Assembly (NCBI GenBank): GCA_016214325.1
Contig: JACROS010000080.1
Span: forward strand, 1-39,101
Reading direction: 5' to 3'
Source: Candidatus Omnitrophota bacterium
GTDB lineage: Bacteria; Omnitrophota; Gorgyraeia; Gygaellales; Profunditerraquicolaceae
Length of the DNA stretch: 39,101 bases
A program made the translations under genes and the position numbers. This document shows, in pieces, positions 1 through 39,101 of this stretch; positions within the stretch are counted from its first letter, which is position 1, and each line of letters begins with the position of its first letter. The notes beneath the pieces were generated by a model, which saw nothing but the letters and a program-made list of their open reading frames with translations, had not been told where the DNA came from and ran no database searches.

Positions 1-1599
1 GAGGCTGGAGTAGGAAAGACTGCTATTGTAGAGGGGTTGGCGCAGTCAATTGTTACCGGTAATGTTCCGGAAATATTAAGGGGTAAGCGTATTGTGGTTT
101 TAGATTTGGCATTAATGGTGGCTGGTACAAAATACCGCGGACAGTTTGAAGAACGTATCAAGGCGGTAATGGAAGAAATAAAGCGTTCGCAGGATGTGAT
201 TATTTTTATTGACGAATTGCATACGCTTGTGGGAGCTGGTGCGGCTGAGGGAGCAATTGATGCTTCAAATATTTTAAAGCCGTCATTATCTCGTGGAGAG
301 ATGCAGTGTATTGGTGCTACCACTATGGATGAATACAGAAAGTATATTGAAAAAGATGCTGCTCTTGAGCGCAGGTTCCAGACAATCATGGTTGACCCTC
401 CGTCGGTGGAGCAGACCGTTGAAATATTAAAGGGCCTGCGTGATAAATATGAGGCTCATCATAGGGTAAGTTTCAGGGATGATGCCTTAGAAGCCGCAGC
501 TAAGTTATCGGACCGTTATATTTCAGGAAGGTTTCTACCCGATAAGGCAATTGATATTATTGATGAGGCTGGCTCCAGGGCAAGGCTGAATGTTTTAATT
601 GTTCCTCCTGATATTAAAAATCTCGAGGAGAAAGTGGAAGCGTTGCGTAAAGAAAAAGAGTCTTTTATTAAGTCGCAGGATTTTGAAAAGGCAGCTTCTT
701 TGCGTGATCAGGAAAGGCTCGCGCGGCAAGAATTGGAACAGCTTACTCGCGAATGGAATCAGGCCAAGGATAAAATGCGGCCTGAAGTAGGAGAGGAAGA
801 AGTTGCTAAAATTGTTGCACAGTGGACAGGGATTCCAATTTTCCGTCTTGAAGAAAAAGAGAGCGAGAAGTTGTTAAAAATTGAAGAAGATTTGCACGGG
901 CGTGTAGTTGGGCAGAATGAGGCTATTAATACGATTGCTCATGCAGTGAGGCGTTCTCGCGCAGGCATGAAAGATCCTAGGCGGCCGATTGGTTCATTTG
1001 TTTTCTTAGGGCCGACTGGTGTGGGCAAAACTTTGTTGGCGCGCGCTTTAGCTGAGTTTATGTTTGGCGATGAAGATGCATTGGTGCAGTTAGATATGTC
1101 TGAGTATATGGAGAAATTTAATGTTTCTCGTTTAGTAGGTGCACCTCCGGGTTATGTTGGATATGAAGAGGGTGGGCAGTTAACTGAAAAAGTACGCCGT
1201 CGCCCATATTCAGTAATTCTTTTAGACGAAATTGAAAAGGCGCACCCTGATGTATTTAATTTACTTTTACAAGTTTTTGAAGAGGGCCGTTTGACAGACA
1301 GCTTTGGCAGGAAAGTTGATTTTCGTAACACAATTATTATTATGACTTCTAATGTGGGAGCTGACCTTATCCGTAAAACCGGATCGCTTGGTTTTAAGAC
1401 CCAAAAAGAAGAAGTTACTTATCAGGAGATGAAAGATAAGTTGTTAGAAGAAGTTAAGCGGACGTTTAAGCCGGAGTTTATAAATCGTATTGATGATATT
1501 ATTGTCTTTAGGCCATTGTTAAAAGAAGACTTAGAGAGGATTATTAATATTGAGATTAGTTTTGTAATTGAGCGTTTGCGCGACCAGAAAATTTACTGA
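1..1599 (+). CDS. clpC: ATP-dependent Clp protease ATP-binding subunit ClpC (5' partial, 3' disrupted)
   Basis: Hexameric AAA+ unfoldase that feeds substrates to ClpP in the cytosol. The reading frame is open from base 1, beginning inside the first Walker A motif ([15 protein letters not shown]), so the N-domain lies upstream of the window and the TTG at 37 is not a start. Visible in order: D1 Walker B ([14 protein letters not shown]), the coiled-coil middle region with a UVR-like stretch ([15 protein letters not shown]), then D2 with Walker A ([14 protein letters not shown]), Walker B ([15 protein letters not shown]) and sensor region ([11 protein letters not shown]). The frame stops at 1597-1599 straight after RLRDQKIY. 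ClpC normally continues about 65-70 residues with a small domain containing GARPLRR. That segment is absent, but the extreme C-terminal tail survives in another frame just downstream (see next entry). Family identity is certain; whether the lesion is real is not. Confidence 0.95.
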
Positions 1600-1657
1600 A
1601 GGATGTAAAATAAAAATTGTTCGTAAAAATGAGGAGCTAGTTTTTGAAAAACTATGA
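1598..1657 (+). pseudogene. clpC: Out-of-frame remnant of the ClpC C-terminus
   Basis: Read in the frame beginning at 1598, this stretch gives [19 protein letters not shown] followed by TGA at 1655-1657. That resembles the usual last residues of ClpC (a basic, valine-rich strand followed by an ELVFE-type ending). Its stop overlaps the mlaE start as ATGA, the coupling style used throughout this window. It therefore looks like the true gene end, separated from the rest by a missing block of roughly 45-55 codons plus a frameshift. The loss is inferred from the family; the sequence directly shows only the two flanks. Confidence 0.7.
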
Positions 1658-2439
1658 TTAGCGGTTTCTTGTCTCATATCGGAAGAATGACGCTTTCTTT
1701 TTTGTTTTTTGCCGGCGGCTTGGCGAATTTGAGCGGCCAGGCGATTTATCTAAGTTTTGTTCCTCCTTTTCATAAGGGGCGTTTTTTTGAGCAGATAAAA
1801 AAAGCCGGTTGTGACAGCTTGCCGATAGTTTCTTTGGTGGCGTTATTTATCGGTTTTATTTTTGCCTTGCAGACTGCTTATTTTATGCAGCGTATCGGCT
1901 CAGAGATGTATATAGCAAGCCTTGTGGCTCTTTCAATTGTCAGGGAACTCGGCCCAGTGATTACTGCGCTTGTTGTTGCCGGACGAGTAGGTGCTTCAAT
2001 CACCGCAGAACTTGGTTCAATGCAGGTCACCGAGCAGATTGACGCTTTAGAGACTTTGGCGAGCAATCCAATTAAATATCTGGTGGTTCCGCGCTTCTTG
2101 GCATTAAGCATAGTGCTTCCTTTGTTGACGCTTTATGCTGATATTATCGGCATTATGGGAAGCTATATTATTTGTGTTTTTAAACTGGGGATTTCTTCAA
2201 GCCTGTATTTACATGTTACCTTTGATGCTCTTTTGTATAAAGATTTATTTACAGGGCTCGTTAAGACGATTTTCTTTGGGATGTTGATTGCACTTGTTAG
2301 CTGTTACGAAGGTTTTAATGTTGAGGGAGGCGCAGAGGGAGTTGGCCGGGCAACTACACGTTCTGTAGTTTTTACATTTATTATGATTATCGCCGCGGAC
2401 TGTTTCTTTACTGCTATATTTTATTTTATATTCCCATGA
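1654..2439 (+). CDS. mlaE: MlaE-family ABC transporter permease
   Basis: Inner-membrane permease of an MCE/Mla-type lipid transporter that moves phospholipids between inner and outer membranes. The 261 residues match family length. The conserved MlaE core is visible: hydrophobic helices near residues 60-85, then SIVRELGPVITALVVAGRVG and AELGSMQVTEQIDALETLA, followed by several membrane segments to the end. The ATG overlaps the end of the ClpC tail (ATGA), and the stop overlaps the mlaF start (ATGA), so the genes are translationally coupled. With mlaF and mlaD directly downstream this is a minimal three-gene transporter; no mlaB or mlaC is seen here. Confidence 0.93.
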   Translation: MISGFLSHIGRMTLSFLFFAGGLANLSGQAIYLSFVPPFHKGRFFEQIKKAGCDSLPIVSLVALFIGFIFALQTAYFMQRIGSEMYIASLVALSIVRELGPVITALVVAGRVGASITAELGSMQVTEQIDALETLASNPIKYLVVPRFLALSIVLPLLTLYADIIGIMGSYIICVFKLGISSSLYLHVTFDALLYKDLFTGLVKTIFFGMLIALVSCYEGFNVEGGAEGVGRATTRSVVFTFIMIIAADCFFTAIFYFIFP

Positions 2440-3188
2440 TTGAGATTAAGGAACTATATAAATCTTTTAATTCGCATCAGGTTTTAAGTGGATTAAATCT
2501 TAAGATTCAAAAAGGCTCAACTTGTGTAATTATTGGGCGTTCTGGCTGCGGGAAGAGTGTTTTACTTAAGCATATCGTCGGAATTCTTAGGCCTGATAGC
2601 GGAAAAGTATTTGTTGATGGTAAAGATGTTACTAGCTTAAAAGATAAAGAATTAAATGCTTTAAGGCTTAAAATTAGTATTGTGTTTCAAGGCGGGGCTC
2701 TTTTCGATTCTCTTAATGTCGCAGAAAATGTTGGTTTTGGTTTAATTGAGCACCAGCATATCGGCCACAAAGAACTTATGGAAAGAGTAAGAGAGTCTTT
2801 GGCTCTGGTGGATCTTAGGGGAGTTGAAGAAATGATGCCTTCTTCATTAAGCGGTGGAATGAAAAAACGCGTGGCTCTTGCGCGGGCAATTTGTATTAAG
2901 CCGGATATTATTCTTTATGATGAGCCGACGACCGGAGTTGATCCGATTACGGCAGACAGCATTAACGAATTAATTAAGAGCCTGCATGACAAATTAAAAG
3001 TAACTGCAGTGGTGGTTACCCATGATATGAAAAGCGCTTATCGGGTTGCTGACCGGATTGCCATGATGTATCAGGGAAAGATTATTGCAGAGGGCTCTCC
3101 TCAGGAAATTCAACAAACTCAAAATCCTGTTGTGCACCAGTTTATTAATGGCCTTTCTCAGGGGCCGATTACTGAGAGCTTAGGATAA
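2436..3188 (+). CDS. mlaF: MlaF-like ABC transporter ATP-binding protein
   Basis: Cytoplasmic ATPase that powers the MlaE permease. All ABC motifs are present: Walker A GRSGCGKSVLLKHI (about residues 34-47), Q-loop (IVFQGGALFDSL), signature SLSGGMKKRVALARAI, Walker B IILYDEPTTGVDP and switch His (VVVTHDM). The GGALFDSL motif after the Q-loop is typical of the Mla subgroup. It starts inside the mlaE stop (ATGA) and is followed after 17 bases by mlaD, so it belongs to the same operon. Confidence 0.94.
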   Translation: MIEIKELYKSFNSHQVLSGLNLKIQKGSTCVIIGRSGCGKSVLLKHIVGILRPDSGKVFVDGKDVTSLKDKELNALRLKISIVFQGGALFDSLNVAENVGFGLIEHQHIGHKELMERVRESLALVDLRGVEEMMPSSLSGGMKKRVALARAICIKPDIILYDEPTTGVDPITADSINELIKSLHDKLKVTAVVVTHDMKSAYRVADRIAMMYQGKIIAEGSPQEIQQTQNPVVHQFINGLSQGPITESLG

Positions 3189-3205
3189 TTAATGGAGGAA
3201 TTAAA

Positions 3206-3823
3206 ATGGTATTCGGAAAGACAAAGCTAGAATTAAAGGTTGGGATTTTTGTTATTATTGGTTTAGCGATCTTGGTGACCTTTGTTTTGTCTATCGGTAA
3301 ATTTAAAACCTGGACCGCAGGGTATAAGGTGGGTTTTATTTTTAATTTCTCAAACGGGGTTAAGGTGGGAGCTCCAGTTAGATTTGCCGGTATGGATGTT
3401 GGTGAGGTTAAGCATATTGGTATAATTATGCCAAAGAATCCCGGCGAGAAGGCTCAAGTTAATGTTGTTTGTTGGGTGAGAAAACAAGTAAATATTCCGC
3501 AGGACTCAACAATTTGGGTTAATACTTTGGGGCTTTTGGGTGAGAAATATATTGAGATTATGCCTGGCTCTGATTATGAGCATTGCCTTGTGGCTAATCA
3601 GACATTGGTTGGCGTTGATCCGTTGGCTATGCATGAGGTTGTGCGTACGGCAAAGAATATTGTAGATAATCTTGATGATAGTATTGAAAGAATAAATAGG
3701 AAAGAAGGGACTATTGGAAAACTTCTTTTTGATGATTCAGTTTATAATGAGCTGGATGCTTTTATGAAAGATATCCGCAAGAATCCCTGGAAATTATTCT
3801 TTAAAACAAAAGAGAAGAAGTAG
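3206..3823 (+). CDS. mlaD: MlaD-like MCE-domain lipid transport protein
   Basis: Substrate-binding subunit of the Mla transporter, anchored in the inner membrane with a periplasmic MCE domain. One N-terminal membrane helix (about residues 11-29) is followed by the MCE domain with FNFSNGVKVGAPVRFAGMDV and a GLLGEKYIEIMPGS segment. After the domain comes a short helical tail containing GTIGKLLFDDSVYNEL, a motif common in longer MCE proteins. At 205 residues it is a short single-MCE type. A good ribosome binding site (GGAGG near 3193) precedes the ATG. The gene ends one base before the radA start codon. Confidence 0.9.
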   Translation: MVFGKTKLELKVGIFVIIGLAILVTFVLSIGKFKTWTAGYKVGFIFNFSNGVKVGAPVRFAGMDVGEVKHIGIIMPKNPGEKAQVNVVCWVRKQVNIPQDSTIWVNTLGLLGEKYIEIMPGSDYEHCLVANQTLVGVDPLAMHEVVRTAKNIVDNLDDSIERINRKEGTIGKLLFDDSVYNELDAFMKDIRKNPWKLFFKTKEKK

Positions 3824-3824
3824 A

Positions 3825-5195
3825 GTGAAAATTAAAACTGTTTTTAGTTGTCAAAATTGTGGGTTTCAATCGCCGAAATGGTTGGGTAAGTGCCCGGATT
3901 GTAATAGTTGGAACTCTTTTGCTGAGGAAGACTTTAGTTCTTCTGATAATAAAGCTAAAGAGAGGGTGTCTTTGTATACAGATGGGCCAGTTTTATTAAA
4001 AGACGTTCAAATAAAAGAAGAGAATCGTTTAAAGACACATATTAAGGAATTGGACCGGGTTTTAGGAGGAGGGATAGTTCCGGGTTCTGTGGTTTTGATT
4101 GGAGGAGACCCTGGAGTAGGAAAGTCAACTATTTCTCTTCAGGTTTCAAGCCAGCTTACTAAACAAAATGTAACCGTGCTTTATGTAAGCGGAGAAGAAT
4201 CTGTTGCGCAAACCAAATTAAGAGCCGAGCGTTTAGGAAATATTGATTCTGAGAAATTATTTATTGTTAATCAGACGGACCTTTCTTTAATTTGTGAATA
4301 TATAAAAAAAATCAAGCCGCAGGTAGTGATTATTGATTCTATTCAGGTGGTTTTTAATCCGCAGATTAGTTCATCTCCGGGAAGTGTTAGTCAGGTTAGA
4401 GAATGTGCCGGGTTATTAACGCAATTGGCAAAAAGCTCTGGTATATCTCTTTTTATTATTGGCCATGTAACAAAAGAGGGTGCTCTTGCAGGGCCCAGGG
4501 TTTTAGAGCATATTGTAGATACTGTGCTTTATTTTGAAGGGGACAGGTTTTCAATTTACCGGATGCTTCGGGCGGTAAAAAACAGGTTTGGTTCTACAAA
4601 TGAAATTGGTGTTTTTGAAATGACTGCAGGCGGGTTGGCAGAGGTGGCTAATCCGTCGGAGATATTTTTATCTGAAAGGCCCAAAGATGTTTCTGGATCA
4701 GTTGTAGTTTCTGTTTTAGAGGGCACTCGCCCGCTTCTTGTGGAAATTCAGGCTCTTGTTGCTAGGTCTAGTTTTGGTTATGCCAGTAGGCGCGCGCAAG
4801 GGTTTGATTTCAACCGGCTTTCTTTATTAATTGCTGTGCTTGAAAAACGCATGGGGCTTGCGCTTGAGGCCGAGGATATTTTTATCAACGTTGCTGGAGG
4901 AATTAAGATTGAGGACCCAAGCGCTGATTTGGCAGTGGCTTCGGCAATTGCTTCGGCATTTGGAGATAAGATGGTTTTGCCGGAGACAGTAGTGGTAGGA
5001 GAAGTGGGCTTAGCAGGTGAAATTAGAAGTGTTGCACAGGTAAGCCTGCGGATTAGCGAAGCACAAAGACTTGGTTTTAAAAGGTGTATTTTGCCAAAGA
5101 ATAATTTTAAGAATTTGCGTCTTGAGAATTCAAATATTGAATTAGTTCCAGTTTCAACACTTAAAGAAGCATTAGATATTTTACTGGGGAGGTAG
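3825..5195 (+). CDS. radA: DNA repair protein RadA
   Basis: Cytosolic RecA-like ATPase that processes recombination intermediates, with a Lon-like C-terminal domain. The N-terminal zinc finger is intact (CQNCGFQSPKWLGKCPDC). Walker A is GGDPGVGKSTISLQ (about residues 88-101), the RadA-specific KNRFGSTNEIGVF follows, and the Lon-protease-like domain spans roughly residues 290-456. Length of 456 is normal. The start is GTG at 3825, two bases after the mlaD stop. Finding radA beside clpC and the PIN/TRAM-ispD-ispF genes matches Firmicutes gene order. Confidence 0.96.
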   Translation: MKIKTVFSCQNCGFQSPKWLGKCPDCNSWNSFAEEDFSSSDNKAKERVSLYTDGPVLLKDVQIKEENRLKTHIKELDRVLGGGIVPGSVVLIGGDPGVGKSTISLQVSSQLTKQNVTVLYVSGEESVAQTKLRAERLGNIDSEKLFIVNQTDLSLICEYIKKIKPQVVIIDSIQVVFNPQISSSPGSVSQVRECAGLLTQLAKSSGISLFIIGHVTKEGALAGPRVLEHIVDTVLYFEGDRFSIYRMLRAVKNRFGSTNEIGVFEMTAGGLAEVANPSEIFLSERPKDVSGSVVVSVLEGTRPLLVEIQALVARSSFGYASRRAQGFDFNRLSLLIAVLEKRMGLALEAEDIFINVAGGIKIEDPSADLAVASAIASAFGDKMVLPETVVVGEVGLAGEIRSVAQVSLRISEAQRLGFKRCILPKNNFKNLRLENSNIELVPVSTLKEALDILLGR

Positions 5196-5199
5196 GTAG

Positions 5200-6180
5200 A
5201 TGAATATTTTATTGGTTAGGATTTTATTTGTAGTGGGAAGTTTTATTATTGGGTATCAGACTTTATCTGTGGGTGGATCAGGTTTAATTGGTGCAGGGAT
5301 TGGCGCAGGGGCAGCTCTTTTGATGATTCTTTTAGAAATTGGCCTGCGTAAAGTTTCAGTTACTGGATTATCTAGTGCAGTTTTTGGATTAATTTTGGGT
5401 TTAATTATGGCAAAGCTTGTTGGAGATGCTTTTAGCCTTGCTCAGATTGATGTAGAATCCTTGGGCACTATTCGAGTTACTCTCACTTTGGTTTTTTGCT
5501 ATTTAGGCATGGTAATAGCGCTGCGCGGTAAAGACGAATTTAACATTATAATTCCTTATGTACGCCTGCGCCGGCAGGATAGCCCTGAAGAGATTACCTT
5601 GTTTGATACTAGCGTTATTATTGACGGCAGGATTGTGGATATTTGTAAGAGTAAGTTTCTCGGCGGGAAAATGATTATTCCTAAGTTTGTTTTAAGAGAA
5701 TTGCAACAGATTGCTGATTCAACAGATCCGATTAAGCGCCAAAGAGGAAGACGCGGCCTTGAGATGCTGCATACAGTGCAAAAAGAGGCAGGTGTTGATA
5801 TTACTATTCATGAGGAGGATTTTGCAGAAACTAATGAGGTGGATGCAAAGTTAGTAAAATTAGCTAAATTGCTTGGGGCAAGTATTTTGACGGTGGATTA
5901 TAATCTTAATCGGGTGGCTACTATTCAGGGGGTAAAGGTTTTAAATATAAATGAACTTGCAAATGCCTTAAAGCCAATGGTTTTTCCCGGCGAGAACATG
6001 CAGATTAAACTGATTAAAGAAGGAAAAGAGCATAATCAGGCAATTGGTTATCTTGATGATGGGACAATGGTGGTTGTTGAAGATGCTCGCCGGTTGATTG
6101 GGCAGGAAGTCAAAGTGGCAGTTACTTCGGTTTTGCAGACTCAGGCAGGAAGGATGATCTTTACCAAGATCGAGAAATAA
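5200..6180 (+). CDS. PIN/TRAM domain membrane protein (YacL-like)
   Basis: YacL-type protein: about four hydrophobic segments in residues 1-110, then a PIN nuclease fold (about 130-245) and a C-terminal TRAM domain (about 260-325). PIN acidic residues are visible in [15 protein letters not shown], in [11 protein letters not shown] and in the [12 protein letters not shown] motif. The TRAM part ends with the characteristic [16 protein letters not shown]. Family members are thought to be membrane-tethered RNA-binding or RNA-cleaving proteins, but their substrate is not well established. It lies 4 bases after radA and 2 bases before ispD, as in Bacillus. Confidence 0.9.
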
Positions 6181-6182
6181 GA

Positions 6183-6863
6183 ATGAATGTATCTGCGATA
6201 GTGCTTGCAGCAGGTGCCGGAAAAAGATTCAAGTCAAAAGAATCAAAGGCGCTGGTAAGGGTTCTTGGCAAGCCACTTTTTATTTATAGCCTTGAAATAT
6301 TAAGCAAGTTATTTTTTGTTAAAGAAATTGTCGTTGTAGTTAATGATGATAATGCTTGTGATGTTGCCCGCGAAATTAAGCGTTACCGGATAAATAAAGT
6401 TAAGTGTTTGGTTAAAGGCGGCAGGCGCAGGCAGGATTCAGTGTTTTGTGGTTTGACTGCGGTTAGCGATAAAGCTGATTTCGTTTTGATCCACGATTCT
6501 GCACGGCCATTTATTAACAGTAAAATAGTTTCTGCTGTTGTGAAAGAAGCCTGTAAAATAGGCGCAGCGATTTTGGGGGTACCGGTGAAGGCTACTCTAA
6601 AGGAAATTGTCACCTGTGAAAAGATTGTAAAGAAGACGTTAGATAGAAGTAGGTTTTGGGAAATTCAGACTCCGCAGGTGTTTAAAAAAGATGTTATTCT
6701 TCAGGCTTATGATAAATTTAGCAGAGAAGATGTCACAGATGATGCATCTTTGGTGGAAAAACTTGGGAAAAAGGTGGCTGTTGTACAGGGAGCGTATTCA
6801 AATATTAAGATTACGACTCCGGAAGATTTGTGTATAGCAGAAGCGTTGCTGAAGAAAATATGA
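6183..6863 (+). CDS. ispD: 2-C-methyl-D-erythritol 4-phosphate cytidylyltransferase
   Basis: Third step of the MEP isoprenoid pathway: transfers CMP from CTP to MEP. The nucleotide-binding N-terminus AAGAGKRFKSKESKAL is present, as are GGRRRQDSVFCGL and the HDSARPFI motif. The C-terminal half has TPQVFKKDVI and the EDVTDDASLVE segment. Length of 226 residues is typical. The stop codon overlaps the ispF start (ATGA), so ispD and ispF are probably coupled. Confidence 0.95.
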   Translation: MNVSAIVLAAGAGKRFKSKESKALVRVLGKPLFIYSLEILSKLFFVKEIVVVVNDDNACDVAREIKRYRINKVKCLVKGGRRRQDSVFCGLTAVSDKADFVLIHDSARPFINSKIVSAVVKEACKIGAAILGVPVKATLKEIVTCEKIVKKTLDRSRFWEIQTPQVFKKDVILQAYDKFSREDVTDDASLVEKLGKKVAVVQGAYSNIKITTPEDLCIAEALLKKI

Positions 6864-7342
6864 AATCTCGGATTGGTATTGGTTATGATATTCATCGTTT
6901 GGTAGAGGGGCGCAAATTATTCCTAGGGGGTGTCGATATTCCCTATATCAAGGGTTTGCTTGGTCATTCCGACGGGGATGCGCTTCTGCATGCTATTTGC
7001 GATGCACTTTTGGGGGCATTGTCAGCCGGAGATATAGGGAGTCATTTTCCGGATACTGATCCAAAATACCAAGGAGTTTCAAGTAAGGTATTGTTGGAGG
7101 ATGTTGTTGAGTTGGTGAAGCTACGTAAATTTAGCATAAATAATATTGATACGGTGGTTATTGCGCAAGAACCGGTATTGGCTCCATTTAAAGAGAAAAT
7201 ATCCCAAAATATTGCACAGATTTTAAATATTAGTAAAGATTGTGTGAGTGTTAAGGCAAAGACTAATGAAGGACTGGGAGAGCTTGGCGAAAAGCTTGCT
7301 ATCGCCTGCTATGCCGTAGTGAGTTTAGAAGCGGAGGAGTAA
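6860..7342 (+). CDS. ispF: 2-C-methyl-D-erythritol 2,4-cyclodiphosphate synthase
   Basis: Fifth MEP-pathway step: cyclises CDP-ME 2-phosphate to MEcPP with loss of CMP. I place the start at the ATG at 6860, which overlaps the ispD stop and gives 160 residues beginning [14 protein letters not shown]. An upstream in-frame start at 6830 would only add ispD-overlapping sequence. The metal ligands (D and H of GYDIH) and the [19 protein letters not shown] motif are present, as are [15 protein letters not shown] and the C-terminal [11 protein letters not shown]. Confidence 0.96.
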
Positions 7343-7343
7343 A

Positions 7344-8027
7344 ATGGAACTTTTTATTAAGATTCTATTGGTAGTATTTATTTTATTCGTAACTAAAATT
7401 GTTTTAATAATCTTGTTTTTTTATAGTGAAATCAGAGCAGCTCAAAAAAGAGACCCTGCGGCAAAGAATTTCTTTGAAGTGCTTTTTCTTTATCCGGGGT
7501 TGCATGCGCTTATTTATTATCGTATTGCTAATCTATTACATAGAATGAGCATGACATTTTCTGCGCGTTTTGTTTCTCAGTTTGCTCGTTTTGTTACCGG
7601 TATTGAAATACATCCGGGGGCTAAAATCGGGAAAAGATTTTTTATCGATCATGGTTTAGGTGTCGTTATAGGAGAGACTACGATTATTGGAGATGGCGTG
7701 CTTTTGTATCAAGGAGTAACATTGGGTGGAACCGGGCTTCAACAAGGCAAACGTCATCCGACTATTGGTAATAATGTAGTTGTTGGAGCTGGAGCTAAGG
7801 TTCTTGGTAATATTGTTATCGGAGATAATTCTTATATCGGTGCAAACGCAGTGGTAATTAAAGATGTGCCTCCAAATTCAACTGTTGTGGGGGTGCCGGG
7901 AAGAATTACTAAGCAGGATGGCAAGAAAATCGATGTTAGTTTGGACCATATTCATGTATTGGATCCTATTATGCAGTCTGTTGAAGAGCTAGAGAAGAGA
8001 ATAGAAGAGTTAGAAAAACGCAAATAA
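7344..8027 (+). CDS. cysE: Serine O-acetyltransferase with N-terminal membrane segment
   Basis: Makes O-acetylserine from serine and acetyl-CoA for cysteine synthesis. The catalytic body is the short CysE type: [20 protein letters not shown], then left-handed beta-helix hexapeptides with the active-site region [18 protein letters not shown] and [19 protein letters not shown]. Unusually, residues 1-28 are almost entirely hydrophobic ([20 protein letters not shown] and onwards), predicting a membrane helix not found in soluble CysE. The start is supported by GGAGGAG just upstream. The last 20 residues form a charged helix. The neighbour cysS uses cysteine, as in the Bacillus cysE-cysS pair. Confidence 0.92.
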
Positions 8028-8035
8028 CCTGTTTT

Positions 8036-9412
8036 ATGTCTATATATATCCAGAATTCCCTTTCAAGAAAAAAAGAATCTTTTGAGCCAGCTGTTTCTGC
8101 GCAGGTAAACATGTATACTTGCGGCGTAACTGTTTATGATGATTGCCATATTGGCCATGCGCGAAGTCTATATATTTTTGATGTTATCAGAAGGTATCTT
8201 GTTTATCGCGGGTTTAAAGTTAATTTTGTGCGTAATATTACTGATATTGATGACAAGATTATTAATCGTGCCAATGAATTAAAAGTTAGTTGGAAAGATT
8301 TGGTTGCAAAATATATCCAACGATATTATGAGGATATAGAAGCTTTGGGAATTTGCCGTGCTGATTTTGAGCCGCGGGCAACGGATAATATCGCGGAGAT
8401 GATTAAATATATTCAGGTTCTAATTGAAAAGGGTTTTGCTTATGCCTCAGGAGGAGATGTATATTTTAATGTGCGCAAGTTTTCTGGTTATGGAAAACTT
8501 TCCGGGCAGAGTATAGATGCAATGGAGTCTGGGGTGCGGATTGAACCGGCTGAGCATAAAAAAGATCCTTTGGATTTTGCACTTTGGAAAAAGTCAAAAG
8601 AAAATGAGCCGTTTTGGGAGAGCCCGTGGGGAAATGGCAGGCCGGGTTGGCATATTGAGTGTTCGGTGATGAGCCAAAAATTCTTAAAGGTCGACACTCT
8701 TGATATTCATGCCGGAGGCAGGGATTTAATCTTTCCGCATCATGAAAATGAAATTGCACAGGCAGAGGCATTAACTGGAAAACCATTTGCCAAATATTGG
8801 ATCCATCACGGGTTATTGACTATTAATTCCCAGAAGATGTCTAAGTCGCTTGGTAATTTTGTAACGATAAAGGATTTTTTATTAAAACATCGGTATGCTG
8901 ATATTCTAAAGCTTTTCTTTTTGTCTGCTCATTATTCACATCCTATAGATTATAGTGAAGAAAAGATAGTTGAAATTAAACAGGCTTTAGAAAGAATATT
9001 GATTTTTCTTGATAAAACGCAAAATTTATCAGCTTCTAGAAAAGCAGGGCAATTTTCAGATCTTGAAGACCTTCGTCAGGAATTTATTAAGGTGATGGAT
9101 GATGATTTTAATCTTCCGAAGGGGATTTCTGTAATATTTGAATTGGTCAATGCCGGTAATAAAAAACTAGATGATGTTGATTATATTGTTTGTACGAGGG
9201 AAATTATATTAGAATTAGCTGGTATTCTTGGTTTGGAATTACGTAGAGAAGAAGCGCAAGAAGATGTGAATGATTTAATTGATAAACGTAATGAAGCCAG
9301 GAAAAATAAGGATTTTAAAGAATCAGACCGGATAAGAAAAGAGCTGGAGTTAAAGGGAATAATTTTAGAAGATACAAAAGACGGAAAGACTACTTGGAGA
9401 AAAAAGCTTTAA
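8036..9412 (+). CDS. cysS: Cysteinyl-tRNA synthetase
   Basis: Class I aminoacyl-tRNA synthetase charging tRNA-Cys. The N-terminal zinc Cys and HIGH signature appear as YTCGVTVYDDCHIGHAR. The other zinc ligands are in WHIECSVM and FPHHENEIAQ, and the KMSKS loop is QKMSKSLGN. The C-terminal DALR-type helical region is complete, ending NKDFKESDRIRKEL and KDGKTTWRKK. Length of 458 is normal. It is the last gene of the first operon-like block and is followed by a repeat element. Confidence 0.97.
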   Translation: MSIYIQNSLSRKKESFEPAVSAQVNMYTCGVTVYDDCHIGHARSLYIFDVIRRYLVYRGFKVNFVRNITDIDDKIINRANELKVSWKDLVAKYIQRYYEDIEALGICRADFEPRATDNIAEMIKYIQVLIEKGFAYASGGDVYFNVRKFSGYGKLSGQSIDAMESGVRIEPAEHKKDPLDFALWKKSKENEPFWESPWGNGRPGWHIECSVMSQKFLKVDTLDIHAGGRDLIFPHHENEIAQAEALTGKPFAKYWIHHGLLTINSQKMSKSLGNFVTIKDFLLKHRYADILKLFFLSAHYSHPIDYSEEKIVEIKQALERILIFLDKTQNLSASRKAGQFSDLEDLRQEFIKVMDDDFNLPKGISVIFELVNAGNKKLDDVDYIVCTREIILELAGILGLELRREEAQEDVNDLIDKRNEARKNKDFKESDRIRKELELKGIILEDTKDGKTTWRKKL

Positions 9413-9448
9413 ATTAATTTTCTGTTTTTCATATTTGTTTTTGAAATG

Positions 9449-9613
9449 TAGCGAATGGCAAGTCTTGTGTTTTTCGGGGACGTTTGGCGCGCCCAGCGTG
9501 CGCGCCTGCACTCTCTCGGATGCCTCGCTCTCGCAGGCTCTGAGATAGCAGGCGAACCGTGCCCGCTCGGCATCCTCAAAGCCCCTCGAAATCACAAGAC
9601 TTGCCATCCGCTA
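9449..9613 (+). repeat. 165-bp MITE-like palindromic element
   Basis: The ends are near-perfect terminal inverted repeats. Bases 9449-9469 read TAGCGAATGGCAAGTCTTGT plus G, and the reverse complement of 9593-9613 matches 20 of 21 positions (one A/G change). The interior is strikingly GC-rich against the AT-rich neighbours and has smaller inverted motifs (for example GCCTGC and GCAGGC). It carries no convincing gene; pseudo-ORFs on both strands start MASLV because the ends mirror each other. It fills most of the 263-base gap between cysS and tmk. I infer a non-autonomous mobile repeat; one copy alone cannot prove it. Confidence 0.65.
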
Positions 9614-9675
9614 GCAAATAAAATTGAAACTCGCTTAAAAAACCATCAGATTCATTTATTTGATATAGGACTAGC

Positions 9676-10296
9676 ATGAAAGGTAAATTTATTACTTTTG
9701 AGGGTTCGGAGGGATGTGGCAAGAGCACACAGTCTAAAATGCTCGCCCAGTTTCTGGAAAATAAGGGCTTTTCAGTAGTATATTTGCGTGAACCTGGAGG
9801 TGTAAAGGTTAGCGAGAAGATACGTGAGCTTTTGCTTGATGCTAAGAATAAAATCAGCCCGGAAGCAGAGACGCTTCTTTATATGGCTGCGCGTTCTGAA
9901 GTGGTGAATGAAATTATTAAGCCGGCATTAGCTCAAGGAAAGATTATCGTTTGCGACCGTTTTTTAGATTCAACTATTTCCTATCAAGGTTATGGTTTGG
10001 GTATTGATTTAAAAGCAATAAAATTTATTGGCTTATTTGCCACCTGCGGGATTAAGCCGGATCTAACTATTCTTTTAGATCTTCCTCTAAAGAAAGGCCT
10101 GGCGCATCGTAAATTCTGCGAGGATCGTATTGAGCAAAGGCCGATAAGTTATCATCAGAAAGTAAGAAACGGTTATCTTAAATTAGCTTCTCAAGAACCA
10201 AAAAGAATAAAAGTGGTTAAGGTTGAGAAAGAAAAGCTAGCGACTCAAGGAGCAATAAGAAATTTAGTAATTAAGTCAGGGATTTGTAAACTATAA
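9676..10296 (+). CDS. tmk: Thymidylate kinase
   Basis: Phosphorylates dTMP to dTDP. P-loop FEGSEGCGKSTQSKM lies at residues 7-21. The DR(F/Y) substrate motif is CDRFLDSTISYQGYG, and the lid region has CEDRIEQR. The product is 206 residues, normal for the family. It heads a tmk-holB-PSP1-metG-tatD run that mirrors Bacillus gene order; no promoter is obvious in the repeat-filled gap upstream. Confidence 0.95.
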   Translation: MKGKFITFEGSEGCGKSTQSKMLAQFLENKGFSVVYLREPGGVKVSEKIRELLLDAKNKISPEAETLLYMAARSEVVNEIIKPALAQGKIIVCDRFLDSTISYQGYGLGIDLKAIKFIGLFATCGIKPDLTILLDLPLKKGLAHRKFCEDRIEQRPISYHQKVRNGYLKLASQEPKRIKVVKVEKEKLATQGAIRNLVIKSGICKL

Positions 10297-10299
10297 AAA

Positions 10300-11210
10300 A
10301 TGTCATTTGAGAAAATTTTAGGACAAGAAAAAGCAATTGGCATGCTTAAGGGTTACCTAGAGAGTACACGTCTTAGCGGTGGGTATCTTTTTCTTGGCCC
10401 TGAGGGAGTTGGGAAAAAACTTGCTAGTTTAGAATTGGCAAAGGCGTTAAATTGCCAGCAGGATTTACCTAATGCCTGTGATAAATGTGTTTCTTGCAGA
10501 AAGATTGATAATAATCAGCACCCGGATATTCATTTTATTACTAAAGAAGATGATGAAATAAAAATTGAAGATATCCGTAACCTGCAAAAAGAAATAAGTT
10601 TTCGGCCATATGAAGGCAGGAAGACGCACTTTTGAAAGTCTTGGAAGAGCCTCCGGAGAGCAGTTTGATTATTTTAATTAGTAACAAGTCTTCGTTGTTA
10701 CTTAAGACTATTGTTTCACGATGTAAGGCGCTTAAGTTTTCTTCTTTAATGCGGGAAGAAGTGAAGAATATTCTGCAGAGTGATTATAAACTGGAAATTG
10801 ATAAGGCTCATTTCTTGGCTTATTTTTCTGAAGGACAGCTTGGCAGGGCGCTAAAATTAAAAGATACTGATATTTTTACTGAGAAAAATGTTGTTATTGA
10901 TAAATTTATTCTTGCAGAAAAGCCCTGTGTGGATAGTTTGTCTTCAAAGAATAAAACAGAAATTGTTTCGTGGCTCAATATTGCAGTTACTTGGTTTAGG
11001 GATATTTATTTAAAAAAAGCAGGCATGGAAGAAACAGAGCTTATTCATTATGATCGCCGTAAGGAGGTTGAAAGATTTGCTGATATTTATTCTTTTACAT
11101 ATTTAAATCAGGTTTTTGAGTCTCTTTCTAAATCGGTTTTGTATTTAGGGCAGAATATTAACGCGCGTTTACTTCTTTATGAGTTAGCCAGTGGGTTTAC
11201 TTCGAGGTGA
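10300..11210 (+). pseudogene. holB: DNA polymerase III delta' subunit, frameshifted by an internal deletion
   Basis: Clamp-loader subunit delta'. The first frame (10300-10635) gives a normal N-terminus: GQEKAIGMLKGYLES, P-loop-like GPEGVGKKLASLELA, the zinc cysteines in CDKCVSCRKID, and QKEISFRPYEGRK, then stops. The second frame resumes at about 10623 with DALLKVLEEPPESSLIIL, the IVSRCKAL sensor segment and the C-terminal domain to 11210. What is missing is the strand and Walker B-like block normally between GRK and ALLK, about 15-18 codons. Both halves are otherwise well conserved, so this is either a recent lesion or an assembly loss. The 3' end is followed by the PSP1 gene, as expected. 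Confidence 0.85.
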
Positions 11211-11214
11211 ATTT

Positions 11215-12006
11215 ATGAAAGAAAAAATATGGGTTAGGCTTCGTGATTCCGGGCAGGCATATGGTTATGACCCTGGGAATTTAGAAATAAAAGAGGGAGA
11301 TTGTGTAATTGTTGAACATGACCGCGGGCTTGATTATGGAATGATTGTTAAGCCTCATGAGTGTCCTGCGGCTAAACAAGAGGATGCTAAAGAAGAAATT
11401 AAGAAAATAGTCCGTAAGGCTAGCGAATCTGATTTAAAACAGATTGAAGATAATCGCTCAAAGGCTAAAGAAGCATTTAATACTTGTGGAAAGAAAATTG
11501 CCGAGCATAAATTAGATATGAAGTTGGTTAAAGCGGAGTATTCTTTTGATCGCAGTAAGATTGTTTTTTATTTTACTGCCGAAGGGCGGGTTGATTTCAG
11601 GCATCTTGTTAAGGATTTGGCAAAGATTTTTAAGGCACGTATTGAGTTGCGCCAGATTGGAGTTAGAGATGAGGCGCGTCTTTTTGGCGGCTTTGGCCCA
11701 TGCGGAAGAGAGCTTTGCTGTGCAAGGTTTCTAAGAGATTTTGAGCCGGTTACCATTAAAATGGCAAAGGAAGAGGGCTTGTCTTTAAATCCTCCGAAGA
11801 TTTCCGGCCTTTGTGGAAGGCTGATGTGCTGTTTATCTTTTGAGTATGAAACTTATAAGTTGCTTGCTAAGGGCCTTCCTCATGAAGGAGAACATGTAAC
11901 TACGCCGCAGGGTAAAGGTAAGGTTTTAAGTGTAAATGTGTTTAAACGCAGCGCCCAGGTTCAGCTTGATGAGGGCGGGGTCATCGAAGTAGTTTATAAA
12001 CAATAA
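11215..12006 (+). CDS. PSP1 domain (YaaT-like) protein
   Basis: The start is ATG 11215, preceded by GAGGTG; an upstream in-frame GTG at 11191 sits inside holB and is less likely. The 263-residue product opens KIWVRLRDSGQAYGYDPGN and has the PSP1 C-terminal domain with two cysteine clusters, GPCGRELCCARFL and GLCGRLMCCLSFEYE. In Bacillus the homologue YaaT joins the Y complex that affects RNA turnover, sporulation and competence. Here only location and sequence support a YaaT-type role. It lies between holB and metG, a classic position for this gene. Confidence 0.9.
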   Translation: MKEKIWVRLRDSGQAYGYDPGNLEIKEGDCVIVEHDRGLDYGMIVKPHECPAAKQEDAKEEIKKIVRKASESDLKQIEDNRSKAKEAFNTCGKKIAEHKLDMKLVKAEYSFDRSKIVFYFTAEGRVDFRHLVKDLAKIFKARIELRQIGVRDEARLFGGFGPCGRELCCARFLRDFEPVTIKMAKEEGLSLNPPKISGLCGRLMCCLSFEYETYKLLAKGLPHEGEHVTTPQGKGKVLSVNVFKRSAQVQLDEGGVIEVVYKQ

Positions 12007-12008
12007 AA

Positions 12009-13502
12009 ATGGCTGATAAATTTTATATAACAACTCCATTGTATTATGTTAATGCCAGCCCTCATATCGGGCATTCCTATACTTGTATAGCTGCGGATAC
12101 TTTAGCAAGGCATATGCGCCATGTTATTGGAGAGAAAAATGTCTGGTTTCTTACCGGCACCGACGAGCATGGCCAGAAGATTCAAAAGGCAGCTGATGCA
12201 CAAGGCTTAAGCCCGCTTGTTTTTGCGGATAATACGGTTGGGCAGTTTAAAAAGCTCTGGGAAGTTTTAAATATTTCTTACAATGATTTTATTCGCACAA
12301 CCGAAGACCGGCACAAAAGAGTGGTAGCTCGAGTTTTGGATATTTTGTATAAAAAGGGCGATATCTATCAGGATACTTATCAAGGATGGTATTGCACGCC
12401 TTGTGAAACGTTTTGGATTGAATCTCAGTTATCAGAAGGCAAATGTCCTGATTGCAAGCGCCCGGTTGAAAAGATATCAGAAACAAACTACTTTTTTAAG
12501 TTATCAAAATACCAAGATTGGCTGGTTGAGCATATTAAAAATAATCCCGATTTTATAAAGCCTGCTAGCCGCTATGAGGAGGTATCGCGTTTTCTTGAGT
12601 TAAACAAGTTAAGCGATTTATGTATTTCCCGGCCAAGAGAGCGTTTAGGCTGGGGTATACCTTTGCCGTTTAGCCCTGAACATGTAACTTATGTCTGGTT
12701 TGATGCCTTGATAAATTATATTAGTGCAGTGGGGGATTTTAATGATGAAGGTAAATATATTTCTCGTTGGTGGCCAGCTGATATCCAGCTTATGGGAAAA
12801 GATATTCTAAGGCAGCATGCAGTTTACTGGCCAATAATGTTAAGAGCCCTTGATATTGCGCCTCCAAAATTAATCTTTGCTCATGGATGGTGGATGATGG
12901 GAGAGAGCAAAATGTCAAAATCATTGGGTAATGTAGTTTCTCCGATAGAAATGGCCCATAAATATGGGACAGATCCTTATCGTTATTTTCTTCTTCGCGA
13001 TGTGCCATTTGGGCTAGATGGTAACTTTTCAGAAGAATCAATTATTAAAAGATATAATAGCGACTTGGCCAATGATTTGGGCAATCTTGTTTTTCGTACT
13101 TTAACTATGATTGAAAAATATTTTTCCGGCAATGTCCCGGTAATGCAGGATCAGCATTTGAGCGCTCAGGGGAAGCTTATTAAAGAGAAGCTTTTAAATA
13201 TAGAACAAATGGTTATTTCAAGTTTAAATGTTTGTGGGTTTTCTCAGGCATTAGAAGAGGTTTGGAGCCTGATTAATATGGCCAATAAATATGTAGAAGA
13301 TACAAAGCCATGGAATTTGGCAAAAGAAAATAAAACCGAAGAATTAAAAACATTTATTGCGCTATTAGCTAAGGTGATTAGGCAGGTGGGCAAGACTTCA
13401 GCTTGTTTTATGCCTAAGACAGCAGAAGCTATATTTGGGCAAATTGGGGAAGCAACTATTAATAAGTCCGGCCCTTTATTTCCGCGCATTGATACAAAGT
13501 GA
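12009..13502 (+). CDS. metG: Methionyl-tRNA synthetase
   Basis: Class I synthetase charging tRNA-Met. Signatures: TPLYYVNASPHIGHSYT at the N-terminus, a zinc knuckle with CTPCETFW and CPDCKRP, the WFDAL motif, and the KMSKS loop (ESKMSKSLGNVVSP). The product is 497 residues and ends after the anticodon-binding helical domain, so it lacks the C-terminal tRNA-binding domain found in long MetG forms. The stop overlaps the start region of tatD. Confidence 0.97.
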   Translation: MADKFYITTPLYYVNASPHIGHSYTCIAADTLARHMRHVIGEKNVWFLTGTDEHGQKIQKAADAQGLSPLVFADNTVGQFKKLWEVLNISYNDFIRTTEDRHKRVVARVLDILYKKGDIYQDTYQGWYCTPCETFWIESQLSEGKCPDCKRPVEKISETNYFFKLSKYQDWLVEHIKNNPDFIKPASRYEEVSRFLELNKLSDLCISRPRERLGWGIPLPFSPEHVTYVWFDALINYISAVGDFNDEGKYISRWWPADIQLMGKDILRQHAVYWPIMLRALDIAPPKLIFAHGWWMMGESKMSKSLGNVVSPIEMAHKYGTDPYRYFLLRDVPFGLDGNFSEESIIKRYNSDLANDLGNLVFRTLTMIEKYFSGNVPVMQDQHLSAQGKLIKEKLLNIEQMVISSLNVCGFSQALEEVWSLINMANKYVEDTKPWNLAKENKTEELKTFIALLAKVIRQVGKTSACFMPKTAEAIFGQIGEATINKSGPLFPRIDTK

Positions 13503-14263
13503 TGCTTATAGATACGCACTGTCATTTAGACTTTCCGGAGTTTGATTCTGACCGAGATGAAATTATTCAAAATAGTAAGTCTCAGGGAGTAGATTATATT
13601 ATTAATGTCGGCTCAAGCCTGGAGGGTTCAGAGCGTTCAGTTGAGCTGGCAAATAAATATGATTGTGTTTACGCTGTCGTCGGAGTTCATCCGCACGAAG
13701 CTGATGCATTTAATAATAAAATATTTGATAGGATAAAACAGCTTGCCAAGTTACAGAAAATTGTTGCAATTGGAGAGATTGGCTTGGATTATTTTAGAAA
13801 TTTCTCTTTAGTAGAAAACCAGCGCAGAGTTTTTACTTCTTTTTTGAGCCTTGCCAAAGAATTAAATCTTCCATTAGTTTTACATTCCCGCGACGCCCAG
13901 CCAGATACGTTAGAAATTGTACAGGATTTTTTGCCTTTAAAAGCAGTTGTTCATTGTTTTTCTGGCGGTGAAGATTTTCTTAAGTCTTGCCTTGAGTTGG
14001 GATTTTATATTTCTTATACCTGTAATATTACTTATAAAAAAGCTCAAGTATTAAGAGATTTGGTTAAGATTACTCCTCTTGAAAGAATTTTTCTAGAAAC
14101 AGATGCTCCTTATTTATCTCCTGAGGGTATGCGCGGCAAACGTAATTATCCGGCTAATGTGCGTGTTGTAGCTGAGGAGATTGCTCTGGTTAAGGAGACT
14201 ACTTTTGAAAATATAGCAAATATAACTACTAAAAATGCAGTGCAATTTTTTGGGTTAAAATGA
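13502..14263 (+). CDS. tatD: TatD-family metal-dependent hydrolase
   Basis: TIM-barrel DNase/hydrolase. Metal-binding and catalytic motifs are intact: DTHCHLDFPEFDSDRDE at the N-terminus, GEIGLDYFRN, LHSRDAQ, VHCFSGG and LETDAPYL. The ATG at 13502 overlaps the metG stop (TGATG); a GTG at 13499 would add one residue. The metG-tatD order is the common bacterial arrangement (metS-yabD in Bacillus). The stop overlaps the next gene start (ATGA). Confidence 0.94.
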   Translation: MLIDTHCHLDFPEFDSDRDEIIQNSKSQGVDYIINVGSSLEGSERSVELANKYDCVYAVVGVHPHEADAFNNKIFDRIKQLAKLQKIVAIGEIGLDYFRNFSLVENQRRVFTSFLSLAKELNLPLVLHSRDAQPDTLEIVQDFLPLKAVVHCFSGGEDFLKSCLELGFYISYTCNITYKKAQVLRDLVKITPLERIFLETDAPYLSPEGMRGKRNYPANVRVVAEEIALVKETTFENIANITTKNAVQFFGLK

Positions 14264-15381
14264 AATCTAGTGTATCTATAATTAAATGCGCAAGTTACGA
14301 GCAAAGGTTAGTAGAAACATCTGTGCGAAGGGCAGTTGATTCACTCGGAGGCATAGCTGTTTTTATAAGGCCAGGCTCAAGGGTTTTGGTTAAGCCGAAT
14401 TTATTAATGGCAAAAGAGCCTGAGTTTGGTATTGATACTCATCCTGAGGTTATTCGTGCTGTGATTAGGATTTTAAAAGAAATAAAATGCAACATATTAG
14501 TTGGCGACGGGCCGAGTGTTTGGGGGAAACAAATTGAGAATGTTGATGAGGTTTACCGCAGGTCTGGAGCCAAACGAATATGTGATGAAGAAAATGTTGA
14601 AATGGTTAAGTTTGATAAGCGAAAATGGCATGGACAATTTCCCTTAACAAGCTATTTGAATGAATGTGACCATCTAATAAATATTCCAAAATTTAAAACC
14701 CACGAGTTAACTTTGTTGACTGGTGCAATCAAGAACTTATTTGGCTTGGTTTGTGGCACATATAAAACAGAGCTGCATAAAAATCATTTTGAAATTAATG
14801 ATTTCTCAAGAGTGCTTGTTGATATCTATGAGAAGTCAAAACCTGCTTTAACTGTTGTTGATGGGATTGTTGCTATGGAAGGCGATGGCCCGGCAACAAG
14901 CGGAAAATTGCGCAATCTTAATTTGCTATTAGCCGGCAGTGATTGCGTGGCAATAGATACGCTTATGTCTAAAATTATCGGTGTTGAGCCGATGGACGTT
15001 ATTACTATAAAAGAAGCAGTTAGTAGAAAACTGGGTAATGCAAATATGGAGGAGATAGAGGTCTTAGGAGAGCGGTTTGAAGATTGTTTGGGCAGGCCGT
15101 TTTTATTGCCTTCAACTTCTTTTGCCCGAAAAAAGATTCCTTTACCGATAGTTAACATTATCCGCAGGTTAGTTAAATATTATCCATTTGTTTATGAGAA
15201 AAATTGTATTCGTTGCCAGGCTTGCATGGATGCTTGTCCTAAAAATGTGATTAGCATGCGTCCGTATGGTATGCATTTTGATTATAAGAAATGTATTGCT
15301 TGTTTTTGTTGCCAGGAGGCCTGTCCTGCCTCGGCAATTAAGGTTAAGAAAAGCTTAGTGGCAAAACTTATCGGCCTATAA
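14260..15381 (+). CDS. DUF362 protein with C-terminal 2x[4Fe-4S] ferredoxin domain
   Basis: Residues 1-300 are a DUF362 domain: VLVKPNLLMAKEPEFGIDTH, INIPKFKTHELTLLTGAIKN, LHKNHFEINDFSRVLVDIY and VVDGIVAMEGDGPATSG. The C-terminus carries two cluster-binding motifs, CIRCQACMDACPKN and CIACFCCQEACPAS, enough for two [4Fe-4S] clusters. Family members are thought to be iron-sulfur oxidoreductases, but no reaction is established. The gene overlaps tatD by 4 bases and is followed 2 bases later by the TPR gene. Confidence 0.88.
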   Translation: MKSSVSIIKCASYEQRLVETSVRRAVDSLGGIAVFIRPGSRVLVKPNLLMAKEPEFGIDTHPEVIRAVIRILKEIKCNILVGDGPSVWGKQIENVDEVYRRSGAKRICDEENVEMVKFDKRKWHGQFPLTSYLNECDHLINIPKFKTHELTLLTGAIKNLFGLVCGTYKTELHKNHFEINDFSRVLVDIYEKSKPALTVVDGIVAMEGDGPATSGKLRNLNLLLAGSDCVAIDTLMSKIIGVEPMDVITIKEAVSRKLGNANMEEIEVLGERFEDCLGRPFLLPSTSFARKKIPLPIVNIIRRLVKYYPFVYEKNCIRCQACMDACPKNVISMRPYGMHFDYKKCIACFCCQEACPASAIKVKKSLVAKLIGL

Positions 15382-15383
15382 AA

Positions 15384-15992
15384 ATGAGTAAGAATAGCGA
15401 ATTTAGCAAATTAAGAATTGATTTAGACAATGCCATTACTTATGGCACAAAGCTTACTGCAAAAACAATGGCCAGAAAAGGATTAAAGGAGGCAAAAGAG
15501 AGTGGTTTAAAAGGAGAGATTGAGTATTTCTTGGGCCAGATTGATTTGTTGAACAATAAATTTACTAGCGCCATAGAGCATTTTGATGCGGCAATAAAAT
15601 ATAACCCAAAAGACGGCGCTTCTTATAATGATCGTGCTTTATGCATGATAGAGCTGGGAATTATGGATGAAGCAATTTTATATTTTGATAAGGGGATTGA
15701 GGTTGAGCCGGATTATGCGACGATTTATCATAACAAGGGCTGGCTTTTAAATAACCTAGGAGAGCATACAAAAGCAATAAAGTATTTTCATAAAGCCCTT
15801 GAGCTAGAACCAAAAAGAGCAGTGACCTACGATAACTTGGCTGATGCATTATATAATTTGAATGATTTTTCTGGAGCACGGGAGTCTTATCGGAAAGTTT
15901 TGGATTTGCTTAAACCGGGAGAGTGCCGTCAGATTAGAATACAGATTAAAAAGAAAATAAAAGAATTGGAAAACATAGAGGTCAAAAAATGA
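15384..15992 (+). CDS. Tetratricopeptide repeat protein
   Basis: A 202-residue protein made largely of TPR units. Recognisable repeats include SAIEHFDAAIKYNPKDGASY, EAILYFDKGIEVEPDYATIY, KAIKYFHKALELEPKRAVTY and a weaker SGARESYRKVLDL unit. There is no signal peptide, so it is probably a cytosolic scaffold; no partner can be named. It sits between the DUF362 gene and mtnA and overlaps mtnA by 4 bases. Confidence 0.85.
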   Translation: MSKNSEFSKLRIDLDNAITYGTKLTAKTMARKGLKEAKESGLKGEIEYFLGQIDLLNNKFTSAIEHFDAAIKYNPKDGASYNDRALCMIELGIMDEAILYFDKGIEVEPDYATIYHNKGWLLNNLGEHTKAIKYFHKALELEPKRAVTYDNLADALYNLNDFSGARESYRKVLDLLKPGECRQIRIQIKKKIKELENIEVKK

Positions 15993-17029
15993 GTATTCGC
16001 ACTATAGAGTGGAAAAATAATTATATTAGAATGATTGATCAGACAAAGTTGCCGCAAAAGCTGGTGTATTTAAATATTAAGGATATTGAAAGCCTTTGGC
16101 AGGCAATTAAGCTTTTAAAGGTTCGCGGAGCTCCTGCGTTAGGAGGGGCTGCTGGGTTAGGCGCTTATTTGGGAATACGAAATTCCCGCGCTGTAAATTA
16201 TTTGCAATTTGAAAAAGAATTGGGCAGAGTTTGTGATTATTTGGCATCAAGCCGGCCGACAGCAATAAATCTTTTCTGGGGGCTGGAACGGATGATGCGG
16301 GTTTCTCAGGCTAATAAAAATAAAAGTATTCTTGAGATTAAGAAAATGCTTTTTAAAGAAGCTCAAATGATTATTGAAGAAGACAGGGCTTCTTGCCGAC
16401 AGATTGGGAATTTTGGCGAGAAGTTATTCTGCGATAATGATTCTGTTTTAACAATTTGTAATACTGGCATATTGGCTACTATTGATTATGGTACTGCTCT
16501 GGGGGTAATTTATCGTGCGCAGGAAGTTGGGAAGCGCTTAAAGATTTATGCTTGTGAAACGCGCCCGTTATTGCAAGGTGCGCGCTTAACTACGTGGGAA
16601 TTAAAAAGAAAAAATATGGATGTTACTTTGATTTGTGACAGTATGGCCGCAAGCTTAATGCAGCAGGGTAAAATTAAAAAAGTTATAGCCGGGGCAGACA
16701 GGATTGCTGCTAATGGAGATACGGCAAACAAGATTGGTACATCCAGCCTTGCGATTTTAGCCAAGTATCATAAAATACCTTTCTATATTGCAGCACCTGT
16801 TTCAACATTTGACTTAAATATTAAAAGCGGGAAAGAAATCCCTATTGAGCAAAGAAATCCAGCAGAAATAACAGAGCTTTTCTTTAAGAATCGCGTTGCT
16901 CCTCGAGGGATCAAAGTGTTTAATCCGGCTTTTGATGTTACCCCAAATGCTTTGATTAGCGCGATTATTACAGATAAGGGAGTTATTCGTCCGCCATATT
17001 TAAAGAACATATGCTCATATCTAAAATAG
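15989..17029 (+). CDS. mtnA: S-methyl-5-thioribose-1-phosphate isomerase
   Basis: Converts methylthioribose-1-phosphate to methylthioribulose-1-phosphate in methionine salvage. Key segments: KVRGAPALGGAAGLGAYLG, RPTAINLFWGLERM, the catalytic-Cys region TICNTGILATIDYGTALG, and the Asp-containing GADRIAANGDTANKIGTSS. Length of 346 is typical. It may instead be an eIF-2B-alpha-like homologue with a related substrate, but the catalytic Cys and Asp regions favour MtnA. It overlaps thiL by 19 bases. Confidence 0.92.
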   Translation: MSIRTIEWKNNYIRMIDQTKLPQKLVYLNIKDIESLWQAIKLLKVRGAPALGGAAGLGAYLGIRNSRAVNYLQFEKELGRVCDYLASSRPTAINLFWGLERMMRVSQANKNKSILEIKKMLFKEAQMIIEEDRASCRQIGNFGEKLFCDNDSVLTICNTGILATIDYGTALGVIYRAQEVGKRLKIYACETRPLLQGARLTTWELKRKNMDVTLICDSMAASLMQQGKIKKVIAGADRIAANGDTANKIGTSSLAILAKYHKIPFYIAAPVSTFDLNIKSGKEIPIEQRNPAEITELFFKNRVAPRGIKVFNPAFDVTPNALISAIITDKGVIRPPYLKNICSYLK

Positions 17030-17907
17030 GTGAATTTGGTTTGATTGAAAGATTCCGCCGAAAGATTGCAACTGATTTTTCGGTTGTTGTTGGTTCTGGC
17101 GATGATTGCGCTGTTTTAAAATTCGATAAAAAATATTACCAGCTTTTTACTTGTGACATGCTGGTAGAGGGTGTTGATTTTACCGAAAAAACAGACCCTT
17201 ATTTAATCGGCATGAAATCTATGGCAGTTTCTGTAAGTGATATTGCTTCTTGCTGCGGCCTGCCAAAACATTGCGTTGTTTCTTTAGGTGTTCCTAAGAA
17301 AATTAGTTTAAGAAAAGTAGACGGGATTTTTAAAGGAATGAATGACCTTTGCAGGAAATATAAAATTAATCTTGTTGGCGGAGATTTAAGCAGGTCAGAC
17401 AAAATTATTATAGATGTGAGCATGCTTGGTTTGGTTGAGAAAAGTAAATTAGCTTTACGAAGCGGTGCAAAGAAAGGTGATATAATCTTTGTTACTGGGC
17501 CGCTTGGAGGTTCAATTTTAGGAAAGCATCTTTGTTTTGAGCCACGGGTAAAAGAGGCGAGGTTTTTAGCACAAAGATATAAAATTAATTCTATGTTAGA
17601 CATTTCTGATGGTTTGGCCCAAGACCTATGGCACATTCTTAAGAATAGTAAGGTTGGCGGGGTAATTTATGAAGATTTACTGCCGTTAACTAAAGAGGCA
17701 AAAGGCCTTGATGATGCACTTTACATGGGTGAAGATTTTGAGTTACTTTTTACCTTGCCAAATCAGGAAGCAAAAAAACTCTTAAAGAACAATTCTGGAA
17801 GTTTTTATCCTATTGGAGAAATAATTGATAATAATTGCTCTCTAGTGTTGATTGACAAGAATAATAAAGAAAAGGTTTTAAAATCAGACGGATTCCGCCA
17901 TTTTTAA
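17011..17907 (+). CDS. thiL: Thiamine-monophosphate kinase
   Basis: Phosphorylates thiamine monophosphate to the active diphosphate. The N-terminus has FGLIERFRRKIATD and GSGDDCAVLKF (metal/ATP Asp pair). FTCDMLVEGVDF, MAVSVSDIASCCGLP and LVGGDLSRSDKIIIDV follow, and the C-terminal part has LDISDGLAQDLWHI and YMGEDFELLFTLP. At 298 residues it is slightly shorter than many ThiL. The ATG lies inside the end of mtnA. No other thiamine gene is in the window. Confidence 0.92.
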   Translation: MLISKIGEFGLIERFRRKIATDFSVVVGSGDDCAVLKFDKKYYQLFTCDMLVEGVDFTEKTDPYLIGMKSMAVSVSDIASCCGLPKHCVVSLGVPKKISLRKVDGIFKGMNDLCRKYKINLVGGDLSRSDKIIIDVSMLGLVEKSKLALRSGAKKGDIIFVTGPLGGSILGKHLCFEPRVKEARFLAQRYKINSMLDISDGLAQDLWHILKNSKVGGVIYEDLLPLTKEAKGLDDALYMGEDFELLFTLPNQEAKKLLKNNSGSFYPIGEIIDNNCSLVLIDKNNKEKVLKSDGFRHF

Positions 17908-17908
17908 T

Positions 17909-18379
17909 ATGGAAATAATTTCAAATTCAGCGGCAGAAACAAGAAATATTGGAAGGGCAATTGCAAAGAATGTTCTTCCCGGTGATATACTTTGTCTTGT
18001 GGGCCAGCTTGGCTCAGGAAAAACCATGCTTACTAAAGGTATTGCTTCTGGTCTAAGATTGAATGCCGAGAAAGTGATCAGTCCGTCGTTCGTATTGATT
18101 CGCGAGCATTGGCAAGGCAGGCGTGCTTTGTATCATTTTGACCTTTACAGATTAAATGATCCTGAAGATATTCTGGCCTTAGGTTATGAAGATTATTTAT
18201 ATGGGAATGGAGTATCGGTGATTGAATGGGCAGAGCGTTTGGAATATCTTTTACCAAGAGAATTCTTGAAGATTGAATTAACATTCAAGGATAAATCAAA
18301 AAGAGTGTTAAAATTTAGCGCCCAGGGTAAACATTATAAAGATTTATTAGGGAGAATTCATGAAGATATTAGGAATTGA
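17909..18379 (+). CDS. tsaE: tRNA threonylcarbamoyladenosine biosynthesis ATPase TsaE
   Basis: P-loop ATPase of the t6A37 tRNA-modification machinery that works with TsaB and TsaD. Walker A is GQLGSGKTMLTKG. The family signatures SPSFVLIREH, YHFDLYRLNDPEDI and VIEWAERL are present. Length of 156 residues is typical. It overlaps tsaB by 20 bases, a common adjacency that supports both calls. Confidence 0.95.
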   Translation: MEIISNSAAETRNIGRAIAKNVLPGDILCLVGQLGSGKTMLTKGIASGLRLNAEKVISPSFVLIREHWQGRRALYHFDLYRLNDPEDILALGYEDYLYGNGVSVIEWAERLEYLLPREFLKIELTFKDKSKRVLKFSAQGKHYKDLLGRIHEDIRN

Positions 18380-19034
18380 TACTTCAACAAAATATTTGTG
18401 TATTGGTGTATTCTCAGACGGTAAAGTATATGAATATAATTTAGAAGCAGGAAGGCTGATGTCTGGCTTAATTACAGCTACTATAAAGAGAGTGTTGGAT
18501 GCTATCGGTGTAGATATTTCTGACATTGATTATTTTTCCTGCGCTCTGGGGCCGGGCTCATTTACTGGTATGCGAGTGGGGGTTTCTTGTATTAAAGGCT
18601 TAGCTTGGGCAAATAGAAAGAAAGTAATTGGAATTTCTACTTTGGATATCTTGGCACAGGGCATAAAAAGCGAAAAAAAAGATATTGTGCCAATTGTTGA
18701 TGCAAAAAGAAACCTTTTTTATAGCGGTATTTTTAGCAAGGCCAGTGGTGAGTTAAAAAGAAAATCTCCATATTTACTGCTTGGCCAGCAGGAGTTATTA
18801 AAGAAGATTAAGCCGCAAAGCGTGATATTTGGCGACGCAGTGCCTTTATTAGGCAGTCAGATTTTTGGGGTTGTTAAGGGAGTAGAAATTTTGGATAAGG
18901 ATTACTGGTATCCTAAGGCCCATAATATTATTGAACTTGCTTTAGAGAAAATTAAGAATAAAAGTTTTAGCAGCACGTTTGATGTAAAGCCGATTTATTT
19001 GTATCCAAAAGAGTGTCAAATAAGAAATTTATAA
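18360..19034 (+). CDS. tsaB: tRNA threonylcarbamoyladenosine biosynthesis protein TsaB
   Basis: Non-catalytic ASKHA-fold partner of TsaD in t6A synthesis. N-terminal LGIDTSTKYLCIGVFSDG and the hallmark CALGPGSFTGMRVGVSC are intact, followed by GISTLDILAQG and the PIVDAKRNLFYSG segment. The 224-residue length is normal. It begins within tsaE and ends 4 bases before alr. Confidence 0.94.
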   Translation: MKILGIDTSTKYLCIGVFSDGKVYEYNLEAGRLMSGLITATIKRVLDAIGVDISDIDYFSCALGPGSFTGMRVGVSCIKGLAWANRKKVIGISTLDILAQGIKSEKKDIVPIVDAKRNLFYSGIFSKASGELKRKSPYLLLGQQELLKKIKPQSVIFGDAVPLLGSQIFGVVKGVEILDKDYWYPKAHNIIELALEKIKNKSFSSTFDVKPIYLYPKECQIRNL

Positions 19035-19038
19035 AACC

Positions 19039-20154
19039 ATGAATACTCGTTATTATCGCCCCACATGGGCAGAAGTTAATTTGGGAAACTTGGGTTATAA
19101 TTTCAGGCAGATAAAAAAGCATCTTAGCCCTGAGACGTTAGTCATGGTAACAGTTAAGGCAGATGCCTATGGGCATGGTTTACTGCCGGTGGCGAAGCGG
19201 CTTGTCAGAGAAGGGGTGGATTTCCTCGGAGTTGCATCTATTGATGAAGGAATCAAGCTTAGGGAGTCTGGGGTAATTAAGCCAATATTAATTCTTGGAA
19301 TAATTCTCAAAGAAGATATTGCGCCTGTCTTTAAATACAATCTTACTCCTACAGTTTGCGATCTTGATTTGGCGCGTGCCTTAAACAACAAAGCAAAGTC
19401 TTTAGGAAGAAGTATAAATATTCATATAAAAGTTGACACTGGTATGGGCCGTATCGGGGTTTTGCACCAGGATGCTTTTGTTTTGGTAAGAAAGGTTAGT
19501 GAATTTAAGCATCTTAATGTAGAAGGCCTTTTTACCCATTTTGCTTTTGCTGACGTGGATCAAGATTTTACTTTGCATCAGGCGCGATTGTTGGAGGGGT
19601 TGGTAAATAAGCTAAAGCAAGAAGGGGTACATATTGCATTAATTCACGCTGCAAACAGCATGGGAGTTATTGATTGTAAAAATGCACATTTTAATATGGT
19701 TAGGCCCGGGTTGGTTATTTATGGGCTTTATCCTAAGCAAAACTTAAAGATTCATTTGAAGCCAGTGTTGAGTTTAAAGACAAGAGTTGTTTATGCTAAA
19801 AATGTCCCTGCTGGATACGGCGTAAGTTACGGGCATGCCTATATAACAAAGAAGTCTTCTAGGATTGTTACTTTACCGATTGGTTATGGCGATGGATATC
19901 CTCGGAATTTATCTAATATTGCTCCTGTTTTAATTAGGGGCAGGCGGTTTAAGGTTAGCGGAAGAATTTGCATGGATCAGATTATGGTTGATGTGGGCCG
20001 TGTCCCGGTTGGTGTTGGAGAGGAAGTAGTTTTGATTGGTAAGCAACTAAGAAATACTGTTTCTGCCGAAGAGTTAGCCAGTAAGAGCGGCACTATCCCT
20101 TATGAAATAGCCTGCGGTTTGGGGAGCCGTATTCCCAGAGTTTATATTGATTAA
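19039..20154 (+). CDS. alr: Alanine racemase
   Basis: PLP enzyme interconverting L- and D-alanine for peptidoglycan. The PLP lysine motif is MVTVKADAYGHG (about residue 40); further motifs are HIKVDTGMGRIGV, VRPGLVIYGLYP, LPIGYGDGYPRNL and RICMDQIMVDVG. The 371-residue length is standard. It ends the plus-strand block; its TAA overlaps the stop of lptG on the other strand. Confidence 0.96.
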   Translation: MNTRYYRPTWAEVNLGNLGYNFRQIKKHLSPETLVMVTVKADAYGHGLLPVAKRLVREGVDFLGVASIDEGIKLRESGVIKPILILGIILKEDIAPVFKYNLTPTVCDLDLARALNNKAKSLGRSINIHIKVDTGMGRIGVLHQDAFVLVRKVSEFKHLNVEGLFTHFAFADVDQDFTLHQARLLEGLVNKLKQEGVHIALIHAANSMGVIDCKNAHFNMVRPGLVIYGLYPKQNLKIHLKPVLSLKTRVVYAKNVPAGYGVSYGHAYITKKSSRIVTLPIGYGDGYPRNLSNIAPVLIRGRRFKVSGRICMDQIMVDVGRVPVGVGEEVVLIGKQLRNTVSAEELASKSGTIPYEIACGLGSRIPRVYID

Positions 20155-21251
20155 GGAAGTGTTTTTATAAAATAGATTCCTGCAGAAAGCCCGATAATAT
20201 GGCTGAGGGATGCAGAGAGCATGGGAGGTAGAATTCCTCCTTTTCCAAGAGCGATGCTAACGGCATCAAGAATATAGTAGAGAAATCCCACCAAGATTGA
20301 TACCCCGATAGAAAATAATCCAGTTGCTTTTCTACGCATTATCAAAGAAAAAGGAATCCCTAAAAGAATGATAATCAAATTTGTAAACGGGGAAGCGAAT
20401 CTTTGATAAAGGTCAACTTTTAAATTGCGGATTACGCTTGAGGCCCCGCTTTTTGACAGCCGCCAGATGTAATCTTCAAGCTGTGGAATGGTCATAAAAT
20501 CCGGGCGCTGTCTTTGGTTTTGGAAATCCGCAGGTTTCTCCGGAATAGACATAAGTTCTTCTTCAAAATATGTGGGTTCTTGAATAACCTGCCCGTTCTT
20601 GTCAAAATTATAAGTTATACACTGATAGAATTTCCACAATCCATCCGAAAAGATTCCTTTTTGGGCGACGATTTTCTTGGTTATATTTTGATGTTCGTCA
20701 TGCTCTAAAATGGTAATTCCTTCCAGGGTGTTGTCGGCAACAGCAAACTTGTTGATGAAGAATAAGCGGTTTTTGATTCCATACATAGAAAGATTATTGA
20801 TTACTTCTTGGCGTTTTTCTTTTGATTTTCCTACACCGTAATCCATTTGTTCCCGGATATTTACCAGCCGGGCTTGTGAGCGGGCTATTACAGAGTTATT
20901 TACATAGAAGACAAAAATACTGATTATTAATCCAAATACAATTGTGTTTCTTGTAATTTGAAAAACGCTTTGGCCAGATGAACGCATGGCGATAATTTCA
21001 TTATCTTGATTTAGTTTTCCGAATGAATAAAGCGTGCTTAAGAGGCAGGCAAACGGGGAGACTTGCACAAACATAACAGGAAGGTTTAGTAAATAGTATT
21101 GAGCAAGGATATAAATCGGGACTTTTTTTTTTTTTTTTTCTTCAAGGCGGGTAAGTACGACTATGATGACATAAAGGAAAAGAAAAATAAAAATGCAGGA
21201 TAAAAATATTTTTACAACTGGTTTTAGCGTGTAGCGGTCTAAGATGCGCAT
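20151..21251 (-). CDS. lptG: LPS export permease LptG-like
   Basis: YjgP/YjgQ-family permease of the LptBFG complex, which extracts LPS from the inner membrane. Six membrane helices are arranged in the family pattern: one N-terminal pair, a third with VQVSPFACLLSTLYSFGKL, a fourth, then a periplasmic beta-jellyroll (about residues 130-265), and two C-terminal helices. NEIIAMRSSGQSVFQI is the typical coupling-helix motif. It is second in the comF-lptF-lptG order, overlapping lptF by 13 bases, so LptG is the better label, although F/G assignment is partly positional. Odd: a 17-A run in the coding strand encodes five lysines near residue 40. Confidence 0.88.
   Translation of the reverse strand: MRILDRYTLKPVVKIFLSCIFIFLFLYVIIVVLTRLEEKKKKKVPIYILAQYYLLNLPVMFVQVSPFACLLSTLYSFGKLNQDNEIIAMRSSGQSVFQITRNTIVFGLIISIFVFYVNNSVIARSQARLVNIREQMDYGVGKSKEKRQEVINNLSMYGIKNRLFFINKFAVADNTLEGITILEHDEHQNITKKIVAQKGIFSDGLWKFYQCITYNFDKNGQVIQEPTYFEEELMSIPEKPADFQNQRQRPDFMTIPQLEDYIWRLSKSGASSVIRNLKVDLYQRFASPFTNLIIILLGIPFSLIMRRKATGLFSIGVSILVGFLYYILDAVSIALGKGGILPPMLSASLSHIIGLSAGIYFIKTLP
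21123..21139 (-). repeat. 17-base mononucleotide tract inside lptG
   Basis: Seventeen consecutive T on the plus strand (A on the coding strand) lie in lptG, encoding the lysines of LEEKKKKKVP just after the first membrane helix. Tracts this long are slippage-prone both in replication and in sequencing. In the present length lptG reads through in frame. Confidence 0.9.
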
Positions 21252-22339
21252 ATTTTAATGGTTAAAAATGTCCCAATTGCGGCAAAAATAGCGTTTGGTA
21301 TCCACATGGAAATATAGGGATTAATTTTTCCTTCCATGCCCAGGGCCGCAGCTCCAATAATAAGCGGGTAGTAGATAAGAATAATTAATACGGCAATACC
21401 TATATTAATTGATTTTTCTCTGCGCCGTGTGATTAAAGCAAGTGGAGCACCAATAAGTATAAATACAAAACATGATAATGCCAGGTTAATTTTTTCATTT
21501 ATTTGAGTGATAAGGGGAGCAGGGTCAATTCCTTCTTTTTTAAGTTTGTTAATTTCCTGCTGGAGTTCTTTGATGGTCATGTCTTTTGGTTTTTTATCCA
21601 GTTTTCCTTTGTTCCCCTGAGAAAGATTCAGATTCATAAAATATGTTTTGAAATTTAGTTTATAAAAATTTGTGGGGTTTTCTAAATCAGGCTCATCAGA
21701 TGTTCCGTCAACGAGTTTGAGTTTTATTATTTTCTTCTCGGGGATAGCAATAAATTCTCCGCTTTTAGCGATAATGGTGCGGGTAGGTTTTCCTTCCTGT
21801 GGTTCATAAATGCGCACATTATAGATTTTATTCTTTTTTTGGTCCACGCGGTAAATGAAGAGAATATATTTTTGAAAAGAATTAATAAACACGCCTTCTT
21901 CAAAGGCAGCGGTTGGGTTTTTGAGCCCAACCTGAGTCAGGGTTTGACGGTAAGCATAATGCGCATAGGCAGAGGCGCGGTCATTAAAAATTATAAGTGC
22001 TAAGCTCAAGATTGCTCCGACTACAATAAAAGGTAAAACAAGTTTAATAATATTCACTCCGCTTGAGCGTATAGCTATAACTTCGTTGTCACCGGCAAGC
22101 CTTCCTAATGATAAAAGTACTGCGATTAATACGGAGATGGGCAGGGCATAGGTGACTATATAGGGCATCATAAATAAGAAAAGTTTTGAAACACTGATAA
22201 TATCCACGCCTTTGTTAATAACTAAGTCAGCAATTCTTTTAAGATTTCCGACAAGCACCATTACAAAGCTTAATACGCCTAAGGTAAAGAATAGAGGCGT
22301 AAGAAATTCCCTAAGAAAGTAGTTGCGTAAAGTTTTCAT
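21239..22339 (-). CDS. lptF: LPS export permease LptF-like
   Basis: The other YjgP/YjgQ-family permease. It begins MKTLRNYFLREFLTPLFFTL, the usual amphipathic N-terminus plus first helix. Further features are YIVTYALPISVLIAVLLSLG, the coupling motif NEVIAIRSSGVNIIKL, a periplasmic domain (about residues 130-260) and two final membrane helices containing GAPLALITRRREK. At 366 residues it equals lptG in length. It starts 3 bases after comF and overlaps lptG, so the three genes form one minus-strand operon. Presence of LptFG implies an LPS-type outer membrane. Confidence 0.88.
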   Translation of the reverse strand: MKTLRNYFLREFLTPLFFTLGVLSFVMVLVGNLKRIADLVINKGVDIISVSKLFLFMMPYIVTYALPISVLIAVLLSLGRLAGDNEVIAIRSSGVNIIKLVLPFIVVGAILSLALIIFNDRASAYAHYAYRQTLTQVGLKNPTAAFEEGVFINSFQKYILFIYRVDQKKNKIYNVRIYEPQEGKPTRTIIAKSGEFIAIPEKKIIKLKLVDGTSDEPDLENPTNFYKLNFKTYFMNLNLSQGNKGKLDKKPKDMTIKELQQEINKLKKEGIDPAPLITQINEKINLALSCFVFILIGAPLALITRRREKSINIGIAVLIILIYYPLIIGAAALGMEGKINPYISMWIPNAIFAAIGTFLTIKICAS

Positions 22340-22342
22340 TGG

Positions 22343-23083
22343 TTAGTTGGCCAGGGTAAGGACAAAAACAACATTGGCACCTGCTTCTTTTAGGCAGCGG
22401 CTTGCTTCAGATGATGTTGCTCCTGAAGTTAAAACATCATCTATCAACATTATGTTTCTGCCTTTAAGATTCCTTTTTCCTGTCAGAGAAAAGCATCCTT
22501 TTACATTGTTAATTCTTTTGTCGTGGTCTAGCTCTGTTTGCGTGTTTGTGAATCGTGCGCGGTAAATAGCGTCGGGCAAAATGTCTTTATTAAACTCAGT
22601 AGCTATATGTTTACTTAAAAGATCTGCCTGGTTAAATTCTCTTTCGCGTAGTCTTGTTTGGTGAAGAGGGATAGGGATGATAAAATCAATGTATTCAATT
22701 GGAAGCCGGTATTCTTTAATAAAATTAATCATTAGTTTACTAAGTTCTCCGGCAAGGTATTCTTTGTTTTTATATTTGAACTCATGAATTAATTCTTTAA
22801 TCGTGCCGGTGTAAGTGCACGGGCTAAGTGCACGGTCAAAATGAAATATTTTTCTCTGGCACTGGCTGCAAGTATTCTTGGAGAACCCCCTTTTATCTAA
22901 TTGCCTTCCGCAGCTAAGACAAAAAGGAGGGAGATTAACCTTAATGTCGTTGCGGCAATTACTGCAAATAAAATCACTCATTGCCTTGGCTTTTGTTTCT
23001 TTGGTTGTAATCTTTGTTTTGCAGGCAAGGCAGGTTTTAGGATAGATTAAATCCGTTAAACCAGTGATAATATTGCGCAGCAT
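22343..23083 (-). CDS. comF: ComF-family amidophosphoribosyltransferase-like protein
   Basis: 246 residues with an N-terminal double zinc-ribbon region (CLACK, CSNC, CLSC and CSQC pairs) and a C-terminal phosphoribosyltransferase fold with IMLIDDVLTSGAT (PRPP-binding loop). The middle has the family segments YKNKEYLAGEL and PIPLHQTRLREREFNQAD. ComF proteins take part in DNA uptake in competent bacteria, but in non-competent lineages the role is unclear. It heads the comF-lptF-lptG operon. A strong promoter places the transcript start almost at the ATG (see promoter). Confidence 0.9.
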   Translation of the reverse strand: MLRNIITGLTDLIYPKTCLACKTKITTKETKAKAMSDFICSNCRNDIKVNLPPFCLSCGRQLDKRGFSKNTCSQCQRKIFHFDRALSPCTYTGTIKELIHEFKYKNKEYLAGELSKLMINFIKEYRLPIEYIDFIIPIPLHQTRLREREFNQADLLSKHIATEFNKDILPDAIYRARFTNTQTELDHDKRINNVKGCFSLTGKRNLKGRNIMLIDDVLTSGATSSEASRCLKEAGANVVFVLTLAN

Positions 23084-23089
23084 AGAGAT

Positions 23090-23118
23090 ATAATAACAAC
23101 GAATTTTCTATTTGTCAA
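23090..23118 (-). promoter_or_regulatory. Sigma70-type promoter of comF
   Basis: On the minus strand TTGACA (23118-23113), a 17-base spacer and TATTAT (23095-23090) match the consensus. The -10 box ends only 6 bases before the comF ATG at 23083, so the predicted transcript would begin at or near the start codon, suggesting leaderless translation. Confidence 0.65.
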
Positions 23119-23152
23119 AATAAATAGAAAAGAAATTATTTTCTGCCTGCTC

Positions 23153-23181
23153 TTGACATCTGTAAGTAAATATGTTAATCT
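23153..23181 (+). promoter_or_regulatory. Promoter of the small HTH gene
   Basis: TTGACA at 23153-23158, exactly 17 bases, then TAATCT at 23176-23181. It points away from the comF promoter. The leader downstream contains the inverted repeat CTTATA-GTTATT-TATAAG and a further TATTTATAAG copy, a possible operator before the ATG at 23261. Confidence 0.55.
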
Positions 23182-23260
23182 TAATGGCAGCTTATAGTTA
23201 TTTATAAGTATTTATAAGAAACAATTAATTATTAATTTGCATAGAACCGGGGTGGAAACT

Positions 23261-23470
23261 ATGGAAAAAGATAAGTTTCTTACGGTTGACGAGCTTTGTA
23301 AATACATCAAGATTCCCAAACCGACAATTTATATGTTACTTGGCAAAGGGCACGTCCCTGCGGCCAAAATCGGCAGGCAATGGAGGTTTAATAAAGACTC
23401 AATAGATGAGTGGATGAAAAAAAAGGAAGAGTATTACACCACAAGAAAAGAGCGTAGAAAGCGGCTTTAA
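23261..23470 (+). CDS. Excisionase-family helix-turn-helix DNA-binding protein
   Basis: 69-residue protein with a single MerR/excisionase-type HTH: FLTVDELCKYIKIPKPTIYM followed by IGRQWRFNKDSIDEWM, the standard ending of this domain, then a lysine/arginine-rich tail. I prefer the ATG at 23261, preceded by GGGGTGG, over an in-frame TTG at 23237. Such proteins are either excisionases or small transcription regulators. No integrase is nearby, so a regulator, perhaps of itself or of the downstream acyl-synthesis genes, is more likely; this is inference. Confidence 0.8.
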   Translation: MEKDKFLTVDELCKYIKIPKPTIYMLLGKGHVPAAKIGRQWRFNKDSIDEWMKKKEEYYTTRKERRKRL

Positions 23471-23628
23471 ACCCAAATTGTTCATTAAAAAACGTTATCG
23501 TTGATTTATATTGTAAGAAAGAAATACAGGTAAAATTTGGGTTTACCCCGCCATTCTTGATTAAATCTCTTTGAGATTTAATCAGGCGGCCCTACGGGCA
23601 GATTTTGCTGTTGCAAAATCTGGGTTAA
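23468..23628 (+). repeat. Hairpin-rich intergenic element between the HTH gene and ketosynthase 1
   Basis: Three nested or stacked dyads are visible. A perfect 12-bp inverted repeat pairs 23468-23479 with 23534-23545. A perfect 11-bp hairpin GATTAAATCTC/GAGATTTAATC with loop TTT lies at 23559-23583, bracketed by CCGCC/GGCGG. A perfect 10-bp hairpin CAGATTTTGC/GCAAAATCTG with loop TGTT lies at 23599-23622, with GCCC-TAC-GGGC just before it. The motifs AAAATTTGGGTTTA (23532) and AAAATCTGGGTTAA (23615) match at 12 of 14 bases and may be a duplicated target. It could be a mobile palindromic unit or a structured leader; the 5' arm overlaps the HTH stop codon. No known riboswitch class is recognised. 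Confidence 0.6.
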
Positions 23629-23706
23629 AAGCTTAAATGCAGGTATATTTATAAGTTCTTAAAAAGTGTAGTAGCATAGCCTAAGTAATGGCTCAACGGT
23701 GAGTAA

Positions 23707-24948
23707 ATGCATAAAAAAAGACTCGTCATTACCGGCGTAGGCGTGGTGTCTCCGATTGGAATTGGAAAGGATCAGTTCTGGCACAGTCTTTGGGAAGGCC
23801 AGGCTGGATTTAGGCCAATCAGCCTTTTTGATGCCTCAGATTTAAAGGTAGGAGTTGCGGGAGAGATTTCTGATTTTAATCCGCAAGAGATTCTGGGTAA
23901 AAAAGGCTTAATTGATCTTGACCGCGCCACAACGCTTCTGTTATCTTCTGCAAAATTCTGTCTACAAGATAGTCAAATAGAATTAACTAATATAAATTCT
24001 GTAATAACTGGTATCTGCGTCGGAACTACCTTTGGAAGCCTCAATAGCCTTTCTGAATTTGACGAGCAGTCTCTTCAGGAAGGCCCGAATTTTGTTAATG
24101 CCTCCAGATTTCCTAATACAGTAATTAATTCTCCGGCAAGCCGTTTGGCCATTCGTTATGGCGTTAAAGGGCCGAATGCTACTGTTTCTACTGGTTTTTG
24201 CGCTAGCCTTGATGCTTTGGAGTATGCAGTGGATACGATTAATTCCGGCAGGGCAGAAAGAATAATTGTCGGCGGGCTTGAAGAAATGTGCGTTCAGACC
24301 TTTCTTGGTTTTTACAGGTTGGGTTATTTGTCCGGCCTGAAGAATAATTATGAGCCGGTAAGCTGTCCTTTTGACAAGAGAAGAGATGGCATAGTTTTTT
24401 CCGAGGGTTGTGGAATTTTTATGGTTGAGGAACTTGACGCAGCGCTTGATCGTAACGCTCATATTTATGCAGAAATTCTCGGTATTGGTTCTGATTTTGA
24501 TCCATTTCGTTTACATAAGTTTAATCCTAAGGCAAGCGGCATGATTGAGGCTATGTTTTCTGCTTTAGAAGATGCCAGTATTGAGGCAGGCGAAGTGGAT
24601 TGTATTTATGCCAATGCTAATTCAACGCCAGATGGTGATTGTGTTGAGTCAAGAGCAATTAAAGAAGTTTTTCAGAAACAGGCGGATAAAATTCCAGTAA
24701 CAGCAATAAAATCAATGACAGGTGAGTCGTTTAGTGCTGGCGGAAGTTTTTCTCTTGCTGGGGCTTTGGGGACTCTTGAGACTGGGTTAATTCCTCCGAT
24801 AGTTAATCTTGAAGAGGCAGATGTAAAGTGCAGGCTTAATTTTGTATATGATTCAGCTAGAATGGATAATGTTGATAAAATAATGATTAATGCTTTTGGG
24901 CCCAACGGAGCAAATAGTGCGTTGGTTATAGGGAGATATTCTGAATAA
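23707..24948 (+). CDS. Beta-ketoacyl synthase homologue 1, altered active site (chain-length-factor-like?)
   Basis: 413-residue thiolase-fold protein of the FabF type (RLVITGVGVVSPIGIG at the start, GRAERIIVGG, FSEGCGIFMVEE). The nucleophile region reads VSTGFCASLDALEYA with Cys165, but spacing from the usual STACASG is shifted by one. The first catalytic His, normally in NAHGTST, is replaced: ANANST (Asn303). The second, normally SMxGH, is SMTGE (Glu340). Lys335 is kept. Loss of both His argues against ordinary decarboxylative condensation, so this may be a non-condensing partner subunit, like the chain-length factor of type II polyketide systems. GGTGAG precedes the ATG. It overlaps the FabZ-like gene by one base. 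Confidence 0.85.
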   Translation: MHKKRLVITGVGVVSPIGIGKDQFWHSLWEGQAGFRPISLFDASDLKVGVAGEISDFNPQEILGKKGLIDLDRATTLLLSSAKFCLQDSQIELTNINSVITGICVGTTFGSLNSLSEFDEQSLQEGPNFVNASRFPNTVINSPASRLAIRYGVKGPNATVSTGFCASLDALEYAVDTINSGRAERIIVGGLEEMCVQTFLGFYRLGYLSGLKNNYEPVSCPFDKRRDGIVFSEGCGIFMVEELDAALDRNAHIYAEILGIGSDFDPFRLHKFNPKASGMIEAMFSALEDASIEAGEVDCIYANANSTPDGDCVESRAIKEVFQKQADKIPVTAIKSMTGESFSAGGSFSLAGALGTLETGLIPPIVNLEEADVKCRLNFVYDSARMDNVDKIMINAFGPNGANSALVIGRYSE

Positions 24949-25385
24949 TGATTCAGCTTGATATACAGCAAATAATGGAAAGTATTTCGCAGAGATTTCC
25001 GATGCTGTTTGTTGACAGGATTCTTGAGCTTGATCCGGGGAAGCAGGTTGTAGCGATTAAAAATGTAACTATGAATGAGCAGTTTTTTTCGGGGCATTTT
25101 CCGGATGCGCCAATTATGCCCGGAGCTTTAATTGTTGAGGCAATGGCGCAGGCATCAACATTTCTTTTTTATGATCCGAATAAGCCGCAGCAAAAACTAG
25201 ATTTTTTTCTGGGAGTAATTAAAGATGCTCGTTTCTTTAGGTCTGTTGTTCCTGGAGAACAAATAAAAATAGTTGCGCAGAGTATTAGGCTTGCTGAGGA
25301 CAGCGCTTATGTTAAGACGAGTGCTACTGTTGATGATGCCAAGGTTTGTGATGCAGAATTGGTTTTTGTGCGGAGAAAGAAATGA
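24948..25385 (+). CDS. FabZ-like 3-hydroxyacyl-ACP dehydratase
   Basis: 145-residue hotdog-fold protein. The catalytic segment FSGHFPDAPIMPGALIVEAM contains His50 and Glu64 in the positions used by FabZ, and RFPMLFVDRILELDPG matches the FabZ N-terminus. It should dehydrate 3-hydroxyacyl-ACP to trans-2-enoyl-ACP. Embedded between ketosynthase genes and with start and stop codons overlapping both (TAATG, ATGA), it is likely dedicated to this locus rather than the housekeeping fabZ. Confidence 0.9.
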   Translation: MIQLDIQQIMESISQRFPMLFVDRILELDPGKQVVAIKNVTMNEQFFSGHFPDAPIMPGALIVEAMAQASTFLFYDPNKPQQKLDFFLGVIKDARFFRSVVPGEQIKIVAQSIRLAEDSAYVKTSATVDDAKVCDAELVFVRRKK

Positions 25386-26481
25386 AGAGAATTGTTGTCA
25401 CTGGGCTCGGGGCAGTTACTTCTATTGGTTTGGGGTGGAAAGATTTCTGGGTTAATCTTTTAGAGGGAAGATCGGGTATTTCTAAGGTTACAGTTTTTGA
25501 TACTTCAAAACATGTAACGCATGTTGGAGGAGAAGTTAAGAACTTTCGTCCCGAAGATTTTATCCCAAGGACTAAGATTAAATATGTGGGCAGGGCCTCG
25601 CAATTGGCGATTGCTGCGACAAGAATGGCGTTATCAGACGCAAAGCTTGAAAAAGAATTCTATACTAGGGTAAGGACATCAGTTTGTTTGGGCACAACTA
25701 TGGGTGAAATCAGGTCTGTTGAAAATGCAGATCACTCTTGGATTAATTCTAGTAAAGATAAGCACCAGATTGATCCTTTTGAAGTGTATCGTTCTGCGGT
25801 AAATAATATTCCTTCAAATGTAGCGATTGAGTTTCACTTAAAAGGAAGGAATCGTATTTTTACTACCGCTTGTGCTTCAGGAAATTATGCTATAGGTTAT
25901 GGATATGATCTTTTGTGCTCTGATAAAACGGACCTTGTTGTTGCCGGCGGCTCTGATGCTTTTTCCTGGATAGCTTTTACGGGTTTTAATAAGGTAAGCG
26001 CAACTGCTCCAGAAAGGTGCCAGCCTTTTGACAAAAATAGAAAAGGCATGATTCCTGGAGAAGGCTCGGGTGTTTTAGTGCTTGAGAGCTTGGATTCTGC
26101 GCTTTTGCGGGGTGCGCCTATTTATGCAGAAATTTTAGGTTATGGTTTAAGCTGTGACGCTAATCATATGACCAATCCAAATCCCGACGGAGTAGCTGCT
26201 TGTATGCGCAATGCCATGCTTAATGCCGGGATAGTTCAATTAAATCTATGCTGGGCCATACCATGGGAGCAGCTTCGGCAATTGAGGCAATTACCTGTTG
26301 CCTTGCTTTAAAGGACCAGGTGCTTCCTCCGACGATAAATTACGAAACTCCGGATCCTGATTGTGATATAGACTGTATTCCTAATGCCGCTAGAAAGCAA
26401 AAAGTTGAGGTTATTTTAAATAATGGTTTTGCTTTTGGCGGGAATAATGCTTGTCTTGTATTAAAAAAGTTTGTCAACTAA
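25382..26481 (+). pseudogene. Beta-ketoacyl synthase homologue 2, frameshifted by an internal deletion
   Basis: FabF-type ketosynthase. The first frame carries RIVVTGLGAVTSIGLG, the nucleophile segment TTACASGNYAIG with Cys164, and FDKNRKGMIPGEGSGVLVLE, then diverges after NAMLNAGI at about 26232 and stops at 26311. A second frame resumes with [19 protein letters not shown] and runs to the normal end at 26481. Between them about 39 codons typical of FabF are missing, including the NAHGTST block with the first catalytic His. As written the gene cannot make an active enzyme. Conservation on both sides suggests the intact gene is a canonical condensing partner for homologue 1. It overlaps the FabZ-like gene (ATGA). 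Confidence 0.85.
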
Positions 26482-26496
26482 GAAAAGGAGGAAGCA

Positions 26497-26748
26497 ATGT
26501 TAGAGAATTTAGAAATGGAATTTAAGGAGATGTTATCAAAATTGACCGGCCTTGAGCCAACTGAAATTGGCGATGAGGATGATTTGTTTAAAGATCTAGG
26601 GATTGATTCTTTAAAGGTTATTGAGATTGCCACTCAGATTGAACGTAATTATAAGGTAGTGGTAAAAGATAGCCAGTTGGCGCGCCTGCGCACGGTAAAA
26701 GATGCGGTAACTTTTTTAAGGGACCTTTTGGAGAAAAAGAATGCCTAA
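26497..26748 (+). CDS. Acyl carrier protein
   Basis: 83-residue ACP: acidic, with the phosphopantetheine attachment serine in FKDLGIDSLKVIEIATQIE (Ser38). It has a strong ribosome binding site (AAGGAGG near 26485) and sits between ketosynthases 2 and 3, overlapping the latter by 8 bases. That supports a locus-specific carrier rather than the housekeeping AcpP. Helix 2 after the serine (KVIEIATQIE) resembles carriers of specialised type II systems, but this cannot fix the substrate. Confidence 0.92.
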   Translation: MLENLEMEFKEMLSKLTGLEPTEIGDEDDLFKDLGIDSLKVIEIATQIERNYKVVVKDSQLARLRTVKDAVTFLRDLLEKKNA

Positions 26749-28042
26749 AGAAAAAAGAATTGCCATCACAGGTATAGGCCCGCTTGCTTCCATTGGCACG
26801 GGCCGAAGAGAGTTGTGGCAGAATTTGCTCGCCGGTAAAACCAATATTAAACTGGATGAAGCCTATATTGATGATGAGCTTTGGGATAAATATCATTTTC
26901 ATAAGGTTGATAATTTTGATATTTCCCGCTTTGGCCTTGATAGAGGAGCTTTGGATTGGATTAAAGACTGGAAGCAGGGCGATGAAATAAAAGATTTATT
27001 GTATCTGCTGGCTGTGATTAAGCTTGCTATTGATGATAGCGGCTTGGTGTATAATCCAGATGCTGAAAGTGATTTTGGTTTGGTTTTAGCTCATGAAAAT
27101 ATGGCGCTGATTCCGTTTTTGTTTAAGGTCAGCGAAACCGCCTATAACATTATGAGTGATAAATCAAAACAGCTTACTAAAAAGAAGTTTTACGACGAGG
27201 TTTACCGGCTTTGCCTTAAGGCAGGTTATGACGTTCAGCCGTTTATGACTTTGTTTCATGTGGCAAAAGTTTTTAATGTCAGGCAGCATTCATTATTTAT
27301 TTGTAATGCTTGTGCTTCTGGGTTGTATGCTTTAGAAACTGCTAGTGAAATGATTCATAGTAACCAGAATTCTTCGGTTATTGTTGCGGCTTCTGATTTT
27401 CCGGATATTTATAAGTATTTATGGTTTAGGGATCTGGGAATTTATTCTAAGGATGGAATCTGCAGGCCGTTTTCCAAAGACAGTAACGGCCTTGTTTTTG
27501 GCGACGGCGGCGTTGCAATTGTGATGGAAGATATGGAACACGCAAAAAAGCGCAATGCTACGATATATGCGGAATATTTAGGTGGTGGTTTTGCGTTAGA
27601 GGGGTGGCAGGTTACCGTGCCAAAAGTAGGAAGTGATTCTTATCAGAACGCGATGTTAAAGGCGTTGGAACAAAGCAAGGTAAAGAAAGAAGAAATAGAT
27701 TTACTTTGCCCGCATGGAGTGGGTTCGCATGTTATTGATTATTATGAATCAAAGGCATTTACTGAAATTTTTGGTGATAATCCTAAAAAACCGCTTATCA
27801 CTGCATTTAAGCCTTATGTTGGGCATAATTTAGGAGGCAGTGCTCTGCTTGAAGTGGCGATTTTGTTGTTATGTCTTAGTAATGATACAATTTTACCTAC
27901 CCTTAATTCCAGCAATTCTAATCCCGCCTATAAAATCCAACTGGTGCAGAAAGTAAAAAAAGCCAAACTTAAAACGGTAATGAAGGCCTGTGCTGCCTTT
28001 GCCGGTTTCAATTCCGCGGTGGTATTTGGGAAAGCGTGGTAA
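26741..28042 (+). CDS. Beta-ketoacyl synthase homologue 3
   Basis: 433-residue divergent ketosynthase with a complete catalytic set: Cys191 in ICNACASGLYALE, His325 in LCPHGVGSH and His362 in FKPYVGHNLGGSALLE, with Lys357 before it. The N-terminal third departs strongly from FabF, with an insert rich in Asp, Trp and Lys (for example DRGALDWIKDWKQGDE). The opening RIAITGIGPLASIGTG is typical. It may act on a different chain from the other two synthases. It ends the tight five-gene set; no terminator is obvious in the 100-base gap that follows. Confidence 0.88.
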   Translation: MPKEKRIAITGIGPLASIGTGRRELWQNLLAGKTNIKLDEAYIDDELWDKYHFHKVDNFDISRFGLDRGALDWIKDWKQGDEIKDLLYLLAVIKLAIDDSGLVYNPDAESDFGLVLAHENMALIPFLFKVSETAYNIMSDKSKQLTKKKFYDEVYRLCLKAGYDVQPFMTLFHVAKVFNVRQHSLFICNACASGLYALETASEMIHSNQNSSVIVAASDFPDIYKYLWFRDLGIYSKDGICRPFSKDSNGLVFGDGGVAIVMEDMEHAKKRNATIYAEYLGGGFALEGWQVTVPKVGSDSYQNAMLKALEQSKVKKEEIDLLCPHGVGSHVIDYYESKAFTEIFGDNPKKPLITAFKPYVGHNLGGSALLEVAILLLCLSNDTILPTLNSSNSNPAYKIQLVQKVKKAKLKTVMKACAAFAGFNSAVVFGKAW

Positions 28043-28086
28043 ATGAAGAACAATTTATTTTCCTTATAATTCTAGTGGAAATTAAA
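28043..28086. other. Short gap after ketosynthase 3, no terminator seen
   Basis: This AT-rich spacer separates ketosynthase 3 from the module A promoter. No GC-rich hairpin followed by a T run is visible, so it is unclear whether the ketosynthase transcript ends here. Confidence 0.4.
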
Positions 28087-28142
28087 TTGACAATAATTGA
28101 TTTATAGGTTATAGTTTATATGTGGTATAAATTATAACCTAT
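28087..28142 (+). promoter_or_regulatory. Promoter overlapped by a 39-bp dyad, upstream of the AbiEii-type gene
   Basis: TTGACA (28087-28092), 17 bases, TATAGT (28110-28115). A long dyad spans 28104-28142: arms ATAGGTTATA-G-TTTATA and TATAAA-T-TATAACCTAT with only one mismatch in 17 and a 5-base centre. The -10 box lies inside the left arm, so a protein bound here would block transcription. The XRE-type regulator encoded two genes on is the natural candidate for an autorepressor. Confidence 0.7.
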
Positions 28143-28150
28143 ATTAAAAT

Positions 28151-28864
28151 ATGGATAAGAAATTACGCAATATTCAATTAGAAGTTTTGAAATTATTCTC
28201 AAATAAAGCAAAGAAGTTTGCTCTTTGCGGTGGCACTGCGCTTGAGTTATGTTATTTAGATCATCGTTTTTCTGTGGATCTGGATTTTTTTTCTCCTGAA
28301 TATGATGTTAAAGAAGTAGAAAAGTTGATTGCTTTTTTTGAGGAAAGGCTTAAAGTAAAGGTTAGGTTAGAGGCTGATTTTGTCAGGGCAGGAAGAGCCA
28401 GGATTAGGTTTTATACTATTCAATTGAGAGGGCAAAAGAGGCCGTTAAAACTTGATTTTGTTGAAGACGTCTTGATAAAAAGCCCTAAAATAAAAAAAAC
28501 CAATGGCATAAGGGCTTATTGCGCCAAGAATATTTATTTCCAAAAGATTGCTGCAGTAACAGGAACACAGTTTGAATTTGACCATATAGGAAGGCGAATT
28601 GCGCAGGGCAGGCAGGCAGCAAGAGATGTTTATGATATCTACATGCTTTCAAAGAAAATAATGCCTTTGCATTTATTCTTATCTATTGTGCCCGAGCAGT
28701 TTCGCCGAGGCATGGTTCATTGGTATAGATCTTTCTCTCGCAATGCGCTGAAGCTAGAGTTACTGGACCTTGATATTTACGATAAGAATTTTGATTCGCA
28801 AGAAATGATTCAATCCGTGGAAGATGAAATAAAATTGTTTGTGAGAAAAGGAATCCTTAAATGA
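28151..28864 (+). CDS. AbiEii/AbiGii-type nucleotidyltransferase (putative toxin, module A)
   Basis: 237 residues with the polymerase-beta-like nucleotidyltransferase core: CGGTALELCYLDHRFSVDLD supplies the GG-TAL and D-x-D signatures, KLDFVED is the third acidic motif, and ARDVYDIYMLSKK is the downstream family motif. AbiEii-type proteins act as toxins in type IV toxin-antitoxin and phage-defence modules; some add nucleotides to tRNA. The partner here is not AbiEi but an XRE-type protein starting 4 bases upstream of this gene's end. It has its own promoter and operator-like dyad. Confidence 0.85.
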   Translation: MDKKLRNIQLEVLKLFSNKAKKFALCGGTALELCYLDHRFSVDLDFFSPEYDVKEVEKLIAFFEERLKVKVRLEADFVRAGRARIRFYTIQLRGQKRPLKLDFVEDVLIKSPKIKKTNGIRAYCAKNIYFQKIAAVTGTQFEFDHIGRRIAQGRQAARDVYDIYMLSKKIMPLHLFLSIVPEQFRRGMVHWYRSFSRNALKLELLDLDIYDKNFDSQEMIQSVEDEIKLFVRKGILK

Positions 28865-29388
28865 AGATTGAAAAGTACTTTTGGAATTTGAGCGAAGCTG
28901 CATTAAATGAAACAAAAAAGATTATTAGAAAGCCAGCTCATCCTAGATTTGCCTCGGTTATGGTTAATTTTCTTTCAAGGTGCGATAAGCCGAAGGAATT
29001 ATTTTCTATTCTTTCCAGAGAAGAATTTGTTGCAAATTGGCCTCAGATTAGAAGGTATTGGGTCAAGGTGGAGCAGCAATCCGAGCTTAGAGATTGGTGG
29101 GAAACTATCTTTGAGCAGTTGTTGGAAGAACGAATGCAAAAACAGCTTAGGCCAAAAGGCGCGGCGCCGATTTTTTTAAAGGCAATCGGAATTCAAATTA
29201 GGCAAGCAAGGTTGGATAAAAAATTGAGCCAAAAAGATTTGTCTCTTATCGTTGGTATAAAGCAACCGGAGATATCTAAAATAGAAGACGGGAAGAAGAA
29301 TATTACGATTCTTACTTTGGCCAAGTTTTGCAAGGTATTAAAAATTGATAAAATTGATTTAACGAGTAGCCTTGGTGCCGGAAGATAG
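28861..29388 (+). CDS. XRE-type HTH protein with N-terminal unknown domain (putative antitoxin, module A)
   Basis: 175 residues. About residues 115-165 form a Cro/CI-type HTH: AIGIQIRQARLDKKLSQKDL followed by LIVGIKQPEISKIEDGKKN. Residues 1-110 are a helical, Trp-rich domain I do not recognise. The gene overlaps the nucleotidyltransferase by 4 bases and probably neutralises or represses it. The dyad over the module A promoter is its likely target. Confidence 0.8.
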   Translation: MKIEKYFWNLSEAALNETKKIIRKPAHPRFASVMVNFLSRCDKPKELFSILSREEFVANWPQIRRYWVKVEQQSELRDWWETIFEQLLEERMQKQLRPKGAAPIFLKAIGIQIRQARLDKKLSQKDLSLIVGIKQPEISKIEDGKKNITILTLAKFCKVLKIDKIDLTSSLGAGR

Positions 29389-29415
29389 AAGTCAATTTAG
29401 AATTAGGCTATTTTC

Positions 29416-29463
29416 TTGACAAAGGTTCAGGAAAGTGTAAACTTATATTGTATGTGAATTCAC
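29416..29463 (+). promoter_or_regulatory. Promoter and palindrome upstream of module B
   Basis: TTGACA at 29416-29421 with TAAACT 16 bases later (29438-29443); a TATATT also follows at 29444. A perfect 10-bp palindrome GTGAATTCAC (29454-29463) sits just before the first possible ATG at 29465. The AbiEi-like wing-helix protein may bind it. Moderate confidence, because the -10 box is not unique. Confidence 0.5.
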
Positions 29464-29464
29464 G

Positions 29465-30286
29465 ATGTTTCCGAGAGATGGAAAAATGATAAAAGAAAAT
29501 ACAAGACAATATTTGAGCCCCAGGGAAAAAGAAATCATAGCAAGGCTTGCTTATGAAAAGGTTTCGCTTGTAACAATAGAGCAGTTTGACAGGTATTTCA
29601 GGCTTCCTGGAAGAGCGAGGGAAAAGATACTTTTTAGGCTTAACAAACAGGGTATATTAAAAAAGATAAAGAAAGGCGTTTATTTTTATTCTTCTCTTGA
29701 ATCAGGGCCGGCAGGAAGCAATATAAATGAATTTCTGATCCCGCAGGTTTTTTTCCCGGAAGGCAATTATTATGTTGGTTATGCAACTATGTATAATTAT
29801 TATGGTTTTACTGACCAACTTTTTCAGGTTATGTATATTCTTAACACTTCGTTGCAAAGGGAAAGGGCTATGGGTAGGCTGCGTTTTAAAATGGTTAAAA
29901 TTTCCCCAAAGCGGATGTACGGGCTTGAAAAGATCAAGGTTAGAGATGTGGATGTTATTGTTAGTGACAAAGAGAGAACTCTTGTTGACTTAATTTATTT
30001 TCCAGAGCCCGTCGGTGGCATGGGAAAGGCGTTTGAGATATTAAGAGAACAGGTAGATAACGATAAGATAAATATTAAGAAATTGATAAAATATTCTTTG
30101 AAATTTCCGGATAGCTCGACAATTAAAAGAATCGGATATATTCTTGAGAAAGCAGGCCTGAATGATAAAGTTCTTATGCCTTTGTTGAAGGTGGCTAAAA
30201 AGACATCGTTAATTAATCTCTATCCTTCAAAATCGCGTAAGGGTAAGATAAATGGGAGATGGATGGTAATTGAAAATGCTGCATAA
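29465..30286 (+). CDS. AbiEi-like transcriptional regulator (putative antitoxin, module B)
   Basis: 273 residues (266 if the ATG at 29486 is used). The N-terminus YLSPREKEIIARLAYEKVSL and the following ILFRLNKQGILKKIKKGVYF form a winged-helix typical of AbiEi-family proteins. VSDKERTLVDLIYFPE and the helical C-terminal half match the remaining AbiEi architecture. In abiE systems AbiEi represses its own promoter and neutralises the AbiEii toxin. It overlaps the downstream toxin gene by 11 bases. Confidence 0.82.
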   Translation: MFPRDGKMIKENTRQYLSPREKEIIARLAYEKVSLVTIEQFDRYFRLPGRAREKILFRLNKQGILKKIKKGVYFYSSLESGPAGSNINEFLIPQVFFPEGNYYVGYATMYNYYGFTDQLFQVMYILNTSLQRERAMGRLRFKMVKISPKRMYGLEKIKVRDVDVIVSDKERTLVDLIYFPEPVGGMGKAFEILREQVDNDKINIKKLIKYSLKFPDSSTIKRIGYILEKAGLNDKVLMPLLKVAKKTSLINLYPSKSRKGKINGRWMVIENAA

Positions 30287-31148
30287 CGATAAAGGTGAAT
30301 TTATAAAAATTCTTGAAAGGACTTCAGCGCAGACGGGGTTCCCTCTGAGGCTTCTTGAGAAGGATTACTACATTACTGTGGTACTCTCAAAAATAAATAA
30401 GTTGAGCGGAGATCTTATTTTTAAAGGCGGAACGTGTTTAAGCAAAATTTATTATTCTTATTATCGTTTAAGTGAGGATATGGATTTTACCCTTAAACTG
30501 CCTGGTAATGCAACGAGGACAATCCGCAGCAATGCCATGAGGCCTATAAAGGAATTAATGAAATCTTTTCTTAAAGAATTTGGCATGAGCATAGAAGGTT
30601 TGGAGAGGGCGGGGCACAGGGAATCAACACAGTATATATTTTTCCTGGATTATAATTCAGTTGTGCTTAGCAAAAAGGAGTCAATAAAACTTGAAATAGG
30701 CTTGAGGTTTAATCCCGTTCTTTCGTCTGTAACAAAAAAAGTGAACCATAAGTTTTTGCATCCATTTACAAAAGAACCGCTTTTTGATGCTGGTTCTGTA
30801 AGTTGCCTTGCGGCAAAAGAGCTTGTCGCAGAGAAGTTGAGGGCTGCTGCGACGAGAGAAACAATTGCAGCCAGGGATTTCTATGATTTGGGTTATTTAT
30901 TAAAAGAAAAATTTGATTTTAAGGATAAAGTGTTTCTTTCGCTTTTTAAGAAAAAACTGGAAGAAGACAACTTTTCTCCTGATTTGGCAAAATACAAGGT
31001 TAATCTAGGCAGGACTGATAAGGAAATAGATGAAATGAAATCAAGGGTTGGGGATGAGTTGCTTTCTGTGCTGACCACTGATGAGCAGAAATCATTTGAT
31101 ATGCAGAAGATTTTGGATAAATTGAACAATGCGTTTGGCAACAAATAA
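30276..31148 (+). CDS. AbiEii-type nucleotidyltransferase toxin (module B)
   Basis: 290 residues from ATG 30276; a TTG at 30270 is also in frame. The family hallmarks are LLEKDYYITVVLSKI, FKGGTCLSKIYYSYYRLSED with MDFTL right after, IKLEIGLRF, and the C-terminal ELVAEKLRAAATRETIAARD. This matches the classic AbiEii proteins more closely than the module A enzyme does. With the AbiEi-like gene upstream it forms a complete abiE-type pair. Confidence 0.87.
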   Translation: MLHNDKGEFIKILERTSAQTGFPLRLLEKDYYITVVLSKINKLSGDLIFKGGTCLSKIYYSYYRLSEDMDFTLKLPGNATRTIRSNAMRPIKELMKSFLKEFGMSIEGLERAGHRESTQYIFFLDYNSVVLSKKESIKLEIGLRFNPVLSSVTKKVNHKFLHPFTKEPLFDAGSVSCLAAKELVAEKLRAAATRETIAARDFYDLGYLLKEKFDFKDKVFLSLFKKKLEEDNFSPDLAKYKVNLGRTDKEIDEMKSRVGDELLSVLTTDEQKSFDMQKILDKLNNAFGNK

Positions 31149-31172
31149 CAGTTTTGACTTATTTCTTATAAA

Positions 31173-32579
31173 ATGGAAAAATACGATTACGACGCGATAA
31201 TTATTGGAGCAGGGATTGGAGGGCTTGTCTGCGGATGTTATTTGGCCAAGGCCGGCCTTAAGACGCTGATTGTGGAAAAAAACGCTCAGCCCGGCGGCTA
31301 CTGCACCTCTTTTACTCGCAACGGTTTTAAGTTTGATGCTTGTGTGCATTTTATTGGAAGTATGAGAGAGGGTGGAATAATAAAGAAGATTATAGGTAAT
31401 TTGGGTTTACAAAACGACATTTCAATTTTGAGAAATGATCCTTCTGATACAGTTTTTACCAAAGATTACAAGTTTTCGTTTTGGGAAAATATAGAAAAAA
31501 CAGTCAGCGAGCTTCAGTCCTGTTTTCCTTCTGAGAAAAAGTCTATTAAAGAATTTTTTAATTATATTTTAAAGATAGAAGGCTATGATTTTCTAGGTTT
31601 ACGTTGTAAAACGCTTCAGGATGTTTTTAGCAGTTTTTTTGTTGATAGACGATTGATGGCATTATTAGGATTTCCAATTCTAGGAAACTCTGGTCTTCCT
31701 CCTAGCCGAGTGTCTGCTATAAAGGCAATGACTTTATATAAAGAATTTATGGTTGATGGTGGTTATTATATGCCTAATGGTGTTCAGGTTCTACCGGAGG
31801 CGTTGGTGAAGAAAATCGTTGGATACGGTGGCACTGTTTTGTTTAATTCTCCAGTTAAGAAAATAATTGTTCGTAACGACAAAGCTGAAGGGGTAATTAC
31901 AAAACAAGGCACACAGTTTAGTTCTCGCTATGTTGTTTCAAATGCTGATACCCGACATACATTTTTTGACTTAATTGATCCTGATAATGCTCCAAAATTG
32001 TTGCAGAAGGCTTTGGTTGATTTGGAGCCATCTTTATCAATGTTCGCTTTGTATTTGGGAGTAAATGGCGAATTAACTAATTTCCCGCCTCATACAAATA
32101 TTTGGTATCTTAATGGCTATGATTTAGAAGATTATTATCGCTATAATCTTAAGGGTGATATAGAGGATATTAAATGGCTTTTAGCGTATTATAATCCTCA
32201 AGGTAAAACGATTCTTTGTTTTTTGAATGTCCCCTATGTTAATAAAAATTATTGGAAGGTTAATAGGATGAGAATTGAAGAACTTTTACTTAAGAAGATT
32301 GAAGAAGTTGTGCCTGGGACATTAAAGCATATTTGTTTCAAGAATAACGCAACTCCAGATACAATGTTGCGCTGGACTTCTAATTATCAAGGAGCTGCTT
32401 ATGGCTGGGCTGGGACTGTTGATCAATTCTCGGTCAGTGGCCTTTCTCAAATTACGCCAATAAAGAATTTATTTCTTACTGGTCATTGGACAACTTTGGT
32501 TCAGGGTGTTTCTGGTGTTATCTATTTAGGAGAGGTTACAGCAAAAACTATTTTGCGAGTAAAAGAGAAAAGACAATGA
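31173..32579 (+). CDS. Phytoene desaturase-like (CrtI/CrtN family) FAD-dependent oxidoreductase
   Basis: 468 residues. The FAD-binding dinucleotide fold is AIIIGAGIGGLVCGCYLAKA at residues 9-28, followed by VEKNAQPGGYCTSF. The family C-terminal motif is present as NLFLTGHWTTLVQGVSGVIY. Relatives desaturate, isomerise or saturate polyenes and carotenoids, so the substrate could be an acyl or polyene chain made by the ketosynthase genes; this is inference from context. No isoprenoid-specific enzyme such as CrtB is in the window. Its stop overlaps the histidine kinase start (ATGA). Confidence 0.85.
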   Translation: MEKYDYDAIIIGAGIGGLVCGCYLAKAGLKTLIVEKNAQPGGYCTSFTRNGFKFDACVHFIGSMREGGIIKKIIGNLGLQNDISILRNDPSDTVFTKDYKFSFWENIEKTVSELQSCFPSEKKSIKEFFNYILKIEGYDFLGLRCKTLQDVFSSFFVDRRLMALLGFPILGNSGLPPSRVSAIKAMTLYKEFMVDGGYYMPNGVQVLPEALVKKIVGYGGTVLFNSPVKKIIVRNDKAEGVITKQGTQFSSRYVVSNADTRHTFFDLIDPDNAPKLLQKALVDLEPSLSMFALYLGVNGELTNFPPHTNIWYLNGYDLEDYYRYNLKGDIEDIKWLLAYYNPQGKTILCFLNVPYVNKNYWKVNRMRIEELLLKKIEEVVPGTLKHICFKNNATPDTMLRWTSNYQGAAYGWAGTVDQFSVSGLSQITPIKNLFLTGHWTTLVQGVSGVIYLGEVTAKTILRVKEKRQ

Positions 32580-34681
32580 ATATAGTAATATTGATTTCCG
32601 GTATTTTTATATCTTCTACTTCCATTGTTCTTATGGCATTGTTAAGAATTTATGGTAGAAATAAGTTACATACAATTTGGTTTATGACTAATCTCGTTAT
32701 ATTTGTTTGGGGATTAGGCTGTTTTTTTATTGGGAAGTCATCGTCTATAGAAGAGGCTCGTTTTTGGTGGGGAGTAGCAGTTGCTGCAGGTGTATTTATT
32801 GCTCCTTGTTTTTATCAAACTACTTATATTTTTGCTGGAGTTAAACAGCCAAAACGCTTAATAATCTCCTATCTGCAGGCTTCTTTGTTCGCGATATTGG
32901 CACTCTTTACAGAAGTAACTTTAAATAAATATAGGATTTTGTTTGGGAATGTTTATTATCCTACGGGTAATCTAATGTTTTTCTTAATGATTATTTGTTG
33001 GGTTATTGTTATATTCTTAGGCACTAAAGTACTCTTTGATTTGTTAAAAAGATCAACTGGAAAACAACATTTGCAGACGTGGTATTTACTAATTGCTTTT
33101 CTTAGTGGATTTGTTGGTGGTGGAGCTACGTTGCTTCCAGCTTTTGACCTTCCGTATTCTTTTGTTTATCCCTTCGGCAACTTCGGCGTTGCAATATATG
33201 CGATTATCGGTACTTATGCTGTTTTAAGATATCAACTTCTAGACCTAAATGTCGCCTTTACGCGAGCTGGGATATTTGGGGTTGTTTATGCTTTAGTTTT
33301 GGGAGTACCTTTCTGGCTTGGTTATAAATATAATAAGTGGCAGTATTCGACGTGGTTTATGTTGGTTTTGGCTACCTCTGGCCCGTTCATCTATAGCTAC
33401 TTGCGCAGGCATGCAGAGAATATAATCCTTAGAGATCAGCGAAGATACCAGAAGGCATTGCGCGAGCTTGCTGAGACCATGACTCATATTCGCTCCTTGG
33501 ATGCATTAATCCAGATTATCACCACTACTATGGTTAATGCAGTTAAAGTGAATTTTGCCGCAATGTATGTTAAGGAAGAGGAGAGCAATTCTTATGTTTT
33601 AAAAAGTTGTAATCCTCAATCTGTGCAGGATAAATTTCCGGAAAATTTAGCTTTTGATTCTTCGGTTGTAAAATTTATTTTAGCTGAACAGCGCCTGATA
33701 ACTTGTGATGAGATAAAGAATAAGCCGGAAATTCCCTTAGAATGCGGTTTAGTGATTCCTTGTTTTATGGAAAATGACCTTTTGGCATTTATTGCCTTAG
33801 GGACAAAACCAAACAGCCAGATGTTTACCACCGACGATATCTTGGTTTTTGAAACCGTGTCTTATTCAGCGAGTATTGCTATTGAGAATTGCCGTTTTTG
33901 GCGCGAGATTGAAGATAAGCAAAGAAAGGCTCGTCTTCAGGAGATGGATACGTATTCATATTCTCTGGCGCATGAAATTGATAATCCAGTGCATATAATT
34001 CTTAACGAAACCACTTTAATTAAAGACTATCTTTTGAAAAATATCACTAATCCTCAGGAATACAAAGAAGCAGAGAGTGCTTGTGGTTTTACTATTGAAG
34101 CTGCTCGAAGAGTAGCGGGAATGGTTAAGGCAATCCGCGATTTTGGCTCGCCGGTAACCGGCAAGGCTTTGGCTTTAAAAATTGAAGATGTGGTAGAGAG
34201 TTTTTTTAAACTTTATTATCCGCAATTTAAGGATAAGGCGATTGTATTTGAGAAAATCTTTTTTGGAGATCTAGGTTTTATTCGAGGGATAAAGCCTGAA
34301 TTAATGCAGGTGTTGGTTATCTTGGCGAATAATTCAATTCACGCTATGCGCGAGTCTGAAATAAAGAAAATTACACTTAAGGTTGAGCCGGTTAACCATG
34401 ACAGGATAAGAATTGTTTTCTCAGATACAGGATACGGAATTAAAAAAGAAAATCTAGAAATTATATTCTTGCCTTTTACTACTACCAAAGCTTCAAGTGA
34501 AGGCACAGGTATGGGCCTTTATAATGCCAAGAAGATTATTGAGCGCCATAACGGAAAAATATTTGCTCAATCAGAAGGAAAAGGCCAGGGCGCTTGTTTT
34601 GTAATTGAGCTTCCCAAAGCTCTGGATGTTACTGAGGATGAGTTTTTAAAAGAGGGCCAGAAAGAAAAGCGGTTAATTTAA
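32576..34681 (+). CDS. Membrane sensor histidine kinase with 7TM-type N-terminus and GAF domain
   Basis: I start at ATG 32576, which overlaps the oxidoreductase stop (ATGA), giving 701 residues. Residues 1-280 hold about eight hydrophobic helices of the histidine kinase N-terminal multi-TM type. A GAF-like domain covers about residues 305-445. The phosphoacceptor is His466 in SLAHEIDNPVHIILNE. The ATPase domain has the N box (LANNSIHAM), G1 (DTGYGI) and G2 (GTGMGLYNAKKI). The layout resembles PrsK-type kinases. Directly downstream is a lone receiver protein, its probable partner. Confidence 0.88.
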   Translation: MNIVILISGIFISSTSIVLMALLRIYGRNKLHTIWFMTNLVIFVWGLGCFFIGKSSSIEEARFWWGVAVAAGVFIAPCFYQTTYIFAGVKQPKRLIISYLQASLFAILALFTEVTLNKYRILFGNVYYPTGNLMFFLMIICWVIVIFLGTKVLFDLLKRSTGKQHLQTWYLLIAFLSGFVGGGATLLPAFDLPYSFVYPFGNFGVAIYAIIGTYAVLRYQLLDLNVAFTRAGIFGVVYALVLGVPFWLGYKYNKWQYSTWFMLVLATSGPFIYSYLRRHAENIILRDQRRYQKALRELAETMTHIRSLDALIQIITTTMVNAVKVNFAAMYVKEEESNSYVLKSCNPQSVQDKFPENLAFDSSVVKFILAEQRLITCDEIKNKPEIPLECGLVIPCFMENDLLAFIALGTKPNSQMFTTDDILVFETVSYSASIAIENCRFWREIEDKQRKARLQEMDTYSYSLAHEIDNPVHIILNETTLIKDYLLKNITNPQEYKEAESACGFTIEAARRVAGMVKAIRDFGSPVTGKALALKIEDVVESFFKLYYPQFKDKAIVFEKIFFGDLGFIRGIKPELMQVLVILANNSIHAMRESEIKKITLKVEPVNHDRIRIVFSDTGYGIKKENLEIIFLPFTTTKASSEGTGMGLYNAKKIIERHNGKIFAQSEGKGQGACFVIELPKALDVTEDEFLKEGQKEKRLI

Positions 34682-34695
34682 TCGGAGGTAACAAG

Positions 34696-35088
34696 ATGAG
34701 TGATGCACCTTTAAAATTACTAGTGGTCGATGATGAAGAAGGTATAGTTGATTTTACTACAAGGATATATACTCGTAAGGGTTTTATTACATTTGGCGCT
34801 ACCGACGGGATAAAGGCAGTGGAAATATTTGAGAAAGAAAGACCTGGCATCAGCTTAATTGATGTGCACATGCCTTATTCGCCGATTGATGGCATTGAAA
34901 CTTTAAAGCGGATTAAGAATATTGATAAGAACGCCATTTGTATTATGGTTACGCGTATTACCGAGCAGGATACAGTGGCGGTTGCAAAAGAATTTGGCGC
35001 CAATGCTTATGTGCTCAAGCCTCTTGAGATGGAAGATTTGGATAAAGTAATCGCTGATGTTTTGAAAAAGGCCGAGGAGGCCAAATAA
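34696..35088 (+). CDS. Single-domain response regulator
   Basis: 130 residues, a receiver domain only. The acidic pocket is VDDEEGIVDF, the phosphorylation site is Asp56 in SLIDVHMPYSPIDGI, Thr86 is in CIMVTRI and Lys108 is in AYVLKPLEM. There is no DNA-binding output domain, so it must act by binding a partner. The preceding site CGGAGGT is a strong ribosome binding site. The next gene begins at the base after its stop, and is therefore the leading candidate for that partner. Confidence 0.9.
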   Translation: MSDAPLKLLVVDDEEGIVDFTTRIYTRKGFITFGATDGIKAVEIFEKERPGISLIDVHMPYSPIDGIETLKRIKNIDKNAICIMVTRITEQDTVAVAKEFGANAYVLKPLEMEDLDKVIADVLKKAEEAK

Positions 35089-35883
35089 ATGGCCAATCCT
35101 CTTCCTAATGAAAAAGAGCTTTATAAGAAAATCTATAGAGAGCGTATTTCTATGGATCCGCAAGTATGGGATCTTTTGTATAATCGGGTTGGTGATGACA
35201 TTACTACAATTAATTTATTGTGCCAACTGCATCTTTGTGATTGCCAGCCGATTCCGGTGCAGGAGGCAAGAAAGATTCTTACCTACACTCGGCATATAAA
35301 AGAATTATTGTCGCATATTACTAATATCTCCGACGATAATCAAAAAACTTTTCCTGTATTTGTAGGAACGGTGCCTTTGCATTCAATTTTGCGGGAGATG
35401 TTTACCCATTATATAGGAAATGATATTTATATGATTAATCTAATAGTAGAAGATGCCACTGATCCTATGCAGCCTGAGCCGCTTTCTGTTGCCTCAACCC
35501 AGAAAATTCTCAATCATACTCGTAGTATACGTGATTTTATGGATAAGCTCAGGCAGGCTACAATGCCCGGAGGAGTCCGGGTTACTGAAGATGATGAGCA
35601 GGAAACAAAAGATAAACCTAGCCTTGAGCTGGAGCTAACAAAGGAATCTGTTTTTGCGCGGGTTCGTAAGCTTTTGGCGCATGAATTTAATATGTCTGAA
35701 GAAAATATTCAGCTAGAGACACATTTTGCAAATGATTTGCAGCTTGATTCAGTTGATGCTATCCGTGTTGTAATGCTTCTTGAAGAAGGTTTTGGTTTTG
35801 AAATCCCCGACGATGATTATGAAGGAGTTGTGACAGTTGGCCAAGCTGTGGATTATGTATTAAAAAGATTAAAGGGTAACTAA
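35089..35883 (+). CDS. Protein with duplicated unknown domain fused to an acyl carrier domain
   Basis: 264 residues. The C-terminus (about 185-264) is an ACP domain: LAHEFNMSEENIQLETHF, the attachment serine Ser221 in DLQLDSVDAIRVVMLLEEGF, and FEIPDDDYEGVVTVGQAVDY. The N-terminal part holds two related copies of an unrecognised helical unit. VGDDITTINLL with ARKILTYTRHIKELLSHI (about residues 34-77) parallels IGNDIYMINLI with TQKILNHTRSIRDFMDKL (about 109-154). A charged linker separates them from the ACP. It sits directly after the receiver gene. I suggest the repeats dock on a signalling or synthase partner; this is inference. Confidence 0.85.
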   Translation: MANPLPNEKELYKKIYRERISMDPQVWDLLYNRVGDDITTINLLCQLHLCDCQPIPVQEARKILTYTRHIKELLSHITNISDDNQKTFPVFVGTVPLHSILREMFTHYIGNDIYMINLIVEDATDPMQPEPLSVASTQKILNHTRSIRDFMDKLRQATMPGGVRVTEDDEQETKDKPSLELELTKESVFARVRKLLAHEFNMSEENIQLETHFANDLQLDSVDAIRVVMLLEEGFGFEIPDDDYEGVVTVGQAVDYVLKRLKGN

Positions 35884-35907
35884 AATTAAAGAAAAAGGAA
35901 GAATAAA

Positions 35908-36549
35908 ATGGAAAAAGAAAATTTAGCCAGCTTAAAACAAAAGTTGCACGCGCTTTTAAATAAAGAAGCGCTAAAAAGAGGAAAATTTATTTTATCAAGC
36001 GGTAAAGAGAGTAATTATTATCTTGATGGAAGAGTGATTACTTTAACTCCGGAAGGCGCGTATTTGGTTGGGAGTATTATTTTAGAAATGACTAATCAGG
36101 ATAAGCTGGATGCAATTGGCGGCCCGACATTAGGAGCAGATCCGATTGTAGGAGCAGTTGCTTGTTTGGCTCATCTTAAAAATATTCCCATTAAAACATT
36201 TATCGTGCGTAAAGCTGCCAAGGAGCATGGTACTCAGCGCCAAGTTGAAGGGCCGGCATTAAAAGAAAAAGCCCGCGTAGTTTTGGTTGATGATGTGGCA
36301 ACGACGGGTAAAGCGCTTATCGAGGCTAAGCAGGCGCTTGATAAAATTGGGGTTATTGCTGAGAAAGCAATTGTAATTGTTGACTGCAATGAGGGCGGGG
36401 CAGAAAATTTAGCCAAAGTCGGCCTTAAATTAGAATCAATCTCTCGTCATTGTCAGGATCGTGATAAGCCAAGTTCGTCATTGCGAGGAGCGCGAAGCGC
36501 GACGAAGCAATCTCTTTTATGTCTGAACATCAAAGTTACGTCTACTTAA
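35908..36549 (+). CDS. pyrE: Orotate phosphoribosyltransferase with repeat-derived C-terminal tail
   Basis: Makes orotidine monophosphate from orotate and PRPP. Motifs: KRGKFILSSGKESNYYLDGR, GGPTLGADPIVG, TFIVRKAAKEHGTQRQVEG and the PRPP loop VVLVDDVATTGKALIEAK. Normal PyrE sequence ends near residue 185 (AKVGLKLESIS). The remaining residues, through SSLRGARSATKQSLL, are translated from the interspersed repeat at 36476-36514 and are not part of the family. The original C-terminus of about 10 residues appears lost. AAGGAAG precedes the ATG. Confidence 0.92.
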   Translation: MEKENLASLKQKLHALLNKEALKRGKFILSSGKESNYYLDGRVITLTPEGAYLVGSIILEMTNQDKLDAIGGPTLGADPIVGAVACLAHLKNIPIKTFIVRKAAKEHGTQRQVEGPALKEKARVVLVDDVATTGKALIEAKQALDKIGVIAEKAIVIVDCNEGGAENLAKVGLKLESISRHCQDRDKPSSSLRGARSATKQSLLCLNIKVTST

Positions 36550-36840
36550 TGATGAATAAAGCAAATACCGTAATATATACAGGCGTAACGAGTGATTTAA
36601 AAAAGAGAATTTATCAACATAAAGAGAATTTCGTTGATGGTTTCACTAAAAGATACAAAGTTCATAAGTTAGTTTATTATGAACAGTTTAATGATGTAGA
36701 AAATGCGATTTTAAGGGAAAAACAAATTAAGGGTGGTTCAAGGAATAAGAAATTAGCTTTGATTAGTTTAAATAATCCTAATTTTGAGGATTTATTTGAT
36801 AAGATTTGAGATTGCTTCGCCCTGCGGGCTCGCAATGACG
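36476..36840 (+). mobile_element. GIY-YIG ORF flanked by inverted interspersed repeats
   Basis: The left repeat (36476-36514) begins CGTCATTGCGAGGAGCGCGA and ends GACGAAGCAATCTC. The right one (36808-36840) is the reverse orientation, beginning GAGATTGCTTCGCCCTGCGG and ending CTCGCAATGACG. Both outer ends therefore read CGTCATTGCGAG inward and GAAGCAATCTC inside. Each repeat can fold into a hairpin, and each ends within a few bases of the ORF boundaries. The unit interrupts the end of pyrE. I recall CGTCATTGCGAG-type repeats as scattered in many bacterial genomes; that this unit moves as one cassette is inference. Confidence 0.6.
36519..36809 (+). CDS. GIY-YIG nuclease-domain protein
   Basis: 96 residues covering one GIY-YIG domain of the small YhbQ/UvrC-like type. 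The pair of tyrosine motifs is YVYLM and YTGVTSDL; the catalytic Arg lies in LKKRIYQHKE, and the Glu-containing stretch AILREKQIKG follows. Family proteins are metal-dependent DNA nucleases, often linked to mobile elements. The gene starts 5 bases after the left repeat, overlaps the pyrE extension and ends at the right repeat. Confidence 0.82.
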   Translation: MSEHQSYVYLMMNKANTVIYTGVTSDLKKRIYQHKENFVDGFTKRYKVHKLVYYEQFNDVENAILREKQIKGGSRNKKLALISLNNPNFEDLFDKI

Positions 36841-36877
36841 TAGAGAATTGCAGTAAGCGTGATTATAATATAAGATA

Positions 36878-38038
36878 ATGACTATTGTTAAAAAGATTAT
36901 TGTTATTGGAGGTGGGCCGGCAGGGATGATGGCTGCAATTCGCGCCGGCCAACTGCACCAGCAAGTTGTTCTTCTTGAGAAAAATGCTGGTTTAGGAAAG
37001 AAGCTTCTTTTAAGCGGAAAGGGTAGATGCAATTTAACTAATGCCTGTAGTCTTGAGGAGTTTTTGGCGCGTTTTTCTAAAAACGGGCAGTTTTTAAGGG
37101 ATGCTTTTAAGAAATTCTTCAACCAGGACTTGATGAATTTCTTTGAAGAAAGAGGCTTGCCTGTAAAAGTAGAAAGGCAAATGCGGGTGTTTCCCGTATC
37201 GGACAGATCAGCTAGTGTTCTTGAGGTTCTGGAAAAAGAATTAATTAAGAATAAAGTGGAGATAATTTTTAAGGCTAAAATAAAGAACTTATCTATTGTA
37301 GACAATAAGGTTAGGGGTTTGTATTTGGCTGGGGATGAGTTTATCTTGGCTGATAGAATAATTATTGCTACCGGAGGGATTTCTTTTGCGATTACCGGGT
37401 CTACGGGTGATGGTTTTGAATTTGCGCGTAAACTTGGGCATGCGGTTACAGCGCTTGCTCCGGGAAATAGAGAGATTGTTTCTGAAATCGGAGAATTGTT
37501 GTTTACTTTTTTTGGGATTTCCGGCCCGTTGGTTTTAACTTTAAGCGGCAAGATAGTTAATTGGTTAAATGAAAATAAAAAAGTTTATGCCCAGATAGAT
37601 TTAAAGCCTGGATTATCAAAAGAGCAATTGAATAATCGTTTATTGCGTGAATTTAGCGCGAATCCGAGGAAAAATATAAAGAATGTGTTAAAAGGATTGC
37701 TGCCCTTAAGGCTTGTGGATGTTTTTCTTGAAATTGCAAAGATTAATCCTGAGATCAGGGTAAATCAAATTAGCCGGCAGGCGCGCGAAGGAATAGTTGA
37801 TCTTTTAAAAGCTTTTCGGCTTGATATTGCAGGTTCGCTTCCTCTTGAGGAGGCAATGGTTACGCAAGGAGGAGTTTCTTTAAAAGAAATAAATCCGCGC
37901 ACCATGGAATCTCGCAAAATAAAAGGATTATATTTTGCCGGCGAGATGATTGATGTGGATGCTGATACTGGCGGGTTTAATTTGCAGGCGGCATTTTCTA
38001 CTGGTTATTTAGCAGGAGAAAGTGCTGCATTATCATGA
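36878..38038 (+). CDS. NAD(P)/FAD-dependent oxidoreductase, BaiN/HI0933 family
   Basis: Flavoprotein with N-terminal VIGGGPAGMMAAIRAG and the family motif LLLSGKGRCNLTNAC. The C-terminal signature is VTQGGVSLKEINPRTMESRK with GLYFAGEMIDVDADTGGFNL. Function in this family is poorly defined. At 386 residues it is shorter than usual (about 400-420). Between TALAP (about residue 195) and SEIGELLFTFFGISGP the expected segment of about 30 residues (normally LVPL followed by a beta-rich stretch) is missing, while the frame is kept. It overlaps the following maf start (ATGA). A TATAAT box at 36864-36869 could be its promoter, but no good -35 is seen. Confidence 0.85.
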   Translation: MTIVKKIIVIGGGPAGMMAAIRAGQLHQQVVLLEKNAGLGKKLLLSGKGRCNLTNACSLEEFLARFSKNGQFLRDAFKKFFNQDLMNFFEERGLPVKVERQMRVFPVSDRSASVLEVLEKELIKNKVEIIFKAKIKNLSIVDNKVRGLYLAGDEFILADRIIIATGGISFAITGSTGDGFEFARKLGHAVTALAPGNREIVSEIGELLFTFFGISGPLVLTLSGKIVNWLNENKKVYAQIDLKPGLSKEQLNNRLLREFSANPRKNIKNVLKGLLPLRLVDVFLEIAKINPEIRVNQISRQAREGIVDLLKAFRLDIAGSLPLEEAMVTQGGVSLKEINPRTMESRKIKGLYFAGEMIDVDADTGGFNLQAAFSTGYLAGESAALS

Positions 38039-39101
38039 GAAAAATATATTTGGCAAGTGATTCAAAGGCACGCAGGAAACTATTTCGGATTTTTGGTTTA
38101 AAGTTTCAGGTGATTCCGAGTAAAGTTGAAGAGAAGATGCATCCGGAGAAAATGTCTTATGCCGCATTAGCCAAGCACAACGCGCTTTTAAAGGCTAAGG
38201 CAGTTAGCCAAAAAATAAGAACTGGTGTTGTTGTTGCTGCAGATACAATTATTGTGCAGGATGGTAAAGTATTCGGGAAACCGAGTTCAATAAAGAATGC
38301 CAATTCCATGCTTAAGAATCTTTCACAAAAGCCACAGCATCTTTATACGGGTTTGGCAGTAATTGACACGGATAATCAGAAAATAAAAGTTGCAGTTGAA
38401 AAGACTAAAATTTATATGGATAAATTAAGCAGCTCCGAAATAAAAAATTATTTTAAAAATGTTTCTCCTCTGGATAAGGCGGGAAGTTTTGATATCCAAG
38501 GTCAGGGAGCGTTTTTTATCCGTCGGATTGAAGGTTGTTTTTATAATGTGGTGGGTTTACCGCTACGCCGGTTGTATCTTATGTTTAAGGAATTGGGGAT
38601 AAAAGTGTTTATGTTGTTGGTTTGCGGGTTGTGGTTTACGACATGTGTGTTTATTTCTGGATGCTCTACTGAATATAATATTGTTACTGGCCAGGAAGAA
38701 ACCTATTATTATTCTACTGATAGCGAGGAGAAAATGGGCCAGGCAATTGCCAAGCAGGTTGAAAAAGAATACAAAATGACTAATGACCCTTTGGTGCAAA
38801 AGCGGGTTGAAGATATTGGCAAGAAAATTGCTGCAGTTTGTGACAGAAAAGAAATTGATTATAAATTTAATGTGATAGAAGACGAAGAAGTAAATGCTGT
38901 TTCGCTTCCCGGCGGGTATGTTTATGTGAATAAGGGGCTGGTTGATAAAGTTGCCAATGACGACGAGCTGGCTGCGGTTTTAGCTCATGAAATTGGTCAC
39001 GTAGTTGCCCGCCACAGCATAAAGAAACTCCAGGCAATGCAGGCATATTCTGTATTAAGGATATTAATTGCCGCGGCGCCCGGTTCAGGTAATGCAGGCA
39101 A
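38035..39101 (+). CDS. Maf-like nucleotide pyrophosphatase fused in frame to an M48 metalloprotease lipoprotein (3' partial)
   Basis: The frame is open from ATG 38035 (overlapping the previous stop) to the window end, 355 codons without a stop. Residues 1-185 are Maf: YLASDSKARRKLFRIFG, the AADTIIVQDGKVFGKP motif with Asp70, and SFDIQGQGAFFIRRIEGCFY with NVVGLPLRRLYL. The next stretch, from Met183, looks like a lipoprotein signal: MFKELGIK, a hydrophobic core, then FISGC with Cys210. It continues as an M48 protease with VNAVSLPGGYVYVNKGL and the zinc site HEIGH (318-322). A separate start at 38581 or 38611 within Maf could also give the secreted protease. The Maf part is a cytosolic enzyme, so a true fusion would place it across the membrane from the protease. 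Confidence 0.85.
   Translation, partial: MRKIYLASDSKARRKLFRIFGLKFQVIPSKVEEKMHPEKMSYAALAKHNALLKAKAVSQKIRTGVVVAADTIIVQDGKVFGKPSSIKNANSMLKNLSQKPQHLYTGLAVIDTDNQKIKVAVEKTKIYMDKLSSSEIKNYFKNVSPLDKAGSFDIQGQGAFFIRRIEGCFYNVVGLPLRRLYLMFKELGIKVFMLLVCGLWFTTCVFISGCSTEYNIVTGQEETYYYSTDSEEKMGQAIAKQVEKEYKMTNDPLVQKRVEDIGKKIAAVCDRKEIDYKFNVIEDEEVNAVSLPGGYVYVNKGLVDKVANDDELAAVLAHEIGHVVARHSIKKLQAMQAYSVLRILIAAAPGSGNAG

Follow-up and report, generated by a model that had tools for sequence, protein, structure and literature searches.

A stand-alone receiver, followed immediately by a protein in which two DHp-like helical hairpins are joined to a C-terminal acyl carrier protein (ACP), was found in a 39,101-nucleotide stretch of Omnitrophota DNA (hereafter, the window). 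The arrangement is real, recurrent and unusual, and the protein, as read from its sequence, appears to be a DHp-type phosphotransfer protein or phospho-reader equipped with an ACP. The gene pair itself had been described in the first-pass annotation of this DNA, and that part of the description stood; the kinase upstream, a second copy in the same genome (locus L057) and the receiver-unit core had been absent from it.

The gene pair and the upstream kinase

The features on which the analysis is based are the following:

23707-28042, + strand: acyl/polyketide-type set, comprising ketosynthase (KS), FabZ, KS (frameshifted), ACP (26497-26748) and KS
31173-32579, + strand: CrtI-like FAD oxidoreductase, directly 5′ of the kinase (NCBIfam crtI_fam 3.8e-39, below the model's cut-off)
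32576-34681, + strand: sensor histidine kinase of 701 aa, 7TM-GAF-DHp-HATPase, with the H-box AHEIDN and His466 (codon at 33971)
34696-35088, + strand: stand-alone receiver of 130 aa (Pfam Response_reg 3e-21), phosphoacceptor Asp56 (codon at 34861)
35089-35883, + strand: 264-aa protein, comprising DHp-like unit N, DHp-like unit C, a linker and an ACP
35155-35325, + strand: unit N, about residues 23-79, predicted helices 24-49 and 57-78, profile match 1.6e-13, Asn32 at the His position
35374-35568, + strand: unit C, about residues 96-160, predicted helices 99-123 and 134-158, profile match 2.1e-32
35407, + strand: codon of the candidate phosphoacceptor His107, in the H-box-like motif HYIGND of unit C
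35638-35880, + strand: ACP domain, residues 184-264 (Pfam PP-binding, NCBIfam ACP, ACP helices in the model), with Ser221 (codon at 35749)

The product of 34696-35088 presented the receiver fold of Response_reg (PF00072) with Asp56, Thr and Lys in place, and no output domain was detected in it by Pfam. The coordinates 35088/35089 left a gap of 0 between this gene and the 264-aa ORF, the stop codon of the former being followed by the start codon of the latter, and Shine-Dalgarno-like sequences were found upstream of both. The first 160 residues of the 264-aa protein consisted of a single unit present twice, since the internal duplication reached a local score of 66 vs 22 ± 4 in shuffles, and none of 2000 shuffles attained that value. 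The C-terminal domain matched PP-binding (PF00550) at 9.3e-11 over residues 191-257, with 42.3 bits against a cut-off of 20.8, as well as the NCBIfam acyl carrier protein model at 1.7e-20 (PRK00982.1-4, 73 vs a cut-off of 66), and the phosphopantetheine serine, in the motif DSV, corresponded to Ser221. The first-pass annotation was thus borne out in what it had said of the receiver devoid of output domain, of the zero spacing, of the N-terminal unit repeated twice and of the C-terminal ACP with its serine. In a genome of the same genus (G291), the counterpart of the 264-aa protein was 89% identical, and the codon differences were mostly synonymous (88 synonymous vs 28 non-synonymous, the latter clustered in the linker); therefore, the whole ORF is under selection and constitutes a constrained gene.

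The kinase encoded at 32576-34681 was matched by the Pfam families HisKA_7TM (1.8e-7), GAF_3 (9e-7) and HATPase_c (3e-20). Its start is likelier to be the ATG at 32576 than the TTG at 32486; the ATG overlaps the stop codon of the upstream CrtI-like gene, with which the kinase probably forms one operon.

Likeness of the duplicated unit to DHp hairpins

The assignment of the unit as DHp-like is held with high, though not complete, confidence, and its sequence makes it most likely a histidine-phosphotransfer hairpin of this type devoid of a kinase domain. AlphaFold predicted two antiparallel helical hairpins (24-49/57-78 and 99-123/134-158; pLDDT 88.7, pTM 0.84), which, judging from the predicted helices, would pack into a four-helix bundle, and the full-length model placed a disordered linker (168-179) between the unit pair and the ACP. 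When the unit profile was run against 384 genomes, it retrieved its own family and six weaker matches (E 3e-5 to 9e-4), all of them histidine kinases of one type; the H-box (GLSHQINNRFYALSLIAGD) was the matched segment, its His and Asn falling opposite those of the unit. These kinases were matched again, at E 2.2e-5 to 1.2e-3, when a local set of 2154 ORFs was searched, and the next non-family matches, at 0.03, were the H-boxes of a second kinase type (HEIGNPLN). The motif HYIGND of the unit fell in register with SHQINN of the kinases, so that the predicted hairpin, the H-box His and the Asn/Thr four residues on, by which a DHp domain is recognised, were all present. Alignment by hhalign gave a probability of 93% (E 3e-7) against the first kinase family and of only 3-10% against other kinases, the hairpins being in register even so in mixed sets. 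Against a relay reading, the kinase likeness thus seems to derive mainly from one kinase family.

It could be argued that the unit, a helical bundle unrelated to kinases, does no more than dock to receivers, and that its kinase likeness reflects chance among amphipathic helices. Such a bundle would agree with the failure of Pfam HisKA and Hpt models to match the unit even at lax E-values, with the output of Foldseek, which yielded generic helical bundles only (e.g., FAT and GIT1 domains, at E 0.19 and above), and with a control in which the reversed profile obtained E 0.0012 on another helical protein. However, the best kinase match surpassed the reversed control about 50-fold, the best of 40 column-shuffled profiles obtained no more than E 0.024, the eight non-family matches that came after the best one were all kinase H-boxes with the register unchanged and came from two kinase types, and a two-component context was found throughout, leaving this explanation quite improbable.

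Among curated families, no match to HisKA, HisKA_2 or HisKA_3 was obtained for the unit at E up to 5-10, and the unit is therefore called DHp-like and not a HisKA member. The absence of a Pfam Hpt match sets it apart from monomeric HPt domains, and no HATPase match was found by Pfam in the 264-aa protein, in which a degenerate ATPase-like domain of the Spo0B/ChpT type is thus absent. The earlier description of the unit as unrecognised held insofar as the N-terminal pair had no Pfam or NCBIfam model at a significant E-value, but its resemblance to the DHp hairpin of histidine kinases means that it is not wholly novel; the domain matched by the repeats was a related one, the kinase DHp. A recurrent domain family, blank in the searched libraries, is now described. 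Pfam hints to HisK_N (0.03-0.13) and Methyltransf_12 (0.12-0.2) were dropped, as they were seen in one or two members only, and PDB sequence matches at E 0.1 and above were taken as chance.

In Spo0B and ChpT, two hairpins come together as a four-helix bundle, and ChpT cannot autophosphorylate (PMC3433190). The 264-aa protein is similar to Spo0B of Bacillus and ChpT of Caulobacter in having predicted helical hairpins, an H-box-like His and a receiver that would feed it, a comparison that covered likeness to DHp domains. In contrast with those proteins, which are homodimeric and possess a C-terminal ATPase-like domain of degenerate or atypical form, it has no such domain, carries two hairpins per chain and has an ACP attached. 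The unit also resembles the DHp domain found in 7TM-GAF histidine kinases within the phylum (H-box SHQINN): the profile match runs along the hairpin and brings His and Asn into register. It differs from these kinases in the absence of a HATPase domain and in an N-unit that is usually devoid of His.

Recurrence of the unit and its histidine

Searched with a single sequence, 285 genomes of the phylum yielded the unit in 22, with marginal scores for the weakest of these, and a profile search gave a match at E up to 0.001 in 35 of 384 genomes of the class, four of which (G127, G149, G202, G476) were matched through kinases alone. Altogether, 47 loci with the unit were read, the upstream side being known in 43, and in 39 of these a receiver lay directly 5′ of the unit, across 28 genera and 10 families, with Asp, Thr/Ser and Lys kept in all 39 receivers. 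The gene pair noticed in the window is thus a recurring one. The first-pass annotation had, however, taken the ACP for the probable partner of the receiver, and only part of this was retained: an ACP beside a receiver does recur, in 11 of the 47 loci and within one family, but the conserved partner is the duplicated unit. A direct functional pair of receiver and ACP as the core of the system was ruled out, as the unit, and not the ACP, comes after the receiver throughout. The closest named relatives belonged to Candidatus Omnitrophota, as did all six loci found by scanning contigs of named genomes, a scan that reaches close relatives only.

In many of the loci, a 7TM-GAF kinase was encoded further 5′ of the receiver, and additional receivers were the next genes after the unit in many of the relatives' operons, the longest of which presented the order histidine kinase - receiver - small 83-aa protein - receiver (- receiver) - unit - ACP - receiver - receiver. 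Beyond the ACP-linked loci, the unit occurred alone or heading PAS-GGDEF-HD proteins. The unit pair stood at the head of large signalling proteins in L075:6154-9024, L076:3-2387 and L079:3-2036, and those of L075 and L076 were PAS-PAS-GGDEF-HD proteins by Pfam, which ties the module to c-di-GMP.

Of 18 single-unit proteins, 17 had His at the position of the candidate phosphoacceptor. In double proteins, the C-unit had it in 24 of 29 and the N-unit in only 3 of the 19 that could be scored; among the 11 ACP-linked loci, it was conserved in 10. By analogy with the bundle of Spo0B and ChpT, single-unit proteins would form homodimers, and a double protein would act as a pseudo-dimer in which one His is active. 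This pattern bears on whether the unit carries phosphate at all. In DivL, a pseudo-histidine kinase, a DHp-type bundle has a stand-alone receiver as partner; Tyr takes the place of the His, and the protein, which acts neither as kinase nor as phosphatase, binds DivK~P (PMC4211667). The bundle of the 264-aa protein could similarly bind or dephosphorylate the phosphorylated receiver and relay its state to the attached module, whether ACP or PAS-GGDEF-HD, carrying no phosphate itself. That Asn111 and Asp112 are better conserved than His107 would fit such a reader, as would the position of the unit at the head of PAS-PAS-GGDEF-HD proteins, and the five of the 29 double proteins that lost the His of the C-unit could be readers of this kind. 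Nevertheless, a His without a role would be expected to be lost freely, whereas it was preserved at the frequencies given above, and many operons have more receivers downstream, as a relay requires. DivL itself differs in retaining CA and PAS domains and in having Tyr where most units retain a His. A DivL-like role, the chief alternative to the relay, is rated unlikely, and a phosphate-carrying role of the unit is somewhat favoured.

The small protein located between receivers in the long operons, of 83-88 aa and with the motif LFHKxGNxHN, was found in L062:4453-4704, L063:4275-4526, L064:7120-7371, L066:1836-2096, L068:3650-3910 and L073:7029-7295, and related stretches were fused to receivers in L088, L090, L091 and L111. 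Its alignment to the DHp domains of kinases had a probability of 77% (E 2e-5), and it is probably another DHp-like relay module. In 16 loci (L060, L062, L063, L067, L070, L072, L083, L085, L088, L090, L091, L105, L106, L107, L111 and L115), a gene for an XRE-type HTH plus cupin protein, convergent with the operon, was found about 0.4-1.2 kb past the unit gene, and it is a possible transcriptional output of the operon.

The acyl carrier protein and the proposed relay

The ACP occupies the place where other members of the family have an output or partner module. It was fused to the unit in five loci (the window, L057, L058, L059 and L060) and was the gene after the unit in six (L062, L063, L064, L065, L067 and L070), amounting to 11 of the 24 loci of the window's taxonomic family, from 9 genomes and 8 genera; outside that family it was absent from most loci, which speaks against the relay reading. 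Its fold and the DSV motif are those of type II ACPs (AcpP family), from which its attachment to a signalling module distinguishes it. The unit-linked ACPs formed a group (FastTree support 0.86) separate from the family's housekeeping ACP, which is nearly invariant, in a tree whose inner branches were weakly supported; the same group held L069 and the ACP upstream of FabZ-CrtI-histidine kinase-receiver-unit in L071, a locus from a different family within the taxonomic order. The serine was kept in 10 of the 11 unit-linked ACPs. The exception was L057:5336-6136 (G000:C23), the second histidine kinase-receiver-unit-unit-ACP copy of the same genome, 41% identical, in which Leu replaces the serine, so that this domain cannot perform the usual carrier function.

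Genes of acyl metabolism adjoined the kinases in several loci. CrtI-like genes lay 5′ of the kinase in five further loci (L057, L058, L062, L068 and L071), and in L072 a KS-ACP-thioesterase group stood beside it. In the window, the KS-FabZ-KS-ACP-KS set, also kept in G291, is likely the context of the kinase operon, from which AbiE genes part it. The first ketosynthase of this set had Asn and Glu at the sites of two expected catalytic His, a composition that we take to resemble that of a chain-length factor. It is plausible that acyl metabolism and the kinase are connected.

The 264-aa protein as a whole may be a phosphorelay intermediate similar to Spo0B or ChpT with a dedicated ACP, tied to the acyl/polyketide enzymes nearby, a proposal to which we give an even chance. 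Its tandem hairpins would form an intramolecular four-helix bundle devoid of an ATP-binding domain and acting like Spo0B or ChpT. The 7TM-GAF kinase would phosphorylate Asp56 of the stand-alone receiver, which would exchange phosphate with His107 of the bundle, from where it could pass to further receivers. AcpS, whose gene is present in the genome, would modify Ser221, making the fused ACP a dedicated carrier for an acyl or polyketide chain from the neighbouring enzymes (KS, FabZ, CrtI-like), and relay and acyl metabolism would meet on one molecule. We infer the packing of the four helices, the phosphotransfer, the serine modification, the acyl-relay coupling and the direction of this coupling, the acyl-relay link being drawn from the fusion, its recurrence and the lipid enzymes adjoining the kinases. 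A functional coupling of acyl state and relay is put forward only tentatively; equally speculative is the form it could take, in which the acyl group on Ser221 would gate the phosphate flow or phosphorylation of His107 would gate the use of the acyl chain.

The ACP might, alternatively, be purely biosynthetic and co-expressed, in an operon that would produce a lipid or polyketide signal as well as sense it, the fusion serving stoichiometry or location with no allosteric coupling. The separate ACP gene found at the equivalent operon position in the six loci listed above, and upstream in L071, is in line with this idea, as are the KS, FabZ, CrtI-like, thioesterase or methyltransferase-serine palmitoyltransferase-like genes 5′ of 7TM kinases and the long disordered linker that separates the unit from the ACP. 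On the other hand, the acyl set of the window has its own ACP (26497-26748), the ACP of the 11 loci lies directly after the unit and between receivers, not after the enzymes, and L057 kept the fused domain despite the lost serine, which suggests a role beyond carrying. Co-expression alone is a serious possibility, placed a little short of even, and the confidences stated here overlap, as it can hold together with the relay role.

In E. coli, ACP has been proposed to report fatty-acid status to the signalling enzyme SpoT (PMC3340395). There, a free housekeeping ACP binds the ppGpp enzyme, whereas here a dedicated ACP is built covalently into a two-component module. Searches of the open-access literature found no description of an ACP fused to a phosphorelay protein, and we know of no described system in which lipid-chain synthesis is linked to two-component signalling. 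A coupling of acyl state and phosphorelay would thus be new in principle. If true, the proposed relay would connect acyl-chain synthesis physically and directly with two-component signalling. It would also represent a minimal phosphotransfer protein built from DHp-like hairpins alone, as a single-unit homodimer or a one-chain pseudo-dimer, and a testable route for the poorly known Omnitrophota to tie lipid or polyketide production to sensing.

Further observations concern the genes around these operons. A fusion of a Methyltransf_20 methyltransferase with a serine palmitoyltransferase-like domain was encoded directly 5′ of the 7TM kinase in L073:9819-11849, and methyltransferases 5′ of the 7TM kinase were also found in L063, L067, L080 and L087. 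Quorum sensing by alpha-hydroxyketones (CqsA/LqsA) was not adopted as an explanation, the only aminotransferase-type gene 5′ of a kinase, that of L073, being closest to serine palmitoyltransferase. AbiE-type toxin-antitoxin genes were inserted in the interval that separates the ketosynthase set from the kinase operon, at 28151-31148 of the window and in L058:6826-7659, and in G291 an AbiEii gene sat between kinase and receiver. The second ketosynthase of the window (25382-26481) was frameshifted, about 110 bases found in G291 being missing, through either true decay or an assembly error. At 36430-36830, the end of a PyrE-like gene entered a repeat-like stretch (CGTCATTGCGAGGAGCG...) followed by a small GIY-YIG nuclease-like ORF, which together represent a possible mobile element.

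Follow-up and report, generated by a model that had tools for sequence, protein, structure and literature searches.

The last open reading frame of the window, that is, of the whole 39,101-nt stretch of Candidatus Omnitrophota DNA analysed here, carries a Maf domain, an internal lipoprotein signal and an M48 metalloprotease part on one uninterrupted chain (Table 1). The gene product is probably a precursor that yields two proteins, with Maf kept inside the cell and the M48 part outside, by means of lipidation by Lgt and a cut by LspA. The window represents the entire contig G000:C57, and therefore the C-terminus of the M48 part falls outside it. The original prediction had proposed that no stop codon separates Maf from a lipobox (FISGC) and a HEIGH protease; this is borne out by the reading frame, which is open from Maf through M48 under table 11 with no recoding required and has Pfam domains on both sides of the junction. 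The full-length gene of a same-genus relative is likewise a single ORF of 454 aa. The Maf start overlaps the end of the HI0933-like gene by 4 nt (ATGA), and an Rfam scan of the window gave no match.

Table 1. Coordinates of the fused gene, its parts and its upstream neighbour in the window
Feature	Position	Strand	Basis or remark
Maf-(internal lipoprotein signal)-M48 fused ORF	38035..39099	+	355 codons, ATG start, open at contig end
Maf domain, residues 3-186	38041..38592	+	Pfam PF02545, E 2.1e-51
Maf C-terminal helix tail MFKELGIK, residues 183-190	38581..38604	+	Alignment of fused junctions
Hydrophobic stretch, residues 191-205, as h-region	38605..38649	+	
Lipobox FISGC, residues 206-210 (Cys210 codon 38662-38664)	38650..38664	+	
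M48 metalloprotease part, truncated by contig end	38665..39099	+	Pfam PF01435, residues 253-347, E 5.4e-22
HEIGH motif of M48 part, residues 318-322	38986-39000	+	
HI0933-like flavoprotein gene, upstream context	36878..38038	+	Pfam PF03486, E 1.6e-85

The Maf-M48 join is real and old. A search of orthologues for the same join, as the original prediction had advised, recovered it free of stops in 104 of 384 Omnitrophota genomes and, within the window's own family, in 64 of 71 sampled genomes (both counted by hand, the former from the listing). Among the 384 genomes, 105 listed matches cover both domains, one of which (G390) contains a TAG, and the matches of two of the 104 joined genomes (G391 and G235) begin within Maf. 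After removal of 20 duplicate loci, 113 distinct fused ORFs, spread over 12 families (f1, f2, f3, f20, f23, f27, f32, f39, f41, f44, f51 and f53) made up the alignment. This set retains three genes cut by contig ends (L030, without the Maf N-terminus; L054 and the window's own gene, without the C-terminus) as well as L051, which has a break in its M48 part; G391, G235 and G183, in which the join is present, partly at contig edges, stand outside it. A scan reaching close relatives only returned 24 loci, all from Omnitrophota or Omnitrophica. Chance, sequencing error, a chimera or a lost stop as the origin of the join is ruled out, since it recurs in independent assemblies of relatives and in all 113 distinct ORFs. 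Among the unfused members of the family, G181 has a Maf that ends at a stop, with an unrelated ORF behind it that brings its own signal-like start, Maf is lost in G355, and the Maf of G249 lies at a contig edge; in G219, G345, G027 and G388 a second M48 was found alone (42-47% identity) and the fused-type locus was not found. Both genes intact, adjacent yet separate, were seen in none of the 71 family genomes. As a separate observation, the window's genome (G000) also has a stand-alone M48 gene (L002, G000:C72:7248-7700) of 46% identity, and in G181 (L157/L200) a short inverted repeat, CCCCGTTAGAGA...TCTCTAACGGGG, follows the TAG of Maf at the place expected for M48.

Both enzymes are kept within the fusion. 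The signature residues of Maf have been described as Ser10, Arg13, Glu33, Lys52/53, Asp70 and Lys82 (PMC3899018); S10, R13, K53, D70 and K82 occur in 112/112 fused sequences and E33 in 111/112, one of the 113 rows being cut by a contig edge. With regard to the marks of the YhdE subfamily, Arg12 and Thr71, the latter is present in 107/112, while position 12 is Ala in 82, Gln in 24 and Arg in none. On the protease side, HExxH is found in 112/112, and the counterparts of the BepA zinc ligands, HP plug and Arg (PMC7950410), namely E376, H422, P423 and R428, are found in 110/110 relatives; the window sequence stops before E376. Comparison of the window's gene with a same-genus gene gives a dN/dS of 0.07 in the Maf half and 0.08 in the M48 half; thus, both halves of this pair are under purifying selection. 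Furthermore, a Pfam search of 28 chosen genomes gave the fused Maf as the sole Maf in 22/22 fused family genomes, G000 itself having one PF02545 match, which is located in the fused ORF. The fused Maf is hence no redundant copy and, being the only Maf, must function from the fused precursor; with its signature intact, it is predicted to act as a nucleotide pyrophosphatase, Maf enzymes being hydrolases of (modified) nucleotides of the UTP/TTP type.

The Maf part matches 1ex2 at 1.7e-29 (phmmer), and the predicted structure of a relative, P0002 (21 rows, mean pLDDT 70.7), superposes on the Maf structure 4heb with a VIA Z of 24.3 over 182 residues at 2.0 A, and on BepA (6ait) with a Z of 20.1 over 172 residues at 2.6 A, with 3c37 giving a Z of 19.2. 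The model falls below a pLDDT of 50 at residues 193-229, which span the junction, and is silent on topology. P0002 misses the NCBIfam cut-offs for LoiP (72.6/365 bits) and for BepA (128.7/570 bits), the latter match being limited to the first ~250 of 483 positions; as judged by these profile scores, the protease part is a member of the M48 family and not a LoiP or BepA equivalog.

Both the definition of lipoprotein signals and their prediction place them at the N-terminus. Here, a lipobox of the pattern [L/V/I..][S/A/T..][G/A]C follows a hydrophobic stretch that is preceded by basic residues, as in a lipoprotein, but these basic residues are supplied by the tail of Maf and the signal begins ~183 residues into the ORF. 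The spacer is zero, the C-terminal helix of Maf (MFKELGIK in the window) continuing directly into the hydrophobic stretch. The lipobox Cys is kept in 113/113 fused ORFs, with Gly at -1 in 111 (the exceptions being one Ser and one Ala) and Leu at -3 in 70; the uncharged stretch ahead of the Cys measures 11-24 residues, with a median of 16. At +2, directly behind the Cys, the fused ORFs carry Ser, Ala, Thr, Gly, Val, Met or Tyr, and none of the 113 has Asp there. The sorting rule of E. coli lipoproteins reads this +2 residue, and the absence of Asp therefore favours the outer membrane as destination, with the qualification that the rule is that of E. coli and may not be that of this phylum. The suggestion that the last Maf residues double as the n-region of the signal is strengthened by comparison with 31 stop-terminated Mafs: position 190, immediately ahead of the hydrophobic stretch, holds an acidic residue in 18 of them vs 1 of 113 fused Mafs, and the mean net charge of the last 14 Maf residues is +2.4 (n=31) vs +3.5. 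The contrast in tail charge is confounded by relatedness and its p-values are overstated, because many of the 31 stop-terminated Mafs come from one family; nevertheless, the direction of the difference fits a Maf tail that would serve as signal n-region. The genes for Lgt and LspA are direct neighbours in the window's genome.

Outside the family, the junction appears to have been opened and closed repeatedly. In other members of the class, a stop separates the neighbouring maf and m48 genes, which often overlap. The original prediction held that two-gene relatives would speak against the fusion; such relatives do exist in other families and in mixed clades, but there they point to switching and not to error. 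In family f6 the genes are separate in 9/9 loci examined, and in 6 of the 9 the ATG that opens the M48 frame lies within the final codons of Maf, in a different frame, while families f32 and f27 contain fused and separate forms interleaved with one another. G390, which lies within a fused clade, has an in-frame TAG, behind which both the Met and the basic n-region are new. In G043, an order-level relative that is the sister of the fused G036 in a 125-row tree, Maf is nearly all lost, its start and first ~17 residues being fused to a stretch made up of the last residues of Maf, the signal and M48, and a separate Maf is present elsewhere in the genome. G355, a member of the window's own family, has no PF02545 match in its genome by Pfam search, and the first residues of its M48, MGLPLLK..., resemble the Maf motif GLP(L) with the signal behind it. 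Thus, in the two relatives without the Maf core (G043 and G355), a Maf piece remains ahead of the protease signal after deletion of Maf. These patterns, taken together, indicate that the junction can open and close. An 86-row unrooted tree (61 of the 113 fused and 25 separate rows, without L146 and L153) requires 11 changes between the fused and separate states, at least 4 of them forced by well-supported branches; the earlier 125-row tree, also unrooted, held 10 separate rows only and was built without L146, L151, L152 and L153. As read from these trees and loci, the state has switched repeatedly. Since the partner has been lost in G355 and G181 and the genes are separate and adjacent in sister lineages, the linkage is not essential. 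The wider gene order pyrE-(HI0933)-maf-m48 itself seems old, because in families f4 and f7 (L145, L151 and L152) the M48 gene directly follows the pyrE-like gene; fusion was seen in none of the genomes examined from these two families.

Three other readings of the locus have to be weighed against a precursor that is lipidated and cut. The most serious of them, though unlikely, is that nested starts produce the M48 lipoprotein on its own and the upstream start gives a Maf with a hydrophobic, M48-bearing extension. The internal ATGs first pointed out at 38581 (Met183) and 38611 (Met193) are correctly placed, a GTG lies at 38605, and translation from within would give MFKELGIK-VFMLLV...FISGC, a normal lipoprotein signal. 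Across the fused genes, 104/113 have some start codon allowing a 14-32-residue signal with a basic n-region, and residue 183 is an ATG in 82/113, being Ile, Leu, Val, Ala or Cys otherwise. Nine of the 113 nevertheless have no ATG, GTG or TTG giving such a signal with a basic residue, and four of these genes (L026, L027, L074 and L095) have no start codon at all within 35 codons of the lipobox Cys. Met183 is moreover frequent in stop-terminated Mafs too (18/31), and the Maf start is retained in G043 despite the loss of Maf. SD-like motifs precede ATG183 in 11% of cases (n=81) vs 19% for other in-frame Maf ATGs (n=289), a test that carries little weight since the Maf start itself, at 12% (n=112), shows no enrichment. 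Nested starts are accordingly not conserved and, on codon content, not supported as the general source of two products which the original prediction had entertained, even though a second product from an internal start is possible in the 104 genes with a suitable codon, the window's own gene (38581, 38605 or 38611) among them.

Less probable still is an uncut, two-sided membrane protein, in which the signal would be a lasting anchor with Maf inside and M48 outside, their activities possibly linked. The single chain and the two intact active sites are in keeping with it, and in 35/113 the uncharged stretch ahead of the Cys reaches 18 residues or more, which is of membrane-spanning length. The stretch is shorter than 18 residues in the other 78/113, however, an uncut protein offers no reason for the lipobox to be retained in all 113, and partner loss and fission in several lineages show that both halves work apart. 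A permanent internal anchor, an option first suggested in the original prediction, is possible but less likely. It is very improbable that the join is a neutral run-on, in which coupled neighbours lost their stop by drift to leave a functionless join and inefficient export of M48. Such a course would suit the separate genes, which are neighbours and often overlap, and the at least 4 (up to 11) changes of state on the 86-row tree; yet the join is near-fixed in the family, intact separate neighbours are absent from its sampled genomes, and both domains and the lipobox are strictly kept. The strictly kept lipobox, together with stretches mostly below 18 residues, speaks for a signal that undergoes lipidation and cleavage, which is the preferred reading.

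According to the preferred reading, in which one precursor is cut into two proteins, Maf would be translated first and would fold in the cytosol, whereupon its basic C-terminal helix and the hydrophobic stretch would together be recognised as a mid-chain lipoprotein signal. The signal would be inserted with its N side inside and the M48 part exported, Cys210 would be lipidated by Lgt, and LspA would cut the chain before Cys210. The first product would be a nucleotide pyrophosphatase on the cytosolic side with a short hydrophobic tail, by which it may be held at the membrane; the second would be a mature M48 lipoprotein protease resembling YcaL, LoiP or BepA. We infer lipidation and cutting from three features, namely the lipobox, the shortness of the hydrophobic stretch and the occurrence of Lgt and LspA in the genome; membrane insertion and the destination membrane of the protease are to be taken in the same conditional sense. 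Whether Omnitrophota employ LspA to split precursors at an internal lipobox, with a housekeeping cytosolic enzyme as N-terminal cargo, a tail possibly held in the inner membrane and the protease supplied 1:1, is in our estimation an even call.

Several further features of the window merit mention in their own right. Within the M48 part, a 240-nt tract (38695-38934) shares ~99.6% DNA identity with G001, a genome of the same genus, the rest of the fused gene showing mostly 65-95% identity per block; eight further pairs of relatives had no block so sharply distinct, and the tract is likely to be a recent recombination or an assembly chimera. Upstream, a GIY-YIG ORF (36519-36809, PF01541) lies between a phosphoribosyltransferase (pyrE-like) gene, the end of which reads SLRGARSATKQSL..., and the HI0933 gene, with an imperfect 21-nt direct repeat nearby at 36444 and 36475, so that the region 36444-36809 looks like a small mobile insertion. 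An AbiEi/AbiEii type IV toxin-antitoxin pair (PF09407, PF08843) is located at 29465-31148, and two adjacent LptF/LptG permease genes lie on the minus strand at 20151-22339, the latter in line with a diderm, LPS-exporting cell.

If the proposed cut is true, a lipoprotein signal need not sit near the N-terminus, signal predictors that scan chain starts alone overlook a class of internal lipoboxes, and Lgt and LspA tolerate signals that are preceded by large, folded cytosolic domains. Such a cut would furthermore constitute a simple bacterial route from one chain to two proteins for two compartments, for which the sister lineages provide natural controls in the form of separate genes, a lone M48 with a Maf remnant and a fission with a new start.

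A search of the open-licence PMC literature found no description of a Maf-M48 fusion or of an internal lipobox. Maf-methyltransferase fusions, M48 lipoproteins and the cutting of a bacterial precursor at an internal signal are already known; new, in that no description was found, is the placing of an internal lipobox behind a cytosolic enzyme, conserved across a dozen families. The fused Maf shares its full fold and signature residues with the Maf nucleotide pyrophosphatases (YhdE/YceF and B. subtilis Maf), for which the known fusion partner is a methyltransferase, as in human ASMTL (PMC3899018). Known Mafs are soluble or methyltransferase-fused, whereas the fused Maf of Omnitrophota continues into a lipoprotein signal and a protease predicted to be exported. 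HExxH, the third ligand Glu, the HP plug and the Arg are common to the fused M48 and to YcaL, LoiP and BepA. YcaL and LoiP are outer-membrane lipoproteins, and all three proteases start with their own signal peptide; while their M48 domain stands behind that peptide, the fused M48 stands behind Maf and an internal signal. The closest parallel to the proposed cut is the FbcH cytochrome b-c1 precursor of Bradyrhizobium, the internal signal of which is cut by signal peptidase. FbcH is a single precursor that yields two proteins by a cut at an internal export signal, as is proposed for the Omnitrophota fusion. The parts of FbcH, however, are membrane or exported respiratory subunits, whereas here a cytosolic enzyme precedes a lipobox, and the enzyme that cuts FbcH is signal peptidase, whereas the Omnitrophota fusion would use LspA and not signal peptidase I.
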